From Actinomycetota bacterium (GTDB lineage: Bacteria; Actinomycetota; Acidimicrobiia; Acidimicrobiales; Ilumatobacteraceae), in assembly GCA_016213625.1 (NCBI GenBank), contig JACQZZ010000042.1, positions 62,001 to 126,000 on the forward strand: DNA of 64,000 nt, written 5' to 3'. Below, in pieces: positions 1 to 64,000 of the stretch. The translations under genes were made by a program, and so were the position numbers. Within the stretch, counting starts at the first letter, position 1. Each line of letters opens with the position of its first letter. The notes beneath the pieces are model-generated. The model was not told the origin of the DNA and did not search any database. It saw nothing but the letters and a program-made list of their open reading frames with translations.

Positions 1-137
1 AACCGGGCGCGCCCCTCACCGTCGAGGCGCTCGACTGCGAGTTCTCCGTGGCCATACAGGGCGACGACGGCGTGTACCGGGTCGAGGTGTCCACCCTGCC
101 ATGGCGAGAGGGCACGGTGCTCGATGTCGCTGTCTGA
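1..137 (+). CDS. C-terminal fragment of an unidentified protein (partial)
   Basis: A reading frame open from the window edge ends at the TGA at 135-137. It gives 44 residues rich in acidic and beta-branched amino acids and ending in LDVAV. Its stop overlaps the start of the Rieske gene by 14 bp, so the two genes are probably co-transcribed and translationally coupled. Nothing in the fragment identifies a family. The only competing explanation is that the Rieske protein starts at a later ATG (193) and the overlap is smaller than drawn. Confidence 0.5.
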   Translation, partial: PGAPLTVEALDCEFSVAIQGDDGVYRVEVSTLPWREGTVLDVAV

Positions 138-1293
138 ACCGCTCCGCGCCGCCTTCGCCTCCGCAGCACGCGCCTCGTTCGACGAAGCCCGCATGTTGCC
201 GCTCGAGGCTTACCGGTCCCCCATGGTGCTGCAGGCCGAGCACGAGCGCATCCTCGCGCCGGCGTGGCATTGCGTCGCCCGAACTGCCGATGTTCCGAAC
301 GTCGGCGACCACGTCGTGGGTGAGATCCCCCATCGGCACCCTGACGGGAGCGACGGTCATCGGTCGGTGCTGGTGGTACGCAGCGACGACAGTGTCGTGC
401 GCGTCTTCGACAACGTGTGCGTCCACCGTGGCGCACCTCTCGTTGGAGGAGCGACACCGGTGGCCGGGTGCTCTCACGAGGCACGCTTCACCTGCCCTTA
501 TCACGCGTGGGTGTACCGGTTGGACGGCCAGCTGGTGGGTGCGCCGTACATGCACCGCATCGACGCACCGTTCGACCCGACGACCCATCACCTGGGCGAG
601 TTGCGCACCGAGGTGTGGGAAGGCTTCGTGTTCGTCACGGGGAACCCCGACGCCGAGCCGGTCGGTCCCTCGTTGGCGGGTCTCACCGAGGTGGTCGGCC
701 GGTTCCACATGGCCGAGTACGTGCCGGTGCACCAGCAGGTCGACGTGTGGGCCACGAACTGGAAGCTGCTCGTGGAGAACTTCATGGACACGTACCACGT
801 GTTCAAGGTGCATCGCGCCACCTTCGGTCCCACGAGCAACAGCCCGCTGAACACCACGATGTACCCCGGCACCGACGCCTGGGCACACCATGTGGCACTC
901 GACCGCGACGAGATGGCGCATCCCGACAACACCGCGCTCGACAGCGATTGGCGCCGAGCCGTCGTGTTGGCCGCCGTGTTCCCCACGCACGTGATGCAGC
1001 TCCAGCCCGATTACCTCTGGTACCTGCAGATCAGCCCGCTCGGCACCGACCGTGTGCGCATCCGCTGGGACGTCTCCGTCGCCCCCGATGTGCTCGCCGC
1101 GCAGTCTCACCGCGAGCGGTACGTCGCCGACCTCGTGGGCCTGTTGACCGCGGTGAACGGCGAGGACCAACCGGTCGTCGAGAGCATCCGTCGCGCCGCC
1201 GACGGACCGCAGTTCGAGCGCGGTCCGTTCAGCGAGTACGAGCAGAACGTGTACGACTTCGACCGTTACGTCGCGGGCCGGCTCAGCGACTGA
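124..1293 (+). CDS. Rieske-type aromatic ring-hydroxylating oxygenase, alpha subunit
   Basis: The 389-residue protein has the two-domain layout of ring-hydroxylating oxygenase alpha subunits. The Rieske [2Fe-2S] ligands are C99-x-H101 and C124-PY-H127. The catalytic domain shows the mononuclear iron motif ENFMDTYHVFKVH, with H225 and H230 as iron ligands and the preceding Asp as the usual electron bridge. Such enzymes insert oxygen into aromatic or quaternary-ammonium substrates using a separate reductase, and no ferredoxin or reductase lies nearby. Length is somewhat short for a naphthalene dioxygenase and fits the choline/carnitine or phenylpropionate type equally well. The substrate cannot be told from sequence. 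The start at 124 overlaps the previous gene and lacks a clear Shine-Dalgarno site. Confidence 0.85.
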   Translation: MSLSEPLRAAFASAARASFDEARMLPLEAYRSPMVLQAEHERILAPAWHCVARTADVPNVGDHVVGEIPHRHPDGSDGHRSVLVVRSDDSVVRVFDNVCVHRGAPLVGGATPVAGCSHEARFTCPYHAWVYRLDGQLVGAPYMHRIDAPFDPTTHHLGELRTEVWEGFVFVTGNPDAEPVGPSLAGLTEVVGRFHMAEYVPVHQQVDVWATNWKLLVENFMDTYHVFKVHRATFGPTSNSPLNTTMYPGTDAWAHHVALDRDEMAHPDNTALDSDWRRAVVLAAVFPTHVMQLQPDYLWYLQISPLGTDRVRIRWDVSVAPDVLAAQSHRERYVADLVGLLTAVNGEDQPVVESIRRAADGPQFERGPFSEYEQNVYDFDRYVAGRLSD

Positions 1294-1299
1294 CCGCCT

Positions 1300-2238
1300 T
1301 CACGTCCCGAAGCTGGTGGTGGCGGGGAGCAGTGTGTCGTACCGCCGACCGGTCCGCTGCACCCAGCCACGCTGGAGGCGCTTGAGCCGCAGCAGTGTCG
1401 GAAAGAACTTCGCATCGGCCTCGAATCGCTCCTTCGCCAGCACTTCCGACAGCTCGATGCCGTGCCTCGCACGGGCAGCCGTCGCGACCGAAGCGCACCA
1501 CGCATCCAATCCACTTCGATGCAGTTGCACCATCAGATCCGTGAGCACCCACTCCACGTCGGCGAAGCCGGGTGCCATCTTCATCAGTTCCTTGTAGACG
1601 ATGCGCCGCACGAAGGCCGGATACTCCCGCACGAAGCCGGTGGTGTCGAAGCAGATGTCACCCCCCGGCGTCATCATCAACGGCGTCGACAGGTCCAGCT
1701 GCCACGGCCGCTCCTCGAACCAGTACCAGTTGGCGAACTGCGAGTCCATCGGGATGCCGTCACCCACCACCCGCACCACATGGTCCACGACCGCCGTCAC
1801 CAACGGCAGCTCGGCGTCGGGCTGCGTGCGCCGGAGCAGGTGATCGGCCAACCGGTCGGGTGTGAGCAACGGTTGGCAGTGGTACACCACCGCCGACCCG
1901 TCGGCGCGGTCCAAGGTGTGCAACCCCGTCGCCACACACGCGACACCGCGTGAGGTCATGTCGGCGATGCTCTGTCGAACGAGCCCGCAGTACTCGTCGG
2001 CCGTTCTGCGCTCGGGAAACGGTGGGACGCGCTTGATGACACATGCGGACTCACCGTCGTCCCAACGGATGGCGATGGTGAGTTCACCGTTGCCGATGAT
2101 CCGCAGAAGATCCGGTCGACGTTCGTCGATGGCTCGCCGCATCACCGCCTCGATGGCCGTCACGTCCGGAGCCGGCGGCTCGACGTCGGGCCGTACTGCG
2201 TCCATCGCTCCGTCCATGTCGTCGTGTCCCCCCACCAT
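1300..2238 (-). CDS. Hypothetical protein with kinase-like fold signatures
   Basis: This 312-residue soluble protein converges on the Rieske gene with a 6-bp gap. I do not recognise the family with certainty. The N-terminal third has a strand-turn-strand pattern with GNGELTIAI followed by ACVIKRVPPF, resembling the nucleotide loop and conserved Lys of protein kinase or aminoglycoside-phosphotransferase folds. The middle has DSQFANWYWF then a D-rich strand (QLDLSTPLMMT), similar in spacing to the catalytic Asp-Asn and metal-binding Asp. A kinase-fold enzyme or pseudokinase is therefore plausible but unproven. The ATG at 2238 was chosen because the upstream extension would run into the MFS gene. 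There is no signal peptide and no membrane segment. Confidence 0.55.
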   Translation of the reverse strand: MVGGHDDMDGAMDAVRPDVEPPAPDVTAIEAVMRRAIDERRPDLLRIIGNGELTIAIRWDDGESACVIKRVPPFPERRTADEYCGLVRQSIADMTSRGVACVATGLHTLDRADGSAVVYHCQPLLTPDRLADHLLRRTQPDAELPLVTAVVDHVVRVVGDGIPMDSQFANWYWFEERPWQLDLSTPLMMTPGGDICFDTTGFVREYPAFVRRIVYKELMKMAPGFADVEWVLTDLMVQLHRSGLDAWCASVATAARARHGIELSEVLAKERFEADAKFFPTLLRLKRLQRGWVQRTGRRYDTLLPATTSFGT

Positions 2239-2302
2239 CGGTGTCTCGACCCCACACACGTCGAGCCAGCAGGCGAATGCTAGATGAGTCGCACCGACAT
2301 GG

Positions 2303-3577
2303 TCAGTCCGCCACGAGCTCGGCCGCGACGGGCACGGCGGGCACCGTCGACATGCCCCGAACCGTGAGACCTTGTGTGCGGGCGAACACCGCCACCGCCA
2401 CCAGCGTGCCGACGATGGTGAGTGCGCCACCACCCACCAGCGTCCACCGTGCGCCGTACTGCTCGGCCACCCACCCCAGCAGCGGCGCACCCACGGGGGT
2501 GCCGCCCATGAAGATGGCCAGATACAGAGCCATCACTCGACCACGGACCTGGGTGTCGGTGGCCATCTGCACGAATGCGTTGGCACCGGTGATGAGCGTG
2601 AGCGCCGTGATGCCGCAGATGGGCAGCATCAGGGCGAACGTGAGGTAGCTGGGCATCAGCCCGGCGACGACCACCGCCGTGCCGAAGGCGAGCGCGGCGC
2701 CCACCACCAGTCGTTGGCGGGCCACGGCACGGCGAGCCGCGAGCAGCGAGCCGGCGAGCGAGCCGACGGCGAGGATGGAGCCGAGCATCCCGTACTCGCC
2801 CGCGCCCTTGTCGTACACCCGGGTGGCCATCAGCGCCGTGGTCATCTGGAAGTTCAAGCCGAACGTGCCGGCCGAGAACACGATGGCCATCACCAGCATG
2901 ATGTCGGGACGGTTGCGCACGTACCGAAGGCCGTCGCGGATCTGGCCACCCGCCCGCGGCAGCCGCTCGACGGGCGCGAGGTCGGCGCTGCGCATGAGGG
3001 TGATCGAGTACAGGACGGCGATGTACGACGCCGCGTTGATGAGGATGACCCATCCCGTGGCACCCACGCCGGACCCGAGCGAGGCGATCATCACACCGGC
3101 CACCGCCGGGCCCACCATGCGGGCCAGGTTGAACGATGCGGAGTTCAGCGCCACGGCGTTCGGCAGTTCGTCGCGTGGCACCATCTCGTTCACGAACGCC
3201 TGTCGCGCCGGCGTGTCGAAGGCCGCGGCGCTGCCGAACACGAACGCCAACACGTACACGTGCCACGCGGCCACCCAACCGGTGATCGCGAGGAGGCCCA
3301 GCAGGCCCGCCGTCGCGCCGAGCACGGCTTGCGACACGGCGATGACCTTGCGCTTCGAGTAGCGATCCGCGAACACGCCGGCGATGGGCGACAGCACGAG
3401 CATCGGCAGGAACTGCAGCCCGGTGGTGAGCCCCAACGCGCCCGCGCTGCCGGTGAGCGTGAGCACCAGCCAGTCCTGCGCGACGCGCTGCATCCACGTG
3501 CCGATGTTCGACACCAGAGATCCGACCGCGAAGAGCCGGAAGTTGCGGATGCGCAGCGCCGCGAACGTGGACTTCAC
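2303..3577 (-). CDS. MFS efflux transporter (EntS-like)
   Basis: The 424-residue membrane protein has about twelve hydrophobic segments and the MFS loop 2-3 signature FADRYSKRKV. The VPRDELPNAVALNSASFN stretch is typical of the enterobactin-exporter (EntS/MFS_3) branch. It probably exports small hydrophobic compounds by proton antiport. I placed the start at GTG 3577, which lies 10 bp beyond the stop of the MarR gene. The open frame extends further upstream, but only as antisense-like sequence inside the regulator gene. The pair forms a two-gene MarR-MFS operon, so control of efflux by that regulator is likely. The substrate is unknown. Confidence 0.85.
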   Translation of the reverse strand: MKSTFAALRIRNFRLFAVGSLVSNIGTWMQRVAQDWLVLTLTGSAGALGLTTGLQFLPMLVLSPIAGVFADRYSKRKVIAVSQAVLGATAGLLGLLAITGWVAAWHVYVLAFVFGSAAAFDTPARQAFVNEMVPRDELPNAVALNSASFNLARMVGPAVAGVMIASLGSGVGATGWVILINAASYIAVLYSITLMRSADLAPVERLPRAGGQIRDGLRYVRNRPDIMLVMAIVFSAGTFGLNFQMTTALMATRVYDKGAGEYGMLGSILAVGSLAGSLLAARRAVARQRLVVGAALAFGTAVVVAGLMPSYLTFALMLPICGITALTLITGANAFVQMATDTQVRGRVMALYLAIFMGGTPVGAPLLGWVAEQYGARWTLVGGGALTIVGTLVAVAVFARTQGLTVRGMSTVPAVPVAAELVAD

Positions 3578-3587
3578 GGGGCGTGCC

Positions 3588-4049
3588 TCATGACGCGGCC
3601 AATCGATCCAGCAACGGCGCTGCCTCGGCGAGCAGGGCACGCTCGTCGTCGGTGAGCTCGGCGAGTCGCTGTGCGAGCCACGCGTTGCGACGACGGCGGT
3701 CTTCGGCCAGCACTGCACGCGCGCCATCGGTGAGCTCCACCACCACCTGGCGGCCGTCGGTGGCGTGCGGTCGCCGCGTGACCATGCCGGCCTCGACCAG
3801 GCTGTTGACGATGCGGGTCATCGACGGCGGCTTCACCCGCTCGAGGTTCGCCAGCTCGCCGACGGTCGCTTCGCCGTGCCGGTCCAACGAACCGAGGACG
3901 GCGAGTTGGCTGAGCGTGAAGTCGTCGGACCCTCGCTCCACTCGCAGCCGCCGCGCGAGGCGCATGCTGGAGAGTCGAAGTGCACGAGCCAGGTCGGCCT
4001 GGACCGTGTCGTGCGGTCGGTTCGAACCAAGGGAGCGCTGCGCGGCCAT
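3588..4049 (-). CDS. MarR-family transcriptional regulator
   Basis: This 153-residue protein has a winged-helix core. The region FTLSQLAVLGSLDRHG leads into the recognition segment VGELANLERVKPPSMTRIV and then the wing, with conserved DGRQVVVELT. MarR proteins bind palindromes near their own promoters and release them on binding phenolic or other ligands. It is the first gene of the MarR-MFS operon and is divergent from a PPOX-type flavoprotein, which may share the regulation. The start at ATG 4049 is supported by a -10-like TATGCT (4056-4061) exactly 6 nt upstream with no Shine-Dalgarno site, suggesting a leaderless transcript. An in-frame ATG at 4067 is the alternative. Confidence 0.85.
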   Translation of the reverse strand: MAAQRSLGSNRPHDTVQADLARALRLSSMRLARRLRVERGSDDFTLSQLAVLGSLDRHGEATVGELANLERVKPPSMTRIVNSLVEAGMVTRRPHATDGRQVVVELTDGARAVLAEDRRRRNAWLAQRLAELTDDERALLAEAAPLLDRLAAS

Positions 4050-4143
4050 ATCGTTAGCATAGCTCATTACTCCTGCGAATGATCGTGTCGCTCCCCGATC
4101 GGTCGGAAGTAGGTTCGCGGTGTCACGCGGATCGGAGGGCACC

Positions 4144-4770
4144 ATGTCGGATCGGTTTCACCAGGGACAGCGAGCACTTCAGGACCGCTTCGACACCCGA
4201 CGACTCGCCGACAAGCTCGCGAGTGCGGCGTCCGACACCTTCGCCGAGCCGTTCCACCGGTTCATCGAGGCGCGCGACATGTTCTTCATCGCCACGACCG
4301 ACTCCAACGGGGCACCGGACTGTTCCTACAAGGGCGGCGATCCCGGCTTCGTGCGGGTCATCGACGACCGCACCCTCGCCTTCCCCGTGTACGACGGGAA
4401 CGGCATGTTCCTCACGGTCGGGAATCTCACCGTGAACCCGCAGATCGGGATGTTGTTCATCGACTTCGAGACCGGCACCAGGCTGCGGGTCAACGGTGAG
4501 GCGACCGTGGCCCTCGACGATCCGCTCGTGTCGACCTACCCTGGTGCCATCGGTGTGGTCCGGGTTCGAGCGACGGCCATCTTCGCCAACTGCCGCCGGT
4601 ACGTGCACGAGTATCGAAAGGTGTCCGCATCACCCTTCGTCCCGCACGATGCCGCCGACGCGCCGGTGCCGGACTGGAAACGCGACCCGTGGTTCGACGG
4701 CACGTTGCCGGCCGGCGACCCCGCCCTGGATCCCGACCGGCCGAGCGCCCCGGCGATCCCGCAGTTCTGA
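4144..4770 (+). CDS. PPOX-type (pyridoxamine 5'-phosphate oxidase fold) flavoprotein
   Basis: The 208-residue protein has the split beta-barrel of the PNPOx-like superfamily: FIEARDMFFIATTDSNGAP, then YKGGDPGFVRV, FPVYDGNGMF, then NPQIGMLFIDFETGTRLRVNG. The last stretch is the typical strand that lines the flavin site. Related proteins bind FMN or F420 and reduce or oxidise small molecules. It is not a true PdxH, because the C-terminal pyridoxal-phosphate motif is absent. A GGAGG site about 6 nt before ATG 4144 fixes the start. It is divergent from the MarR regulator and followed by a strong terminator, so it is monocistronic. Confidence 0.8.
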   Translation: MSDRFHQGQRALQDRFDTRRLADKLASAASDTFAEPFHRFIEARDMFFIATTDSNGAPDCSYKGGDPGFVRVIDDRTLAFPVYDGNGMFLTVGNLTVNPQIGMLFIDFETGTRLRVNGEATVALDDPLVSTYPGAIGVVRVRATAIFANCRRYVHEYRKVSASPFVPHDAADAPVPDWKRDPWFDGTLPAGDPALDPDRPSAPAIPQF

Positions 4771-4801
4771 AGCCTGCCCGGCGCGCGACCCGCCCTGAAC
4801 G

Positions 4802-4842
4802 TCGAGGACCCCGCCACCCGTGGCGGGTGGCGGGGTCCTCGA
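4802..4842. terminator. Bidirectional intrinsic terminator
   Basis: A perfect 19-bp inverted repeat (arms 4802-4820 and 4824-4842) surrounds a 3-nt loop. It sits between the convergent ends of the PPOX gene (stop at 4770) and the subtilase gene (stop at 4872). The stem is extremely GC-rich and has no long T-tract, as is common for terminators in high-GC actinobacteria. It can serve both strands. Confidence 0.85.
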
Positions 4843-4871
4843 GTTGACGGTTCAGGCAGTGCCCGCGTCGG

Positions 4872-7856
4872 TCAGCTGTTGACCTCGATCATCGTGAGGC
4901 CGATCTCGCCGGCACCGTCGTTGTGCGAGACGGCACCGAGGTAGTGACCACCCGGGAGCAGACCGGTCCAACCGACCGTGACTGTGCCGGTCGTACCGAT
5001 GACGGCTGCCGCCGGTGCATCGACGATCGACAGGCTGCCACCGGTGGTGGTCGGGATGGTCCAGCTGTCCATCGAGAACGCCAGCGGCTCCACCGGCACC
5101 TGCCAGCCATGCACGACCATCGTGTAGTTGCCATCGGCGGGGTGATCGAGCTCGATGAGTTCGTCAGTGCCACCGTTCGTGCTCGCTGCCACGAGGGCGT
5201 TGTTGCTGTCGAGCAGGAAGAGGTCGAGGTCGGCGTCGCCGGGGATCGACAGGGCGAAGCGGGCGAACGCCGTGCCGCTGAAGGTGAGGGGGAAGGTGAC
5301 GATGCCACCATTCAAATCGTCCGGGCTCGGGAACGTCTGATCGACGTCCTGGAGCACCGAACCGGCCAGTGGCACCGAGGGCACCAGGCCGAGGCCCGCT
5401 GCCGAGTAGGCGCCGGAGTAGCCGAAGTTCACGTCGAAGGCGGCCGTGCCGTCGACCCCTGCGCCGACGACGTTGGCCGGCGCACCAAGTGCCACGGCCT
5501 TCACCGCGATCGGGCTGCGAGCCGAGAAGCCGCCGCCCGCCCAGGTGAGCGAACCGGTGCGCCATTCGCCGAGCGGCGCCGACACGTTGGTGAGGACCAC
5601 CTGGTAGCTGGCCGACTCGCCGGGGGCGAGCGTGAGCGAGCTGGGCGACACCGTGGCAGTGAAGCCGGCAGGGGCGACCACCGTGGGCACGAACGTGACC
5701 GTGGTGCTGGCCACGCTGGTGACCGTGCGGGTGACCGTCTGCGAACCGGGCAGTTCAGCGACGGCGATCGACGGGTAGTTCAGGTCGCTCGCGTCAGACG
5801 GGATTCCGGCCGCCTCGAGCCGCGCACAGAACGCCGCGGACGTGATTGGAGTATCGGTGCCGCAGAGGAAGCCGACGTACTCGAACAGGCCGGCGTCGTA
5901 GACGAGACCGGGGTTGAACGCCGATCCTGCGGCGTTGACCTTGCCGAGTCGCAGCTCGCCCGAGCCCATGGCGAACGGACCGGCCTGGCTGACCCGATCG
6001 TTGTCCTTCACGGCGGTGTTGGCCGTCGTCATCAGGGCGGACTTGGCCATGGCGGCCGACCAATCGGGGTGCGCCTGCTTCAGCAATGCATAGGCGCCGG
6101 CGATGACCGGGGCGGACATCGACGTACCGGCGATGGCCTGGAACAGCTCACCTTGCGGCGCCCCACCCGGGTCGGGGAACGGTGAAGCGCCGGCGAGGAT
6201 CTGGAGACCGGGGCCGGTGATGTCGGGCTTGATCACGTCGGGTGCCGTCGGGTTCGGACCACGCGACGAGAAGATCGTCATCGAGGGCGCGTACGGGATG
6301 GTCGTGACGGTGGCCGTGTCGGTGATCTGTGCACGGGGCCGCTTGGCGGTGGCGATGTACTTCTTGACCTTCTCGCCGTCGCGGAGGTCGACGTGCACCG
6401 TCGGCACGAAGTGGTTGTCCGTGAACAGGTTGTCGTCGTTCGACGCGTTGTACAGGATCATGCCGGCGCCGCCGGCCCTCGCGACTTCGGCACCCTTTGC
6501 CACTCGACCGTTGCCGCCTCGGCGACACAACACGATCGCACCCGTCACCTTTGCCGGGTCGAGCGAGCCCGCCAGGCAGAGGTCGCTGGTGCCGGCGTTC
6601 GCCGCATCGACGATGGGGAGCGAGCGGGTTCCACGGGTGATCGACGCGCCCTTCACGATGGGCCCGTCGTTCATCTTCGCCGTGCCCTGGAAGAAGCGCT
6701 TCATGGAGTTGGCGCCCACCGCGGTGACCCAGGGCGCATCGGCGGGGCCGCCGATGGTCTCCGGCCCGGGGCCGTCGTTGCCGGCCGAGACCGACGCGAA
6801 GACTCCGGCGTCGGCGGCGAACAGGAACGAGATGGTGTCGCCGCTCACCAGCTGAGCACCGCCACCCACGGAGTAGTTGATGACGTCGACGCCGTCGGCG
6901 ACGGCCTGGTCGATGGCGGCCACGAGGTCGGAGGTGAAGCCACCGAGGTCGCCCAACGCCTTGTAGGCGATGATCTGCGCCCGGGGGGCGACGCCGGACA
7001 CGACACCGACCTTCTTGCCGAAGATGGTGGCCTGCACGTTGGCGTTGCCCGCCGCGGTGGACGCGGTGTGCGTGCCGTGACCGTCGTCGTCGCGTGCCGA
7101 CCAGAACTCATCGGGCTCTCCGCCGACGAAGGCGCGGTAGGTGTCCAGCATGTCGCGGGCACCGATGAGCTTGTTGTTGCAGGTGAACGGAGCGTCGTTC
7201 GCGTTCTTGGCGACGTTGCCGAAGTTGCACGACTTGCCGACCGTCTCGTCGAGGGGCTCGTGCGCGGGGTACGTGCCGTCGTCGGCGAAGCTCGGGTGCT
7301 CAGGCCAGATGCCGCTGTCGATCACGCCGACCACCACACCCTCACCCGTGAGGCCGCTCTTCCACGCCGCACCGCGAGCCGTGAGGCCGAGGTAGTTGGC
7401 CAGGTCGTCGGGCCGGGTGCCGGCTTCGCTGCGGTCGTCGTCGCGGGTGAGCTGGCGCAACTCGTCGGGCAGCACCATCGACACGCGGGGGTTGGATGCC
7501 AACTTCACCGCGTCGTCGTGGCTCAACACGGCGGAGAAGCCGTTGAGCGCGTTGGTGTAGTCCTGCGTCTTGCGCGACGTCGACACGCCTTCCTCGCGCA
7601 GCACGGCGGTGTGCGTCGCGTCGAGCGCGGCCGCCTTCGCATCGGCTGCGGCGGTGTCGAGGTTCTCGGGAGCGATGGTGCTCACCAAGGGGTCGTCGAC
7701 CATGACCACGATGTAACTGCCGGTGGGACTCTCGATGACGGACTTGGAACCATCAGCGTCAGGTGCCGATTTGGCACTGGCCGATGGTGTCCCGATCGAT
7801 ACGAACGCAGTTGCTGCGATCGCACCTGTTCCGATCAAGGCTGCAAACTTCCTCAC
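4872..7856 (-). CDS. Secreted subtilisin-like serine protease (S8) with I9 and PA domains
   Basis: The 994-residue precursor begins with a signal peptide (KFAALIGTG...PSASA, cleavage near residue 28). An I9-type propeptide (SYIVVMVDD...VSMVLPDE) follows, then the S8 catalytic domain. Catalytic residues are D180 (GVIDSGIWPEH), H260 (DDGHGTHTAS) and S579 (AGTSMSAPV). A PA domain is inserted between His and Ser (around residues 380-480). The C-terminal part has fibronectin-III-like and pre-peptidase-like beta domains, as in plant-type and actinobacterial subtilases. The enzyme should degrade extracellular proteins after self-activation. The start is GTG 7856, chosen because AGGAG precedes it by 7 nt and the signal peptide begins there. 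It is monocistronic and ends at the shared terminator. Confidence 0.93.
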   Translation of the reverse strand: MRKFAALIGTGAIAATAFVSIGTPSASAKSAPDADGSKSVIESPTGSYIVVMVDDPLVSTIAPENLDTAAADAKAAALDATHTAVLREEGVSTSRKTQDYTNALNGFSAVLSHDDAVKLASNPRVSMVLPDELRQLTRDDDRSEAGTRPDDLANYLGLTARGAAWKSGLTGEGVVVGVIDSGIWPEHPSFADDGTYPAHEPLDETVGKSCNFGNVAKNANDAPFTCNNKLIGARDMLDTYRAFVGGEPDEFWSARDDDGHGTHTASTAAGNANVQATIFGKKVGVVSGVAPRAQIIAYKALGDLGGFTSDLVAAIDQAVADGVDVINYSVGGGAQLVSGDTISFLFAADAGVFASVSAGNDGPGPETIGGPADAPWVTAVGANSMKRFFQGTAKMNDGPIVKGASITRGTRSLPIVDAANAGTSDLCLAGSLDPAKVTGAIVLCRRGGNGRVAKGAEVARAGGAGMILYNASNDDNLFTDNHFVPTVHVDLRDGEKVKKYIATAKRPRAQITDTATVTTIPYAPSMTIFSSRGPNPTAPDVIKPDITGPGLQILAGASPFPDPGGAPQGELFQAIAGTSMSAPVIAGAYALLKQAHPDWSAAMAKSALMTTANTAVKDNDRVSQAGPFAMGSGELRLGKVNAAGSAFNPGLVYDAGLFEYVGFLCGTDTPITSAAFCARLEAAGIPSDASDLNYPSIAVAELPGSQTVTRTVTSVASTTVTFVPTVVAPAGFTATVSPSSLTLAPGESASYQVVLTNVSAPLGEWRTGSLTWAGGGFSARSPIAVKAVALGAPANVVGAGVDGTAAFDVNFGYSGAYSAAGLGLVPSVPLAGSVLQDVDQTFPSPDDLNGGIVTFPLTFSGTAFARFALSIPGDADLDLFLLDSNNALVAASTNGGTDELIELDHPADGNYTMVVHGWQVPVEPLAFSMDSWTIPTTTGGSLSIVDAPAAAVIGTTGTVTVGWTGLLPGGHYLGAVSHNDGAGEIGLTMIEVNS

Positions 7857-7927
7857 GCGTACGCTCCTGCGTCTCTTCGGCCAACGGACATTCGCCCGCT
7901 GGCAGCCGCCCCACCCCATGTAGTGAC

Positions 7928-7950
7928 CGACGCGAGCATCGCTCGCGTCG
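7928..7950 (-). terminator. Possible terminator of the lipoprotein gene
   Basis: A perfect 10-bp inverted repeat with a 3-nt loop (arms 7928-7937 and 7941-7950) lies about 80 nt beyond the stop of the lipoprotein gene and about 70 nt before the subtilase start. No T-tract follows on the minus strand. It may end lipoprotein transcription, or form a structure in the subtilase leader. The rest of the 7857-8030 gap shows nothing I can name. Confidence 0.45.
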
Positions 7951-8030
7951 AGCCGGCGCCAAGCTACCGCGCCCCATGGAACGGAACAAGACCGATCGGC
8001 GACAATCTGGAACGCCCGTTCCGTGGCTGG

Positions 8031-8510
8031 TCAGCCGCCTGTGGTGGTGGAGCCGAAGGTCCGCTTCGGGTCGCACCAGAACGGCGTCGTGTCGCCGCCG
8101 GCGTGGTAGTCGTACGTCGCCCCGTCCACCTCGAGCACGATCTTCGCTCCGTCGGTCTGCACCTGGGCGTACTGCATGCCGGGCATCGGGCAACCGAGCG
8201 ACGCGTCGGGCCACACCATGAGCACGGCCGACTGCGTGGTGATCGACGCCGGCTCGCGCTGCAACCGAGCGGCCAGATCGGCGACCGCCAGGTCGATGTA
8301 CGGCTGGAGACCGGGATCGATCTCGTTGGTCGGGTTCGTCGAGGTCACGGCAGCTCCTGGTGTGGTCTCTCCCGGGGTCGTCGACGCCGTCGATGCCGGC
8401 GACGTGCTCGGCTCGTCGGCGGAACACGACGCGACGACGGCGAGCACACCCACCGCCAACGCCACCCAACGGGCTCTTCGCGTGCGGGATCGATCGTCAA
8501 CGGTGTGCAC
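8031..8510 (-). CDS. Small lipoprotein with conserved C-terminal beta domain
   Basis: The protein (159 residues from GTG 8510) has a basic N-terminus, a hydrophobic segment and a lipobox (AVVASC), followed by a Ser/Thr/Pro-rich linker. This indicates lipid anchoring outside the cytoplasmic membrane. The C-terminal region with DASLGCPMPGMQYAQV and KIVLEVDGATYDYHAG matches a short module I have seen at the end of many actinobacterial and chloroflexal lipoproteins; its function is unknown. The start is uncertain: an in-frame ATG at 8555 would add a basic extension. It is divergent from the secreted nuclease gene, and both products are extracytoplasmic. Confidence 0.65.
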   Translation of the reverse strand: MHTVDDRSRTRRARWVALAVGVLAVVASCSADEPSTSPASTASTTPGETTPGAAVTSTNPTNEIDPGLQPYIDLAVADLAARLQREPASITTQSAVLMVWPDASLGCPMPGMQYAQVQTDGAKIVLEVDGATYDYHAGGDTTPFWCDPKRTFGSTTTGG

Positions 8511-8639
8511 GCGCGCAGAGTACCCCGCAATTCGCGTCGATCGCAGTCGTGACATCCGAGTGGGTGCTCTGCGACCGTTCCGACCCCGGAAGTCGATGGT
8601 GTACTGTCCACGCGGGCGGTTGTACGAGGAGTCCAATCA

Positions 8640-11600
8640 ATGCGCACGACCCTGTCTCGGGTGCTCTGCACCGCCGCACTCCTGACGTCGGTGATCGCCG
8701 TCACCCCCGCCGACACTGCACGGGCGCTGTCGGCCGACATCGTCATCAGCCAGGTCTACGGCGGTGGCGGCAACGCCGGCGCGCCGTACCAGAACGACTT
8801 CATCGAACTGTTCAACCGGGGCACGACGACGGTCTCGCTGGACGGCTGGTCGGTGCAGTACGCCAGCGCCACCGGAGCGGGAACCTTCGCCGTCGCCGCT
8901 GTGCTCGCGGGGTCGCTGGCACCGGGCCAGTACCACTTGGTGCAGCAGGGTGCCGGCGCGGGCAACGGCGTCACGCTGCCCGTGCCCGACGCGACCGGCA
9001 CGACGCTGATGAGCGCCACCGGCGGCAAGGTCGCACTGGTCGCCTCCACGGCGGCTCTCGCGTGCAACGGGTCCGGCCCACTGTGTGCTGCCGATCAGTT
9101 GGCCCTGATCAAGGACCTGGTCGGCTACGGCACCGCCAACTTCTTCGAGGGCGCAGCAGTACCCGCCCTGTCGAACACGACCGCGGCACTGCGCGCCGCC
9201 AACGGATGCACCGAGACCGACAACAACGCGGCCGACTTCGCGGTCGGCGCGCCCGCGCCCCGCAGTTCCGCGACCCCGCTCGCCGTCTGCGCGACCGCCG
9301 ACGCTGCCCCCGCGGTGAGCAGCACCTTCCCCGTCAACGGCGCCACCGACTTCCCGCTCCACCGCGATCTGTCGGTCAGCTTCAGCGAGCCGGTGAACGT
9401 CACCGGTTCGTGGTTCACGCTGGTGTGCTCGGAGAGCGGCTCGGTCCCGGTCGTGGTCACCGGGGGCCCGACGACGTTCACGCTCGACCCAAACGTGCCG
9501 CTGACCGATGGCGAGTCGTGCACGTTGACCGTGCTGGCGAGCCAGGTGACCGACCAGGATGGCAACGACCCGCCCGACAACATGGCAACCGACTTCGTGG
9601 TCGGGTTCTCGGCGATCGACGTCTGCACCGCCCCCTTCACGCCGATCCCCGTCATCCAGGGCAGCGGCACCGCCACGCCGGCGCCGGGCACGGTGAGGAC
9701 GCAGGGCGTCGTCGTCGGTGACTTCGAAGGCGCCAGCGGGGCGCAGGGCTTCTATCTGCAGGACCCGATCGGCGACGGCGACCCTGGCACATCCGACGGG
9801 ATCTTCGTCTTCACGGGCAGTGCCAACCTGGTCAGCGTCGGGCAGGTCGTCAACGTCAGCGGGTTCGCCCGTGAGCGCTTCGGCCAAACGGCCCTGAACG
9901 GCTCGAACAGCAACACCGCGGTGGTCCCGGCGGCGAACATCGTCCAGTGCGGCAGCGGGTCGGTGGCCGCCACCGACGTCACCATGCCGTTCGCCACGGT
10001 GGGCGAGCCGGAGCGATTCGAGGGAATGCTCGTCCGCCTGCCTCAGCCGCTCGTCATTGCCGAGTACTTCAACTACGACCGTTTCGGCGAAGTGGTCTTG
10101 GGCCTGCCGCTCGCGGGTGAGACCCGACCGTTCACGCCGACCGCCATCGACGAGCCCGGTCCCGCAGCGAACGCCCGAGCGCTCGCCAACAGCCTGCGCC
10201 GGATCACGCTCGATGACGCGGTGAGCACGCAGAACCCGCCCAGCCTGCGGCACCCGAACGGCGCCCCGTTCTCGTTGTCGAATGGCTTCCGGGGCGGCGA
10301 CACCGTGCAGAACACGGTGGGCGTCATGGGCTTCGACTTCAACCTCTACCGGATCTTCCCGACCGGTCCGGCCGATCACACAGCGACCAACCCCCGACCG
10401 ACCGCACCGGAACCGGTGGGCGGCACCTTGCGCGTGGCGGCGATGAACACGCTCAACTACTTCCTCACCCTCGACTACCCGACCGGCAACGTGTTGGACA
10501 ACAAGTGCGGGCCGGCGCAGAACGTCGAGTGCCGCGGCGCCGACGCCGATCAGCCCGACGAGTTCAGCCGTCAACGCACGAAGCTGCTCGCGGCGTTGAG
10601 CGGCCTCGACGGCGACGTCATCGGTCTCAACGAAGTGGAGAACACGACGGGTGTCGAACCGCTGGCCGACATCGTCAGCGGCCTGCCCGGGTATGCCTAC
10701 ATCAACACGGGCACGATCGGCACCGACGCCATCCGGGTCGGCATTGTCTACCGGCCGACGAAGGTCGTCCCGGTGGGCGCGTTCCAGACGCTCGACTCCG
10801 CCGACGACCCACGCTTCATCGACACCAAGAGCCGTCCGGCGCTGGCCCAGACGTTCGAAGATCTCTCGAACGGGGCGCGCTTCACGGTGGTGGTCAACCA
10901 CCTCAAGTCGAAAGGCTCCGATTGCGTCGACGTCGGCGACCCCGACCTGGGCGACGGCCAGGGCAACTGCAGCGCGACGCGCACGCTGGCCGCACAGGCG
11001 CTGGTCGACTGGCTGGCCACCGACCCGACGGGCAGCGGCGACCCCGACTTCTTGATCATGGGTGACCTGAACTCGTATGCCCAGGAGGACCCGATCGATG
11101 CCATCAAGGCAGGCGCCGACGACATCGCCGGCACTGCCGACGACTACACCAACCTGATCGCCCGGTTCCAGGGCGCCTACGCCTACTCGTACACGTTCGA
11201 CGGACAGGCCGGCTACCTCGACCATTCGCTGGCGAGCGCCAGCATGGTCGGCCAGGTGACCGGGGCCGCGGACTGGCACATCAACTCCGACGAGGCCGAT
11301 GTGCTCGACTACGACACCAGCTTCAAGCCCACTGCCCAAGACGTGCTGTTCGAACCGAACGGCGTCCGCTCGTCGGACCACGATCCGGTGGTCGTCGGCC
11401 TGAACCCGGTGAACGTCGCCCCCTCAGCCGACGCCGGTGGCCCGTACAGCGTGATCGAAGGCGACTCGGTCACCTTGAGCGCCACCGGGGTGGACCCGGA
11501 AGGGACGCCCGTGACGTTCGCGTGGGATCTGGACGGCAACGGCACGTTCGAGACGCCCGGACACACCGTGACCTTCTCGTCCGCTGGCCTGGTGGCACCC

Positions 11601-12029
11601 GCGGTGGAGACCGTGACGGTGAGAGTGACCGACGCGTTCGGGTTCTCCTCGGTCGACGAGGCGACGGTCGCCGTTCTGTACGACTTCGCCGGGTTCTTCC
11701 GGCCGGTGCGCAACCCGCCGGCCGTGAACCGGGTGGAAGCAGGCGACGAGGTCGAGTTGAAGTTCAGCCTCGACGGGAACCACGGTCTACGCGTCCTCGC
11801 TGCGGGCAGCCCCACCATCCAGTTCGTCTCGTGCACCACGTGGCAACCCATCGGCGACGCCGTGGCGGCGGACACGGCTGGCAAGTCGAAGCTGGAGTAC
11901 AGCAGGGGCTCGGATCGCTACACGTACGAGTGGAAGACGAACAAGTCGTGGGCCGGCTCGTGCGGCCAGCTGCGGCTGACGTTCAACGATGGCACGACCC
12001 GTACGGCGCTGTTCCGGTTCACCCGCTGA
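8640..12029 (+). CDS. Secreted ExeM/NucH-family endonuclease, multidomain
   Basis: The 1129-residue precursor has a signal peptide (MRTTLSRVLC...TARA). A lamin-tail domain follows (ISQVYGGGGNAG, NDFIELFNRG; about 32-170), then a Big_5-like domain (FPVNGATDFPLHRDLSVSFS) and an OB-like region. The endonuclease/exonuclease/phosphatase domain runs from about 600 to 925, with VAAMNTLNYF, GLNEVENT, VNHLKSKG, GDLNSY and the C-terminal SDHDPVVVGL. A PKD-like domain (NVAPSADAGGPYSV) and a C-terminal PxKF-type domain (FFRPVRNPPAVN...VELKFSLDGN) complete it. Such enzymes degrade extracellular DNA for nutrition or biofilm turnover. A GAGGAG site 9 nt upstream supports ATG 8640. It is monocistronic and ends at a terminator shared with the tRNA gene. 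Confidence 0.93.
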   Translation: MRTTLSRVLCTAALLTSVIAVTPADTARALSADIVISQVYGGGGNAGAPYQNDFIELFNRGTTTVSLDGWSVQYASATGAGTFAVAAVLAGSLAPGQYHLVQQGAGAGNGVTLPVPDATGTTLMSATGGKVALVASTAALACNGSGPLCAADQLALIKDLVGYGTANFFEGAAVPALSNTTAALRAANGCTETDNNAADFAVGAPAPRSSATPLAVCATADAAPAVSSTFPVNGATDFPLHRDLSVSFSEPVNVTGSWFTLVCSESGSVPVVVTGGPTTFTLDPNVPLTDGESCTLTVLASQVTDQDGNDPPDNMATDFVVGFSAIDVCTAPFTPIPVIQGSGTATPAPGTVRTQGVVVGDFEGASGAQGFYLQDPIGDGDPGTSDGIFVFTGSANLVSVGQVVNVSGFARERFGQTALNGSNSNTAVVPAANIVQCGSGSVAATDVTMPFATVGEPERFEGMLVRLPQPLVIAEYFNYDRFGEVVLGLPLAGETRPFTPTAIDEPGPAANARALANSLRRITLDDAVSTQNPPSLRHPNGAPFSLSNGFRGGDTVQNTVGVMGFDFNLYRIFPTGPADHTATNPRPTAPEPVGGTLRVAAMNTLNYFLTLDYPTGNVLDNKCGPAQNVECRGADADQPDEFSRQRTKLLAALSGLDGDVIGLNEVENTTGVEPLADIVSGLPGYAYINTGTIGTDAIRVGIVYRPTKVVPVGAFQTLDSADDPRFIDTKSRPALAQTFEDLSNGARFTVVVNHLKSKGSDCVDVGDPDLGDGQGNCSATRTLAAQALVDWLATDPTGSGDPDFLIMGDLNSYAQEDPIDAIKAGADDIAGTADDYTNLIARFQGAYAYSYTFDGQAGYLDHSLASASMVGQVTGAADWHINSDEADVLDYDTSFKPTAQDVLFEPNGVRSSDHDPVVVGLNPVNVAPSADAGGPYSVIEGDSVTLSATGVDPEGTPVTFAWDLDGNGTFETPGHTVTFSSAGLVAPAVETVTVRVTDAFGFSSVDEATVAVLYDFAGFFRPVRNPPAVNRVEAGDEVELKFSLDGNHGLRVLAAGSPTIQFVSCTTWQPIGDAVAADTAGKSKLEYSRGSDRYTYEWKTNKSWAGSCGQLRLTFNDGTTRTALFRFTR

Positions 12030-12073
12030 GCCTCGGCGCGCGTGAACGCCACGACTGTTGCCGGGGAACGAGA

Positions 12074-12101
12074 AAGGCCCAGGTCGTGTGACCTGGGCCT
12101 T
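12074..12101. terminator. Bidirectional terminator between nuclease gene and tRNA-Ala
   Basis: A perfect 12-bp inverted repeat (12074-12085 and 12090-12101) with a GTGT loop lies 45 nt after the nuclease stop and 8 nt beyond the tRNA 3' end. It can terminate both convergent transcripts. Confidence 0.8.
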
Positions 12102-12108
12102 CGGTTCG

Positions 12109-12181
12109 TGGAGCTGAGGGGAATTGAACCCCTGACCTCTTCCATGCCATGGAAGCGCTCTGCCAACTGAGCTACAGCCCC
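12109..12181 (-). tRNA. tRNA-Ala (anticodon GGC)
   Basis: The 73-nt minus-strand sequence folds as a complete cloverleaf. It has a GGGGCTG/CAGCTCC acceptor stem with one G-U pair, a D-arm with TAGCTCAGTTGG and a GGTTCAATTCC T-arm. The five-pair anticodon stem CTTCC/GGAAG has the loop ATGGCAT, giving anticodon GGC, which reads GCC, a favoured Ala codon in a high-GC genome. The discriminator is A73, and the 3' CCA is not encoded, so a CCA-adding enzyme is required. It stands alone with a terminator directly downstream. Confidence 0.95.
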
Positions 12182-12187
12182 GAACGA

Positions 12188-12218
12188 GTGAGGGACGATA
12201 TCAGCGCAGGTCCCTCAC
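12188..12218. terminator. Weak hairpin upstream of the tRNA gene
   Basis: Nine-base arms (12188-12196 and 12210-12218) flank a 13-nt loop between the tRNA gene and the stop of the ABM-domain gene at 12244. On the minus strand it lies just past that stop, so it may terminate that transcript. The loop is long and no T-tract follows. Confidence 0.35.
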
Positions 12219-12243
12219 CCAAAACCTGCCGAGCAAGGAGTTC

Positions 12244-12822
12244 CTACATCGTGCGCTTGGCGCGCAACTTCGAGCGAAGCGGGCCCACACCGAGGCGCAT
12301 CACGGCGGTGATCAGGAGCGTGGAGATCACCACTCGCACCTCCAGCGGAAGTTCGGTGATCCGCGGTGCGACCACCAGCGAACTGGCGATACCGATGGGG
12401 TACACCCACGCCACATCGGTCGCGATGCGACGCCACAGCGAGCGCTTCGGCTCGGCTCGGTCGGGCAGTTCGAAGAAGTTCTCCACACCGACCGTGCGGG
12501 TGATGCGCTCGCTGGTGACGAAGTCGCGCGACCGGTCCATGAGCGTGGCGCGCTGCGGCGAACGCTCCCACTCCCGAAGGTGGATGCCGTCGACGAAGCG
12601 GAACACGAACTGGTGGTCGCCACCGTCGGGTCCGGGGTGCAGGACGCCGGCGCCGAGGCAGCCGTGGAACTTCGACAGCACGTCGATGACGTCCTTCGTC
12701 CAGGCCTCGTACTCGACCTCTCGCCCGGGTGCCACCGTACGCGCCACCGTGATGGTGACGGGCTCGGGAGCGATGCGGGGAAGTTGGGCCGTGTCGAACG
12801 GGCCGGAGAGTGCGAGTGCCAT
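12244..12822 (-). CDS. ABM-domain protein with C-terminal membrane segments
   Basis: The 192-residue protein starts with an antibiotic-biosynthesis-monooxygenase (dimeric alpha/beta barrel) domain: VTITVARTVAPGREVEYEAW, LSKFHGCLGAGVLHPG, HQFVFRFVDGIHLREWERS. It ends with two hydrophobic helices (around residues 133-175), which place it in the membrane with the ABM domain in the cytoplasm. This architecture recurs in actinobacteria and proteobacteria. Its biochemical role is unknown, although ABM domains can act as cofactor-free oxygenases or haem-related sensors. It is not in a biosynthetic cluster. A TACTGT hexamer 12 nt upstream of ATG 12822 may be its -10 element. Confidence 0.7.
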   Translation of the reverse strand: MALALSGPFDTAQLPRIAPEPVTITVARTVAPGREVEYEAWTKDVIDVLSKFHGCLGAGVLHPGPDGGDHQFVFRFVDGIHLREWERSPQRATLMDRSRDFVTSERITRTVGVENFFELPDRAEPKRSLWRRIATDVAWVYPIGIASSLVVAPRITELPLEVRVVISTLLITAVMRLGVGPLRSKLRAKRTM

Positions 12823-12911
12823 ACGGAGCCATCAACAGTAACGATGGACGGGTTCATTCCATCGGTGACGACGATCACATGCGCACGAAGCCGCCGGCTG
12901 CCGGCGCTGTG

Positions 12912-13280
12912 CTATTCGGCCCAGTCGATCTTCGGCACGTCGCGGTACAGCCGCTCGATCTCGTAGTACATGCGGATCTCCTCGGCGAAGACGTGCACCA
13001 CGACGTCGCCGTAGTCGACCAGCACCCATTGCTGCTCGCTCGCGCCCTCGATGCGGATGGGTGACCGCCCCAACGCCTCGCGCACGGCGTCCTCCACGGC
13101 ATCCACCACGCTCTTCACCAGGCGACGGTTGCTCGCGCTGGTGATGACGAAGTAGTCGGTGATGGCCAACACCTCGCCCACGGCCAACACCAGCGTGTGG
13201 TCGGCCTTCTTGTCGTCGGCGGCGCGAGCGGCCACGCAGGCCAACTCCTTGGCCGCCTGGGCTCCGGGGGAAAGGGTCAT
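12912..13280 (-). CDS. rsfS: Ribosomal silencing factor RsfS
   Basis: The 122-residue protein matches the RsfS/Iojap family: AAKELACVAARAADDKKADHT, ITDYFVITSASNRRLVKSVVDAVED, IEGASEQQWVLVDYGDVVVHVF and a C-terminal YYEIERLYRD. RsfS binds ribosomal protein uL14 and blocks joining of the 30S and 50S subunits when nutrients are scarce. The ATG at 13280 shares one base with the stop of the LCP-like gene, so it is the third gene of a nadD-LCP-rsfS operon, a normal order in actinobacteria. The protein has the usual length and an intact fold signature. Confidence 0.95.
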   Translation of the reverse strand: MTLSPGAQAAKELACVAARAADDKKADHTLVLAVGEVLAITDYFVITSASNRRLVKSVVDAVEDAVREALGRSPIRIEGASEQQWVLVDYGDVVVHVFAEEIRMYYEIERLYRDVPKIDWAE

Positions 13281-14479
13281 CAAGGCACCGTCGTGGTCGT
13301 GGTCGTGGAAGGAAGTGTGTCGGGCGATTCGGTGTTCCCGAGGTAGACCGAGCCGAGCTGGATGACGACGTCGATGCCTTCGATGCGCACCTCGGGGGTG
13401 GCTGTCTCGATGGGTTTGCCGAAGAGCGCCTCGGCACCGAGGACGTCGTCCTGGAACCGGTCGTCGTAGAGATAGATCACGGTGGCGTCCTGGGTGGGCC
13501 CGTTCAGGTACACCTGCTGCACGTTGGCGCCCAGGTAGAGCAGCGCCTTCACCACGAACTTCACCTTCGCCTCGGAGCCCGGCGGGGCCTCGATGCGGAA
13601 CATCAACCCGGGATTGGCGGCCGACATGTTGCTGGGCGCGATGGTGGCGAACACCATCACCGCCTCGGGGCGATCGAGTTCCTCGACGTCCTTGCCCTCG
13701 GGCACGTCGCCGGCGGGCAGCGGGCCGGCGGGCAGACCGCGGGACTGCGCAGGACCACCGTAGAGCTGGGTGATGAACAATTCGAACGACCCGGGGATGA
13801 CCGGTGCCGGCACGTCAGTGACACCGTCGCCGATGGCCGCTGCCACACCTGCCCACACCGCTTCCAGCGTGGGACGGCGGTCGGCTTCGGTCTGGTCCTC
13901 GACGCGGGCGTTGATGACGCTGGCCGCCTGCTTGCCCGACAACGCCACCTCACCTGCCGGATACACCGTGCTGCTGCTGGAGTTCGGATTGGTGTTCACC
14001 TCGATCGGAAGATCGACGGTGATGGGTGCCACCGGCTGTAGCACCGCCGCCAACTGATCGGGGTTGGCCACGTACGACTGATCGACGGTGACCGACAGGA
14101 TGCTCTCGACCGCCAGCGTGAGCGCCTCGGCCCCGCCGGTGGCATACACCTCGGTGAGCGGGATGCGCTGGCCGTCGACCCCACCCGCCGTGTCGGACGA
14201 GATGGGCACCGACACGATGCTGCCGCCGACCAGGGCGTTGGCCTTCAACACCATCACGGTGACGCTGCTGAGCGCGTCGTCGCCGTCGACCGACGCCAGC
14301 ATCGCCACGGGCGTGCTGGGCACCTTCACCATCGTGACCGACGCGTCCTTGGCCCCTTCATAGCGGCTGAGCGCGAGTGCGCCGGCGTACAACAACGCGC
14401 CGACGCCGAGCAGGACCACGAGGTTGATGGCGAGCATGACGAGCGTGCGGCGTCGACGCACCGAGGCAAGGGCGCTCAC
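13280..14479 (-). CDS. Degenerate LytR-CpsA-Psr (LCP) protein with LytR_C domain
   Basis: The 399-residue protein has a short basic N-terminus, one transmembrane helix (LVMLAINLVVLLGVGALLYA) and a large extracytoplasmic part. Residues about 60-140 align by eye with the LCP domain: SSVTVMVLKANALVGGSIVSV, PISSDT, IPLTEVYATGGAEALTLAVE. The Arg and Asp residues that LCP enzymes use to bind polyprenyl pyrophosphate (R-x-D-T and P-R-D-T) are replaced here. The end (VMVFATIAPSN...VYLYDDRFQDDVLGAEALFG-like region) resembles the LytR C-terminal domain, followed by a Thr/Pro tail. Canonical LCP proteins attach wall polymers; this one probably does not catalyse that step. Start GTG 14479 overlaps the nadD stop by 4 bp. 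Confidence 0.7.
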   Translation of the reverse strand: MSALASVRRRRTLVMLAINLVVLLGVGALLYAGALALSRYEGAKDASVTMVKVPSTPVAMLASVDGDDALSSVTVMVLKANALVGGSIVSVPISSDTAGGVDGQRIPLTEVYATGGAEALTLAVESILSVTVDQSYVANPDQLAAVLQPVAPITVDLPIEVNTNPNSSSSTVYPAGEVALSGKQAASVINARVEDQTEADRRPTLEAVWAGVAAAIGDGVTDVPAPVIPGSFELFITQLYGGPAQSRGLPAGPLPAGDVPEGKDVEELDRPEAVMVFATIAPSNMSAANPGLMFRIEAPPGSEAKVKFVVKALLYLGANVQQVYLNGPTQDATVIYLYDDRFQDDVLGAEALFGKPIETATPEVRIEGIDVVIQLGSVYLGNTESPDTLPSTTTTTTVP

Positions 14480-15063
14480 GCGGTCTCCCGGTACAGCCCA
14501 CGCTCGGCGATGAGATCCAGCACCGGCTGGGTGACCAGGTAGTCCAGCGGCCGGCCGTCGACGCAGCGCGCCCGGAGGTCGGTGCTGGACACCTCGAGAC
14601 GGGGCACTTCGACCCGGATCCACGGGTACGAATCGGGCAGGGCCACGGGGTCGCCCGGGCGATCGACCACCACCAGGTGCGAGTGGTGCGCCACCTCGGT
14701 GTAGCGCTGCCAGGTCTCGAAGCCGGCGGCTGCGTCGTCGCCGACGATGGTGAAGAGCGTCGCTCCCGGGTGTTCCTGTGCCAAGAACCCCAGCGTATCC
14801 GCCGTGTAGCTGGGTCCGCCGTGATCGATCTCGGCGCGACCGGCCACCAGCCCCGGCACGTCGGCCACGGCAGCCTCCACCATCGCCAGACGGTCGAGCG
14901 CCGGCGTGATCGGCCGGCTGCCTTCCTTCTGCCACGGCACGTTGGCCACCATGAGCACGACGAGGTCGAGCGCGAGGGCATGGCGCACGTTCACCGCCGT
15001 GACGAGATGGCCCACGTGCGGAGGGTCGAACGTGCCGCCGAAGAGTCCGATCCGGAGGGGCAC
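14476..15063 (-). CDS. nadD: Nicotinate-nucleotide adenylyltransferase
   Basis: The 195-residue protein has the nucleotidyltransferase signature GLFGGTFDPPHVGHLV, the SRPITPA-like mid region, LFTIVGDDAAAGFETWQRY and the closing SSTDLRARCVDGR that replaces the ISSTxIR motif. It adenylates nicotinate mononucleotide in NAD synthesis. It heads the nadD-LCP-rsfS operon. I chose GTG 15063, directly before PLRIGLFGG, because TACACT (15072-15077) lies 8 nt upstream as a -10 element for a leaderless start. A longer version from 15108 is possible but adds a non-conserved extension. Confidence 0.95.
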   Translation of the reverse strand: MPLRIGLFGGTFDPPHVGHLVTAVNVRHALALDLVVLMVANVPWQKEGSRPITPALDRLAMVEAAVADVPGLVAGRAEIDHGGPSYTADTLGFLAQEHPGATLFTIVGDDAAAGFETWQRYTEVAHHSHLVVVDRPGDPVALPDSYPWIRVEVPRLEVSSTDLRARCVDGRPLDYLVTQPVLDLIAERGLYRETA

Positions 15064-15304
15064 GGCGCCCGAGTGTACGACCCCGAACCACCAGGCCGCA
15101 GGCACCACAGTTTGTCATGAAACGCACAAATTCACTTCTGACACGACAACCCTTGACCGATGTAGTACTGTGACCTGTCCCCCCAAATCCCACCCCCCAG
15201 TCGGGGTTTGGCGACACCCCAGGTCATCAGGGGCACGTGCTGTGCCGGATGACACATCTTCCCGCGGAATCTGACGACGAACTGACAAGTTGAGAAGCAC
15301 TGCC
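15064..15304 (+). promoter_or_regulatory. Divergent promoter region and structured leader of the sigma-factor gene
   Basis: A plus-strand -10 candidate TACTGT (15166-15171) would start transcription near 15178, leaving a leader of about 125 nt before the sigma-factor ATG. The leader can form two hairpins. The first (15183-15191 with 15203-15211) has nine pairs including one G-U. The second (15223-15228/15248-15253 plus inner 15232-15236/15242-15246) is a two-part stem. No known riboswitch is recognisable. The minus-strand nadD -10 (15072-15077) lies at the other end of the gap. Confidence 0.45.
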
Positions 15305-16132
15305 ATGAATGACTCCATCGGTCTCTACCTGAACGACATCGGCAAGGTCTCTCTCCTCAATGCTGAGGAAGAGCGAGAACTGTCCCGTGTCATCGAAACC
15401 GGCCGCGAGGCCGCCGATCGTCTCGCCACCGGCGAGAAGGGCGCCGCCCTCAAGGCCCAGGTGGCAGCTGCCGCCGAAGCCAAGGATCGCTTCATTCGCG
15501 CCAACCTGCGCCTCGTGGTGAGCATCGCTCGCCGCTATCCCCTGCCCCAGGGCATGGACCTCCTCGACCTCATCCAAGAGGGCAACCTGGGCCTCGAGCA
15601 CGCCGTCGACAAGTTCGACTGGCGCCGTGGCTTCAAGTTCTCCACCTACGCCACGTTCTGGATCCGCCAGGCCATCGGCCGTGCGCTCGACCAGAAGGCC
15701 AGCCTCATCCGCATCCCGGGCGATCGCTCCGCCAGCCTCCGTGCGGCGCTGCGTCAGGCCAGCGGCGATGGCGAGACCCTCGACGTCGGCAACGCCGAAC
15801 TGCACCGCCTCACCACCCCGGTCTCGCTCGACAAGACCATCGGTGACGACGGCGACGCCACGCTCGGCGACCTGATGGCCAACGGCGACGGCACCCCCGA
15901 AGACGCCGTGATGGCCATGGTCGACACCGACCTGCTCGACGAGCTGCTCGGCACGCTCGACAAGCGGGCTCGTTACGCGGTCGAGGCCCGTTTCGGTCTG
16001 CTCGACGGCGAGCGCAAGAGCTTCCGCGAAGTCGGCGAGAACCTGGGCGTCACCGCCGAGGCCGCTCGTCGCCTCGTCAGCCGTGCGGTCGCCGGTCTGC
16101 GTGAGGATGCCGTCCGCATCCTCGCCGTCTGA
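15305..16132 (+). CDS. RNA polymerase sigma-70 family factor (RpoD-like, short)
   Basis: The 275-residue protein has region 1.2 (SIGLYLNDIGKVSLLNAEEERELSRVIE), region 2 (RANLRLVVSIARRYPLPQGMDLLDLIQEGN...GFKFSTYATFWIRQAIGRAL), a region 3 and region 4 ending LGVTAEAARRLVSRAVAGLRE. Region 1.1 and the long insert of a primary RpoD are missing, so it is best called a group 2 (SigB/HrdB-like) factor. It directs RNA polymerase to promoters similar to housekeeping ones, perhaps under stress. A GAGAAG site 9 nt upstream supports ATG 15305. The leader is structured and the gene ends in a strong terminator, so it is its own transcription unit. Confidence 0.9.
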   Translation: MNDSIGLYLNDIGKVSLLNAEEERELSRVIETGREAADRLATGEKGAALKAQVAAAAEAKDRFIRANLRLVVSIARRYPLPQGMDLLDLIQEGNLGLEHAVDKFDWRRGFKFSTYATFWIRQAIGRALDQKASLIRIPGDRSASLRAALRQASGDGETLDVGNAELHRLTTPVSLDKTIGDDGDATLGDLMANGDGTPEDAVMAMVDTDLLDELLGTLDKRARYAVEARFGLLDGERKSFREVGENLGVTAEAARRLVSRAVAGLREDAVRILAV

Positions 16133-16154
16133 TCCCTGCAGACCACACACATTT

Positions 16155-16186
16155 CGAACGCCGTGGCATTCGTGCCACGGCGTTCG
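16155..16186 (+). terminator. Intrinsic terminator after the sigma-factor gene
   Basis: A perfect 14-bp stem (16155-16168 and 16173-16186) closes a stable UUCG tetraloop and is followed by CAGTTTTC. This is a canonical Rho-independent terminator 22 nt after the stop codon. Confidence 0.93.
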
Positions 16187-16234
16187 CAGTTTTCTCCCCG
16201 GGCGTCGGCACAGGTGAGCCGTTAGCATTGCCAC

Positions 16235-17590
16235 GTGGCAAGAGCGTGGTCTCCTTCGTCGTGGCAGGCATTTCCTGCCCACCAGCAACCCGAGTGGCCC
16301 GATGCGGGCGATCTCGATCGTGCACTGAAGCAGATCGCGTCGTATCCCCCGCTGGTCTTCGCCGGCGAGGCCCGCTCGCTGCAGGCATCGCTGGCCCAGG
16401 TGGCCGCGGGCAACGCGTTCCTCCTGCAGGCGGGTGACTGCGCAGAGAGCTTCGAGGAGTTCTCGGCCGTGAACATCCGCGAGAAGCTCCGCGTCATCCT
16501 GCAGATGTCGGTGGTGCTCACCTACTCGCTCGGCGTGCCCGTCGTGAAGGTCGGCCGCATCGCCGGACAGTTCGCCAAGCCGCGGTCCAGCAACACCGAG
16601 AAGGTGGGCGACCTGGAGCTGCCCAGCTTCCGCGGGCACATCGTCAACGGCGACGCGTTCACGCCCGCGGCACGCATCCCCGACCCCGACCGTCTGGTGC
16701 AGGCGTACAACCAGTCGGCGAGCACGCTGAACCTGCTCCGCGCGTTCACCAAGGGCGGCTTCGCCGATCTCACCCGGGTGCACGCCTGGACACAGGAGTT
16801 CGTCGCCAGCAGCCCCGAGGGCCAGCGGTACGAACAACTCGCCGGCGAGATCGACCGTGCGTTGCGCTTCATGCGCGCATGCGGCGTCGACACCGAGGCC
16901 ACGCACGATCTGCACGAGACCAACGTGTACACCAGCCACGAGGCGCTGCTGCTCGGCTACGAGGAAGCCCTCACCCGTCAGGACAGCCTCACCGGCGGTT
17001 GGTACGACTGCTCGGCGCACATGCTGTGGATCGGCGAGCGCACCCGTCAGCTCGAGGGTGCGCACGTGGAGTTCCTGCGCGGCATGGGCAACCCCATCGG
17101 CTGCAAGGTCGGTGTCACCACCGACCCCGGGTACGTGCTCGAGCTGTGCGAGAAGCTGAACCCGGCGCGCATTCCCGGTCGGCTCACACTCATCAGCCGC
17201 ATGGGTGCCGACAAGGTGGAGGACGCGCTGCGTCCGCTGCTGCGAGCAGTGCGCGACGCCGGCCATCCGGTGGTGTGGGCGTGCGACCCGATGCACGGCA
17301 ACACCATCACCAGCGTCGGTGGCCGCAAGACCCGCGACTTCGACGCCGTGTGCGCCGAGATCGACGGCTTCGTGCGTGCCCACAAGGCCGAGGGCACCTG
17401 GCCGGGCGGCATCCACGTGGAGCTCACCGGCGACAACGTCACCGAGTGCATCGGCGGCGCCGACAAGATCCTCGACAGCCAGCTCGACGACCGGTACCAG
17501 ACCGTGTGCGACCCCCGGCTCAACGGTCGCCAGAGCCTCGACCTGGCATTCCACGTGGCCGAAGGTCTCCGCAGCACCGGCCTCGCCTGA
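16235..17590 (+). CDS. aroG: Class II 3-deoxy-7-phosphoheptulonate (DAHP) synthase
   Basis: The 451-residue protein is a typical plant/actinobacterial class II enzyme. It condenses phosphoenolpyruvate with erythrose 4-phosphate, the first step of the shikimate pathway. Diagnostic stretches are [14 protein letters not shown] with the metal-binding Cys, [72 protein letters not shown] and [11 protein letters not shown] near the end. The N-terminus is shorter than in Mycobacterium. GTG 16235 lies 6 nt after a TAGCAT -10-like hexamer (16223-16228) and lacks a Shine-Dalgarno site, so the mRNA is probably leaderless. The downstream serine hydrolase starts 9 bp after the stop and may be co-transcribed. 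Confidence 0.96.
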
Positions 17591-17599
17591 GCCGAGCCC

Positions 17600-18424
17600 G
17601 TGCAGGCGCTGGCGCTCACCGCCGACTGGCCGGTGCCACACGTCGCGGCCGCCGCCATCACGGCCGACGGAACGCTGCACACGGTCGGCGACCCACGTCG
17701 CAGCTTCCGGCTCGCGTCCATCTCGAAGATGCTCACGGGATGGGCCACGCTCGTCGCGTGTGAGGAGGGCATCGTCGATCTCGACCAGCCGGTCGGCCAG
17801 CCGGGGTGCACGCTGCGCCACCTGCTCGCCCACGCCGGCGGGTACGCGTTCGACGGCGCGGCGCCGATCGCGGTGCCCGGTCAGCGGCGCATCTACAGCA
17901 ACACCGGCATCGAACTCGCCGCGCAGGCCGTGGCGCAGGCGGCGGAGATGCCGTTCGACCAGTACCTGCACGAGGCGGTCATCCGGCCACTGGGCATGCA
18001 CGACACCGTGCTCAAGGGCTCACCTGCGCACGGGGTGCGCAGCACGGTGCACGAACTGGCCACGTTCGTCCGCGAACTGCGTTCGCCCACGCTCCTGGCA
18101 GGGTCGACAGCCGACGACTTCCACACGGTGCAGTTCCCCGATCTCGCCGGCATCGTGCCGGGTGTCGGGCGCTTCCAGCCCTGTCCCTGGGGGCTCGGCA
18201 CCGAGATCCGCGGCGACAAGCAACCCCACTGGACGGGCACACGGAACTCGCCCGACACGTACGGACATTTCGGGGGAGCCGGTACATTCCTGTGGGTGGA
18301 TCCGGGGGCCGAGGTGGCAGTGATCGCGCTCACCGACCGTCCGTTCGACGACTGGTCGGCGCAGGCGCTCCAGCAGTGGCCCGCGCTCGCCGACGCGGTG
18401 CTCGCCGAGGTGGCCGGCGCATGA
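17600..18424 (+). CDS. Serine hydrolase of the beta-lactamase / penicillin-binding superfamily
   Basis: The 274-residue protein has the class C beta-lactamase/esterase fold motifs: S-x-x-K in RLASISKMLTGW, Y-x-N in YSNTGIELAAQ, and a late GHFGGAGTFLW in place of KTG. No signal peptide is visible, so it probably acts in the cytoplasm as an esterase or amidase rather than as a resistance enzyme. It is short for the family (usually 350-400 residues), with an abbreviated C-terminus. It lies between the DAHP synthase gene and a hypothetical gene whose ATG overlaps its TGA (ATGA at 18421-18424), indicating coupled translation. The substrate is unknown. Confidence 0.78.
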   Translation: MQALALTADWPVPHVAAAAITADGTLHTVGDPRRSFRLASISKMLTGWATLVACEEGIVDLDQPVGQPGCTLRHLLAHAGGYAFDGAAPIAVPGQRRIYSNTGIELAAQAVAQAAEMPFDQYLHEAVIRPLGMHDTVLKGSPAHGVRSTVHELATFVRELRSPTLLAGSTADDFHTVQFPDLAGIVPGVGRFQPCPWGLGTEIRGDKQPHWTGTRNSPDTYGHFGGAGTFLWVDPGAEVAVIALTDRPFDDWSAQALQQWPALADAVLAEVAGA

Positions 18425-18867
18425 TGTTCTCTCCTGGCGACCGCATCCGCTACGAGTGCACCGGCGACGACGGCTTGCCCCTCGTTCGCTACGGCTTCGT
18501 CGGCGGGCTGGCGGGCACCGGTGGGCCCGTGGTGGTGCTGCTCGACGGCGAGCTCGGCGGCGACGTCGTGAACCTCACCGAGGTGCAACACGTCACGGTC
18601 ACCACTGTGGAGCTCGTCCTGCACGGCACCGACTTGGTCGATGAACCCGAGCTGCGCCGAGGCCTGGTGTCGATGTGGTTGGCAGAAGCCGACACGGCCG
18701 GCCTCGACATCGATTCGCTGCACGCGCTCGGCGACGGCGAGTGCGACGCCCCCGGCGGCTGGTGTCTGGCCGATCTGCACGCCGGCGATGAGCGCTACGT
18801 GCTGCGGGCGGTGCAGCTCCCCCATGAGGTCGACATCGTGCGCGTGCGCGCCGAGTCGCCCACGTGA
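18421..18867 (+). CDS. Hypothetical protein, 148 residues
   Basis: The acidic soluble protein begins MMFSPGDRIRYECTGDDG, and its first half looks like a small beta-barrel (RYGFVGGLAGTGGPVVVLLDGELGGDVVNL). The rest is mixed, with GECDAPGGWCLADLHAG containing two Cys. I do not recognise a family. Its start overlaps the stop of the serine hydrolase and its stop overlaps the start of the MFS gene, each by 4 bp, so it is certainly translated as part of that operon. A role linked to the hydrolase or the transporter is only a guess. Confidence 0.7.
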   Translation: MMFSPGDRIRYECTGDDGLPLVRYGFVGGLAGTGGPVVVLLDGELGGDVVNLTEVQHVTVTTVELVLHGTDLVDEPELRRGLVSMWLAEADTAGLDIDSLHALGDGECDAPGGWCLADLHAGDERYVLRAVQLPHEVDIVRVRAESPT

Positions 18868-20024
18868 CCTCCACCCGCGTCGCCGGCTGGTATCCCCTCC
18901 TCATCGCCACGGCGAGCATCGGGATCGCCAACAGCGTGGTGTTCACGCTCCTCAGCGACCTCCAGGACGAGTACGGGTTCAGCGACGCCGGCCTCGGCCT
19001 GATCGCCGGGTCGGGTTTCCTGGTGGGGCTCATCGGCCAACTGCTGCTCGCCCCGTTCGCCGACCGTGGCCACTCGAAGCTCCTCCTGCTGGCCGGCCTG
19101 GGCATGGCCGTGGCGGGCAGCGTGATGTTCGCCCTGTCGAGCACCCTGCTCATGCTGGTGGTGTCGCGCATGGTCGTGGGCTTCTCCAACAGTCTGTTCC
19201 TGCCGGCCTCGCGCGCCATCACCATCAGCATCAGCGACGAGGACGTGGGCAGACGGCTGGGCACCATCAGCGGTGTCGAACTGGCGGGCTTCGTCACCGG
19301 TCCGGTCATCGGCGGGCTGCTCGTCGATCCGTTCGGCCTGAAGGTGCCGTTCCTGGTGTGCGGCGGGTTCGCGCTGATGGCGCTGCTGATGCTCGCCACA
19401 CGCCAACTGCCGCAGCCGCCCGTCGCCGAGCGGCACCGTCTGGCATTCGACCTGTTGCGCATCCCTCGTGTCCGTGCCGGCGTGTTGATGAGCCTCGCGC
19501 TGTTCCTGCCGGTGGGGTTCTACGACGCGACCCTCGACCGCTATCTCACCGACATGGGCGCCAGCAACCGCCTCATCAGCATCGCCTTCCTCGCGTACGG
19601 CATTCCCTTCGCGCTGCTCGCCACCACGGGCGGACGCATCGCCGATCGTCGCGGACCTCTCCGTGTGGCATTCGCCGCCGTGGTGCTCGTGGGTCCGCTG
19701 ACAGCCGCCTATGGATTCATCGCCGTGCCGCTCGTGGTGGTGATCGTGTCGTGCATCGAGGGATGCATCCAGGCACTCGGCGTGCCGGCGTCGCAGGCCG
19801 TGGTGGCCGAGGGAGCGCCTCGCGGGCGCGCCGCTGCGGCCCAGGGCCTCGCGGGGTCGGGCAACCTGCTGATCGGCGCGGCCACCGGGTACATCGCCGG
19901 TCCGATGTACGCGGCGCTGGGGCCGCGATGGATGTATCCGATCGCCGGTGCGGGCGTGGTGCTGTTCGGGGTGCTGGCGCTCGCTCAGCGCGAGCGCCGC
20001 ACCGCGACGGTCGAGATCAGCTGA
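18864..20024 (+). CDS. MFS transporter
   Basis: The 386-residue protein has 12 predicted membrane segments and the family motif GLIGQLLLAPFADRGHSK after helix 2, with a second copy-like TGGRIADRRGPLR between helices 8 and 9. This is a drug:H+ antiporter-like arrangement. It probably exports a small molecule. It is the last gene in the run DAHP synthase - serine hydrolase - hypothetical - MFS and starts at GTG 18864 with a 4-bp overlap. Its end overlaps that of the convergent thiolase gene by 8 bp. Confidence 0.85.
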   Translation: MTSTRVAGWYPLLIATASIGIANSVVFTLLSDLQDEYGFSDAGLGLIAGSGFLVGLIGQLLLAPFADRGHSKLLLLAGLGMAVAGSVMFALSSTLLMLVVSRMVVGFSNSLFLPASRAITISISDEDVGRRLGTISGVELAGFVTGPVIGGLLVDPFGLKVPFLVCGGFALMALLMLATRQLPQPPVAERHRLAFDLLRIPRVRAGVLMSLALFLPVGFYDATLDRYLTDMGASNRLISIAFLAYGIPFALLATTGGRIADRRGPLRVAFAAVVLVGPLTAAYGFIAVPLVVVIVSCIEGCIQALGVPASQAVVAEGAPRGRAAAAQGLAGSGNLLIGAATGYIAGPMYAALGPRWMYPIAGAGVVLFGVLALAQRERRTATVEIS

Positions 20025-21222
20025 GACGCTCGACGATCATGGCCATGCCCTGGCCACCACCGACGCACATGCTCTCGAGGCCGAACTGCTTGTCTTCCCA
20101 CTGCAGGCCGTTGATGAGCGTGGTCATGATGCGGGCGCCGGTCATGCCGAACGGGTGACCGAGGGCGATGGCGCCACCATGCACGTTCATCTGCTTGTCG
20201 AGGTCGATGCCCAGGTGACGGGCCGAGCCGATGACCTGGCAGGCGAACGCTTCGTTGATCTCGACCAGATCGATCTGGTCGATGGTCATGTTGGCGCGGC
20301 CGAGGGTCTGGCGGATGGCCTCGATGGGGCCGAGGCCCATGATCTCGGGGTTCAGGCCCGACACACCCGAAGCCACGATGCGGGCGAGCGGGGTGAGGCC
20401 CAACTGCTTGGCCTTGGTGTCGCTCATCACGAGCACGGCGGCGGCGCCGTCGTTCAGCGGGCAGGCGTTGCCGGCCGTGACCGAGCCGTCGGGGCGGAAC
20501 ACCGGCTTCAGCTGGCTGACCGCTTCGTAGTTGGTGCCGGGGCGGGGGCCGTCGTCCTTCGACACGACCGTGCCGTCGGGCAGGGTGAGCGGCGTGATCT
20601 CACGGGCGAAGAAGCCGTTGTCGACGTGCTCGCAGGCCAGGTTCTGGCTGCGCACACCGAAGCGATCCATGTCTTCGCGGCTGATGTTCTCGATCTCGAC
20701 CACGTTCTCGGCGGTCTGGCCCATGGCGATGTACATGTCGGGCAGGCCGACCGGCGGGGTCCAGGTGCCCTGGCCGCCCTGGGCACGCAGCTTGGTGCGC
20801 TCGCCCGGCTCCTTGAAGATGGGGTTCGGGGCCATGTCGCTGGCGCCCGAGGCGTAGCGGCTGACGGTCTCGACACCGGCCGCGATGAAGCAGTCGCCCT
20901 CGCCGGCCTTGATGGCGTGGAACGCCATGCGGATGGTCTGCAGGCTCGACGAGCAGTAGCGGTTGACGGTGACGCCGGGAACGTCGCCGAGGCCGGCGAG
21001 CGTGGCGACCACGCGGCCGATGTTGAAGCCACCTTCGCCGGCGGGCTGGCCGATGCCCATCATCAGGTCCTGCACGTCGGAACCCTGCACCTGCGGCACC
21101 TTCTCCATCAGTGCCTTCACGATCTGGGCCGCCATGTCGTCGGGCCGGAGATCGACGAGCGATCCCTTGTTGGCTCGGCCGATCGGGCTGCGAGCCGTGG
21201 CGACGATCACTGCTTCGGTCAT
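20017..21222 (-). CDS. Acetyl-CoA C-acyltransferase (thiolase)
   Basis: The 401-residue protein is a complete thiolase. The acylated Cys is C90 (NRYCSSSLQTI). The active-site regions VEINEAFACQV, VHGGAIALGHPFGMTGAR and CVGGGQGMAMIV supply the Asn-His, His and second Cys. It cleaves 3-ketoacyl-CoA in beta-oxidation of fatty acids or steroid side chains, or makes acetoacetyl-CoA in reverse. ATG 21222 is preceded by a G-rich AGGGGG site about 8 nt away, and TACGCT further upstream could be the -10, so this gene has an ordinary leader. Nearby genes (P450) are compatible with lipid or sterol catabolism. Confidence 0.93.
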   Translation of the reverse strand: MTEAVIVATARSPIGRANKGSLVDLRPDDMAAQIVKALMEKVPQVQGSDVQDLMMGIGQPAGEGGFNIGRVVATLAGLGDVPGVTVNRYCSSSLQTIRMAFHAIKAGEGDCFIAAGVETVSRYASGASDMAPNPIFKEPGERTKLRAQGGQGTWTPPVGLPDMYIAMGQTAENVVEIENISREDMDRFGVRSQNLACEHVDNGFFAREITPLTLPDGTVVSKDDGPRPGTNYEAVSQLKPVFRPDGSVTAGNACPLNDGAAAVLVMSDTKAKQLGLTPLARIVASGVSGLNPEIMGLGPIEAIRQTLGRANMTIDQIDLVEINEAFACQVIGSARHLGIDLDKQMNVHGGAIALGHPFGMTGARIMTTLINGLQWEDKQFGLESMCVGGGQGMAMIVERLS

Positions 21223-21305
21223 GGAACTACCCCCTGGGCGTCGGAACAACGAAGCGTCAGCGTAGCTACCGGTGAGTAGCTTCTCGAAACCGGACCGTCG
21301 GCAGC

Positions 21306-22022
21306 TCAGTTGGCGCGGACGACACGGAACGCTTCACCGAGGCGTCCGTCGGCGAAGCCGGCAGCCACACCGGTGAGGCGCATCCATTCGCGGACGCGAA
21401 CCTGCATGCCGTCGGGTTCGGGGTGCTGACTGGCATGGCTCAGCAAGGCCTCGAACTTGCGCTCGACGAAGTCGGTGACGTCGACGAAGTCGGACGGCTG
21501 CGGGTGACCGGACAGCCAGATCTCGTCGACCGTCCACGGCTCGAGGCCGGACTCGAGCAGCTCGGGGTAGGCGAACGGGTTCCGAGCATCGGGATACACG
21601 GCACACATCGCCGCCTCGCCGGCCGCGAGGTGATCGGGGTGGCTGGCGAAGATGCGATCGAGGTTCCGTTCGGGCGACTGGGTGACCACCACCTGCGGCC
21701 GCACCTCTCGGATGACACGGCTGATGTCGCGCCGCAGTTCGAGTGTGCACTCCACCCGGCCGTCGGGGTAGCCGAGGAACACCAGATCGTGGACGCCCAC
21801 CGCATGGGCCGCTTCGGTCTGCTCCTTGCGCCGCAGGGCCGCCATTTCGTGTCGGCTGATCGTGCGATCGCTGCCGCCGGCGTCGCCGTCGGTGACGAGG
21901 CAGTAGGTGACATGGACACCGTTCGACGTGAGCCACGCCATGGTGCCCGCCGATCCGAAGTCGACGTCGTCGGGGTGCGCCATCACCACGAGGAGGCGCT
22001 GAATGTCGGGGGCTTGCAGCAC
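21306..22022 (-). CDS. PIG-L (LmbE-like) zinc deacetylase
   Basis: The 238-residue protein has the PIG-L motifs MAHPDDVDFGSAGT (zinc-binding AHPDD) and SHPDHLAAGEA (second zinc His). The family removes acetyl groups from N-acetylglucosamine-linked molecules; in actinobacteria it includes MshB and the mycothiol-conjugate amidase Mca. The closing region (VERKFEALLSHASQHPEP) is typical of general members rather than MshB, so the substrate is open. The GTG at 22022 was chosen because TAGGCT (22030-22035) lies 7 nt upstream and no Shine-Dalgarno site is present. It diverges from a P450 gene with a 33-bp gap. Confidence 0.88.
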   Translation of the reverse strand: MLQAPDIQRLLVVMAHPDDVDFGSAGTMAWLTSNGVHVTYCLVTDGDAGGSDRTISRHEMAALRRKEQTEAAHAVGVHDLVFLGYPDGRVECTLELRRDISRVIREVRPQVVVTQSPERNLDRIFASHPDHLAAGEAAMCAVYPDARNPFAYPELLESGLEPWTVDEIWLSGHPQPSDFVDVTDFVERKFEALLSHASQHPEPDGMQVRVREWMRLTGVAAGFADGRLGEAFRVVRAN

Positions 22023-22055
22023 GATTCGCAGCCTACGGCGGGTTACGATCCGCCG
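22023..22055. promoter_or_regulatory. Back-to-back leaderless promoters (PIG-L / P450)
   Basis: The 33-bp gap between two divergent start codons contains TAGGCT on the minus strand (22030-22035, 7 nt from GTG 22022). It also contains TACGAT on the plus strand (22044-22049, 6 nt from ATG 22056). Each polymerase would use -35 sequence lying beyond the opposite -10. Confidence 0.6.
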
Positions 22056-23309
22056 ATGCACCCTGCCCCCGTCGCCCTCGGAACCTTCAACCTGTCCGAC
22101 CCCGAGTTCTGGATCGCTCCTCGGGACATCCGGGAAGGGGCCTTCCAGACACTGCGCAACGAAGCGCCCGTGAGCTGGTGGGAGGAGTGGGACTTCCCCG
22201 ACGCGCAGTTCCCGAAGGGTCCTGGCTACTGGTCCATCGTCAACCACGACGACATCTGGCACGTGAGCCGCAACCCGCAGCTGTTCTGCAGCGGCCAGGG
22301 TGTGAATGTCGGCGACATGCCGTTGGAGATCGGCGAGTTCTTCGGCTCGATGATCATGATGGACGACCCGAAGCACTTCCGCCTGCGCTCCATCGTGTCG
22401 AAGGGCTTCACTCCGAAGGAGATCGCACGCGTCGAGGAGTACGTGAAGCAGAAGGCCACCGGCGTGGTGGATCGTCTGCTCGCCGAGTTCCCCGAGCGCG
22501 AGTGCGACTTCGTGCACGAAGTGGCCGCTCCCCTGCCGCTGCAGATCATCTGCGAGATGATGGGTATCCCCACCGAGGACGAGGCGCAGATGTTCGCCTG
22601 GACCAACGTCATCCTGGGTGTCGGCGACCCCGAGTTCGCGTCCACCTTCGAAGAGCTCATCGCCGCGGCAATGGGCCTGTTCCAGTACGCACAGGCGCTC
22701 GGCGAAGACCGTCTGAAGAACCCTCGCGAAGACCTCACGTCGGTGATGATGCACGCGGAGGTCGACGGCGAGCGCCTCACCGCGCAGGAGTTCGGGTCGT
22801 TCTTCATCCTGCTCGTGGTGGCCGGCAACGAGACCACGCGCAACGCCATCAGCCACGGCATGAAGCTGCTCACCGACCACCCCGACCAGCGTGCGCTGTG
22901 GTGGGACAACTGGGACACGAACACCAAGACCGCGGTCGATGAGATCGTTCGCTATGCGACGCCGGTGGTGCACTTCCGCCGTACCGCCACCCAGGACACC
23001 GAGATCAACGGGCAGAAGATCCTCGCCGGGCAGAAGGTCATCATGTGGTACAACTCGGCCAACCGCGACCCCAAGGTGTACGCCGACCCCTATCGGTTCG
23101 ACGTCACTCGCCAGCCGCAGCCGGCGCAGGTGGGCTTCGGTGCGGGTGGTCCCCACTTCTGTCTGGGCGCGAACCTCGCTCGTCGCGAGATCGCAGTGAT
23201 GTTCGACGAACTCCGTCGACGGATGCCCACCATCCACACCACCACCGAGCCCGACTACCTGCAGAGCAACTTCATCAACGGCATCAAGCGGCTGCGCTGC
23301 ACCTGGTGA
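22056..23309 (+). CDS. Cytochrome P450, CYP125/CYP142-like
   Basis: The 417-residue protein has all P450 hallmarks. The I-helix oxygen-binding motif is AGNETT (256-261), the K-helix ExxR is EIVR (from E296), and the haem loop FGAGGPHFCLGANLAR has the axial ligand C369. The opening NLSDPEFWIAPRDIREGAFQTLR and the VVHFRRTATQDTEINGQKI region resemble the steroid C26/C27 monooxygenases CYP125 and CYP142, which start cholesterol side-chain breakdown in mycobacteria; this assignment is by memory. It needs a ferredoxin and reductase, not found nearby. ATG 22056 lies 6 nt after a TACGAT hexamer. Confidence 0.92.
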   Translation: MHPAPVALGTFNLSDPEFWIAPRDIREGAFQTLRNEAPVSWWEEWDFPDAQFPKGPGYWSIVNHDDIWHVSRNPQLFCSGQGVNVGDMPLEIGEFFGSMIMMDDPKHFRLRSIVSKGFTPKEIARVEEYVKQKATGVVDRLLAEFPERECDFVHEVAAPLPLQIICEMMGIPTEDEAQMFAWTNVILGVGDPEFASTFEELIAAAMGLFQYAQALGEDRLKNPREDLTSVMMHAEVDGERLTAQEFGSFFILLVVAGNETTRNAISHGMKLLTDHPDQRALWWDNWDTNTKTAVDEIVRYATPVVHFRRTATQDTEINGQKILAGQKVIMWYNSANRDPKVYADPYRFDVTRQPQPAQVGFGAGGPHFCLGANLARREIAVMFDELRRRMPTIHTTTEPDYLQSNFINGIKRLRCTW

Positions 23310-23312
23310 GGT

Positions 23313-23993
23313 TCAGCGCGTGCGAGCGTCGTGTGGCAAATGCTCGATGTCGCTCAAACGCGTGAGCGCGAACGTGTGCCCGTCGCCCATCTGGAAGCTC
23401 TCGAGCCGAGTGATGGACGCGTGGTGGGTGACGAACCGGTCCCACTCCCACGGCACGGGGTCGAGGCCGAGCAACTGACAGAGCAGCACGCCGTTCGTGC
23501 CGGCGTGCGCCACCACGACGATGCTCAGGTCGGGTTGGTCGAGATGCCACACGGGCAGCGTCTGCTTCGCCCGATACATGCCTCGCGCGGCGAAGAACTC
23601 GGTGGCACCGGCGCGCACTCGCTCGACGAACTCACGGGGCGGCTCGCCGCCACCCTGCAGGCCGTGCCAGCGGTCTTCGGCTGGTCGTGACCGCTCTTCC
23701 TCGTACGCGGTGCGCGCCAACTCGGCGGGCGTGCCGTGCCAGTTCGGCTCGCGGATCTCCTCGAGGAACGGTTCGATGTGCTCGTCGTGGCCCACTGCGG
23801 TGCGCAACGGCGCCGCCGTCTGCCGAGCCCGCCGAAGCGGCGACACGACGATCTCGTCGAACGTGAGATGCCCCAGTTCGCCTCCGACGCACTCGGCCTG
23901 CATGAAGCCTCGTTCGGTGAGGGGCGGGTCGACGACGTTGAGGCCATCGCGAACCCATTCGGGTTCGCCGTGGCGGATGAGCACGATCTCCAT
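23313..23993 (-). CDS. Histidine phosphatase (phosphoglycerate mutase-like)
   Basis: The 226-residue protein begins EIVLIRHGEPEW, the RHG motif whose His is phosphorylated during catalysis. It continues with VVSPLRRARQTAAPL (Arg of the phosphate pocket) and IVVVAHAGTNGVLL (second catalytic His). Family members are phosphatases for small phosphorylated metabolites such as alpha-ribazole phosphate or sugar phosphates. No glycolytic or cobalamin context is present, so the substrate is open. It converges on the P450 gene with a 3-bp gap. TAGTGT (24003-24008) is 9 nt upstream of ATG 23993. Confidence 0.88.
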   Translation of the reverse strand: MEIVLIRHGEPEWVRDGLNVVDPPLTERGFMQAECVGGELGHLTFDEIVVSPLRRARQTAAPLRTAVGHDEHIEPFLEEIREPNWHGTPAELARTAYEEERSRPAEDRWHGLQGGGEPPREFVERVRAGATEFFAARGMYRAKQTLPVWHLDQPDLSIVVVAHAGTNGVLLCQLLGLDPVPWEWDRFVTHHASITRLESFQMGDGHTFALTRLSDIEHLPHDARTR

Positions 23994-24046
23994 ACGTCCT
24001 CGACACTAGAGGCACTCGACGGGCAACCACCGGTAACGTCGTGCAG

Positions 24047-24790
24047 GTGAGCGATCAGCGGGCTGCGGCAGGGTGGTTCCCCGACCCCACCGGCCGATTC
24101 GAGTTCCGCTACCACAATGGGGTGCAGTGGACCGCCGACGTGTCGGTGGGTGGGCGGCGTTTCGTCGACCAGTCGGGCGCTCCGACCTGGAACGCGGGCT
24201 GGACTCCGCCGGGCACCGGCGGCCAACTGCCCGGCAAGGGCATGGCCGTCACTTCGTTCATCGTCGGGCTCGTCTCGCTGGTCATCGCCTGGCTGCCGTT
24301 CATCTTCGTGCTCGCCGCGATCGGCGCCGTGCTCGGTGTGGTCTTCGGAGTGCTGGGACTGCGCAACGCAGCGGTTCACGAGGGCTACGGCCGCGGGTAC
24401 GCGGTCGCCGGCGTCGTGTTGTCCGTTGCCGCTGCGCTGATGTGCGTCGTCGGGTTCTTGTTCACCCGGGCTGTGATGCGCGAGGTGAGCGACTTCCTGG
24501 ATCCGGGCGAATACTCCGTGGAGCTCACCCGCTGCGAGACCGAAGGAACCTTGGTGAGCGCCGAGGGCAACATCACCAACCTCGGCGATGACGCTCAGGC
24601 CTACACCATCACCATCGACTACCTGGTGAACGGTGTCCGGGAGGAGAGCGACACGGTGACCGTGTCGCAGGTTCGCCCCGGCGAGACGATGACGTTCGAG
24701 GCCACCGCCTTCGTGAACACCGCCGCCGCGGTGACGTGCGAGGTCAACGACGTGCTCGGCCCCACCCCGTTCGACGTCCCCAACGACTGA
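24047..24790 (+). CDS. DUF2510/DUF4190-type membrane protein
   Basis: The 247-residue protein begins with a DUF2510 module (AAGWFPDPTGRFEFRYHNGVQWT), a short WW-like cytoplasmic motif common in actinobacterial membrane proteins. Two transmembrane helices in a DUF4190-like hairpin follow (around residues 65-140, with GVLGLRNAAVHEG between). The extracytoplasmic C-terminal domain (YSVELTRCETEGTLVSAEGNITNLG...) resembles the DUF4352/FxLYD beta-sandwich. Function is unknown; such proteins may sense the envelope. GTG 24047 is preceded by TAACGT (24034-24039) at 7 nt, so I prefer it to the GTG at 24041. Confidence 0.75.
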   Translation: MSDQRAAAGWFPDPTGRFEFRYHNGVQWTADVSVGGRRFVDQSGAPTWNAGWTPPGTGGQLPGKGMAVTSFIVGLVSLVIAWLPFIFVLAAIGAVLGVVFGVLGLRNAAVHEGYGRGYAVAGVVLSVAAALMCVVGFLFTRAVMREVSDFLDPGEYSVELTRCETEGTLVSAEGNITNLGDDAQAYTITIDYLVNGVREESDTVTVSQVRPGETMTFEATAFVNTAAAVTCEVNDVLGPTPFDVPND

Positions 24791-24810
24791 CGGCCAGCCG
24801 GGGACACGGG

Positions 24811-26595
24811 TCAGCCGGCGGAGGTGGCGGCGACCCAGGCGTCGTACATGCGCGTGTACGTGCCCCCTGCCTGCACGAGTTCGGTGTGGGTGCCGTCCTC
24901 CACCAGCCGACCGTGGTCGAGCACCAACACCCTGTCGGCGCGAGCAGCGGTGGACAGCCGGTGCGCGATGGCGATGGTGGTGCGGCCCGACGCGAGTCGC
25001 TCGAGCGCGCGGGCCAGCCGCACCTCGGTGAGCGCGTCGACCGACGACGTGGCCTCGTCGAGCACCAACACGTCGGGGTCGACCAGCGACGCACGGATGA
25101 GCGCGACGAGTTGGCGTTCACCCGCGGACAGTTGCGCGCCTCGCTCGCCGACTTCGGTGTCGATGCCCTCGGGCAACGTGTCGAGCCAGTCGCGCAGATC
25201 CAGCGCGTCGATGGCTGCCTCGAGATCGGCGATGGTGAGGTTCGGGCGGGCGAACAACAGGTTGGCGGCGATGGTGCCTTCGAACAGGAACGGCTCCTGG
25301 GGCACCACGGTGAGCCGGTCGCGTAGGTCGACGTTGCTCACCCGGGTGAGCGGCACGCCACCGACGAGCACCGTGCCGGCCGTGGGGTCGGCGAGGCGGG
25401 CGATGAGGCGGCCGAGCGTCGTCTTGCCGGAACCGGTCTCGCCCACCACTGCCACCTGTTGCCCCGCGGGGATGTGCGCGGTGAGATCGACCAGCACTGG
25501 TGGCTCGTCGGTGTCGCCGCGGCTGCGGTAGCTGAAGTCGACGCGGTCGATGGTGACCGCCAACGCGCCGACCGGCAGGGTCATCGGCACCGCCGGTTCA
25601 GGCGGGCCGATGGGGATCTCGAGCACGCCGAGCACGCGCCGCATGCCCGCGACGGCGGTCTGGGTCTGGTCGAGCACCTCGGTGAACTCGGCGATGGGTT
25701 CCAGGAAGCGATAGGTGAGGAACAGGAACCCCACCATGGCGCCGGCGGTGAGCCCGCTGTCGGGCCCGCGCACCAGGCCGGTGACCACCACGGCCGACAC
25801 GGTGAGCACACCGAACACCTCGCCCGACGGGAACAGGAACGCTCCGATGGTGCCGGCACGGATGAACGAGTTCGATCGTTCGTGGCTGGCCTTCTTGACA
25901 TGGGTGGCGTAACGGTCGCCGGCGTCGTACGCGCGCAACGTCTCGGCCCCCGACACGACTTCGCTGATCTGGGTCATCACGTTGGCGTTCTTCGACCGTG
26001 CGGAGTCGTATGCCTTCGACAAGTGGCGCTGCACGCGCTGGAGCACGAACGCCAGTGGTGCGGCGACGATGAACGCCACCACGGCGAGCACCCAGTCGTA
26101 CGCGAGCATCACGCCCGCCACGAGGAGCATGAGCGTGCCGTCGAGCAGCCACGCCAGCCCGCCCCACTGGAAGAACTGGGCGAGCGTCTCGACGTCGGAG
26201 GTGACGCGAGCGACGAGCGCACCCTTCCGTTCTTCGCTGTGGTCGGCGATGCTCAATCGGTGGATGTGCTCGAACAGCCGCACCCGCAAGCCGTAGAGCG
26301 CTTCCTCACTGCGGCGACCGAGGCGGTACACCGCTGTGCGCTGAGCCCACGTGGCGATGCAGATGACCACGAAGGCGATGACACCCATGCGGATGACCGT
26401 CTCGACCTTCACGCCCGACGGTGACAGCCCACGGTCCACCGCCTGCTGCACGAGGATGGGGATGACGACGCGTCCTGCCGCGCCGACGAGTGCCAAGCCG
26501 AGGGTGGTGACGAAACCGATGCGCAACGCGGGCGCGGCACGGACGCCCTTGCCGATGGTCTCGGCGGCGCTCCAGCGGCTGACGGGCTCGCTCAT
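24811..26595 (-). CDS. ABC exporter subunit 2 (permease-ATPase)
   Basis: The 594-residue half-transporter has six transmembrane helices (about 25-310) and a nucleotide-binding domain with Walker A GETGSGKTT, Q-loop PQEPFLFEGT, signature LSAGERQ (variant of LSGGQ), Walker B VLVLDEATSSVD and switch His in AIAHRLST. Its start overlaps the stop of the upstream ABC gene by 4 bp. The two therefore form a heterodimeric exporter of the BmrCD/TM287-288 type. It likely exports lipids, drugs or peptides. In the same minus-strand frame an open extension continues far into the upstream gene, but it has no domain content and was discarded. Confidence 0.92.
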   Translation of the reverse strand: MSEPVSRWSAAETIGKGVRAAPALRIGFVTTLGLALVGAAGRVVIPILVQQAVDRGLSPSGVKVETVIRMGVIAFVVICIATWAQRTAVYRLGRRSEEALYGLRVRLFEHIHRLSIADHSEERKGALVARVTSDVETLAQFFQWGGLAWLLDGTLMLLVAGVMLAYDWVLAVVAFIVAAPLAFVLQRVQRHLSKAYDSARSKNANVMTQISEVVSGAETLRAYDAGDRYATHVKKASHERSNSFIRAGTIGAFLFPSGEVFGVLTVSAVVVTGLVRGPDSGLTAGAMVGFLFLTYRFLEPIAEFTEVLDQTQTAVAGMRRVLGVLEIPIGPPEPAVPMTLPVGALAVTIDRVDFSYRSRGDTDEPPVLVDLTAHIPAGQQVAVVGETGSGKTTLGRLIARLADPTAGTVLVGGVPLTRVSNVDLRDRLTVVPQEPFLFEGTIAANLLFARPNLTIADLEAAIDALDLRDWLDTLPEGIDTEVGERGAQLSAGERQLVALIRASLVDPDVLVLDEATSSVDALTEVRLARALERLASGRTTIAIAHRLSTAARADRVLVLDHGRLVEDGTHTELVQAGGTYTRMYDAWVAATSAG

Positions 26596-28349
26596 GTCGC
26601 TTCCTCGGCGAGTGCGGCGTCCATGGCGGCGCGATCGTGCTCGAACGCCTCGATGAGTTCTCGGTACGCGGGGACGGCGTTCATCAGTTCGTCGTGCAGT
26701 CCGTGGGCCACCACTTCGCCATCGACGAGATAGAGGACGTCGTCGGCGAGTGAGATGGTGCTGGGTCGGCTGGCCACGGCGATGACCGTGGTGGTGCTGA
26801 GCGCGGCACGGAGGTTGGCGATGACCTTCGCCTCGGTCGACGGGTCGAGCGCCGAGGTGGTGTCGTCGAGCAGCAGCACAGACGGCCGACGGACGAGCGC
26901 TCGAGCCAGCGCCAGGCGCTGGCGTTGACCACCCGACAGCCCCACACCGCGCTCGCCGATCTCGGTGTCGAGACCCTCGGCCAACTGGTGCACGAAGTCG
27001 GCTTCGGCCACCTGCAGCGCCAACTCGACGGCGTCGGGCGCGACCTCGGCGCCGAGCGACACGTTGTCGCGCACCGTACCGGCCAGCATGAACGCCTCCT
27101 GGAACACGATGTGCGCGCCGCCGTCGGGCACGGTGACGGAACCACGATCGGTAGCGATGAGGCCCGCCACCAGATGGAGCAGCGTGGTCTTGCCGGCCCC
27201 GGTGGCTCCGACGACCGCGACGGTGCGACCACCGTCGATCCGTGCGTTCACACCCCGGAGCACCTCGCGCTCGCCGTCGTGGCTGTAGTGCACGTCGTCG
27301 AGCACCACGCTGTTGTCGTCGCCGTGACGCAACGACAGTGCGGGGTCGGCCTCGACCGGCTGGTCGAGCAGCGATCGGATGCGCGTCCAGCCAGCGAGCG
27401 AGTGCGGCAACTCCGACAGGGTGAAGCCGATGAGTCGGAGCGGGAACACCAAGAGCGTGAAGAGATAGATGAAGCTGGTCAGCTCGCCCACCGTCATCGC
27501 ACCCGATCGCACCCGGAACGCTCCGGCCACCAGCAGACCGATGTTGACGACGCTGGGGATGCCGTCGAGCAGCGCCTCGAACACGCTGCGCAACCGCACC
27601 GCGCCAAGACGAGCGGTGCGCAGCCGATCGGCGATGACCGCCAACCGCTCGGTCTCGCGGTGCTCGGCACCGAACGACTTCACCCCGGCCACGCCGTCGA
27701 AGCTCTCGTGCACGGCGGCGCTGAGTCGGCCGAGTTCGTCCTGCGCCGTGTTGTAGTACCGATCGACCCGGCGCTGGTAGCCGACGTTGAGCGCGATGAG
27801 CAGCGGGAAGACGAGCACCGCGGCGATGCCGAGCGGTAGGTCGGTGATGAGCAACCATGCCGACGACAGGAACACCAGCACCACCACGCCCGAGGCGAAG
27901 GGCAGCGGCCCGAGCACGGCGGTGGCCGCCTCGGCGTCGACACCGGCACGAGTGATGAGGTCGCCCGTGGTCTGGCGACGATGCCACGGCACGGGTTGCT
28001 CGGCCAGGCGATCGACCACTTCCGCGGAGAGCCGTTCGGTGACGCGCCAGGTGGTGCGCCCGGCCCACGTGCGCCGCACGACCACGCCAACGGCACGGAC
28101 CAGTCCGAGGAGGATGAGCGTGCCGAGCACGGACACCACCGTGCTGACGGACACCTCGCCGTCCTCGAACCGCGGCGTGATGACGTCGTCGATGACCTTG
28201 CGGACGACGATGGCCGAACCAACGGTGCAGGCCGCGAAGACGGAGGCACCGCCGACGGCGATGAAGAACGTGCGCTTCTGGTGCTGGAGCAGGGCTCGCA
28301 CCAGGCGGAACGCCTGCACCATTCGACCCGGTTCAGCCGGAACGTTCAT
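26592..28349 (-). CDS. ABC exporter subunit 1 (permease-ATPase)
   Basis: The 585-residue protein has six transmembrane helices followed by an ATPase domain with Walker A VGATGAGKTT, signature GLSGGQRQRLALARAL and Walker B VLLLDDTTSALD. The residue after Walker B is Asp rather than the catalytic Glu (LLLDD-T), and the switch residue is Ser in AVASRPST rather than His. This is therefore the degenerate ATP site, as expected for the non-catalytic half of a heterodimeric exporter, while subunit 2 keeps Glu and His. I chose ATG 28349 because a GGGGGAGG run precedes it by a few bases; an in-frame GTG at 28424 would add 25 residues. Confidence 0.92.
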   Translation of the reverse strand: MNVPAEPGRMVQAFRLVRALLQHQKRTFFIAVGGASVFAACTVGSAIVVRKVIDDVITPRFEDGEVSVSTVVSVLGTLILLGLVRAVGVVVRRTWAGRTTWRVTERLSAEVVDRLAEQPVPWHRRQTTGDLITRAGVDAEAATAVLGPLPFASGVVVLVFLSSAWLLITDLPLGIAAVLVFPLLIALNVGYQRRVDRYYNTAQDELGRLSAAVHESFDGVAGVKSFGAEHRETERLAVIADRLRTARLGAVRLRSVFEALLDGIPSVVNIGLLVAGAFRVRSGAMTVGELTSFIYLFTLLVFPLRLIGFTLSELPHSLAGWTRIRSLLDQPVEADPALSLRHGDDNSVVLDDVHYSHDGEREVLRGVNARIDGGRTVAVVGATGAGKTTLLHLVAGLIATDRGSVTVPDGGAHIVFQEAFMLAGTVRDNVSLGAEVAPDAVELALQVAEADFVHQLAEGLDTEIGERGVGLSGGQRQRLALARALVRRPSVLLLDDTTSALDPSTEAKVIANLRAALSTTTVIAVASRPSTISLADDVLYLVDGEVVAHGLHDELMNAVPAYRELIEAFEHDRAAMDAALAEEAT

Positions 28350-28441
28350 GCCCTCCCCCACGGCCGTCCGTTCTACCACCGGTCCTGTGACGACCGGCCG
28401 TGAATATGCCACGTCATCCGTCACGCCGTAGCGTGGTACCC

Positions 28442-28945
28442 GTGCAACAAGCGAACTTCGCCCTTCTCGTGCTCCGCGCGTCGTTCGGCCTCTTCCTCGC
28501 GTACCACGGCTACAACAAGATCTTCGGCGGCAACGGCCTCAAGGGCACGGCCGGTTGGTTCGAGTCGCTGGGGATGAAGTGGCCGATGTGGCAAGCCCGA
28601 ATGGCTGCGGCCACCGAGATCGGTGCAGGTGTGCTCTTCGCCGCCGGGCTGCTCACGCCACTGGCCGCCGCCGGCATGATCGCCGTCATGGTCGTCGCCA
28701 TCTGGACCGTCCACTGGAAGGTCGGGTTCTTCGTGTTCAAGCCGAACCAGGGCTGGGAGTACTGCGCGTCCATCGCCCTCGTGGCGTTCGCCGTCGCGAC
28801 GATGGGCCCGGGCGAGTGGTCGCTCGATCATGCCGCCGACCTCACCTTCACCGGGTGGAACGGTGCCCTCATCGCCGCTGCGCTGGGGTTGGGCGGGGCC
28901 GCCGCACAACTCGCCGTCTGCTACCGACCGAAAGCCCGCTCATGA
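28442..28945 (+). CDS. DoxX-family membrane protein
   Basis: The 167-residue protein has four transmembrane helices. The family pattern is ALLVLRASFGLFLAYHGYNKIFGG, AGWFESLGMKWP, ATEIGAGVLFAAGLLTPLAA and a WTVHWKVGFF loop, ending with a hydrophobic helix. DoxX-like proteins occur in quinone-linked oxidation and in mycobacterial oxidative-stress complexes (with SseA and SodA). No such partners are adjacent here. GTG 28442 lies 7 nt after TAGCGT (28429-28434), so I prefer it to the longer frame from 28400. The next gene starts in its stop codon. Confidence 0.85.
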   Translation: MQQANFALLVLRASFGLFLAYHGYNKIFGGNGLKGTAGWFESLGMKWPMWQARMAAATEIGAGVLFAAGLLTPLAAAGMIAVMVVAIWTVHWKVGFFVFKPNQGWEYCASIALVAFAVATMGPGEWSLDHAADLTFTGWNGALIAAALGLGGAAAQLAVCYRPKARS

Positions 28946-29535
28946 CCGCAACGCTCGAGAGTTCACCCACCCCCACCCGCCCGGGTCGCACCTGGGTGAA
29001 GGTGATCCTGGGGGTGCTGTGCGCACTGATGGCCGCGATGTGGATCTACTACTTCGTCACCTACGTGCGCCACGGCGATGATCCCGGCATCTACCAACTC
29101 GAGGACACGAGCTGGAGCGCCACCGCCGGCCCCATCTGCCAGGCGGCCCAGGACCAGCGTGCCCAACTCGAGGACACCACCGAGGGGTACATCGAGAACC
29201 CCACGCTCGAGCAGATGATCCAGCGTGCCGACATCGTCGACGAAGCCACCGACATCGTGGAACAGATGCTCGACGACATCGTCGCCATCCCGGTGGCCAC
29301 GGATCGAGACCGCGAGCTGCTCGCCATCTTCGAGGAGAACTACCGCATCATCCTCGAGGACCGCCGTCGCTACACGGCCAGCCTGCGCAACGGCGAACTG
29401 GTGTCGTACACCGAGACCGTGGTGGCCGGCGGTCCGGTCACCAACGTGGTGGCCGACTTCACGGCCGGTGTGAAGGGCAACGAGGTGCCCGAGTGCACGC
29501 CTCCCGGCGAGCTCGGCGGCGACATCCGCACGTGA
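28942..29535 (+). CDS. Single-pass membrane protein of unknown function
   Basis: The 197-residue protein has a short cytoplasmic N-terminus, one transmembrane helix (VKVILGVLCALMAAMWIYYFV) and an extracytoplasmic helical domain. That domain is rich in acidic residues and amphipathic repeats (DIVEQMLDDIVAIPVATDRDRELLAIFEENYR). I do not recognise the family. The ATG at 28942 overlaps the DoxX stop by 4 bp, so the two are coupled and probably act together in the membrane. It converges on the acyltransferase gene with a 3-bp gap. Confidence 0.75.
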   Translation: MTATLESSPTPTRPGRTWVKVILGVLCALMAAMWIYYFVTYVRHGDDPGIYQLEDTSWSATAGPICQAAQDQRAQLEDTTEGYIENPTLEQMIQRADIVDEATDIVEQMLDDIVAIPVATDRDRELLAIFEENYRIILEDRRRYTASLRNGELVSYTETVVAGGPVTNVVADFTAGVKGNEVPECTPPGELGGDIRT

Positions 29536-29538
29536 GTC

Positions 29539-30192
29539 TCAGTCGGGGCGCACCCAGCCCTGGCCCTCCACGAAGCGGCGGATGACCTTCGCCGGCGACC
29601 CCACCGCGACGCTGTAGTCGGGGATGTCGCCGGAGACCACCGAGTTGGCGCCGATGGTGACGTGCTTGCCGATGCGCGAACCCGGCAACACCACGGTGCC
29701 GTGGCCCAGCCACGACCCGTCGCCGATGGTGACCGGTCGCTCGGGCTGGGTCTGCAACGAGATGGGCACGGTGACGTCGTCGTACCCGTGGTTCTGATCG
29801 GTGATGTAGACGTGGTGGCCGGTCCACACGTCGTCGCCGATGTGGATGCTGAAGTGGCCGACGATGCCGCTGCCCTTGCCGATGAGGCACCGCGAGCCGA
29901 TGTGCACCACCGGATCGCTGAGGCACTCCTGGCCCGGCACCATGCCGGCCGACAACGTGGCCTGCGGACCGATCATGGTCTGCTCGCCGATGTGGATGTA
30001 GCGCTCGTTGAAGATGGTGTTGGGCGGGAAGCAGATGATGCTGCCGGCTCCGAACCGACCGAATCGACGGCCCGCGGAGGAATCGGGTCCGATGGCACCG
30101 ACTCGTCCCAACCATGCCCACGTGCGGCGCACTCCCTCGCCCCCGATGCGGTAGCCGACGGCACGCGCCCGGTGCAGCAGATTCGACGCCAT
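29539..30192 (-). CDS. Left-handed beta-helix (hexapeptide) acyltransferase
   Basis: The 217-residue protein carries many imperfect hexapeptide repeats: IHIGEQTMIGPQATL, VHIGSRCLIGKGSGI, IHIGDDVWTGHHVYIT, VTIGDGSWLGHGTVVLPGSRIGKHVTIGANSVV. It ends with the typical VAVGSPAKVIRRF. The repeat structure and the motif DQNHGYDD with a conserved His indicate an O- or N-acetyltransferase using acetyl-CoA, acting on sugars or lipids. It is divergent from the phosphatidylcholine synthase gene with a 38-bp gap. TAGGTT (30199-30204) lies 6 nt upstream of ATG 30192, consistent with a leaderless mRNA. Confidence 0.88.
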   Translation of the reverse strand: MASNLLHRARAVGYRIGGEGVRRTWAWLGRVGAIGPDSSAGRRFGRFGAGSIICFPPNTIFNERYIHIGEQTMIGPQATLSAGMVPGQECLSDPVVHIGSRCLIGKGSGIVGHFSIHIGDDVWTGHHVYITDQNHGYDDVTVPISLQTQPERPVTIGDGSWLGHGTVVLPGSRIGKHVTIGANSVVSGDIPDYSVAVGSPAKVIRRFVEGQGWVRPD

Positions 30193-30230
30193 GAGGCGAA
30201 CCTACCGGCTGAACGGGGTAGGGTGGACGG
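30193..30230. promoter_or_regulatory. Back-to-back leaderless promoters (acyltransferase / pcs)
   Basis: In 38 bp between divergent start codons there is a minus-strand TAGGTT (30199-30204) and a plus-strand TAGGGT (30219-30224). Each is exactly 6 nt from its start codon (ATG 30192 and TTG 30231). No Shine-Dalgarno sequence fits either gene. Confidence 0.6.
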
Positions 30231-31043
30231 TTGACGGATACCGAAGGTGTCCGCTCACCCGCCACGATGTCCGACCACTCCTCCCTCCCCGTGCGTGAAC
30301 TTCGCCACCCGGTGGCGAAGGGCTGGCTCGTTCACTCGTTCACTGCACTCGGCGCGGTGTGCGGCATGTTCGGGCTCATCGCCGTGGCCGATGGCAAGGC
30401 CGAGCAGGCCATCCTGTGGCTCGCCATCGCCATGATCCTCGACGGCGTCGATGGTCCCGTGGCCCGTGCGTGGTGCGTGAAGGAGAACGTGCCCCGCATC
30501 GACGGGTACACGCTCGACCTCATCGTCGACTTCGTCACCTGCATCGTCATCCCCGTGGTGTTCATGCACCAGTTCGGCATGCTGCCCGAGGGCTGGTCGC
30601 TGGTCATCGGCGCGTTCGTCCTCTTCATGTCGGCGCTGTGGATGTCGCGCACCGACCAAGAGGCCGAGGACAGCTTCTTCAACGGGTTCCCGTGCGAGTG
30701 GAACATGATCGTGCCCACCCTGTACCTGCTCGACTCAGGTCCCTGGGTCACGGGCGTGGTGTGCGTGCTGCTGTCGCTCACCCAGCTCACCAACTGGAAG
30801 TTCGTGCACCCGATGCGCGTGCGCCGCTTCCGCCCCATCACCATCACGGTCACCGTCATCTGGTTGGCCACCGTCATCGCCATGACCTACGACCTGCCGA
30901 ACCAGAACGAGGTCGGCAAGTACCTCCTGGTCGCGTGCCCGCTGTACATCGTGGGCCTGGGCGTGTGGCGCACCTTCGGAGCCGGCGCCATCGCCGACAC
31001 GGCTCCTGCCACCTCCGACGTCTCACACCTCACCGGGTCGTGA
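30231..31043 (+). CDS. pcs: Phosphatidylcholine synthase (CDP-diacylglycerol:choline transferase)
   Basis: The 270-residue membrane protein has about eight hydrophobic segments and the modified CDP-alcohol phosphotransferase motif DGx2ARx12Gx3Dx3D (from DGPVAR to LDLIVD). As I recall, this is diagnostic of bacterial Pcs rather than PgsA or PssA, which have eight residues between AR and G. The start of the mature part (KGWLVHSFTALGAVCGMFGL) also fits Pcs of rhizobia. It would make phosphatidylcholine directly from choline. The start is TTG 30231, set by TAGGGT 6 nt upstream; ATG 30267 is the conservative alternative. Its stop overlaps the S58 peptidase start by 4 bp. Confidence 0.85.
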   Translation: MTDTEGVRSPATMSDHSSLPVRELRHPVAKGWLVHSFTALGAVCGMFGLIAVADGKAEQAILWLAIAMILDGVDGPVARAWCVKENVPRIDGYTLDLIVDFVTCIVIPVVFMHQFGMLPEGWSLVIGAFVLFMSALWMSRTDQEAEDSFFNGFPCEWNMIVPTLYLLDSGPWVTGVVCVLLSLTQLTNWKFVHPMRVRRFRPITITVTVIWLATVIAMTYDLPNQNEVGKYLLVACPLYIVGLGVWRTFGAGAIADTAPATSDVSHLTGS

Positions 31044-32092
31044 CCAACGGCGGTTGCCTCACCGACGTGCCGGGGATTCGCGTCGGGCACCACCAGCGCC
31101 GTGGAAACGGTTGGCGCACGGGCACCACGGTGGCGCTGCTGCCCGCGGGCACCATCGGCGGCATCGACGTCCGGGGTGGCGGGCCGGGCACCCGCGACAC
31201 CGACTTGCTGCGGCCCACTGCGACGATGGACGTGGTGCACGCCGTCTGCCTCACCGGTGGCAGCGCGTACGGGCTGGCCGCCGCCGGCGGCGTGATGCGA
31301 CACCTGGAGGCCAAGGCCATCGGGTTCAAGGTCGGGCCCGGCACGCACGACGTGGTCCCCATCGTGCCCAGCGCCGTCATCTTCGACCTCGGCCGCGGTG
31401 GTGCGTTCGGCCGACGCCCCGATGAGTCCTTCGGCGAGCGTGCCGCCCGCGCTGCTCGTGCCACCCCGTCACCGCTCGGTGCCGTCGGCGCCGGCACGGG
31501 TGCTCGCGCCCGCGGGTTGCAGGGCGGCGTGGGCACGGCCAGCGTCACCCTGGCGAATGGAGTGGTGGTGTCCGCCCTGGCGGTGGTCAATGCCGCGGGG
31601 TGCGTCATCGATCCGTCCACGGGTCTGCCGTGGATGCCGGGCCGAGTGGTATTGCGGCGCCCAGTGGCCGCCGAGCGCGAGGCCGTGCGACGCCACATGG
31701 AATCCGCCGTGCCGCCGCTGAACACCACCATCGGCATCGTGGCCACGACGGCGGCACTCACCAAGGCCGAGTGCAGCAAGTTCGCCTCGGTCGCGCACGA
31801 CGGGTTGGCCCGAGCCGTGCGCCCCGTGCATTCGTTGCTCGACGGCGACACCATCTTCGGCCTCAGTACCGGACGTGACGAACTGGGTTCACTCGAGAAC
31901 GCCGCGGGCGACGGACTCCCGCCACAACGCAGCCGCATCGTGTGGCTGAACGCCGTGCTCGAGGCGGGTGCGGCGTGTTTCGCCGCGGCCTGCACCGATG
32001 CCATCGTGCACGCCGTGAGCACGGGTGGAGATCCGTCGTACCGCGATCTGTGCCCGAGCGCATACCCCCGCGCTTTCCCTTCGGCGAAATGA
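31040..32092 (+). CDS. P1/S58-family peptidase (DmpA/BapA-like aminopeptidase)
   Basis: The 350-residue protein shows the S58 signature: LTDVPGIRVGHHQ, GGIDVRGGGPGTRDTDLL, HAVCLTGGSAYGLAAAGGVM, VPIVPSAVIFDLG and, at residues 228-232, NTTIG. The family cleaves itself before the nucleophile here, which would be T229 (many members have Ser in DmpA and Thr in others). Characterised members are D-amino-acid/L-amino-acid amidases and beta-peptidyl aminopeptidases that release N-terminal beta-alanine. The gene overlaps pcs by 4 bp and abuts panB with no gap, so it belongs to the pcs-S58-panB-panC operon. A beta-alanine supply role is my inference. Confidence 0.88.
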   Translation: MTNGGCLTDVPGIRVGHHQRRGNGWRTGTTVALLPAGTIGGIDVRGGGPGTRDTDLLRPTATMDVVHAVCLTGGSAYGLAAAGGVMRHLEAKAIGFKVGPGTHDVVPIVPSAVIFDLGRGGAFGRRPDESFGERAARAARATPSPLGAVGAGTGARARGLQGGVGTASVTLANGVVVSALAVVNAAGCVIDPSTGLPWMPGRVVLRRPVAAEREAVRRHMESAVPPLNTTIGIVATTAALTKAECSKFASVAHDGLARAVRPVHSLLDGDTIFGLSTGRDELGSLENAAGDGLPPQRSRIVWLNAVLEAGAACFAAACTDAIVHAVSTGGDPSYRDLCPSAYPRAFPSAK

Positions 32093-32923
32093 ATGGCTAG
32101 CGTCCCTCTCGTGGATCGCCAGAAGGTCACCGTGCCCGACCTCCTTCGGATGAAGGGGCTCGAGGAGCGGATCACCATGATCACCGCCTACGACGCGACC
32201 TTCGCACGGCTCGTCGACCTCGCCGGTGTCGACATGATCCTCGTGGGCGACAGCGTGGGCATGGTGGTGCAGGGCGAGGCCAACACCATTCCCGTCGAAC
32301 TCGACGAGATGGCGTACCACGTGCGACTCGTCTCGCGAGCCAAGCCCACCGCGCTCATCGTCGGCGACCTGCCGTTCGGCAGCTATCAGGTCAGTCCGCA
32401 GCAGGCGGTCGAGAGCTCCATCCGGCTGATGAAGGAAGGCGCCGAGTGCGTGAAGCTGGAGGGCGGCGTCGTGATGGCCGAGACCATCCAGACCATCACC
32501 CGTGTCGACATTCCCGTGGTCGGCCACATCGGCCTCACCCCGCAGAGCTTCCACCGCATGGGCGGCCACAAGGTGCAGGGCAAGAAGAGCGGCTTCGAAG
32601 CCGGTGGCCGCGAGCGGTTGCTGGAGGACGCCCACGCCGTCGAGCAGGCAGGGGCCTGCGCGGTGGTGGTCGAGGGCGTGCCGCGCGACCTGGCTCGAGA
32701 GATCACCCAGAAGCTCAGCATCCCCACCATCGGCATCGGTGCGGGTCCGGACTGCGACGGGCAGGTGCTGGTGTTGCACGACGTGCTCGGCCTCAGTGAG
32801 CTCACGCTGAAGTTCACCAAGCACTACGCGGATCTGCGCAACGGCGCCATCCGCGCCACCGAGGCCTTCATCCAGGAAGTCCGCGACGGCACCTGGCCCG
32901 ACGACCAGCACAGCTTCCACTGA
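32093..32923 (+). CDS. panB: 3-methyl-2-oxobutanoate hydroxymethyltransferase
   Basis: The 276-residue protein is a normal PanB. It contains MITAYDATFARLVDLAGVDMILVGDSVGMV (metal-binding Asp), DLPFGSYQVS, KLEGGVVMAETIQ, GHIGLTPQSFHRMGG with QGK downstream, and GIGAGPDCDGQVLVLHDVLG. It transfers a hydroxymethyl group from methylene-tetrahydrofolate to alpha-ketoisovalerate, the first committed step to pantothenate. The start ATG 32093 directly follows the TGA of the S58 peptidase, and panC follows after 13 bp. No panE or panD gene is in the window. Confidence 0.97.
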   Translation: MASVPLVDRQKVTVPDLLRMKGLEERITMITAYDATFARLVDLAGVDMILVGDSVGMVVQGEANTIPVELDEMAYHVRLVSRAKPTALIVGDLPFGSYQVSPQQAVESSIRLMKEGAECVKLEGGVVMAETIQTITRVDIPVVGHIGLTPQSFHRMGGHKVQGKKSGFEAGGRERLLEDAHAVEQAGACAVVVEGVPRDLAREITQKLSIPTIGIGAGPDCDGQVLVLHDVLGLSELTLKFTKHYADLRNGAIRATEAFIQEVRDGTWPDDQHSFH

Positions 32924-32936
32924 CCGGTCGCGCCCC

Positions 32937-33776
32937 ATGCAGGTGTTCACCGACCCTGGCGACCTGAGCGCCTGGAGCGACGTCCAGCGCGTGCACGGCC
33001 AGCGCGTCGGTCTCGTGCCGACCATGGGCGCGCTGCACGATGGTCACCTCGCGCTGATCGACGAGACGCGCCGGCACGCCGATGTGGTGGTCGTGACCAT
33101 CTTCGTCAACCCGTTGCAGTTCAACCGCCCCGACGACTTCGCCACGTATCCCCGGCCCATCGACGACGATCTGGCGCGCTGCGAGGCCCAGGGTGTCGAC
33201 GCGGTGTATGCGCCGTTGGCGAACACGATGTACCCCGAGGGGTTCCAGACCCACGTCGTGCCGGGTCCGCTCGCCGACGTGCTGGAAGGCGCCGAACGAC
33301 CCGGCCACTTCCGTGGTGTCACCACCGTCGTGGCGAAGCTGTTCAACGCAGCGCGCCCACACGTCGCCGTCTTCGGCCAGAAGGACTTCCAGCAGCTCGC
33401 CGTCATCCGCCGCATGACCACCGACCTCGACATGCCCATCGAGATCGTCGGGCTGCCCACCGTGCGCGAACCCGATGGGCTGGCGCTGTCCAGCCGCAAC
33501 CGGCGTCTCACCCCCGAACAGCGGGTCGCGGCGGTGTGCGTACCGCGCTCACTGCAGGCGGTTCGCGATGCGTACCTGGCCGGCGAGCGACACAACGACG
33601 CACTCGTGCGCATCGGCCGGGCAACGGTCGACGCCGAGCCACTTGCCCGGTTCGAACACCTCGAGCTCGTGCACCCCGACACCCTGCGGCCCGCCGACCC
33701 CGTCGAGCGCGGCACCGTGGCGGTCACCGCGGTCTGGTTCGACGAGGTACGCCTCATCGACAACCTCGTCATCTGA
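32937..33776 (+). CDS. panC: Pantoate--beta-alanine ligase
   Basis: The 279-residue protein has the nucleotide-binding HIGH-like region PTMGALHDGHLALID, the FVNPLQFNRPDDFATYPR pantoate pocket, RPGHFRGVTTVVAKLFN, FGQKDFQQLAVI and the KMSKS-like SSRNRRLTPEQR. It joins pantoate with beta-alanine using ATP to give pantothenate. It is the last gene of the S58-panB-panC operon. Its final 228 bp are also read on the other strand as the C-terminal tail of the CPBP protease, an unusually long convergent overlap. Confidence 0.97.
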   Translation: MQVFTDPGDLSAWSDVQRVHGQRVGLVPTMGALHDGHLALIDETRRHADVVVVTIFVNPLQFNRPDDFATYPRPIDDDLARCEAQGVDAVYAPLANTMYPEGFQTHVVPGPLADVLEGAERPGHFRGVTTVVAKLFNAARPHVAVFGQKDFQQLAVIRRMTTDLDMPIEIVGLPTVREPDGLALSSRNRRLTPEQRVAAVCVPRSLQAVRDAYLAGERHNDALVRIGRATVDAEPLARFEHLELVHPDTLRPADPVERGTVAVTAVWFDEVRLIDNLVI

Positions 33777-34535
33777 CGGCGGCGTCCACCCCGACAGCAC
33801 CACCGCCATCGCCACGCCGTTCAGAATGGCGTGAGCGAGCATCGCCGGACCGAGCCGTCGAGCCATGTACGCCGAGGCGCCGAGCACTGCACCCACCGCG
33901 CTCAGCACCAATACGAGACCGACGTTGCGCACGCCGCGCTCGGGCCCGATGTGCGCGATGCCGAACAGCAGCGCCTGCAACGCCACCGCCGTTGCGGCCG
34001 AGTACCGAGAGAGCAACCCACGCAGCACGAGGCCGCGGAACACGATCTCCTCCACGATGGGAGCGGCGATGACCGCCAGGACGAGCATCGCGATCACGTA
34101 GCCGCGGTTGTCGCGTAGGTCGCCGATGGTCTCCGTGTTGCTCTGGAACGGGATGTTCGTGAGCTGCACCAAGATGGCCACCACCACCTGCGCCGCCAGG
34201 CACGCGAGCCAGGTGAGCGGCCCACGACCGAGGTCGGCGCGGCGAAACGACAGGCCGACATCGTGCGCCGGCCGCCCCGAACCCCAACGGCGGCTCGCAG
34301 AGCGCCAGAAGGCCAGTGGCGGACCGTACGCGAGGACTCCCGCGATGATGACGTACACCACGACCGGCCACCGCTGGTCGGCGAGCGCGCGCATGATGAC
34401 CCGGCTGCACACCAACGGCACCGCCGTCGCCACGAGCGCTCCCACCGCCACGGCCATCGGCAGCGTGGGATGGGGGTCCACCGCAGGCTTCGTCCAGGCT
34501 GCCTCGAAACTCGGGTCGCGAGCCATGGGGTTCAT
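33549..34535 (-). CDS. CPBP-family intramembrane metalloprotease with panC-antisense tail
   Basis: The 328-residue protein has about seven to eight transmembrane helices and the CPBP (Rce1/Abi) motifs: EEIVFRGLVLRGLL with the catalytic EExxxR, AHIGPE in the next helix and LAHAILNGVAMAV. The family cleaves membrane substrates, or in some bacteria protects against self-made bacteriocins. After residue about 253 (GWTPPSDD) the frame runs without a stop through the antisense of panC for 228 bp, giving about 75 polar residues with no membrane segment. Either the native stop was lost, or the tail is real and dispensable. TAGCGT (34545-34550) lies 9 nt from ATG 34535. Confidence 0.8.
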   Translation of the reverse strand: MNPMARDPSFEAAWTKPAVDPHPTLPMAVAVGALVATAVPLVCSRVIMRALADQRWPVVVYVIIAGVLAYGPPLAFWRSASRRWGSGRPAHDVGLSFRRADLGRGPLTWLACLAAQVVVAILVQLTNIPFQSNTETIGDLRDNRGYVIAMLVLAVIAAPIVEEIVFRGLVLRGLLSRYSAATAVALQALLFGIAHIGPERGVRNVGLVLVLSAVGAVLGASAYMARRLGPAMLAHAILNGVAMAVVLSGWTPPSDDEVVDEAYLVEPDRGDRHGAALDGVGGPQGVGVHELEVFEPGKWLGVDRCPADAHECVVVSLAGQVRIANRLQ

Positions 34536-34593
34536 CGAGCGGCGACGCTAATCGCGTTGGGAGGCCTTCCGTCGACCTCCCTAGGCTGGCGCG

Positions 34594-35979
34594 ATGCACG
34601 AGCTGTCGAACCTGTCGATGTGGCATGCCACGATGTCGGACGAGGAGTGGGGGCCGGGGCGCACCGCGTTGGGCGGCGATCTCGACGTCGACGTCGCGAT
34701 CGTCGGTGCCGGTTACACGGGTCTGTGGACGGCGTACTACCTGCTCCAGCGCCAGCCCTCGTTGCGTGTGGTCGTGCTCGAGGCGAACGTCGTCGGCTTC
34801 GGCGCCAGCGGTCGCAACGGCGGATGGTGCTCGGCGTTGCTGCCGATGGGGCTCGACGCGGTCGCTGCGGCGTCGTCGCGCGACGCGGCGGTTCGACTGC
34901 AACGCGCGATGCACGACACGGTCGACGAGGTCGGCCGCGTGGTGCAGGCCGAGGGCATCGAATGCGACTTCCAACGCGGCGGCTACGTGAGCCTCTCGCG
35001 CAGTGCGATGCAGCTCGATCGGGCCAAGGCGTCCATCGAACATCTCCACTCGTTCGGGTTCACCGACGACGAGTACCGCCTCCTCGGCGCGGACGAGGCG
35101 CTCAGCATGTGTGGCGCATCGAAGGTGGAGGGCGGCACGTTCACGCCGTTCTGCGCAGCCATCCACCCGGCGCGACTCGCACGCGGTCTGGCACGCGCGG
35201 TCGAGCGGGCGGGCGCGACCATCTACGAGCACACGCCGGTCATCGAGATCGGGAACCGCCAGGTGCGCACGCAACTCGGCACCGTGCGCGCCGGTGTCGT
35301 CGTGCGGGCGACCGAGGCGTACACGTCGAGCATCCCTGGCCATGCCCGCGACCTGGTGCCCGTCTACTCGTTGATGGTCGCCACCGAGCCGCTGCCCGCG
35401 GCGTTCTGGGACGAAGTCGGCCTGCATGATCGGGCGACGTTCAACGACGGACGGCAGATGATCGTCTACGGCCAGCGCACGGCCGACGACCGGTTCGCGT
35501 TCGGTGGGCGGGGTGCGCCGTATCACTTCGGGAGCAAGATCAGCGCCGATTACGACCGGAACGAGCGCGTCAAGGAGTTGCTGCACGAGACGTTGCGCGA
35601 GATGTTCCCTTCCATCGGCGACGCCACCATCACCCACCAGTGGGGCGGTGCTGTGGCCGCTGCACGCGACTGGTGGTGCTCCGCATCGTTCGATCCCGAG
35701 ACGGGCCTCGCCACCGCGGGCGCCTATGTGGGCGACGGCGTGGGCACGACGAATCTGTCGGGCCGTACGCTCGCCGACCTGATCACCCGCGAGCCGTCCG
35801 ACCTCACCGCGTTGCCGTGGGTGGGGCACCGGTCACGGAAGTGGGAACCCGAGCCGCTGCGTTGGCTGGGGATCAACGCCATGGTGCGGCTGCCCATCAG
35901 TGCCGACGAGCACGAGGCGAAGAAGGGCACCAGGGCGAAGCTGCGTGAGGCGCTCATCGGCCGCCTCACCGGCCACTGA
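34594..35979 (+). CDS. FAD-dependent oxidoreductase, DAO family
   Basis: The 461-residue protein has the dinucleotide-binding fold VDVAIVGAGYTGLWTAYYLL, the ALEANVVGFGASGRNGGW-like second motif typical of the DAO/gamma-glutamylputrescine oxidase group, and a late GYVGDGVGTTNLSGR-type FAD contact (AYVGDGVGTTNLSGRTL). Related enzymes oxidise secondary or tertiary amines such as glycine derivatives, sarcosine or polyamine conjugates. The substrate is not deducible here. TAGGCT (34582-34587) sits exactly 6 nt before ATG 34594. It is monocistronic and diverges from the CPBP gene with a 58-bp gap. Confidence 0.87.
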   Translation: MHELSNLSMWHATMSDEEWGPGRTALGGDLDVDVAIVGAGYTGLWTAYYLLQRQPSLRVVVLEANVVGFGASGRNGGWCSALLPMGLDAVAAASSRDAAVRLQRAMHDTVDEVGRVVQAEGIECDFQRGGYVSLSRSAMQLDRAKASIEHLHSFGFTDDEYRLLGADEALSMCGASKVEGGTFTPFCAAIHPARLARGLARAVERAGATIYEHTPVIEIGNRQVRTQLGTVRAGVVVRATEAYTSSIPGHARDLVPVYSLMVATEPLPAAFWDEVGLHDRATFNDGRQMIVYGQRTADDRFAFGGRGAPYHFGSKISADYDRNERVKELLHETLREMFPSIGDATITHQWGGAVAAARDWWCSASFDPETGLATAGAYVGDGVGTTNLSGRTLADLITREPSDLTALPWVGHRSRKWEPEPLRWLGINAMVRLPISADEHEAKKGTRAKLREALIGRLTGH

Positions 35980-36004
35980 CGGCGGGAGCCACAGCTCGGG
36001 GTGG

Positions 36005-36844
36005 TCAGTCCTCGAAGCCGAGCGATGACGACAGCTCTCGGTGTGCTTCGATCTGGCGCTGGAGTTCGGCGATCTTGCGCTCGGCAAGTGCGATCACGTC
36101 GGCGCCCGCGATGAACCGTTGCGGAGGTGGGTCCTCGGCAGCGATGCTCATGACTGCACGGGCGAGTTTGTCGGGGTCTCCCGCCTGATGACCGTCCTGC
36201 GCCTGCCACCATTGTCGTTGCGTGGCGCTGCGCTCGGCGTAGTCGTCGATCACGATGTCCGGCCAGATCAACGACTCCGGGCTCGCGAGACCGGTGCGGA
36301 AGAAGCCCGGGTTCACGATCGTGGTCCTGATCCCGAAGGGCGCCACCTCCTGCGCGAGTGCACCCATCCAACCCTCCAGCCCGAACTTCGACGCCGCGTA
36401 GACCGACGAGTACTCGAAACCCAAGAGGCCGGCTCCGGACGAGATCGCAATCAAGTGACCAGCGCGTTGTCGACGCATCACGGGCAGCACGGCGCGGGTG
36501 ACGTTCATTGGCCCGAGCAGGTTCGTCGCCAACTGCTGCTCGACCTGTTGCGGCGACATCTCCTCGAAGAAGCCCTTGAACGAGGCTCCCGCGTTGTTGA
36601 CGGCGACATCGACGCGACCGAACCGCTCGACCGCCGCACCGACTGCCGCGTCGGCGTCATCCACGCTCGTGACGTCCAGGTGGAGGGCGAGAAGGTCATC
36701 GCGTGTGCCGAAGGTGCTCGTGATCTCCTCCGGCCGGCGACCCGTGGCGACCACCGCGTGGCCTGCATCGAGAGCGGCCGTGACGAACGACCTGCCCATG
36801 CCTCGAGCCGCCCCGGTGATCAACCACACCTGCCGGTCAGCCAT
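36005..36844 (-). CDS. Short-chain dehydrogenase/reductase
   Basis: The 279-residue protein is a classical SDR: nucleotide motif LITGAARGMGRSF (TGxxxGxG), VNNAGASFKG (NNAG), catalytic Ser in AISSGAGLLG, Y-x-x-x-K in YAASKFG, and NPGFFRTGLASP after it. The C-terminal tail is helical. It reduces or oxidises an alcohol or ketone with NAD(P). ATG 36844 is chosen because GAGGAG precedes it by 7 nt; the upstream in-frame ATG at 36868 is less likely. It lies downstream of the M1 peptidase gene but is separated from it by a terminator, so it is its own unit. Confidence 0.9.
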   Translation of the reverse strand: MADRQVWLITGAARGMGRSFVTAALDAGHAVVATGRRPEEITSTFGTRDDLLALHLDVTSVDDADAAVGAAVERFGRVDVAVNNAGASFKGFFEEMSPQQVEQQLATNLLGPMNVTRAVLPVMRRQRAGHLIAISSGAGLLGFEYSSVYAASKFGLEGWMGALAQEVAPFGIRTTIVNPGFFRTGLASPESLIWPDIVIDDYAERSATQRQWWQAQDGHQAGDPDKLARAVMSIAAEDPPPQRFIAGADVIALAERKIAELQRQIEAHRELSSSLGFED

Positions 36845-36906
36845 CTTCGTCTCCTCGTCAAGATCCATCGGCACCTTACGACGTGCGGACGAACCGTGGC
36901 GCGGGT

Positions 36907-36937
36907 ACGGATCCACTCGGCGAGCGAGTGGATCCGT
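36907..36937 (-). terminator. Terminator after the M1 peptidase gene
   Basis: A perfect 13-bp inverted repeat (36907-36919 and 36925-36937) with a 5-nt loop lies 24 nt beyond the M1 peptidase stop on the minus strand and 62 nt before the SDR start. There is no T-tract, but the stem is long and GC-rich. Confidence 0.7.
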
Positions 36938-36961
36938 GACAGCGATCGACGTTCTGCCGGC

Positions 36962-38452
36962 TCAGGGGAAACGCGATGGCGGGCGCTGAGCGAACAGCCA
37001 GGTGTCGAAGAACTTGGTGAGGTCCTCGCCTGACTCGTCGTTCGCCATGTCGATGAAGTCGTCGGTGGTGCGCGACGTGCCGTTGTGCTCCGCCACCCAT
37101 CGACGCAGCAGGGAGAAGAAGTCGTCGTCGCCGATGGTGCGGCGCAGGGCGTGCAGCACCACTGCCCCACCGTCGTAGCTGTTGACGCCGAACAGGTCGT
37201 CGACCGTGGGACTCGCGCTGCTCCCCGGAAGCCGGTACCGCAGCGCATCGGCGGCGGCCGATGCGACGCTGCCGAAGCCGGCGTGTTCCATCCACATCCA
37301 CTGGCCATAGGTCGCGAATGACTCGTTCAACCAGATGTCGGTCCACCGTGCCGGAGTGACCGCGTTGCCGAACCACTGGTGGGTGAGCTCGTGCGACAGC
37401 AGCAGGTGCACCATGAAGTCGGGAGCTCCCACCACGAGATCGTCGCGACTGAACAGTGAGCGCTCCTGCGTCTCCATCGCCAGACCGCTCGCGCTGTCGG
37501 TGATGGCAAGGCCGTAGCGATCCAACGGATACGGACCGAACCACTGCTCGAGGAAGTCGATCTGTTCGACGGTGAGGTCGAACAGCGGCTGCGCCATCGC
37601 CACGTCGGTGCGCAGCACGGCGTGCACCAACGGCAGCCCATGGGGCCCGACCCCGTCGACCACCTCGTAGTCGCCGGTGAGTACCTGGATCAGGTAGGTG
37701 GCCATCGGCCGATCCTCCTGCCACACCCACGTCTCTCCGGTGGGCGACGTGGTGTGGTCCTGCAGCCCCCCGTTGGCGACGGCGGTGACCCCGGGAGCCA
37801 CCGTGATGCGAAACGTGTAGGTGGCCTTGTCGCTCGGGTGATCGTTGCACGGGAGCCACGAGTGTGCGCCGTCGGGTTCGTTCAGGGTGTACGAACCGCC
37901 AGGCGTGTTGAACCAGCCCGACGGCAGGCCCACGGAACCTGCGCCGCCACGAGGGTCGACGGTGTACTCGACGCGTACGGTCGCGTCTGCCCCATCCGCG
38001 AGCGGTTCGGGGAGCTCGATCGCGAGGTTGCCCGGCTCGGTCTCGAACGACGCGTCGACCCCGTCGACGGTGACCGCCTGAACGTCCGGGCCATCACTGT
38101 CGAGGTGCACCAACTCGATGTCGTCGGTGACGGTGAGGCGAAGCGTGACCGCGCCCTCGACGCGATCCGACGTCGCGTCGTACGCGAGATCGATGTCGTA
38201 GTGGACGACGTCGACCGATGGACTGCCCAACTCGGGAAACAACTCGTCGCCGACCCCGAGCGGATCCGAGCCGGTGACCGGAGGGCGGCTGTCGTCGGGC
38301 GGTGCGGTGGTGTCGACCGGTGCCGACGGGGCGGTGTCGGCCTTGATGGCGCGCACGCCACCCGAGTGGCAGGCGGCCATCGACGACAGCGCCAGCACGA
38401 CGACGCCGATCGTCACGGAACGTGACCGACGAGGGCTTCGGCGACGCGACAT
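36962..38452 (-). CDS. M1-family zinc metallopeptidase, lipoprotein
   Basis: The 496-residue protein has a basic start, a hydrophobic stretch and a lipobox (ALSSMAAC), so it is anchored outside the membrane. After a Pro/Thr-rich linker there is the M1 N-terminal beta domain, then the catalytic domain. The zinc motif is H354-E-x-x-H358 with E377 (HELTHQWFGN...WLNE) and the substrate loop reads GLAMETQERS where aminopeptidase N has GAMEN. It trims N-terminal residues from extracellular peptides. The usual C-terminal ERAP1-like domain is missing, as in short bacterial M1 enzymes. ATG 38452 has TATCGT (38460-38465) 7 nt upstream. Confidence 0.92.
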   Translation of the reverse strand: MSRRRSPRRSRSVTIGVVVLALSSMAACHSGGVRAIKADTAPSAPVDTTAPPDDSRPPVTGSDPLGVGDELFPELGSPSVDVVHYDIDLAYDATSDRVEGAVTLRLTVTDDIELVHLDSDGPDVQAVTVDGVDASFETEPGNLAIELPEPLADGADATVRVEYTVDPRGGAGSVGLPSGWFNTPGGSYTLNEPDGAHSWLPCNDHPSDKATYTFRITVAPGVTAVANGGLQDHTTSPTGETWVWQEDRPMATYLIQVLTGDYEVVDGVGPHGLPLVHAVLRTDVAMAQPLFDLTVEQIDFLEQWFGPYPLDRYGLAITDSASGLAMETQERSLFSRDDLVVGAPDFMVHLLLSHELTHQWFGNAVTPARWTDIWLNESFATYGQWMWMEHAGFGSVASAAADALRYRLPGSSASPTVDDLFGVNSYDGGAVVLHALRRTIGDDDFFSLLRRWVAEHNGTSRTTDDFIDMANDESGEDLTKFFDTWLFAQRPPSRFP

Positions 38453-38611
38453 CGCCCGCACGATACCCGCCCACCTGGCCAGGAGTTCTGCGGCCTTGAT
38501 GAGGATCAAGCGATCGTCAAGTTGTCGTCGGAAACCTTCAGGTCGACCACATCGGGACCGATGAACAAGTGACAGCGGAGGGCTGGCGTCCACCGCGCGA
38601 GGAACGAAGCG
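38453..38611. promoter_or_regulatory. Divergent promoter region between M1 peptidase and CAP-domain protein
   Basis: On the minus side TATCGT (38460-38465) lies 7 nt from the M1 peptidase ATG. On the plus side a GAGGAA Shine-Dalgarno-like site lies 8 nt from ATG 38612, implying a leadered transcript. No other motif is evident in the 159-bp gap. Confidence 0.45.
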
Positions 38612-40627
38612 ATGCGCAGGCTACGGGCAACACTGACGGCGATGGTGGTGGCGGTATCGGCACTGGCGATTCCGCAGGTCACTTCCGCCGCCGATCCGAT
38701 TCCGCCGTTCATTCCGCCCACGTCCGACTGGCTCACCTCGGTGAACTACTTCAGGGCGATGGCCGGCATGCCCGCCGTGGTGGAGAACCCCACCCTCTCC
38801 GCCGGCGCCTACAACCACTCGTGCTACATGCTCTACAACGGCATCACGCACTACGAGACCCCCGGTCTCACGGGCTACACCGCCAACGGCGACACCGCCG
38901 GACGCCAGGGCAACGTGGCCGTCAGCTCGGCCTACGGCACCAGCGCTCGCAGCCACATCGAACTGTGGATGACCGGACCGTTCCACGCACTCGGCATCCT
39001 TCGCCACAACCTCCGCTCGGTCGGCTTCGGCAAGTGCGACCTGAGCACCACCCCGACGTGGCACTCGGGCGCCACCCTCAATGTGATCGCCGGGCTCGAC
39101 GGCACGGCACCTCGTCCGTCGTGGCCGGTCACCTTCCCCGGCGCCGGGACCACCACGAGCCTCTCGAAGTTCGTCACCGAATCGCCGAACCCGCTCACCT
39201 TCTGCGGATGGACCGGCACTGCAGGCCTGCCGGTCATCTCGATGATGCCCGAGAAGGTCAGCAGCGTCTCGGCGTCGATGACCGGCCCCAACGGCCCGCT
39301 CGAGGTGTGCGCACTGTTCGCCGGCAACACCAGCGGTGACGCCGCAGCCATCCTGAACGCCGACAACGCCGTCACCGTGGTGCCCCGCACCCAGCTGACG
39401 CCCGGCGTGTACACCACCACGATCACGACCAACGCCCGCACGGTCACCTGGTCGTTCACGGTCGATCCCACCGCCGCCACCGGCGTCATGCCGATGCCCA
39501 CCGTGTCGCCGGTGTCCGGCCCGTCGGCGTTCACTGCGGTCACGCCGTTCCGCTTCGCCGACAGCCGCATCACGCTGCGGTCCACGAAGATCACGGCCAA
39601 CGTTCCCAAGCGAGTGCAGATCGCCGGCGTGGCGGGCATCCCCGCCGATGCCACTGGCTTCAGCGCCAACATCACGACGACCGAAGAGACCGGGGTCGGC
39701 TACCTCACCGTCTACAACTGCACCGATGCACCACCCACCGCCTCGACGCTGAACTTCTACCCGTACGAGCCCGTCGGCAACGCCGGCATGTTCCCGCTCG
39801 GCCCCTCCGGTGAGATCTGCCTGTTCTCCTCGAAGGACGCGAACATCATCATCGACGTCACCGGGTACCTCCGCCCGTCCGCCGAGTTGCGCTACGAGGG
39901 CTTGGCCCCGGCCACGCTGATGGACACCACTCGCGGACTCGGGTTCTGGGCTCGCATGATGCAGGGCCAGACCGTCACGGTGAACGCACCGAGCGCAGGC
40001 ATCGGGGTGCCGTGGGGCGCCACCGCGATCGCCGTCAACATTACCGGCATCTGGCCGAACGCCAACGGCTACATCACCGCCTATGAGTGCGGCACGGAAC
40101 GGCCGTACGTCGCCAACGTGAACCCGACCGTCGGTGCCACCAAGCAGAACTTCGCCATCGTGCCGCTCGACGCCGACGGCAACATGTGCCTCTACACGCA
40201 TCACGGCATGGACGTGAAGGTCGACGTGCTCGGCTACTTCATGCCGAACGCCCCGCACGCGATGATCCCCACCACGCCCACCCGCGTCGCCGACACTCGC
40301 GATCTGTACCGGGCCGAGATGAACCTCGGCACCTCGGGCTACCCGCTCCCCGCCTACCAGACCAAGACCATCCAGCTCGCCGGGCAGCGTGGAATTCCCG
40401 CCAACGCCACCGTCGTGTCGGTGAACGTGGCGGTCGTCGCACCGGGGTCAGTGGGCTCGCTCACGATGTGGGGATGCGGGACACAGCCGGCCATCCAGTC
40501 GGTGAACTACGCCGGCCGCACGGTGGCGAACGGCATCCAGGTGCAACTGTCGGCGGGTGGCGCACTCTGCGTGCAGACCACCACCGCCACGCACCTGATC
40601 ATCGACGTGACCGGCTGGTGGACCTAG
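38612..40627 (+). CDS. Secreted CAP/SCP-domain protein with three C-terminal repeat domains
   Basis: The 671-residue precursor has a signal peptide (MRRLRATLTAMVV...TSAA). A CAP (SCP/PR1-like) domain from about residue 38 to 165 follows, with WLTSVNYFRAMAGMPAVVENPTL, NHSCYMLYNGITHYETPG and an FHALGILRHNLRSVGFG helix. A linker domain comes next, then three beta-sandwich repeats of about 110-120 residues (from 313, 429 and 551). Each starts near FADSR/MDTTR/VADTR and ends IIDVTGY/VDVLGY/IIDVTGW. This repeat type is common on surface proteins of Acidimicrobiia. A wall-binding or adhesive function is likely, but the enzymatic role of the CAP domain is unknown. GAGGAA upstream supports the start. 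Confidence 0.85.
   Translation: MRRLRATLTAMVVAVSALAIPQVTSAADPIPPFIPPTSDWLTSVNYFRAMAGMPAVVENPTLSAGAYNHSCYMLYNGITHYETPGLTGYTANGDTAGRQGNVAVSSAYGTSARSHIELWMTGPFHALGILRHNLRSVGFGKCDLSTTPTWHSGATLNVIAGLDGTAPRPSWPVTFPGAGTTTSLSKFVTESPNPLTFCGWTGTAGLPVISMMPEKVSSVSASMTGPNGPLEVCALFAGNTSGDAAAILNADNAVTVVPRTQLTPGVYTTTITTNARTVTWSFTVDPTAATGVMPMPTVSPVSGPSAFTAVTPFRFADSRITLRSTKITANVPKRVQIAGVAGIPADATGFSANITTTEETGVGYLTVYNCTDAPPTASTLNFYPYEPVGNAGMFPLGPSGEICLFSSKDANIIIDVTGYLRPSAELRYEGLAPATLMDTTRGLGFWARMMQGQTVTVNAPSAGIGVPWGATAIAVNITGIWPNANGYITAYECGTERPYVANVNPTVGATKQNFAIVPLDADGNMCLYTHHGMDVKVDVLGYFMPNAPHAMIPTTPTRVADTRDLYRAEMNLGTSGYPLPAYQTKTIQLAGQRGIPANATVVSVNVAVVAPGSVGSLTMWGCGTQPAIQSVNYAGRTVANGIQVQLSAGGALCVQTTTATHLIIDVTGWWT
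39530..40624 (+). repeat. Triple protein-level repeat in the CAP protein
   Basis: Three tandem coding repeats of about 350 bp (about 39530-39880, 39890-40245, 40255-40624) encode the pattern R-x-x-DTR-like start, a GIP/GVP-x-x-A turn, VNIT/VNVA strand, G-Y/S-x-T-x-Y/W-x-C, and a closing I-x-DV-x-GY. They have diverged at DNA level, so they are old duplications. Confidence 0.7.
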
Positions 40628-40641
40628 ACGACCCGGCACCG

Positions 40642-40660
40642 CGGTGGACGTGGTCCACCG
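40642..40660. terminator. Bidirectional terminator between CAP protein and ProA-like gene
   Basis: An 8-bp stem (40642-40649 and 40653-40660) with a GTG loop fills most of the 38-bp gap between two convergent stop codons. It is GC-rich and lacks a T-tract. Confidence 0.6.
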
Positions 40661-40665
40661 AGTGG

Positions 40666-42075
40666 TCAGCGGTGCAGGTGATGGTCGTGCACGGTGGCTC
40701 GCACGCGCACGGTGAACACCGAGTCGCCGGACAGCACCCCACCGCGGCCGAACAGCCGACCTGACTGCCAGTTGCTGAGACCGAGCTCGGGCTGCACGAA
40801 GGCGAACTGTCCGTCGACCCAGCGGGTGAACCCGTTGCCGACGAACGGCGCGTCGACCGACTGATAGAACGCATCGTGCTCGGCCGGATCGTCGCTCACG
40901 AGCGATGCCACGAAGTGCGGGCTGAAGCGGTTGCACTGCTGCACCGCGTGTTCCACCGAGTCGACGACGATCAACGCCACCTCGGGCACCGTGTCCCACT
41001 CCCACTCCTGCGCCAGACGTTCGTCGTCGGGTGACAGTTCGTGGATGATCGGTTCGACCCCTCTGACGGCTGCCGCCTCGCCGACCGCGGCGCGGAACAC
41101 CGGTACCAGCTCCTCGGCACGGGACCGAACGACGCAGCACACGTTCAGCGTGTTGCACACCTTGCGGTCCATCGAATGCCGCACGGACAACGCGAACTGC
41201 TCCGCGTCGGCAGCCTCGGACGCCACCAGCCAGGCGCCCCCGGTGCCGTGCAGGCTGACCGGCACGCCGTGCTGACGGGCCACGGCACCCAACTGCGCCA
41301 CGGCGCCTCCGCTGCCACGGGCGACTGCCAGCGACAGTCGCTGATCGGCGAACAGCGCCCAACCCGCAGCGTGCGCAGCGCTGTCGACGAGTTCCACCGA
41401 TCCCGCGGGCAGGCCGGCGGCGGCCAATGCCGGACGCACCGCGTGCTCGACGATGGCCCGAGCGGTGCCGAGCGCGTCGCTGCCGATGCGGAACACGACG
41501 GTGTTACCGGTGCGCAACACACCCGTGGCGTCGGCGAAGACGTTCGGTCTGCCCTCGAACACGAACCCGACCACGCCCAGCGGATCGCGCCATTGCTGCA
41601 CCGTCCACTCGGCGTGGCGCACCTCCCCCACCATCTGCTGGCGACGCGTGGGCACGTCGCGCCAGACGCGCAGGCCCGCAACCATGTCGATGCGCATCGA
41701 TGGCGACAGCACCAGGCGACTCGTGGCGCGACCCCGGGCGAGTGCCGACTGCACATCGGCCTCGTTGGCCGCGGCGATGGGGGCGAACACCACATCGTCG
41801 GCCAGGCGGGCGGCGCACTCCTCGAAGAAGGCGGAGATGGCGTCGTCGGCGACCCGTGCCAACCCTTCGAATGCGGCGCTCGCTCTGGCGACGGCAGCTG
41901 CGACACCTTCGTGCTCGGCACGGGGGATGTGCAGCAGGTCGCCGGTCTCGTGCACCACCACCAGGCGGTCGCCCTCACCGAACGCGGCAGCGAGCGCTGC
42001 CGGCACCGTGACGAACCGATCACCGCCGACGAGAATGCGCTCGCCCTCGACCAGATGTTGCAGCGGTTCGCTCAT
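40666..42075 (-). CDS. Gamma-glutamyl phosphate reductase (ProA)-like dehydrogenase
   Basis: The 469-residue protein belongs to the aldehyde-dehydrogenase superfamily, ProA branch: VGFVFEGRPNVFADATGVLRTGNTVVFR is the ProA nucleotide region and DRKVCNTLNVCCV holds the catalytic Cys. ProA reduces glutamyl-5-phosphate in proline synthesis. Two points argue against a simple ProA. There is an extra N-terminal domain of about 50 residues (EGERILVGGDRFVTVPAALAAAFGEGD), and the gene is translationally coupled to a Gfo/Idh/MocA oxidoreductase rather than to proB. A reductase for another acyl phosphate is therefore possible. ATG 42075 overlaps the upstream stop by 4 bp. Confidence 0.75.
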   Translation of the reverse strand: MSEPLQHLVEGERILVGGDRFVTVPAALAAAFGEGDRLVVVHETGDLLHIPRAEHEGVAAAVARASAAFEGLARVADDAISAFFEECAARLADDVVFAPIAAANEADVQSALARGRATSRLVLSPSMRIDMVAGLRVWRDVPTRRQQMVGEVRHAEWTVQQWRDPLGVVGFVFEGRPNVFADATGVLRTGNTVVFRIGSDALGTARAIVEHAVRPALAAAGLPAGSVELVDSAAHAAGWALFADQRLSLAVARGSGGAVAQLGAVARQHGVPVSLHGTGGAWLVASEAADAEQFALSVRHSMDRKVCNTLNVCCVVRSRAEELVPVFRAAVGEAAAVRGVEPIIHELSPDDERLAQEWEWDTVPEVALIVVDSVEHAVQQCNRFSPHFVASLVSDDPAEHDAFYQSVDAPFVGNGFTRWVDGQFAFVQPELGLSNWQSGRLFGRGGVLSGDSVFTVRVRATVHDHHLHR

Positions 42076-43166
42076 CGGGCGAACACCTCCTCGATCGCGA
42101 CCGGACGCCCCAGGTCGATGGAACGATGTGCCGCTTCGCCGACGGCCACGGACCACAACCCGTCGGCGAGCGTGACGGCGGGGGCGAGGCCGTGCACGAC
42201 GGCGTCGCGGAACGCCACGTGCTCGAGATACGAGGCCCCGTGGTGGAGACCCTGATGGCGAATCGACGAGTCGTGGACCGGGCGCTCGGTGACCACACCG
42301 ATGCCGTCGGAGCGACGGCCGACGCGCACGATGCCCTCGGTGACCAGTGCCTCCACTTTGCCCGCGGTGCCGACCACGGAGATCTCCTGCTCGTTCCGGC
42401 TCGCCTCGGCGAACATGCACAGGTCGAGCATCGCGCGGGCGCCACCCTCGTACTCCACCACGACGAACGCGTTGTCGAGGATGTCAGGCGTCTCGCCGTC
42501 GTAGCGCTCGTCGAGATGGTTCACGTCCTGTGCTCCGCTGGCCATCACGCGCACCGGTGGACGCTGCACGATCAGGTTCATCAGATCGAAGAAGTGACAG
42601 CATTTCTCCACCAGGGTGCCCCCGGTGTTACGGGTGAACCGGTTCCAGTTGCCCACCTTCGGCAGGAATGGAAACCGGTGCTCGCGAATGGCCACCATGC
42701 GCACGTCGCCCACCGCGCCGTTGCGCACCTCGTGCAACACCGCCGTGGTGGGCGGCATGTAGCGGTACTCCAGCCCCATCCACACCACGCGATGCGGGTA
42801 CTCGTGGGCCCCACGTTCGGCCGCCGCGATCGCCTCCAGGCAGTCGGTCACGGTGGTACACAGCGGCTTCTCCACCATCACGTGGTGAGGGGTGGACAGC
42901 ACGTCGAGCAGCACCTGATGGTGGGTGTGGTTCGGCGACGCGATGACCACCGCGTCGCACAGGCCCGACTGCAGCAGCTCGCGATGGTCAGCGAAGCGAG
43001 CCAGCGGCGTGTCGAGTCCGACGGCCAGCTGGGCCCAATCGCGGCTTTCCGGATGCGGATCGCTGATGGCCGTCACCACCGCGTCGTCGAGATGCAGGAG
43101 GTTGCCGATGTGCTCGACGCCCATCATCCCGGTACCGATGACGCCGTAGCGGAGGGGGCCACTCAC
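42072..43166 (-). CDS. Gfo/Idh/MocA-family NAD(P)-dependent oxidoreductase
   Basis: The 364-residue protein starts with YGVIGTGMMGVEHIGNL (nucleotide fold), then VIASPNHTHHQVLLDVL and the family EKP motif in VMVEKPLCTT. The C-terminal domain includes the HFFDLMNL helix. Such enzymes oxidise sugars, inositols or related polyols. It heads a two-gene operon with the ProA-like gene. GTG 43166 is 8 nt after TACGCT (43175-43180). The same region drives the aldo-keto reductase gene in the other direction, so the two oxidoreductase operons may be co-regulated. Confidence 0.88.
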   Translation of the reverse strand: MSGPLRYGVIGTGMMGVEHIGNLLHLDDAVVTAISDPHPESRDWAQLAVGLDTPLARFADHRELLQSGLCDAVVIASPNHTHHQVLLDVLSTPHHVMVEKPLCTTVTDCLEAIAAAERGAHEYPHRVVWMGLEYRYMPPTTAVLHEVRNGAVGDVRMVAIREHRFPFLPKVGNWNRFTRNTGGTLVEKCCHFFDLMNLIVQRPPVRVMASGAQDVNHLDERYDGETPDILDNAFVVVEYEGGARAMLDLCMFAEASRNEQEISVVGTAGKVEALVTEGIVRVGRRSDGIGVVTERPVHDSSIRHQGLHHGASYLEHVAFRDAVVHGLAPAVTLADGLWSVAVGEAAHRSIDLGRPVAIEEVFAR

Positions 43167-43186
43167 GGATGGATAGCGTACGGCCA
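43167..43186. promoter_or_regulatory. Overlapping divergent promoter with shared -10 (Gfo/Idh / aldo-keto reductase)
   Basis: The gap between GTG 43166 and ATG 43187 is only 20 bp. The plus-strand TAGCGT (43174-43179, 7 nt from ATG) and the minus-strand TACGCT (43175-43180, 8 nt from GTG) occupy the same seven base pairs. One open complex at this site would block the other. Confidence 0.6.
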
Positions 43187-44098
43187 ATGACTTCCCCGTC
43201 GGCCAACCTGGTGCAGCCCGGTCCTCGACGAGTGGGTCCGTTCGATGTCGGTCCCATCGGCTTCGGGTGCTGGCGGCTCACCACGTCGTCCACCGATGAG
43301 GCGGGTGCACTCGTGGCCGGCGCCCTCGACCTCGGGTGCACGTTGGTGGACACCGCCGACGTGTACGGACTCGACTGGGGCGGCGATGGGTTCGGCGCGT
43401 GCGAGGACCGCTTGGGGCAGGTGCTCCTGCAGCAGCCGTCGTTGCGCGACCGGATGGTGCTGGCCACGAAGGGCGGCATCGTTCCCGGTGTGCCGTACGA
43501 CAGCAGCGCGTCGGGCATCACCCAGGCGTGCGAGGCCTCACTGCGGCGCCTGCACGTGGACCATGTCGACCTCTACCAGATCCATCGTCCCGACCTGTTC
43601 ACGCATCCCGCCGAGTTGGCCGAAGCACTGATCGCCCTGCATGAGCGCGGGCTCGCTCGCGAGTTCGGCGTCTCGAACCACACGCCTGCACAGACCGCCG
43701 CGCTGCAGCAACACCTCCCGATGGCGCTCGTGTCCACGCAACCCGAGTTCTCGGCAGCACGGGTGGAGCCGATGTTCGACGGCACGTTCGATCATGCACT
43801 GCTCACCGGTCTCTCGGTGCTCGCCTGGAGCCCGCTGGCCGGCGGACGTCTCGCCACGGGGGAAGGACTTCCCACCGAACTGATGGCGACGCTCGACCAC
43901 CTCGCCGCCGTTCACGACACCGATCGCGCGTCCGTGGCGTTGGCGTTCGTGCTCGCCCATCCCGTGGGAGCGGTGGCCATCGTCGGTACCCAGACGATCG
44001 CGCGTCTCGAGGCCGCGGTGGAAGCCGTGCACGTGCCCCTGAGTCGAGCCGATGTCTACGCCATCGTGCAGGCAGCCCAGGGTCGACCGCTGCCATGA
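43187..44098 (+). CDS. Aldo/keto reductase
   Basis: The 303-residue protein has the AKR pattern GPIGFGCWRL, LVDTADVYGLDW (catalytic Asp and Tyr), VLATKGGIVPG (Lys), DHVDLYQIHRPD (His), EFGVSNHTPAQ and a C-terminal PVGAVAIVGTQTIARLEAAV (nucleotide-binding loop). It reduces carbonyls with NADPH, or works in reverse on sugars. It starts an operon with an LLM flavin oxidoreductase, whose ATG overlaps its stop by 4 bp. Together with the divergent Gfo/Idh pair this makes a four-oxidoreductase locus. Confidence 0.9.
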   Translation: MTSPSANLVQPGPRRVGPFDVGPIGFGCWRLTTSSTDEAGALVAGALDLGCTLVDTADVYGLDWGGDGFGACEDRLGQVLLQQPSLRDRMVLATKGGIVPGVPYDSSASGITQACEASLRRLHVDHVDLYQIHRPDLFTHPAELAEALIALHERGLAREFGVSNHTPAQTAALQQHLPMALVSTQPEFSAARVEPMFDGTFDHALLTGLSVLAWSPLAGGRLATGEGLPTELMATLDHLAAVHDTDRASVALAFVLAHPVGAVAIVGTQTIARLEAAVEAVHVPLSRADVYAIVQAAQGRPLP

Positions 44099-45147
44099 GT
44101 GAGCCGCTCGAGCTCGCCTGGTTCGCCGCGCTGTGCGACGACGACTACGAACTGCTCGGCGTACCCGACCCGACTCGGGTGAGCAGCTTCGAACACTGCA
44201 GCGCCATCGTGCACGCCGCAGACCGCGCCGGATACGACGCGATCCTCATGCCGTCGGGTTACGCACTCGGCATCGACACCGTCGCGTTCACCGCGGCCAT
44301 CGCGCGCTCCACCACCTCCATCCGCCCCATCGTCGCGGTGCGCATGGGCGAGATGTGGCCGCCGCAACTCGCTCGCCAACTGGCCACGCTGGACCACCTG
44401 CTCGACGGCCGCATGGTGATCAACATCATCTCCAGCGAACTCCCGGGCGAGTCACTCGCGGGCGGCCCGCGCTACGCACGGACACGTGAGTACATGCACG
44501 CGCTCCGCACGCTGCTCGACGGGCGACCGCTGCATGCCGACGGCGACTGGGTGTCGCTCGACCTCGACCCACCGCGGGTGCGAACCACCACCGGCACGTG
44601 TCCTCCGTTGTACTTCGGCGGATTGTCCGACGAGGCACGCGACGTGGCGGCCGAGGCGGCCGACGTGTACCTGATGTGGCCCGACACCATCGACGGAGTG
44701 CGCGCCATCGTCGACGACATGCGAGCGCGCGCTGCCGCACGAGGCCGCGCCCTGCGCTTCGGCTACCGGGTGCACGTGGTGGTCCGGCCCACCGAGGCCG
44801 AAGCACGGGCTGCCGCACGTCACCTCGTGTCGGCGCTCGACCCCGAGGTCGGTGACGCCATCAGGGCACGCTCGCTCGACAGCCAGTCCGTGGGCGTGCG
44901 AGCACAAGCATCCCTGCGCGATGCCGCCGACGACGACGGCTTCGTCGAACCCCATCTCTGGACCGGCATCGGCCGAGCACGTAGCGGCTGCGGTGCTGCG
45001 ATCGTGGGCGATCCGCAGCAGGTGGCGGCGAAGATCCGTCAGTACCGCGACCTGGGCATCGACACGTTCATCCTGAGCGGCTATCCCCATCTCGAGGAGT
45101 GTGAACGCTTCGCTTCGCTCGTGATGCCGCAGCTGCGCGACGCGTAG
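44095..45147 (+). CDS. LLM-class (SsuD-like) flavin-dependent oxidoreductase
   Basis: The 350-residue protein has the luciferase-like TIM barrel: AADRAGYDAILMPSGYALGIDT, RPIVAVRMGEMWPPQLARQLATLDHLLDGRMVINIIS and PPLYFGGLSDEARDVAAEAADVYLMW. This is the alkanesulfonate monooxygenase (SsuD) branch, using FMNH2 from a separate reductase. Substrates may be sulfonates or other alkyl compounds. The start overlaps the aldo-keto reductase stop. No ssu transport genes are near, so a sulfonate role is only a family-level guess. Confidence 0.87.
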   Translation: MSEPLELAWFAALCDDDYELLGVPDPTRVSSFEHCSAIVHAADRAGYDAILMPSGYALGIDTVAFTAAIARSTTSIRPIVAVRMGEMWPPQLARQLATLDHLLDGRMVINIISSELPGESLAGGPRYARTREYMHALRTLLDGRPLHADGDWVSLDLDPPRVRTTTGTCPPLYFGGLSDEARDVAAEAADVYLMWPDTIDGVRAIVDDMRARAAARGRALRFGYRVHVVVRPTEAEARAAARHLVSALDPEVGDAIRARSLDSQSVGVRAQASLRDAADDDGFVEPHLWTGIGRARSGCGAAIVGDPQQVAAKIRQYRDLGIDTFILSGYPHLEECERFASLVMPQLRDA

Positions 45148-45157
45148 CGTGTGCGCC

Positions 45158-45871
45158 ATGGCTCAGGACCGTTTCTACTTCCGCCAACTGCTCTCGGGTC
45201 GCGACTTCGCCGCCGACGATCCGGTGGCGCAGCAGATGGTGAACTTCGTGTACGCCATCGGCGACCGCGAGAAGGGCGAGTGCGTCCTCATCGATCCCGC
45301 GTACGCCGTCAACGAACTGCTCGACCTCGTGGAGGCCGACGGAATGACCGTCACCGGCGTGCTCGCCACGCACTTCCACGCCGACCACATCGGCGGGTCG
45401 ATGATGGGTCACCACGTGGAGGGTGTGGCCACGCTGCTCGAGCGGTGCAGTTGCCCGGTGCACGTGCAACGCGACGAGGTCCCGTGGGTCACCCGCAGCA
45501 GCGGGCTGGACTCGGATCAACTGGTGGCCCATGACGGCGGCGACGTCATCTCGGTCGGCGACCTGCAGATCACGCTCGTGCACACGCCAGGGCACACGCC
45601 CGGCAGCCAGTGCTTCCACGTCGACGGACGTCTCGTCAGCGGCGACACGCTGTTCCTCGACGGGTGTGGCCGCACCGACTTCCCGGGCAGCGATCCAGAG
45701 GCCATGTACGACAGCCTGCAGACGTTGGCCGCCATGCCCGATGGCACGGTGGTCTACCCCGGCCATCGCTACTCCCTGCCGTCGAGCGCCACCATCGACG
45801 CGATCCGCGAACAGAACTACGTCTTCCGCCCGAAGACGAAGGCTCAGTGGCTGACGATGTTCAGCCGCTGA
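45158..45871 (+). CDS. MBL-fold hydrolase (persulfide dioxygenase / glyoxalase II-like)
   Basis: The 237-residue protein has the metal site THFHADHIGG, HTPGHTPGSQCFHVDGRLVSGDTLF and PGHRYSLPSS. The GCGRTDFPGSDPEAMYDSLQTL segment is typical of the ETHE1/persulfide dioxygenase and GloB-like branch. It could oxidise a low-molecular-weight thiol persulfide or hydrolyse a thioester. ATG 45158 lies 7 nt after TAGCGT (45145-45150), which includes the TAG stop of the previous gene, so it has its own promoter inside the preceding gene's end. Its stop overlaps the convergent deaminase stop by 11 bp. Confidence 0.87.
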   Translation: MAQDRFYFRQLLSGRDFAADDPVAQQMVNFVYAIGDREKGECVLIDPAYAVNELLDLVEADGMTVTGVLATHFHADHIGGSMMGHHVEGVATLLERCSCPVHVQRDEVPWVTRSSGLDSDQLVAHDGGDVISVGDLQITLVHTPGHTPGSQCFHVDGRLVSGDTLFLDGCGRTDFPGSDPEAMYDSLQTLAAMPDGTVVYPGHRYSLPSSATIDAIREQNYVFRPKTKAQWLTMFSR

Positions 45872-46481
45872 GCACGGGCGAGAGGTGATCGATTGCCGCT
45901 TCCAGTGAGAGCCGGCGTGGCGGCCAGAGGTCTTCGTCGAGGATTCGGCGTGCAGCGGCCACGCGTGACGGGGCGTGCTGTGCATAGTGTGCCGCCGTCG
46001 TGCCATCGCGATTGAACAGGAGCAACACGGCCATTGGCAGCGTGCCGGCGAACTCCGCCACCACACCGTGCCCGGGCCCTGCCATCGTCGGGTGTCTTCG
46101 TGATGCGTGACCATTGATCTCGGGCAGTCGGTCGAGGCCCTCGCACAGGGAGTCGGCGGCGAGGAAGTGCACGGTGCCGATGTGCGTCATCACCATTGCC
46201 GAGCGGCACAGGAGGCACGGCTCGAGCGATGTGTACAGGGTGTGCTGCGAGTACTCCCCCATCGGCAATTGCGACAATGCATCGACCTCGGCGTGGGCGA
46301 TGGCCGAATTGCGCATGCGACCCGGTGGGGCCTCACCCTCACCGGCGCGATTCCGGCCCTCGACCACGATGTCGCCCCGAGGATCGGTGATGACCGACCC
46401 CACGGGGAAGGAACCCGCACGGTACGCCTCCCATGCGAGCTCGAGTGCCCGCCTCATCGGCGGCTCCAACTCATCGAGCAT
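45861..46481 (-). CDS. Zinc-dependent nucleoside/cytidine deaminase family protein
   Basis: The 206-residue protein has the deaminase zinc site: His and proton-shuttle Glu in IAHAEVDAL (HAE) and the two Cys in SLEPCLLCRSAMVMT (PCxxC). It resembles guanine deaminase and TadA-like enzymes but has an extended C-terminus of about 100 residues (AGTLPMAVLLLFNRDG...), so substrate prediction is unsafe. ATG 46481 is 6 nt after TAGTGT (46488-46493). That hexamer overlaps the stop codon of the upstream sulfatase gene, which suggests independent transcription. Confidence 0.82.
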   Translation of the reverse strand: MLDELEPPMRRALELAWEAYRAGSFPVGSVITDPRGDIVVEGRNRAGEGEAPPGRMRNSAIAHAEVDALSQLPMGEYSQHTLYTSLEPCLLCRSAMVMTHIGTVHFLAADSLCEGLDRLPEINGHASRRHPTMAGPGHGVVAEFAGTLPMAVLLLFNRDGTTAAHYAQHAPSRVAAARRILDEDLWPPRRLSLEAAIDHLSPVLSG

Positions 46482-46490
46482 GAGCGAACA

Positions 46491-48092
46491 CTAGACCTGG
46501 AGGCCGAGCCGCTCGATCTGCTCGGCGGGCGCGTCGAGCTCGCCGAGCGCGGTGCGCAGGAGGTCCTGCATCCGGCGTTCGACCGACTCACCACGACGGT
46601 TCTCCGCCTCGTCGGGGTCGACGTCGAGGTCGTACAGGTGGTGCTTGCCGACGTTCGCCGCGCCGCTCACCCAGAACGGGAGTGCGTCGCCCGGCTGGAA
46701 GGGTTGCCGGATCACCGGCACCTCGCTGTCGGGCATGCGATCGAGCCATGCGCGACCGTCGGGCTTGGGGAGTTCGACCATTCCCTTCACGTGCACGGGC
46801 ATGGTGCTCCACCGGTTGCTCCACATGCTGAGCGGGAAGTTGTCGCCTTCGGGCGCGCGGGCGTACTTGAACCGGCCATCCGTGACCTGCACCCAGTTGC
46901 CGAACACGCCGCCGATGGCCCAGTCGCGCACGCTCGCGGCCTCACCGCGCAGCAACGGTGCGAGGGATCGGCCGTGCGTGCGGTGCTGCGGTGACGCATC
47001 GAACACATCGGCGATCGTGGCGTGCAGATCGACGGCCGTGGTGAGCGCGTCGCACACCGCACCACCCTGCACGCCGGGCCAGTGGATGAGCAGCGGGATG
47101 TGGCCGAGCGGTTCGAACTGCGGCACCATCGGCTTGCCCCAGATGTCGGCGCCACCACGTCGCTCACCGAGATAGTGACCGTGGTCGGTGCACACGATGA
47201 CGGCGGTGTCGTCCCAGAGTTGGTGCCGATCGAACTCGGCCATCAGCCGGCCGAACCAGTGGTCGATCATCGACAACTTGGCGCCGTAGTTGCCGCGCAC
47301 GTGTGCTGCCTCACCCTCGGAGAGGTGGCCCTCGGTGACACCGCCGACGACGTACGGCGGCCAGATGATGCGCTCACCGTCCCACGGCTCGGCCTCGTAC
47401 ATGCCCTGCCACGGCTCGGGGGTGTCGAACGGTTCGTGCGGGTCGAACTCGTCGACGAACAGCATCCATCGCTGGTCGCGGTGGTGCTGCGCTGCCCCCG
47501 CAGCCCAATCCGCGGCGGCCTGCATGGTGCGTGGACCGGGGTAGTCGCTCTCTGCACGGAAGTACGTGCGTGACGTGTCGTAGGCGCGGTGGATGCGCGG
47601 CGCGTGGTCGCCGTAGCGGCGGCGCAGCCACCAGTCGCCGGTGAGCGCCGGCGGCGCCGGCACACCGATCCAACTGGGGTCGAGCCAGGTGCGCCAGGGG
47701 TCGCCCTCGTGGCCGCGCACGTAGTCCCACGCGCCGAAGTCGGTGTGGTAGTTCTCGCCGCCGGTCTCGAACAGATGCGGATGATCGGTGACCAACATCG
47801 TGAGGACGCCCTGCTGTCGGAGGTCGGCAGTGATCGGCTGTTCCCAGAGCTCGATGGAACCCCACGGCCGCCACAGGAAGTCGAGCGAGCCGCACAGGAT
47901 GTCGTGGCGGGCAGGCATGCACGGCAACGAGCCGGTGACGTGGCGGGTGAAACGAGTGGCGTGCTCCACCGCGAACCGGTCGAGGTGCGGGGTGGCGAAC
48001 TCCGTCCCGCCGTAGCTCCCGAGCATGTGCCGGTTCAGCGAGTCGAGCAGCACCACCACGACGTTGCGGGGTTGCGACACCGGGGTGACCAT
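46491..48092 (-). CDS. Sulfatase / phosphonate monoester hydrolase family enzyme
   Basis: The 533-residue protein has the sulfatase active-site consensus C58-x-P-x-R62 (SLPCMPARHD), where the Cys would be converted to formylglycine. The CTDHGHYLGE metal-site motif and DEFDPHEPF are also present. The N-terminal metal region reads VVLLDSLNRHMLG, where most sulfatases have Asp-Asp. No signal peptide is visible, so it acts in the cytoplasm on a sulfate or phosphonate ester. A TSUP transporter lies 38 bp upstream in the same direction, forming a plausible operon. No formylglycine-generating enzyme gene is in the window, so one must lie elsewhere. Confidence 0.85.
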   Translation of the reverse strand: MVTPVSQPRNVVVVLLDSLNRHMLGSYGGTEFATPHLDRFAVEHATRFTRHVTGSLPCMPARHDILCGSLDFLWRPWGSIELWEQPITADLRQQGVLTMLVTDHPHLFETGGENYHTDFGAWDYVRGHEGDPWRTWLDPSWIGVPAPPALTGDWWLRRRYGDHAPRIHRAYDTSRTYFRAESDYPGPRTMQAAADWAAGAAQHHRDQRWMLFVDEFDPHEPFDTPEPWQGMYEAEPWDGERIIWPPYVVGGVTEGHLSEGEAAHVRGNYGAKLSMIDHWFGRLMAEFDRHQLWDDTAVIVCTDHGHYLGERRGGADIWGKPMVPQFEPLGHIPLLIHWPGVQGGAVCDALTTAVDLHATIADVFDASPQHRTHGRSLAPLLRGEAASVRDWAIGGVFGNWVQVTDGRFKYARAPEGDNFPLSMWSNRWSTMPVHVKGMVELPKPDGRAWLDRMPDSEVPVIRQPFQPGDALPFWVSGAANVGKHHLYDLDVDPDEAENRRGESVERRMQDLLRTALGELDAPAEQIERLGLQV

Positions 48093-48130
48093 TCGTGCAG
48101 CTTGGCACGACGGGACGGGGTCGACCGTCG

Positions 48131-48877
48131 TCAGACGAGGGCGAGGATGATCGTGCTCGTGCCGGCCACGAACAGCAGGCTGAGCACGAGGATGCGGAAG
48201 CGTTCGCCGTGCACGTGCTTGCGTACCGGCCACGCCAGCCCCTGGCCGATCACCCACGCCGGCAGCGCGATGGCGGCGGCCTTCAAGCCGTCGGCGGTGA
48301 TCTTGCCGTTGAGCGCGAACAGCGTGATGCCGACGACGTTACTGAAGGCGAACACCGTCGAGATCGTGGCGCGGAACGCGGCAGCGTCGAGGTGCCGAGC
48401 CTGCAGGCCGAACACGAGCGGAGGACCGTTCGTGGAGAGCGAGGTGTTCAGCACGCCCGAGACGAACCCGACCCCCATGTCGAGGCCAGGTCCGACATGG
48501 CTGAGGTTGATGCGGGCGATCAGGAGGATCGTGGCGATGATCACGGCGATGCCCAGCCCCAGGCGCAGCATGTCGTTGTCCACCACGTTCAGCAGATACA
48601 GGCCCAGTGGCATGCCGACGAAGGCGGACAGCGTGAGCCGCTTGGCCAACGGGCGCTGAGTGTCGGCCCGCAGGTGCCATGCCTGCCAAGTGGTGCTCAA
48701 CATGCCCAACAGCGTGCTCACCACCACCGCTTCCTTGACCGGGATGGCAATGGTCATGATCGGCATGCTCAACAGGGCGAAGCCGAAGCCGCTGAGCACC
48801 TGCACGAACGCTGCGGTGAAGATGGCGATGGCAACCACGATGAGTTCTGTTGCCGTCACGGTGGTCGAGTCTGCCAC
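48131..48877 (-). CDS. TSUP-family transporter (TauE/SafE-like)
   Basis: The 248-residue protein has about eight hydrophobic segments and the duplicated TSUP pattern: QVLSGFGFALLSMPIM in the first half and GVGFVSGVLNTSLSTNGPPLVF in the second. TSUP proteins move sulfite, sulfoacetate or other organic anions. It lies directly upstream of the sulfatase gene, which supports a sulfur-compound role. The start is uncertain: GTG 48877 gives the full first helix, and GTG 48859 would be shorter. Only 15 bp separate it from the divergent oxygenase gene. Confidence 0.85.
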   Translation of the reverse strand: MADSTTVTATELIVVAIAIFTAAFVQVLSGFGFALLSMPIMTIAIPVKEAVVVSTLLGMLSTTWQAWHLRADTQRPLAKRLTLSAFVGMPLGLYLLNVVDNDMLRLGLGIAVIIATILLIARINLSHVGPGLDMGVGFVSGVLNTSLSTNGPPLVFGLQARHLDAAAFRATISTVFAFSNVVGITLFALNGKITADGLKAAAIALPAWVIGQGLAWPVRKHVHGERFRILVLSLLFVAGTSTIILALV

Positions 48878-48892
48878 CTACGCTGTGCCGCG

Positions 48893-49843
48893 ATGAAGCT
48901 CTTGCCGGTCATCGATCCAGCAGCGCCCGACGCCGCCGAACGCATCGATCGAGCGTGTCGGGACGTGGGGTTCTTCGCGGTGCCACTGCCGCCCCCACTC
49001 CGTGCCGAGCGCGACCGCCTCATCGCGCTCGCCAGCGACTTCTTCGCACTCGACCAGGACGAGAAGGAACACGTGTCGATGCAGGTCGGCGGCTCCGCGT
49101 GGAGGGGTTGGTTCCCACTCGAGGGCGAGCTCACCTCGGGTGTGCCCGACCGCAAGGAGGGGTACTACTTCGGTGCGGAACTCCCGCCCGACCCGAGGCC
49201 GATGCACGGCGCGAACATCTGGCCCGCTCGCCCAGAGGGATTCGAGGATGCAGTGATGTCGTGGATGGCCGCCATGGAGGCCCTGGGACAACGCCTGCTG
49301 TCGCTCATGGCGAGCGGCCTCGGCCGGCCGCCCGATTTCTTCGCCACCGGACTCACGGCGACACCCACTCCCCTGTTCCGCGTCTTCCGGTACCCGCCGC
49401 ACCCCGAAGGCGACACGGCCACGTGGGGTGTGGGCGAGCACACCGACTACGGACTGCTCACCCTGCTGGCCACCGATGGCACGCCTGGACTGGAGGTGAA
49501 CGTGCAGGGCGAGTGGGTCGACGCTCCCGCCGACGCCGACCTGGTGATCTGCAACCTCGGCGACATGCTCGATCGGCTCACCGGCGGCCGATACCGCAGC
49601 ACGCCGCACCGCGTCCGCAACCACGGTGGCCACGATCGCTACTCGCTGCCGTTCTTCCTGGATCCTGGCTGGGATGCATCCGTCGAGCCGTTGGAGTTCG
49701 CCGACACCTGGACGCCGTCCGCGCAGGCCCACGCCCGCTGGGATCGCCAGAACCTCACCAACATCGCAGGTACCTACGGCGAATGGCTCGGCGCGAAGGT
49801 GGCCAAGGTCTTCCCCGACCTCGCACGCGACATCAGCACCTGA
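48893..49843 (+). CDS. Isopenicillin-N-synthase-like 2OG-Fe(II) oxygenase
   Basis: The 316-residue protein has the double-stranded beta-helix oxygenase features: N-terminal CRDVGFFAVPLPPPLRAERD, iron ligands in GVGEHTDYGLLTLL (His and Asp) and STPHRVRNHGG (His), and the 2-oxoglutarate contact in RYSLPFFLDP (Arg-x-Ser). It hydroxylates or desaturates a small metabolite with 2-oxoglutarate and oxygen. The gene is monocistronic. TACGCT (48879-48884) is 8 nt from ATG 48893. It ends 4 bp before the convergent GNAT gene. Confidence 0.9.
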   Translation: MKLLPVIDPAAPDAAERIDRACRDVGFFAVPLPPPLRAERDRLIALASDFFALDQDEKEHVSMQVGGSAWRGWFPLEGELTSGVPDRKEGYYFGAELPPDPRPMHGANIWPARPEGFEDAVMSWMAAMEALGQRLLSLMASGLGRPPDFFATGLTATPTPLFRVFRYPPHPEGDTATWGVGEHTDYGLLTLLATDGTPGLEVNVQGEWVDAPADADLVICNLGDMLDRLTGGRYRSTPHRVRNHGGHDRYSLPFFLDPGWDASVEPLEFADTWTPSAQAHARWDRQNLTNIAGTYGEWLGAKVAKVFPDLARDIST

Positions 49844-49847
49844 GTTC

Positions 49848-50525
49848 TCATGCGCGGCTGAGGGTGTAGGTGCGGGCGTGGCGGTCGACGGCGCTGACCA
49901 CCCACCCGTCGGCCAGGTGTGGCGCCATCGAGTCGCGCACGGCGATGCGCGCCGTGAACGCCTCGGGCTCTGACGCGGCGATCTGCGCGGGGGTGACCGG
50001 CGGGACGTCGAGCACGAACGACTCGGCGAACTCGGGGCGAGGACGGTCGAGCTGCCACAACACCGTGAGGCGATCGCTGGGCAGCGAACCGTTGATGCCG
50101 CCCAGCGCGCCGTAGTGGTTCACGTGGTAGGTGACCCCCAGCGCGCCGAGCTTGTTGAGGTTCAGGTGCGCGTTGGTGAGCTGCAACGGGTCGAACGTCC
50201 ATCGCATGGCGGTGTAGCCGTTGGCCAGGCACCACTCGGCCTGCGTGCGCTTCATCTGCTCGCCGAGACCCGAGCCTCGGTACTCGGGATGCACCGCCAA
50301 GTAGTGCGAGTGCAACACGTGCGGGTCCTTCGTGGGAAAGCCGAACGCCGACGCGACGATCTGGCCGTTGGCGAACGCACCCAGCGCCAGGCCACCCTCG
50401 GTGATGCACGCCATGAGCATGTTCACCGACACTCGATCGTCGTCGCCGCCCCAGATGAACGCCTCGAACTCGGGCAGTACCGAGACGTCCTCCGCGGTGG
50501 TGAGCACGCGGAACTCGATGGTCAC
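49848..50525 (-). CDS. GNAT-family N-acyltransferase coupled to NSAR/OSBS
   Basis: The 225-residue protein carries the GNAT core: LALGAFANGQIVASAFGF, LAVHPEYRGSGLGEQMKRTQAEWCLA (the acyl-CoA pyrophosphate loop R-x-x-G-x-G-L) and YTAMRWTFDPLQLTNAHLNL. GTG 50525 overlaps the stop of the NSAR/OSBS-like gene by 4 bp. In Geobacillus and other bacteria a GNAT N-succinyltransferase next to an N-succinylamino-acid racemase supports conversion of D- to L-amino acids (known from the literature). I infer the same here; the acyl donor is probably succinyl-CoA. The desuccinylase is not in the window. Confidence 0.82.
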   Translation of the reverse strand: MTIEFRVLTTAEDVSVLPEFEAFIWGGDDDRVSVNMLMACITEGGLALGAFANGQIVASAFGFPTKDPHVLHSHYLAVHPEYRGSGLGEQMKRTQAEWCLANGYTAMRWTFDPLQLTNAHLNLNKLGALGVTYHVNHYGALGGINGSLPSDRLTVLWQLDRPRPEFAESFVLDVPPVTPAQIAASEPEAFTARIAVRDSMAPHLADGWVVSAVDRHARTYTLSRA

Positions 50526-51622
50526 CGCACCACTTCCCTGGACTCCGTCACCTGCTCCAGGAACGGTCGGTCGAGGGTGACCCCGATGCCCGGACCCTCG
50601 GGGACGGGCATGATGCCGTCGGTGGTCTCGAGCTGCTGCTCGACGAGGTCGCGGGCATAGGTGCGGCTGGCCGACGCCGTGTCGCCCGGGAACACGAACC
50701 CGGGCATCGTGGCCAGGTGGATGTTGTGCGCGCGACCGATGCCGGTCTCGAGCATGCCGCCGCACCACATGGGCACGTTGCGCGCCACGCACAGGTCGTG
50801 GATCTCGCGCACCGACTGCAGACCGCCCACGCGGCCCACCTTCACGTTCACCACGGTGCACGCGCCCAGATCGAGCGCGGCCTTCACGCGCGCGGGCGAC
50901 GTGAGCGTCTCGTCGAGGCAGATCTCGGTGCGCAGTTCCTTGGCCAGCACGGCGTGCTCGGTGAGGTCGTCCCAGTGCAGCGGCTGTTCGATGTAGTGCA
51001 GACCGAACTCGTCGATCTGGCGCAGCAGCGGCAGCATGTCGAGCGTGTAGGCCGAGTTGGCGTCGACGGTGAGTTCGATGTGCGGGTGCACGGCGCGCAC
51101 CGCGGCGAGGAGCTCCACGTCCCAGCCGGGTTCGATCTTCAGCTTCACCCGCTTGTAGCCCTGCTCGACGTGCTGGCTGACCGACTCGACCGTCTTCTCG
51201 ACCGTGTTCATGCCCAGCGACGCACCCACCGGGATCTCGGTGAGTTCGCCACCGAGCAGCGTGCGCAGCGGCACGCCCTGCTGACGCGCGTAGCAGTCCC
51301 ACACCGCCAACTCGAGCGCGGTCTTCGCCATGGGGTTGCCGCGCCAACGGGCCCAGCGAGCGGTGAGCTCCGAGGGGTGCTCGCACCCGTTGGCCACGAG
51401 GTCGGGACCGAACGCGTGCAGGAGCAGGTGGTGCGCCCCGGCGATGGTCTCTTCGCGGTAGTTCGGGAACGGGTCCATGACGCCTTCGCCATAGCCCTCC
51501 ACGCCCTCGCTGCGCACCGTGACGATGGTGGCGTGCTTCTCGGTCTCCTCGGCGAACGAGGTCTTGAACGGGCTGCGGTACGGCAGGCGGACGAGCCGCA
51601 CTTCCACTTCGTCGATCTTCAC
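50522..51622 (-). CDS. NSAR/OSBS-type enolase-superfamily enzyme (MenC type)
   Basis: The 366-residue protein has the OSBS/NSAR motifs: KRVKLKIEPGWD (first catalytic Lys in KxK), LTVDANSAYT, HYIEQPL, EICLDETLTSP (metal-binding Asp, Glu, Asp), VVNVKVGRVGGLQSV (second catalytic Lys) and CGGMLETGIGRA. It could be o-succinylbenzoate synthase of menaquinone synthesis, N-succinylamino-acid racemase, or both, because the family is promiscuous. The adjoining GNAT favours the racemase role and the absence of men genes disfavours MenC. It starts 10 bp after the stop of the carboxyltransferase gene. Confidence 0.88.
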   Translation of the reverse strand: MKIDEVEVRLVRLPYRSPFKTSFAEETEKHATIVTVRSEGVEGYGEGVMDPFPNYREETIAGAHHLLLHAFGPDLVANGCEHPSELTARWARWRGNPMAKTALELAVWDCYARQQGVPLRTLLGGELTEIPVGASLGMNTVEKTVESVSQHVEQGYKRVKLKIEPGWDVELLAAVRAVHPHIELTVDANSAYTLDMLPLLRQIDEFGLHYIEQPLHWDDLTEHAVLAKELRTEICLDETLTSPARVKAALDLGACTVVNVKVGRVGGLQSVREIHDLCVARNVPMWCGGMLETGIGRAHNIHLATMPGFVFPGDTASASRTYARDLVEQQLETTDGIMPVPEGPGIGVTLDRPFLEQVTESREVVR

Positions 51623-51632
51623 GGCGACCTTC

Positions 51633-53444
51633 CTACCAGGTGTCGATGTTGGGGCGCTTCTTCCCCGTGCGGACAGGCGCGGGCGGCGCCGCGGTCAAGA
51701 TGGCGGCGATCCACCGCCGGGTGTCGGCCGGGTCGATGACATCGTCGATCTCGAAGTGCGACGCCACGTTCACCGCCTTGCCGATCTCGTACATGCGGTC
51801 CACCATCGTCTGGAACGTGCGCTCCCGTTCGTCGGGATCGGCGATGGCCGCGAGTTCGTTGCGGTAGCCGAGCCGCACGGCGCCCTCCAGGCCCATGCCA
51901 CCGAACTCGCCTGTGGGCCATGCCACGCATGCCAGCGGGGCCTTCGTGCTACCGCCCATCATCGCCTGTGCCCCGAGCCCGTAGCTCTTGCGCAGCACGA
52001 TGCTGATGACCGGCACCGACAGGTTGGCACCGGTGACGAACAGACGACTGCAGTGACGGACGAGCGCCGTCTTCTCCACCTCGGGGCCGACCATCATTCC
52101 GGGTGTGTCGACCAGCGTGACGACGGGGATGTCGAACGCGTCGCACAGCTGCAGGAACCGCGCCGCCTTGTCGGAACCATCGCTGTCGATGGCACCCGCC
52201 AGATGGCTCGGGTTGTTGGCCACCACGCCCACCGGCCTGCCCTCCACCCGCGCCAGGGCGGTGACCATGCCCAACCCGAAGTCGCGGCGCAGTTCCAGCA
52301 CGCTGCCCGTGTCGAACAGCCGCTGGATGACGTCGTGCACGTCGTAGCCGCGCTTGCGGTCCTCGGGGATCACGTGGCGCAGTTCGCGCTGATCCGCGCA
52401 GGACCAGTCGTCGAGTGGTCCCTGGAAGTAGCCGAGGTACTGCTTCGCAGCGGCGACCGCGGCCGCTTCGTCGGGCACGGCGATGTCGACCACTCCGTTG
52501 GCGCGCTGCACCTCCATCGGGCCGATCTCGTGTGGATCGAACACGCCCAGGCCGCCACCTTCGATCATGGCCGGGCCACCCATGCCGATGTTGCTGTCGG
52601 CGGTGGCGATGACCACGTCGCAGCAGCCGAGGATGGCGGCGTTGCCGGCGAAGCAGTAGCCGGCGTTGATGCCCACGATGGGCACCAGACCGGAGAGCTC
52701 GGCGAAGTACATGAAGGCCAGGCAGTCGAGACCGCTGACGCCCGACTGATCGGTGTCGCCGGGTCGGCCACCGCCGCCCTCGGTGAAGAACACCACGGGC
52801 AGACGCAGATCCTCAGCGAGCTCGAAGAGGCGGTCCTTCTTGGAGTGGTTCTGCGTGCCCTGCGTGCCGGCGAGGACGGTGTAGTCGTAGCTCATGGCCA
52901 CCACGGAGCGGCCGTTCACGGTGCCGAGGCCGCCGATCATTCCATCGGCGGGGGTGCGGGCGATGAGGTCGGCGAGCTCACGCCGACGTCGCTGGGCTGC
53001 GATGACGACGGGTCCGTATTCGACCAGCGAGCCCTCGTCGAGCAGGTCGGTGACGTTCTCGCGGGCGGTACGGCGGCCCACCTTGCGACGGCGCTCGACG
53101 GCATCGGGACGTGCGGCGTCGAGACCGATGTCGTGACGGGCGACCACCTCGGCCAGGTCGGGCCGCACGTGGGCAGGATCCTCTGCCTGCTCCTCCTCCA
53201 GCTCGGCGATGGTGACCGTGCCGGGCTCGACCGCAGCCACCACCGCGCCCTCCATCACCGTGGCACCTGGCTGCACGTGGAGCACCCTGATGGATCCGTC
53301 GGTGCTGCTCTCGATGGCGTGATGCATCTTCATCGACTCGATGAGCATCAGCTGCTGGCCCTTGCGCACCTGCTGGCCCACCGCGATGTCGACGGTGACG
53401 ATGGTGCCCTGCATCGGAGCGGTGATGTCGATGATGTCCCCCAC
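51633..53444 (-). CDS. Fusion of biotin-carboxyl-carrier domain and carboxyltransferase
   Basis: The 603-residue protein begins with a biotinyl domain (about residues 4-75) carrying the biotinylation motif ESMKMHH. After a linker follows a complete acyl-CoA carboxylase beta-type carboxyltransferase with two crotonase-like halves: FFTEGGGGRPGD, IVGINAGYCFAGNAAILG, IGMGGPAMIEGGGLGVF, and VVTLVDTPGMMVGPEVE with AQAMMGGS. It would carry carboxybiotin and pass the carboxyl to an acyl-CoA (acetyl-, propionyl- or methylcrotonyl-CoA). In most actinobacteria biotin is fused to the carboxylase subunit instead, so this layout is unusual. GTG 53444 follows TACGGT (53452-53457) by 7 nt. A biotin carboxylase is not in the window. 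Confidence 0.9.
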   Translation of the reverse strand: MGDIIDITAPMQGTIVTVDIAVGQQVRKGQQLMLIESMKMHHAIESSTDGSIRVLHVQPGATVMEGAVVAAVEPGTVTIAELEEEQAEDPAHVRPDLAEVVARHDIGLDAARPDAVERRRKVGRRTARENVTDLLDEGSLVEYGPVVIAAQRRRRELADLIARTPADGMIGGLGTVNGRSVVAMSYDYTVLAGTQGTQNHSKKDRLFELAEDLRLPVVFFTEGGGGRPGDTDQSGVSGLDCLAFMYFAELSGLVPIVGINAGYCFAGNAAILGCCDVVIATADSNIGMGGPAMIEGGGLGVFDPHEIGPMEVQRANGVVDIAVPDEAAAVAAAKQYLGYFQGPLDDWSCADQRELRHVIPEDRKRGYDVHDVIQRLFDTGSVLELRRDFGLGMVTALARVEGRPVGVVANNPSHLAGAIDSDGSDKAARFLQLCDAFDIPVVTLVDTPGMMVGPEVEKTALVRHCSRLFVTGANLSVPVISIVLRKSYGLGAQAMMGGSTKAPLACVAWPTGEFGGMGLEGAVRLGYRNELAAIADPDERERTFQTMVDRMYEIGKAVNVASHFEIDDVIDPADTRRWIAAILTAAPPAPVRTGKKRPNIDTW

Positions 53445-53479
53445 GGCTGCGACCGTAGTCGGGCTAAGGTCCGGCTCGT
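53445..53479. promoter_or_regulatory. Divergent promoters (carboxyltransferase fusion / LigD-type polymerase)
   Basis: In a 35-bp gap, TACGGT on the minus strand (53452-53457) is 7 nt from GTG 53444 and TAAGGT on the plus strand (53465-53470) is 9 nt from ATG 53480. Neither start has a Shine-Dalgarno site. Confidence 0.55.
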
Positions 53480-54526
53480 ATGAGCGAGGCAGTCGAGCTG
53501 CACGTCGCCGGTCGCACGGTCTCCGTCACCAGCCCCGACAAGGTGTACTTCCAGGCGCGCGGCGACACGAAGCTCGAACTCATCGAGTACTACCTCACCG
53601 TCGGCGACGCCGTGATGCGCCAGATGCGCGACCGGCCCGTGCTCCTACAACGGTTCCCGAACGGTGCCCATGGGTCGAGCTTCTTCCAGAAGCGAATCCC
53701 CGAGGGTGCGCCCGAGTGGCTGCACACCACCACCGTGCTCACCCCGAACGGCACGCCGTCACGGGCGCTCGTCATCGCCGACCTCGCCCATCTCATCTGG
53801 GCCGTGAACCTGGGCTGCCTCGGGTTCCACTCCTGGCCGGTGCGCGTGCCCGATCAGGACATCTGCGACGAGCTGCGCATCGACCTCGATCCCGGGCCGG
53901 GCACCACCTATGCGATGGCGCAGGAGGCCGCGGCGGAGACGAAGCGACTGCTCGACGACCTCGGCGTGACGGGGTTCATCAAGACCTCCGGCAACCGCGG
54001 CCTGCACGTGTACGTGTGCCTCGAACCCACGCACGACAGCATCGCGGTACGCAGTGCTGCCGTGGCGGTGGCACGCGAACTGGAACGCCGCCGGCCCGAC
54101 CTGATCACCGCCAAGTGGTGGAAGGAGGAGCGCGGCGCGCGCATCTTCATCGACTTCAACCAGAACGCACCGCACAAGACCGTGTTCGCACCGTGGTCCG
54201 TTCGGGCGTTGGACCACGCGCCGGTGTCCTTCCCGTTCCCGTGGGACCTGCTCTTCACGCTGCAACCGCACGACATGACCATCGCCACCGCGCCGCGCTG
54301 GGTCGACGAACAGGGCGACGCGTGGCTCGACATGCCGACCCACCCACAACCGATGGAGCCGTTCCTGGAAATGGTGCGTCGCGACCAGGATGCCGGGCTG
54401 GAAGACGCACCGTGGCCGCCGGTGTACCCGAAGATGGCGGGAGAACCCACTCGGGTGCAGCCCAGCAGAGCGAAGAAGCCGAAGCCCGAGAAGCCGCCGT
54501 CGCCGACACCAACAGAGGAATCATGA
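53480..54526 (+). CDS. LigD-type primase-polymerase (PolDom), stand-alone
   Basis: The 348-residue protein is a LigD polymerase domain: VTSPDKVYFQARGDTK, the FFQKRIPEGAPEWL signature, catalytic Asp pair in ELRIDLDPGPGTT (D-L-D), FIKTSGNRGLHVYV and a C-terminal YPKMAGEPTR. PolDom enzymes insert nucleotides, preferably ribonucleotides, at broken DNA ends during non-homologous end joining. The ligase and nuclease domains and Ku are not fused and not nearby. The C-terminus is a Lys/Pro-rich tail. Its stop overlaps the following MBL gene by 4 bp. Confidence 0.9.
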   Translation: MSEAVELHVAGRTVSVTSPDKVYFQARGDTKLELIEYYLTVGDAVMRQMRDRPVLLQRFPNGAHGSSFFQKRIPEGAPEWLHTTTVLTPNGTPSRALVIADLAHLIWAVNLGCLGFHSWPVRVPDQDICDELRIDLDPGPGTTYAMAQEAAAETKRLLDDLGVTGFIKTSGNRGLHVYVCLEPTHDSIAVRSAAVAVARELERRRPDLITAKWWKEERGARIFIDFNQNAPHKTVFAPWSVRALDHAPVSFPFPWDLLFTLQPHDMTIATAPRWVDEQGDAWLDMPTHPQPMEPFLEMVRRDQDAGLEDAPWPPVYPKMAGEPTRVQPSRAKKPKPEKPPSPTPTEES

Positions 54527-55299
54527 CCGCGCTCCCGCTCGCCACCCGATGGTTCGAACGCACCACCATCGACGACCAGATCACGCTGCTCTGGGAGCCA
54601 CACGTCATCCCGCTCATGCGCTGCAACATCTGGCACGTGCGCGGACGCGACCGCGATCTGGTGATCGACACGGGCATGGGGTTGTCCAGCCTCGTGTACG
54701 AGCTCTCCGATCTGCTCGACAGGCCGGTCACTGCGGTGGCCACCCACGGGCACGACGACCACATCGGCGGCCACCACGAGTTCGACGACGTGGTGGTGCA
54801 TCCCGAAGAAGCCCATCTGTTGCTCACCGCGCCGTTGTCGTCGCTGGTGATCCGCGAGGCGTGGGGCGACGAAGTGGTGGAGTCCCTGGAGGCGATGGGC
54901 TACCCGATGCCCGACCCGTACTTCGTCGACGCGCTCCCGCCGGGCGTGGCCTTCGAGGGGTTCCACCAGCGACCGGTCGCCGCGGTCCGGCACGTCGTGG
55001 AGGGCGACGTCATCGACCTGGGCGACCGTACGTTCGAGGTGCTCCACCTACCCGGCCACTCCCCCGGCTCCATCGGTCTGTGGGAAGCCGCGACCGGCAC
55101 GCTCTTCTCCGGCGATGCCATCTACGACGGCCCGCTGCTCGACGAGCTGCCCGAGTCGTCGATCACCGACTACTGCGCCACGATGGAGCGGTTGCTCACC
55201 CTGCCCGCGCACGTGGTGCACGGAGGCCACGACCCGAGTTTCGACGGCGAACGGTTGCAGGTGCTGGCGCGCGAGTACCTCGCCCGCCGCGCCGGCTGA
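54523..55299 (+). CDS. MBL-fold metallo-hydrolase
   Basis: The 258-residue protein has the metal motif THGHDDHIGGHHEF, LHLPGHSPGSIGLW, LFSGDAIYDGP and a late VVHGGHDPSF, matching metallo-beta-lactamase-fold hydrolases. The substrate is unknown. Its ATG overlaps the stop of the LigD-type polymerase gene, so it is coupled to a DNA-repair gene; whether it has a nuclease role is open, as beta-CASP features are absent. It converges on a second MBL gene with a 2-bp gap. Confidence 0.85.
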   Translation: MTALPLATRWFERTTIDDQITLLWEPHVIPLMRCNIWHVRGRDRDLVIDTGMGLSSLVYELSDLLDRPVTAVATHGHDDHIGGHHEFDDVVVHPEEAHLLLTAPLSSLVIREAWGDEVVESLEAMGYPMPDPYFVDALPPGVAFEGFHQRPVAAVRHVVEGDVIDLGDRTFEVLHLPGHSPGSIGLWEAATGTLFSGDAIYDGPLLDELPESSITDYCATMERLLTLPAHVVHGGHDPSFDGERLQVLAREYLARRAG

Positions 55300-55301
55300 G
55301 G

Positions 55302-55928
55302 TCAGACGCCGAGTTCGGCCGCTCGGGCGAGCACGCGCTCGCGCTCGTCGCCGATGGTGGTGCTGTCGCCGTGGCCGGTGTGCACCACCGTGTGGTCCGG
55401 CAGCGCGAGCAACCGGTCGCGGATGGAGCGCAGGATGGTGGGTTCATCGCTGTAGCTGCGGCCGGTGGCACCTGGGCCACCGCAGAACAGCGTGTCGCCG
55501 CTGAACAGCACGCCCGATGCGGTGTCGTGGAAGCAGCAGCAGCCCGGCGAGTGACCCGGCGTGTGCAGGATGCCCAACTCGTGACCGGCGATGGTGAGCA
55601 CGTCGCCGGGCGTGACGGCCCCATCGGGCTGCTCGCCCGGGTAGACGACGTCCCACAGCATGCGGTCGGCGTCGTGCAACAGGATGGGGGCATCCACCAG
55701 GTCGCGCAGCGGGACCGCGGCGTTGATGTGGTCGTTGTGCCCGTGGGTGAGCACGATGGCCTTCACCCGGCGACCGTTCACGGCGATAGCAATGGGCGCT
55801 GCGTCGTGGGCCGCATCGAACACGACCACCTCGCGGTCGTCGCCGACGATCCAGATGTTGTTGGTGACCTGCCACTCACCGCCGTCGAGGGCGAAGATGC
55901 CGTCGGTGGTGACCAGTTCGATCGCCAC
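55302..55928 (-). CDS. MBL-fold hydrolase paired with mycothiol-dependent formaldehyde dehydrogenase
   Basis: The 208-residue protein has THGHNDHINAA, HTPGHSPGCCCF, LFSGDTLFCGGPGATGRSYSDEP and HTGHGDSTTIG, a compact glyoxalase-II-like MBL fold. It follows mscR by 14 bp. In Mycobacterium tuberculosis the mscR homologue Rv2259 also has an MBL-fold gene next to it (Rv2260, by memory). A role in hydrolysing S-formylmycothiol to formate and mycothiol is therefore a reasonable inference. GTG 55928 is the predicted start. Confidence 0.85.
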   Translation of the reverse strand: MAIELVTTDGIFALDGGEWQVTNNIWIVGDDREVVVFDAAHDAAPIAIAVNGRRVKAIVLTHGHNDHINAAVPLRDLVDAPILLHDADRMLWDVVYPGEQPDGAVTPGDVLTIAGHELGILHTPGHSPGCCCFHDTASGVLFSGDTLFCGGPGATGRSYSDEPTILRSIRDRLLALPDHTVVHTGHGDSTTIGDERERVLARAAELGV

Positions 55929-55942
55929 TCAGCGCACCCCGC

Positions 55943-57028
55943 TCACAGCACGACCACGGAACGGAGGACCTCGCCGCGTTCCATCTTGTGGAATGCCTCC
56001 TCGACGGCGTCGAGCGAGATGGTCTCGGACACGAACTTGTCGAGCGGCAGGCGACCCTGCTGATGGAGCGTGACCAGCATGGGGAAGTCGCGCGAGGGCA
56101 GGCAGTCGCCGTACCAACTGCTCTTCAGCTGGCCACCCCGGCCGAACACTTCGATGAACGGCAGCTCCAGGGTCATGTCGGGGCGGGGCACACCGACGAG
56201 CACCACGGTGCCGGCCAGGTCGCGTGCGTTGAACGCCTGCTTGTAGACCTCGGGATGGCCGATGGCCTCGATGCACACATCGGCGCCGTTGCCGCCCGTG
56301 ACCGACTTGATGTACTCCACGGGGTCGGTGGTCCTCGAGTTGACGGTGTGGGTGGCGCCGAACTGCTTGGCCAGTTCGAGCTTCCGGTCGTCGATGTCGA
56401 CGGCGATGATGGTGTGGGCACCGGCGAGCAGCGCGCCGGCGATGGCCGCATCACCCACGCCGCCACACCCGAACACCGCGACGGAGTCGCCTCGGCCGAC
56501 GTTGCCCGTGTTGATGGCGGCGCCGATACCGGCCATCACACCGCAGCCCAGCAGACCAGCGGTGGCGGCGGGCACGCCGGGATCCACCTTCGTGCACTGG
56601 CCGGCGGCGACGAGGGTCTTCTCCACGAATGCACCGATGCCCAGCGCCGGCGACAACTCCGTGCCGTCCTCCAGGGTCATCTTCTGGGTGGCGTTGAAGG
56701 TGCTGAAGCAGTACCACGGGCGACCGCGCAGACAGCTACGGCAGGTGCCGCACACGGCGCGCCAGTTGAGGATGACGAAGTCGCCGGGCTGCACGTTGGT
56801 GACGCCCACGCCGACGGACTCGACCACGCCTGCGGCCTCGTGTCCGAGCAGGAAGGGGAACTCGTCGTTGATGCCGCCTTCGCGGTAGTGCAGGTCGGTG
56901 TGGCACACACCGCACGCCTGCACCTTGACCACGGCCTCGCCCGGGCCGGGATCCGGGATCACGATCGTCTCGATCGTCACCGGCGCGCCCTTGCTGCGCG
57001 CCACCACTCCACGAACCTTCTGAGCCAT
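55943..57028 (-). CDS. mscR: S-(hydroxymethyl)mycothiol dehydrogenase
   Basis: The 361-residue protein is a class III-type zinc alcohol dehydrogenase: catalytic zinc site [14 protein letters not shown] with [14 protein letters not shown], structural zinc loop with four Cys ([15 protein letters not shown]), and the [20 protein letters not shown] block found in mycothiol-dependent enzymes. The NAD fold is [13 protein letters not shown]. It oxidises the adduct of formaldehyde and mycothiol and may also reduce S-nitrosomycothiol. ATG 57028 has an AGGAGG site at 5 nt spacing. TAAACT (57082-57087) could be the -10, so this gene has a normal leader, unlike many neighbours. Confidence 0.92.
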
Positions 57029-57119
57029 TGTCCCCTCCTGCACCACGACTCAAGTCCTGGTGCGCGCGTGTACGGGGGGTGAGTTTAGTGCTCCTGGTCA
57101 GCAACGGCAGTGGCCTTGA

Positions 57120-57767
57120 TCAGCGACGGCGAGATTCCAGTCCGGCCAGCAGTGCGTCGAGCGCGTCATCGAAGCGACGGTCGGCGGAGCCCTGATACAG
57201 GTGGGACGCCACCGCCGCGATGGCAGGGAACTCGTCGGCGGGAAGCGCCGCGTAGTCGCTGCGCCAGGTGCGGTAGGTGGCCTCGCGCGTGGCCACCGGT
57301 TGCGATGCCAGTGCGGCGTCGATGGTGGCGGATCCGACGGTGAACTCGATGAGGGCGTGATACGCCCGGGCCGCTGCCGGCGCCCGGAACCCTCCCTTGG
57401 CGAGCTCTCGTAACAGCGCCTCGGTGATGGCCACCTCGTTCTGCAAGCGGGTGGGCGCCGAGCGCACGAACACCGCCAGCCGCGGTTGCCGCAGCTGCGC
57501 CTGTCGAAGCTCACGGCACAGGCGACGCACGGCCGTGCGCCAGCTCTCCCGAGGGCGCGGCGCGACGTCGACGTCGGCCAGGAAGTGGTCACCGACCGCG
57601 CGGTGCAACTCCTCCATGTTCCGGAAGTGCCGGTACAGCGCGGTGGGATCGCAGCCCAGCTCGTCACCCAACGCGCGCACGGTCAGTTGGTCCACGCCTG
57701 CACGCGCGGCCAGAACGACCGCGGCCGAGATGATGCGCTCTCTGCTGAGCGCCGCAGGGCGACCCAT
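57120..57767 (-). CDS. TetR-family regulator
   Basis: The 215-residue protein has the TetR N-terminal domain: ERIISAAVVLAARAGVDQLTVRALGDELGCDPTALYRHFRNMEELHRAVGD (residues about 9-58), then a helical ligand domain resembling the TetR_C/TetR-AcrR actinobacterial type. Its ATG shares one base with the stop of the ACAD-fold gene, so both form an operon. It is the natural candidate to bind the palindrome at 58965-58981 upstream of that operon and of the divergent hydrolase. It is likely released by an aromatic or acyl-CoA ligand. Confidence 0.9.
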   Translation of the reverse strand: MGRPAALSRERIISAAVVLAARAGVDQLTVRALGDELGCDPTALYRHFRNMEELHRAVGDHFLADVDVAPRPRESWRTAVRRLCRELRQAQLRQPRLAVFVRSAPTRLQNEVAITEALLRELAKGGFRAPAAARAYHALIEFTVGSATIDAALASQPVATREATYRTWRSDYAALPADEFPAIAAVASHLYQGSADRRFDDALDALLAGLESRRR

Positions 57768-58933
57768 CAGTCGAACAACCGGGCGCGGCCGAGGCGCTCG
57801 GTGCACACCTCTGCGCTCCACGGCAGCATGGTGCTGCCGAGGCGGGCGTCGCGGTACATGCGCTCGAGCGGAAGGTTCTTCTGCATCGACTGACCGCCGC
57901 ACACCTTGATCGACAGGCTCGCCACCGCCGCCGCGTGCTCCATCACGGTGATGGCCGCAGCCCAGCCGCGCACCAGGTCGTCCTCGCTCGGGTCGATGGT
58001 GGCCTCGTCGACGGCGCGGTACATCATCGCCCGCGACTGCTCGTGCTGCAGTTGCATCTGCGCCCAGCCCACCTGCTTGATGGGATGGTCACGACGCGAG
58101 CCGGCCACCTGGCCGGGCATCTCGCCACGCAGGTACAGGCGGGTCGCGTCGATGATGCCGCCGGTGAGCCCCAGATAGCTGGGACACAGGCTCAGGAACA
58201 GCCACGGGTAGCGATTCGCCGCCTGGTTGTACATGCCGGCCGGCATCCACTCGTTCGAGTGGGGCACGAACACGTCCTTCATCAGCAGCGTGCGCGACAC
58301 GGTGCCGCGCATACCCAGCGGGTCCCAGTCGTCGACGATCTCCACGCCCTGGCCGTCGGACGGCACGCCGAGGAGACGGATCTCGTCCTCGCCGGGCACC
58401 TGGCAGGTGACGTTGTAGAACGTGGCGGCGCCGGAGAGCGACGCGAAGATCTTCCGGCCGGTGACCAGCCAGCCACCGTCGACGGGCACCGCCTTGGTGG
58501 CCACACCGGCGGTGGCGCCCGGCGCGAGACCCTCGGAGAACGGCTGGCTGTGGATGTCGCCACGCTCCACCACCCCGCGATACATCGCGGTGCGGGTCTC
58601 CTCGTGGCGTTCACGCTGCTCGGGCGTCATGTCGAGCAGGTCGCTCACCTGTCCGCACCACAGCATGGTCGCGTTGTGCATGTTGAAGGTGAGGCCGGTG
58701 GCGCCGCAATGGCGACCGACCTCCTCGCTCACGCGCACGTAGTCGGCGTAGCTGGCGCCCATCCCGCCGTACCGGCTGGGGATGCTCACCGACAGCAACC
58801 CGTTGGCACGGAAGTCGGCGAAGTTCTCGTGGGGGAAGCTGGCCTCCAGGTCGTACTTCACCGCCCGCTCGCGCATCGCGGGTCCCATCGCCCGCACCAG
58901 CCCCACCATCTCGTCACGCGTCACCTCGGCCAT
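57767..58933 (-). CDS. Acyl-CoA-dehydrogenase-fold flavoprotein, probably a monooxygenase or oxidase
   Basis: The 388-residue protein has the ACAD fold: SIPSRYGGMGASYADYVRVSEEVGRHCGATG, YNVTCQVPGEDEIRLLGVPSD, WDPLGMRGTVSRTLLMKDVFVP and a C-terminal VCGGQSMQKNLPLERMYRDARLGS. In true dehydrogenases a Glu follows as Y-E-G-T; here the region reads LGSTMLPWSAEVCTERLG, without that Glu. ACAD-like flavin monooxygenases such as DszC also lack it. A group D flavin monooxygenase acting on an aromatic or heteroaromatic is thus an attractive possibility; a reductase would be needed. ATG 58933 lacks a clear Shine-Dalgarno site. Confidence 0.8.
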   Translation of the reverse strand: MAEVTRDEMVGLVRAMGPAMRERAVKYDLEASFPHENFADFRANGLLSVSIPSRYGGMGASYADYVRVSEEVGRHCGATGLTFNMHNATMLWCGQVSDLLDMTPEQRERHEETRTAMYRGVVERGDIHSQPFSEGLAPGATAGVATKAVPVDGGWLVTGRKIFASLSGAATFYNVTCQVPGEDEIRLLGVPSDGQGVEIVDDWDPLGMRGTVSRTLLMKDVFVPHSNEWMPAGMYNQAANRYPWLFLSLCPSYLGLTGGIIDATRLYLRGEMPGQVAGSRRDHPIKQVGWAQMQLQHEQSRAMMYRAVDEATIDPSEDDLVRGWAAAITVMEHAAAVASLSIKVCGGQSMQKNLPLERMYRDARLGSTMLPWSAEVCTERLGRARLFD

Positions 58934-58964
58934 GGCGGGACATCAGACCAGAGCGTGCGCAGTT

Positions 58965-58981
58965 TGTCAACGGTGTTGACA
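58965..58981. promoter_or_regulatory. Perfect palindrome, candidate TetR operator
   Basis: TGTCAAC-GGT-GTTGACA is a perfect 7-bp inverted repeat in the gap between divergent ATGs 58933 and 59022. It is in the correct place for the coupled TetR regulator and overlaps a TTGACA hexamer (58976-58981) on the plus strand. Confidence 0.6.
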
Positions 58982-58987
58982 TCACGA

Positions 58988-59015
58988 TTGACACCAGCGA
59001 TCGGCCTGCCATACT
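58988..59015 (+). promoter_or_regulatory. Promoter of the hydrolase/NicX-like operon
   Basis: TTGACA (58988-58993) and CATACT (59010-59015) are separated by 16 bp, and CATACT lies 6 nt from ATG 59022. This is the best complete -35/-10 pair in the window and predicts a leaderless transcript, with the palindromic operator directly upstream. Confidence 0.65.
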
Positions 59016-59021
59016 CGTGCC

Positions 59022-59825
59022 ATGCGCGAGCCCCTCGACGTCGACTGCGACACGTTCGCGTGGCGCGAGTCGGGTACCGGCGAACTGGTGGTGCTGCTGC
59101 ACGGCCTCGGCGGGAGCCGCATCTCGTGGGAGCCGCAACTGGCGACGCTCGGCCGATCGCGGCGTGTCGTCGCCTGGGATCTTCCCGGCTACGGCGCCGC
59201 CGCTCCCCTGCCCGATCAGCCGCTCACGTTCCGAGCGCTCGCAGATGCGGCAGCGGACCTCATCCGCGCGCTCGGGGCCGAACGCGCGCACGTGGTGGGC
59301 ATCTCGATGGGCGGCATGATCGGCCAGTACCTCGCTGCCTGGTCTCCGCACCGGGTGCGTTCGCTCACGCTGCTGTCGAGCAGTCCGGCGTTCGGCCTCG
59401 ACGGCACGCGACCCGACGAGTGGCGGGCGGCACGGCTGGCGCCGCTGGACCAGGGCCTCGAGCCGGCGGACTTCGCCGACCGGGTGCTGGGAGCCATCAG
59501 CGGGCCGCAGATCAGCTCTGCCGCGATGGCCGGCCAGAAGGCAGCCATGGCTCGCGTCACCGGGGCGGCGCTGCGTCGCAGCATCGACTGCCTCGTCACC
59601 CACGACTCGCGTCCGTTGCTGCCGGCCATCCAGGCGGCGACGCTGGTGATGGTGGGCGAACGCGACGGGGAGACGCCGGTGCAGTACTCGCAGTATCTCG
59701 TCGACCACCTTCCCCACGCGCAGCTGGTCGTCGTGCCCGGCGCCGGGCATCTGCTGAACGTGGAGTCCCCCGACGTGGTGAACGAACACATCGAACGACA
59801 TCTCGCAGCCGTGGAGGCAGCATGA
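59022..59825 (+). CDS. Alpha/beta hydrolase, NicD-like (N-formylmaleamate deformylase type)
   Basis: The 267-residue protein has the oxyanion-hole motif LLHGLGGSRISW, the nucleophile elbow VVGISMGGMIG (S95) and a C-terminal GAGHLLNVE (catalytic His); the acid Asp probably lies in VMVGERDGETP. It is followed with a 4-bp overlap by a NicX-like gene. In Pseudomonas putida, NicD, also an alpha/beta hydrolase, removes formate from the product of NicX. The pairing suggests the same job here, but a hydrolase for a different ring-opened product is possible. It starts at a leaderless-type promoter. Confidence 0.78.
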   Translation: MREPLDVDCDTFAWRESGTGELVVLLHGLGGSRISWEPQLATLGRSRRVVAWDLPGYGAAAPLPDQPLTFRALADAAADLIRALGAERAHVVGISMGGMIGQYLAAWSPHRVRSLTLLSSSPAFGLDGTRPDEWRAARLAPLDQGLEPADFADRVLGAISGPQISSAAMAGQKAAMARVTGAALRRSIDCLVTHDSRPLLPAIQAATLVMVGERDGETPVQYSQYLVDHLPHAQLVVVPGAGHLLNVESPDVVNEHIERHLAAVEAA

Positions 59826-60877
59826 CCCAGGACCGAACCGAGTGGCGCTACATCGCCGCGTTCGCCGCGCACTTCGCCCGCTGCGGGCTGCACGAGGGCG
59901 AGAAGGTGGCGCTGCTCAGCGAGTCGCAGAGCCGGCCGTCGCTGGTCGAGACCGCACGCCTCGCCGCGCAGTCACTGGGCGGCAGGGTGTTCGACATCGT
60001 GGTGCCCACGCCACCGGCAGCGCATGCCGTTCCCATCCGCAGCACCGGCGCATCCCAGGCCATCGCTCACCATGACGCCGTCATCGCCGCACTCGTCACG
60101 AGCGATCTCGTCATCGACTGCACGGTGGAGGGGCTGCTGCACTCGCCCGAGTTGGGCCGCATCCTGGCCGGCTCGGCCCGCGTGCTGATGATCTCCAACG
60201 AGCACCCGGAGGTGCTCGAGCGCCTGCCGTGGGACGACGACCTGCCGCGTCGAGTGGCGCTGGGTCACGAGTGGCTGCGCACGGCGAACACCATGCGCGC
60301 CACCAGCGCGGCGGGCACCGACCTCACTGTGCAACTGGCGGGCGGGTTCAGCGCCGGGAGCACCGGCCTCACCGACGGTCCCGGCTCCATCGCCCACTGG
60401 CCCGGAGGGCTGGTGCTCACCTTCCCGGCCGCGCACTCGGTGAACGGAACGGTCGTGCTCGCCCCGGGCGACATGAACCTCACGTTCAACCGCCTCGTGG
60501 AGTCGACCGTGACCCTTCGAATCGAGGACGACCACATCGAGGCCATCGAGGGTGACGGCGTCGACGCCATCCTGTTCCGTTCGTACCTGTCGGCGTTCGG
60601 CGATCGCGAGAGCTACGCCACCAGCCACGTCGGGTGGGGCATGAACCAGTTCGCACGCTGGGACGCCGCGCAGCTGTACGACAGGCGAGAGACATGGGGC
60701 ACCGAGGCGCGTGCGTACGCGGGCAACTTCCTCTACTCCACCGGTGCCAACGAGACGGCAGGGCGCTTCACGGCCGGTCACTTCGACCTCCCGATGCGCA
60801 ACTGCACCGTCACGCTCGACGACCGCGTGGTGGTGAGCGAGGGCGTGCTCGCTGCCGAGCTGGCCCCGCCCGCGTGA
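59822..60877 (+). CDS. NicX-like ring-cleavage dioxygenase (M29-like fold)
   Basis: The 351-residue protein matches the aminopeptidase-T-like family that includes 2,5-dihydroxypyridine 5,6-dioxygenase NicX: HEGEKVALLSESQS, ALVTSDLVIDCTVEGLLHS, SHVGWGMNQFARWDA and FTAGHFDLPMRNCTVTLD. The likely iron ligands are H269, H320 and D322. As I recall, NicX of P. putida uses H265, H318 and D320, so spacing and length (about 350) agree closely. The enzyme would split the pyridine ring between C5 and C6. A general M29 aminopeptidase is less likely because Glu/His metal residues of that family are not evident. Its ATG overlaps the hydrolase stop. Confidence 0.8.
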   Translation: MTQDRTEWRYIAAFAAHFARCGLHEGEKVALLSESQSRPSLVETARLAAQSLGGRVFDIVVPTPPAAHAVPIRSTGASQAIAHHDAVIAALVTSDLVIDCTVEGLLHSPELGRILAGSARVLMISNEHPEVLERLPWDDDLPRRVALGHEWLRTANTMRATSAAGTDLTVQLAGGFSAGSTGLTDGPGSIAHWPGGLVLTFPAAHSVNGTVVLAPGDMNLTFNRLVESTVTLRIEDDHIEAIEGDGVDAILFRSYLSAFGDRESYATSHVGWGMNQFARWDAAQLYDRRETWGTEARAYAGNFLYSTGANETAGRFTAGHFDLPMRNCTVTLDDRVVVSEGVLAAELAPPA

Positions 60878-60896
60878 CCGACCGTAGGCTCCGCGC

Positions 60897-61985
60897 ATGA
60901 CGAACGACCGGGTCATCGAATCGGCGCAGGTGGTGCTGCCGTGCACCGATCCGGCGTCCGCCACCATCGGCTTCTTCACCGGCATCGGCTTCAAGGTGCG
61001 CACCATCGTGCCGGCCGATCACCCGCGCATGGTCGTGCTGAGTGGGCACGGCCTCACGGTACGGCTGGAGGTGGGAGCCGACGCCGCACCCGGACGCCTC
61101 CGTCTGCTGTGCACCGACGGGGCACCCGGCGAGCTGGTCGCCCCCAACGGCACCGTCGTGGAGTTCGTGCCGGCACACCCCCCGATGGACATCCCGCCGC
61201 TGCAGGAGCGGTTCGTCGTCACCCGCATGCCCCGCGGCGAGGGCGACGCCGCGTTCGGTGAGGGTCGCTCCGGGATGCGCTACCGCGATCTCATCCCCGA
61301 CCGCCTCGGCGGACGCTTCATCGCGTCGCACATCCTCATCCCCGACGGCGGGCCCGTGGGCGACTACGTGCACTTCCACAACATCCGCTTCCAGATGATC
61401 TATTGCTACCGCGGTTGGGTGAAGGTCGCCTACGAAGACCAGGGCGAGCCGATGCTGCTCACCGAGGGCGACTGTTTCCTGCAACCCTCCACCATCCGTC
61501 ACCGGGTGCTCGAGGCGAGCGATCGCATGCAGGTCATCGAAGTCGGCTGCCCGGCCGAGCACGAGACGTGGGGCGACCCCGAGATGACCCTGCCCACCGG
61601 CCGCACGTTGCCCGACCGGGGGTACGGCCCCGACGGGCACCGATTCGCCTTCCACCAGGCCGCGCATGCGTCATGGGCACCCTGGCGTGTGGCCGGGTAC
61701 GAGTACCGCGACACCGGTATCGGCGCGGCCATGGACGGAGTGGCGGGCTGTCGCGTGGTACGCCCCGTCGGCTCGCCCGGCGCCGTCACCACCAGCCACA
61801 CGGCCGAGTTCGTCTTCACCTTCGTGCTCGATGGCGCCGTCACGCTGCAACGCGAGCACGACGCGCCGTTGCGGCTGGACGAGGGCGACTCGTTCGTGGT
61901 GCCGGCACACACGAACTACACGCTCAGCGAACCCACTGCGAACCTGCAACTCCTCGACGTCACCCTCCCCGCCGACGTCGCCTGA
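60897..61985 (+). CDS. Bicupin protein with N-terminal VOC-like domain
   Basis: The 362-residue protein has an N-terminal region (SAQVVLPCTDPASATIGFFTGIGFKV) resembling half of a glyoxalase/VOC domain. It is followed by two cupins: HFHNIRFQMIYCYRGWVKVAYEDQG, GDCFLQPSTIRHRVLE, and later FVFTFVLDGAVTLQRE with EGDSFVVPAHTNY. The first cupin has His and Glu/Gln suitable for a metal; the second is metal-poor. It may be a ring-cleavage dioxygenase, isomerase or regulator in the same aromatic pathway. TAGGCT (60885-60890) lies 6 nt before ATG 60897, so it may have its own promoter 19 bp after the NicX-like gene. Confidence 0.75.
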   Translation: MTNDRVIESAQVVLPCTDPASATIGFFTGIGFKVRTIVPADHPRMVVLSGHGLTVRLEVGADAAPGRLRLLCTDGAPGELVAPNGTVVEFVPAHPPMDIPPLQERFVVTRMPRGEGDAAFGEGRSGMRYRDLIPDRLGGRFIASHILIPDGGPVGDYVHFHNIRFQMIYCYRGWVKVAYEDQGEPMLLTEGDCFLQPSTIRHRVLEASDRMQVIEVGCPAEHETWGDPEMTLPTGRTLPDRGYGPDGHRFAFHQAAHASWAPWRVAGYEYRDTGIGAAMDGVAGCRVVRPVGSPGAVTTSHTAEFVFTFVLDGAVTLQREHDAPLRLDEGDSFVVPAHTNYTLSEPTANLQLLDVTLPADVA

Positions 61986-61994
61986 CCCGTGACG

Positions 61995-62906
61995 TCAGTC
62001 CAGGGCTTGGAGGACCTGGCCGAGCCATTCGATGGCGGGTTGGGTGATGGGGTCCACCACCAGTTGCACGTGCGCGGCGCCGGCGTGCGCGAAGGCGGCG
62101 AGTTGCTCGGCCAGCTCCTGGGGCTCGCCGCGCAGCGGTTGGATACGCGCCATCGACGGGTCGCCCATGGTGCGGCCCACTCCCCCGGGCACCTGCACGT
62201 ACACGCACGCCGTTGCCTCCACTTCGTCGGGATCGCGCCCGACCGCATCGGTGCGAGCACGCACATCGGCGACCACTTCGGCGAAACCCTCGGGGGTGTT
62301 GCCGTAGATGCTCCACCACACGTTCCACGAGTGCACGTGCGGCAGCGTGATGGAGAGCATGCGTGGGCTGTTCGAACCCACCATCAACACCGGTCCACCC
62401 GCTCGCGCCGCGGGCGGATCGATGACACATCGGTCGACCGCGTAGTAGGTGCCCGAGTGCGTGACCATTTCGCCGGCCAGCAGCCGGCGCAGCACGTGGA
62501 ACGCCTCTTCGAACCGGTCGACCCGATGATCGAACGGAAGACCGAAGGCGCGGTACTCGCGCTCGTTCCAACCCGAGCCCACGCCGAGCACCAGTCGCCC
62601 GTCGGACACCGCGTCGATGGTGGCGGCCATCTTGGCGATCATCGCCGGGTCGTGGAACCCCAGCGACGACACCAGCGAGCCGAGCTGCACCCGTTCGGTG
62701 ACCGCCGCGAGCGCGGCGAGTGAGGTGTACACCTCCCACGGTCCGCGAGCGGTGCCGTCGGGCAGGTCGTAGAGCAGGTGATCGCCCAGCCAGACGGAGT
62801 CGAAGCCCACGGCCTCGGCCGCCCGGGTCATCGAGATCAGCTCGGGCCAGGGAACACGCCGTTCCACTTCTGGGAGCTGCACACCGATCTTCAGGGGCCG
62901 AGTCAT
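61995..62906 (-). CDS. LLM-class, probably F420-dependent, oxidoreductase
   Basis: The 303-residue protein has the luciferase-like barrel: KIGVQLPEVERRVPW, AEAVGFDSVWLGDHLLYD, AAVTERVQLGSLVSSLGFHDPAMIAKMAATIDAVSDGRLVLGVGSGW and a FGLPFDHRVDRFEEAFHVLR region. This is the F420-dependent branch common in mycobacteria and acidimicrobia. It would reduce or oxidise a small organic molecule. It converges on the bicupin gene with a 9-bp gap. TATGCT (62913-62918) is exactly 6 nt from ATG 62906. A link to the neighbouring catabolic genes is possible but unproven. Confidence 0.88.
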   Translation of the reverse strand: MTRPLKIGVQLPEVERRVPWPELISMTRAAEAVGFDSVWLGDHLLYDLPDGTARGPWEVYTSLAALAAVTERVQLGSLVSSLGFHDPAMIAKMAATIDAVSDGRLVLGVGSGWNEREYRAFGLPFDHRVDRFEEAFHVLRRLLAGEMVTHSGTYYAVDRCVIDPPAARAGGPVLMVGSNSPRMLSITLPHVHSWNVWWSIYGNTPEGFAEVVADVRARTDAVGRDPDEVEATACVYVQVPGGVGRTMGDPSMARIQPLRGEPQELAEQLAAFAHAGAAHVQLVVDPITQPAIEWLGQVLQALD

Positions 62907-62947
62907 CGGCCGAGCATACGGGCGGGTCAGGCGCCGGGCGGCTGATC

Positions 62948-62971
62948 GCGCAGGGCCGAACCGCCCTGCGC
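62948..62971 (-). terminator. Terminator after the SGNH-domain gene
   Basis: A 9-bp perfect stem (62948-62956 and 62963-62971) with a 6-nt loop lies 14 nt beyond the minus-strand stop at 62986. It separates this gene from the LLM oxidoreductase promoter. Confidence 0.65.
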
Positions 62972-62985
62972 GCCGAACGGGTGCG

Positions 62986-64000
62986 TCAGCCGAGCGCCAC
63001 CCGCAGCGCAGCGTCCACGTAGGGGGCGAGGAACACCGACGCGGTGGCCGTGATGTGGCTGTTGTCGCGGTACATCAACACGTTGCCGACGATGACCGGG
63101 CAGGCGGTGTCGGTGCACATCCAGTCGCTGGTGGGGATGAAGTCGGCGTCGTACTTCGCGGCCACCTCCCGCTCCACCGCCAACCGACCAGGCCGCACCG
63201 CACCGTCGCGACTGTTCATGCACGAGGCCACGCTCGACAGGTTGCCCGCCAGACAACTCGGCACGTCCTCCAGCGGCGTCGCCGAGTCGCCCAGGAGCAG
63301 CAGGTTGCTGGTGAGGGGGCGCACCTTGGAGACGGTGAGGTCGAGGCCCTCCTTCCACACCTGATCGGGGTCGCGACCGGCCGCCGCGCCGACCTGCTTG
63401 TAGCGATACGCCGACATCACCACCAGGTCGGGTTGGAGCTGGGCGATCTGTTGGATGACCGCCTCGCGCCACGGCACGCAGTCGGTGCGGTTCGGGTCCT
63501 TCTCCGTGGGGATCTCTGCGGTGGGGCACGCCTTCTTCGTGTGCACGAGGAGACGCCACCCGTTCTGGCTGGCCACCTGGTGCATCGCCGGCATCCACTC
63601 TGCGGCGTGCGAGTCGCCGAAGAGCACGACGGTGACGCTGCCGTTCGGGTCGCCGTAGATGCAGGTCTCCGGGGAGCTGACACCGAGGTCGAGGATGCAC
63701 CCGTTGTCGTACACCTGTGGCAGGTCGTCGCGAGCGGAGGCGAGGCTGGGCGACAGGTTGCTCGGCACCTTCGACGTCTGTACGCCCGCCTCCAAGGTGG
63801 GGAGGTTCGCCGCGATGAGCGCTGCCAGCTCGGGCGGGTTGTCCTTCGACGCGTCGACCGTGGGCACGCGTGCGGCAGTGGTGGAGGTGCCCGGCGCCAC
63901 GGTGCTCACCGGGCTGGTGGACGGCACGACGGTGGAGCCGACCGCGGTCGGCACCGTCGTGGTCTGGCCCACCAGGGTGGGGGCCGCGGCTTCGACCCCC
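62986..64000 (-). CDS. SGNH domain of a probable acyltransferase-3 protein (partial)
   Basis: The frame is open to the window edge, so only the C-terminal 337 residues are seen. After a Thr/Ser/Val-rich linker (about 50 residues) comes an SGNH hydrolase-like domain: VVLFGDSHAAEWMPAM (GDS with nucleophile Ser), NGWRLLVHTKKACPT, VVMSAYRYKQ and the catalytic D-x-x-H in YRDNSHITATASVFLAPYVD. Paired Cys suggest an extracytoplasmic location. This layout is typical of the end of OafA/YrhL-type O-acyltransferases that modify cell-surface polysaccharide, whose membrane part would lie beyond 64000. An in-frame GTG at 63972 is not considered the true start. Confidence 0.8.
   Translation of the reverse strand, partial: GVEAAAPTLVGQTTTVPTAVGSTVVPSTSPVSTVAPGTSTTAARVPTVDASKDNPPELAALIAANLPTLEAGVQTSKVPSNLSPSLASARDDLPQVYDNGCILDLGVSSPETCIYGDPNGSVTVVLFGDSHAAEWMPAMHQVASQNGWRLLVHTKKACPTAEIPTEKDPNRTDCVPWREAVIQQIAQLQPDLVVMSAYRYKQVGAAAGRDPDQVWKEGLDLTVSKVRPLTSNLLLLGDSATPLEDVPSCLAGNLSSVASCMNSRDGAVRPGRLAVEREVAAKYDADFIPTSDWMCTDTACPVIVGNVLMYRDNSHITATASVFLAPYVDAALRVALG

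Follow-up and report, generated by a model that had tools for sequence, protein, structure and literature searches.

A TetR-linked gene module encoding a NicX homologue that lacks the pyridone-binding glutamate: candidate chemistry for opening an oxygenated aromatic ring

The window analyzed here is a 64-kb stretch of an Ilumatobacteraceae (Acidimicrobiia) genome. Near its end, two divergent operons specify a TetR-family regulator and an ACAD-fold flavoprotein on one side and an alpha/beta hydrolase, a NicX-like protein and a two-cupin protein on the other (Table 1). All open reading frames were confirmed at the coordinates given by the initial annotation, and its gene inventory held throughout, with Pfam/NCBIfam matches for TetR, ACAD, alpha/beta hydrolase, two Cupin_2 domains, a Bac_luciferase LLM protein, mscR and an MBL-fold protein. 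The hydrolase and NicX-like genes share four bases (59822-59825). The TetR start codon and the ACAD stop codon overlap by one base, with the ATG at 57767 being the most likely TetR start rather than the listed GTG at 57902. Two neighbors scored above their curated cut-offs, i.e., the LLM protein with TIGR03619 (169.8 bits versus 166.9) and mscR with TIGR03451 (671 bits versus 512.9); we do not count mscR as part of the module.

Table 1. Genes and candidate regulatory elements at the locus (window coordinates).
Feature	Position	Strand	Basis
S-(hydroxymethyl)mycothiol dehydrogenase mscR, downstream neighbor	55943..57046	-	TIGR03451 above cut-off
TetR-family regulator	57120..57767	-	Pfam TetR_N + TetR_C_1
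ACAD-fold flavin monooxygenase candidate	57767..58933	-	Pfam ACAD domains; Pro371 in MLPW motif
Palindromic operator candidate TGTCAAC-N3-GTTGACA	58965..58981	.	Between divergent operons
Promoter-like TTGACA-16-CATACT	58988..59015	+	Consensus match only
Alpha/beta hydrolase, enol-lactonase-like, not NicD	59022..59825	+	Triad, profile scores
NicX-family Fe(II) ring-cleavage dioxygenase candidate, clade without Glu177	59822..60877	+	PDB 7cn3 match, alignment, tree
Two-cupin protein	60897..61985	+	Pfam Cupin_2 twice; N-terminal stretch without family match
F420-type LLM oxidoreductase, neighbor	61995..62906	-	TIGR03619 above cut-off

The protein encoded at 59822 has a sole PDB match at E 1 in phmmer, namely NicX (7cn3), aligned over residues 23-345 of 351 (323 residues) with an E value of 5.8e-57 and 38-39% identity, which places this similarity far beyond chance. 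The iron-ligand pattern H269/H320/D322 that had been read from the sequence was correct, corresponding to H265, H318 and D320 of NicX (numbering from PMC7910607). R293, H105 and H189 of NicX are also kept. A fourth ligand, S306 (NicX S302), had been overlooked, as had the replacement of NicX Glu177 by S180. Glu177 binds the pyridone N and O, and the E177A variant of NicX retains 2.7% activity (PMC7910607). In the clade of the window protein, H105, H265, R293, S302, H318 and D320 occur in 85/85 members read and H189 in 84/85, whereas Glu177 is replaced in all 85 by small or neutral residues. Elsewhere in the NicX family, 12 of 14 loci retain Glu177; this comparison set is hand-chosen and plasmid-borne, and its two exceptions (L053 and L164, with Gln) may not be true NicX. 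H105 is a poor test of membership, since 12 of these 14 loci have Phe at that position. The tree separates the clade from NicX with full support (100/100). The window protein is thus, as judged from alignment and tree, a NicX homologue but not canonical NicX, from which it also differs in its operon partners. Loss of the pyridine-gripping Glu177 suggests that the enzyme probably opens another ring. Some actinobacterial homologues (29-34% identity) were considered as NicX and rejected, since they belong to other families; they carry Y, Q, E and A at H105, E177, R293 and S302 and form another group in the tree.

The ACAD-fold protein lacks the dehydrogenase Glu, as initially noted, and has Pro371 within an MLPW motif at that position. 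This residue is found in 65/65 clade rows, 61 of them distinct, while six ACAD controls, one of them HsaA-like, compared at this column only, show two Glu, one Pro, two Gly and one gap. The nearest PDB entries are 5gj7/5z8t, followed at much lower scores by the FAD-dependent oxidoreductases 3m9v/4kcf, the SCAD 2vig and the nitrososynthase 3mxl. Neither 5gj7 nor 5z8t turned up in the open-access papers searched. The fold without the dehydrogenase Glu and the occurrence of flavin reductase genes near some relatives recall the ACAD-fold oxygenases HsaA, DszC and nitrososynthase, but the window protein falls far below the NCBIfam cut-offs for HsaA and DszC and has its own MLPW motif. A flavin reductase gene lies within 7 kb of the NicX-like gene in 16/85 distinct clade loci; the protein scan of the window locus found none, which counts against the module reading developed below.

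The hydrolase triad S95/D215/H243 is invariant in 69/69 clade rows (65 distinct). The closest NCBIfam models are PcaDC and PcaD, both below their cut-offs. The protein shares the Ser-Asp-His triad with 3-oxoadipate enol-lactonase, but its PcaD score of 122.5 bits is well under the curated 255.85. Its identification as NicD was rejected, with 32.1 bits against a profile built from seven nicD-type proteins that themselves score 467-503; in the reverse comparison, nicD-type proteins reach 61-79 bits against the clade hydrolase profile and clade rows 205-394. The claim that the pair mirrors NicD-NicX therefore does not hold for the hydrolase, and the residue that binds 2,5-dihydroxypyridine is lost from its partner.

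Linkage of the NicX-like gene with ACAD and hydrolase genes recurs across phyla. One of the more distant clade copies belongs to Variovorax dokdonensis (L124), a cultured environmental bacterium. A scan with two clade-type peptide patterns returned at least 558 stretches encoding a relative, the best 80 of which were tested, which biases the clade tallies toward close members. The 90 clade loci mapped (the window's own is L043) reduce to 85 distinct ones after removal of three duplicates (L032/L068, L033/L080 and L034/L093) and of L126 and L129, which have no mapped NicX row although their proteins are clade members. Within 7 kb, an ACAD gene (matches >150 bits) is present in 63/85, a hydrolase gene (>60 bits) in 66/85 and both in 56/85, while ACAD is near none of the 14 other NicX-family plasmid loci. 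One or both partners are missing within 7 kb in 29/85 loci, some owing to contig ends; among those with 5 kb on both sides, 34/50 have both. The trio is not universal, since in nine Acidimicrobiia loci (L083 type) the NicX-like gene is accompanied by an agmatinase-family gene and the hydrolase gene is missing.

The set initially proposed as conserved thus stands for hydrolase, NicX-like and ACAD genes but not for the bicupin, which occurs in 8/90 clade loci (the window's own plus seven close relatives) and is regarded as an accessory confined to these. Four plasmids from Paraburkholderia and Sulfitobacter encode full-length relatives of the cupin protein, but nothing annotated as NicX or ACAD lies within 12 kb of these, and they provide no clue to the pathway. 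Similarly, the LLM gene lies within 7 kb in only 8/85 distinct loci, six of them close and two not (L090 and L123); we list it as a neighbor. The argument that mscR would accommodate a one-carbon product finds no support beyond a gene order common to six close loci (L057-L060, L031 and the window's own; orthologues of ≥89% identity). Glutamine-synthetase-like, P450 and HpaD-like neighbors at other relatives are unaccounted for by the module reading and count against it. A 43% relative of the glutamine-synthetase-like neighbor is encoded elsewhere in the window genome.

That the locus is regulated, as initially proposed, is supported by the Pfam-confirmed TetR gene; TetR relatives lie within 7 kb of the NicX-like gene in 24/85 distinct clade loci. 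The operator candidate is the sole match to its palindrome in the 64-kb window at ≤2 mismatches and in the 4.5-Mb genome at ≤1 mismatch. The core motif recurs in 16 of 20 divergent ACAD/hydrolase intergenic regions, the window's included, and of 21 matches in all, 17 are concentrated in 5.0 kb out of 1.5 Mb. The promoter-like element ends 6 bases 5' of the hydrolase ATG, which suggests that this transcript is possibly leaderless; CATACT also directly precedes the ATG in L031, L059 and L060.

We consider it reasonably probable, from homology, conserved residues and gene linkage, that these genes form a catabolic module under TetR control whose substrate is an oxygenated aromatic ring, though not 2,5-dihydroxypyridine, and which acts through hydroxylation, Fe(II)-dependent ring cleavage and hydrolysis. 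First, the ACAD-fold flavoprotein would hydroxylate the ring with reduced flavin from a separate reductase. Second, the NicX-like dioxygenase would insert O2 beside the new hydroxyl and open the ring. Third, the serine alpha/beta hydrolase would cleave the ring-opened or lactone product. In close relatives, the cupin protein may catalyze a further downstream step or be accessory. The regulator would act on the single palindrome between the divergent operons and be released by substrate or product.

Hints to the substrate come from neighbors in other bacteria. The genes kynA/kynU/kynB lie beside the module in L110, L111, L132 and L193 (kynU in 4/106 distinct loci), and tryptophan dioxygenase also in L051 and L109. 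A PRK08255 aryl-CoA 5-hydroxylase gene, named salicylyl-CoA 5-hydroxylase in NCBIfam and by our own reading possibly active on 2-aminobenzoyl-CoA, is present in 6/106 distinct loci (L081, L189-L192 and L194). These neighbors point to anthranilate-type substrates, and 5-hydroxylated anthranilate or salicylate (2-aminobenzoyl) rings, carbocyclic analogues of 2,5-dihydroxypyridine, are our tentative leading class. PRK08255 exceeds its cut-off in 23 of 45 clade genomes, which, like a further 59-genome sample, were hand-chosen. The window genome has no match above this cut-off, while the same-genus G051 has one, and neither kynurenine nor PRK08255 genes occur at the window locus. It also counts against this hint that, of the 28 Burkholderiales genomes examined, 15 hold a kynureninase above cut-off but only 4 have one next to the module. 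Around the tryptophan dioxygenase genes of the window genome (L135) and of three close relatives (L136-L138), no match to module genes turned up, a result that speaks against close coupling to kynurenine genes in this lineage.

The same three-step chemistry might instead act on another heterocycle, e.g., an N- or C-substituted pyridone for which the missing Glu leaves room for a substituent. Retention of H189, which binds the ring oxygen, and of H105 alongside small or neutral residues in place of the N-H-binding Glu fits this idea; nevertheless, we rate it rather unlikely, as no biosynthetic gene for such a heterocycle was recognized at the loci read and some Burkholderiales neighbors belong to aryl-CoA and kynurenine metabolism. 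In a second alternative, the ACAD-fold protein, hydrolase and ligases would act on a CoA thioester, with an aryl-CoA ligase, oxygenation at the CoA level and subsequent ring opening. A related AMP-forming ligase gene is present in 16/29 non-actinobacterial loci, adjoining the ACAD gene in several from Burkholderiales, and PRK08255 acts on aryl-CoA, going by its name. This route seems unlikely for the module, given that a scan of ten proteins from the window locus revealed no ligase and that 27/85 distinct loci, mostly actinobacterial, have a glutamine-synthetase-like gene, although some loci have both.

The initial annotation favored N-heteroaromatic ring cleavage along the lines of nicotinate breakdown, in which NicX opens 2,5-dihydroxypyridine and formate is removed by a NicD-like hydrolase. 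The full iron site of a true NicX homologue is in its favor, as is the hydrolase gene directly upstream, where nicD-type genes precede nicX in L054, L154, L158, L161, L162 and L165. The nic/ndp clusters (e.g., L054 and L162) likewise pair a ring-cleavage dioxygenase with an alpha/beta hydrolase, often beside a TetR or MarR gene. However, they encode an FAD-dependent monooxygenase instead of the ACAD-fold protein, and their maleate isomerase and maleamate amidase have no counterpart at the window locus. The expected lack of NicF and NicE agrees with single-sequence queries, run with no positive control, of the 92%-complete window genome, in which NicE had no match and NicF only a 33-bit fragment match. 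This reading was not borne out and we find it improbable: loss of Glu177 across the clade, set against its retention in most other NicX-family loci, and a hydrolase that is not NicD make carbocyclic rings at least as likely, in keeping with the earlier suspicion that the substrate differs from nicotinate. A literature search on homarine/trigonelline catabolism gave no lead. Finally, an M29-type aminopeptidase, named initially as the competing identification, is hardly credible: relatives, including two plasmid members of the clade, bear "peptidase M29" or "leucyl aminopeptidase" as database annotation alone, while the 59822 protein has no Pfam match at E 0.001, nothing but NicX in the PDB and invariant NicX iron ligands throughout its clade.

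Our search of open-access PMC text found no description of this module. NicX, whose iron has a serine ligand, is an unusual dioxygenase, and according to its structure paper (PMC7910607) no substrate other than 2,5-dihydroxypyridine has been reported for it. The module could speculatively constitute a cross-phylum anthranilate ring-opening route, in which the ACAD-fold two-component monooxygenase forms 5-hydroxyanthranilate, free or as the CoA ester, and the ring is opened by a relative of NicX that has lost Glu177 and become adapted to carbocycles. If so, a mechanism with Fe(II) and a Ser ligand, until now known for a pyridine ring alone, would extend to a carbocycle, and genes would be assigned to the route through 5-hydroxyanthranilate that was reported for Nocardia opaca in 1968 (Cain, as cited in PMC4539516). 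That route would provide an actinomycete with substrates of the proposed class, but it reportedly continues through gentisate, and its connection to the module is our suggestion. Beyond any single substrate, the NicX iron site without the pyridone grip defines a sister clade that is probably large, with its at least 558 encoding stretches, and the module is carried by uncultured Acidimicrobiia, Burkholderiales and others.

The ACAD-fold flavoprotein, the NicX-like protein and the alpha/beta hydrolase constitute a real and conserved module, of which we found no description in the open-access literature searched. We read 90 loci (the 80 best of at least 558, six chosen by genome, the window's own included, and four from plasmids), which became 85 distinct loci upon removal of three duplicates and two loci giving no NicX row in the locus map. 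Within 7 kb of the NicX-like gene, an ACAD relative occurs in 63 of these, the hydrolase in 66 and both in 56 (34/50 among loci whose flanks both reach 5 kb or more), along with glutamine-synthetase-like (27), TetR (24), flavin reductase (16) and MarR (9) genes. No ACAD gene was found near 14 hand-picked, plasmid-borne loci of other NicX-family members (flanks of 6-10 kb). Gene order and orientation of the module differ among lineages, and its linkage is therefore more than inherited gene order. The initial annotation had counted a bicupin among the partners; the neighborhood search supported the linkage of the other three genes but not that of the bicupin, confined to 8 of the 90 loci, namely that of the window and those of seven close relatives. 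LLM matches occur in eight distinct loci, of which two do not belong to close relatives, and mscR (at least 89% identity) in six, all close relatives. Full-length two-cupin relatives also reside on Paraburkholderia and Sulfitobacter plasmids (L149-L152), adjoining M20 peptidase, MFS and aminotransferase genes in the former and MarR, MFS and RND efflux genes in the latter.

In the window genome (4.5 Mb, 117 contigs, about 92% complete), the locus consists of two divergent units. Among the matches listed, metagenome genomes bearing the labels Actinomycetota, Acidimicrobiaceae and Ilumatobacteraceae are its nearest named relatives.

Features of the window locus and the agmatinase-type loci
Feature	Position	Arrangement
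ACAD-fold flavoprotein	57767-58933	Leftward unit, first gene
TetR	57120-57767	Leftward unit, after ACAD-fold gene
mscR, then MBL-fold gene		Leftward unit, after TetR
Candidate operator TGTCAAC-GGT-GTTGACA	58965-58981	Between the divergent starts
Promoter-like sequence	58988-59015	Stops 6 bases short of hydrolase ATG
Alpha/beta hydrolase	59022-59825	Rightward unit, first gene
NicX-like protein	59822-60877	Rightward unit, 4-base overlap with hydrolase gene
Two-cupin protein	60897-61985	Rightward unit, third gene
LLM gene		Converges on rightward unit
Nine agmatinase-type loci	L083: 5951-13505	Also L070, L074, L079, L089, L097, L114, L120, L128

The assignment of the protein encoded at 59822 to the NicX family stood, whereas its substrate site is altered. 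Pfam and NCBIfam searches returned zero matches, and in the PDB NicX alone matched at an E-value cut-off of 1 (E 5.8e-57). The alignment retains the iron ligands H265, S302, H318 and D320 (NicX numbering), as well as R293, H105 and H189, but places Ser180 at Glu177, which in NicX binds N1 and O1 of 2,5-dihydroxypyridine (PMC7910607). Among 85 clade members (the window and 84 loci, mostly drawn from the best 80 of at least 558), this position is Ser in 53, Val in 14, Gly in 11, Thr in four, Asn in two, Ala in one and Glu in none; all 85 share the iron ligands, R293 and H105, and 84 also have H189. Of the 14 other NicX-family loci, 12 retain Glu177 and two carry Gln instead, S302 is present in all and R293 in 13; H105 is no general NicX marker, because 12 of them have Phe there. 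NicX mutants E177A and H189A show 2.7% and 6.9% of wild-type activity (PMC7910607). Judged by its iron site, the clade enzyme should work like NicX; with respect to substrate binding, the alignment sets the clade apart from NicX. The 59822 protein is a candidate ring-cleavage enzyme, not an established 2,5-dihydroxypyridine dioxygenase.

On a 68-row tree, the clade (43 rows sampled) forms one side of a branch (support 100/100), and its stem length is 1.03 changes per column. Four rows (L053, L164, L084 and L124) have long branches, and the sister placement of L053 has weak support (81/37). A third set of NicX homologues of the same class (L007-L022 and L025-L030; 29-34% identity; 10 tree rows) carries Tyr at H105, Gln at E177, Glu at R293 and Ala at S302, and so lacks the serine iron ligand.

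The proposed NicD-like nature of the hydrolase did not hold. On a profile of seven nicD-type proteins, it scores 32.1 bits versus 467-503 for those seven; conversely, nicD-type proteins score 61-79 bits on the clade hydrolase profile versus 205-394 for its own rows. The triad Ser95, Asp215 and His243 is invariant in 69/69 hydrolase rows (65 distinct), and the best NCBIfam models, both under cut-off, are PcaDC (158.6 bits) and PcaD (122.5). We read it as a predicted enol-lactonase-like or ester hydrolase; the 7-membered lactone intermediate discussed for NicX catalysis (PMC7910607) would fit an enzyme of this kind. In the ACAD-fold protein, the catalytic Glu column is Pro371 in 65/65 clade rows (61 distinct), and Glu (two), Pro (one), Gly (two) or a gap (one) in six controls, one HsaA-like. 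Its nearest PDB entries are 5gj7/5z8t (E 6e-38), followed by oxidoreductases and dehydrogenases near E 1e-18. Flavin reductase neighbors in relatives support its reading as a candidate oxygenase.

Kynurenine-route and PRK08255-family (salicylyl-CoA 5-hydroxylase) neighbors make anthranilate or salicylate derivatives the leading, though highly tentative, candidate substrate class. In Pandoraea (L110, L111, L132) and another Burkholderiales genome (L193), the module sits beside genes for tryptophan dioxygenase, kynureninase and arylformamidase; the first of these also lies nearby in Shinella (L051) and Acidimicrobiales (L109). Kynureninase is above cut-off in 15 of 28 Burkholderiales genomes examined, but beside the module in only those four. 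PRK08255 neighbors occur in 6/106 distinct loci (L081, L189-L192, L194), two of them cut by the locus end; that of L189 scores 1110 bits (cut-off 1078). The clade protein is present in 19/349 Burkholderiales genomes sampled, six of which carry PRK08255 within 16 kb of the clade gene (genome coordinates). Anywhere in the genome, PRK08255 exceeds cut-off in 23/45 hand-picked clade genomes versus 0/14 controls, with weaker matches in nearly all genomes; near the 14 other NicX-family loci, the only match is a 28% partial one (L162). Tryptophan dioxygenase occurs in 39/59 hand-picked clade genomes or records, 20 above cut-off. The window genome encodes it on another contig, has a kynureninase-like gene split into two same-frame pieces that both fall below cut-off, and yielded no PRK08255 above cut-off. 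5-Hydroxyanthranilate in Nocardia opaca and the 2-aminobenzoyl-CoA pathway are recounted in PMC4539516.

Other contexts misfit this substrate class, namely the 27 loci with glutamine-synthetase-like genes, the P450, HpaD-like and HpaE-like genes near the module in some Acidimicrobiales, and nine Acidimicrobiia loci pairing a clade member with an agmatinase-family gene, where no hydrolase relative was found. The latter possibly represent a different pathway sharing the clade's ring-opener, and the substrate may vary within the clade. Eight of the nine also carry a class III transaminase, and L083 continues with an HsaA-like ACAD-fold gene. On rhizobial plasmids (L049, 15001-23376; L050-L052), the module is accompanied by a glutamine-synthetase-family gene; L049 and L050 add an APC permease gene, and the L049 hydrolase carries a fused Polyketide_cyc2 domain.

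The palindrome between the divergent starts, putatively bound by the neighboring TetR protein, matches at a single site, both in the window at up to 2 mismatches (0.15 expected) and in the window genome at up to 1. Its core, GTCAAC-N2..3-GTTGAC, is intergenic in 16 of 20 divergent ACAD/hydrolase loci, the window's included, and 17 of the 21 core matches in 1.5 Mb fall within these 5.0 kb of divergent intergenic regions. In the window, L031, L059 and L060, only 6-7 bases separate a -10-like CATACT from the hydrolase ATG; such proximity in several relatives suggests a leaderless transcript.
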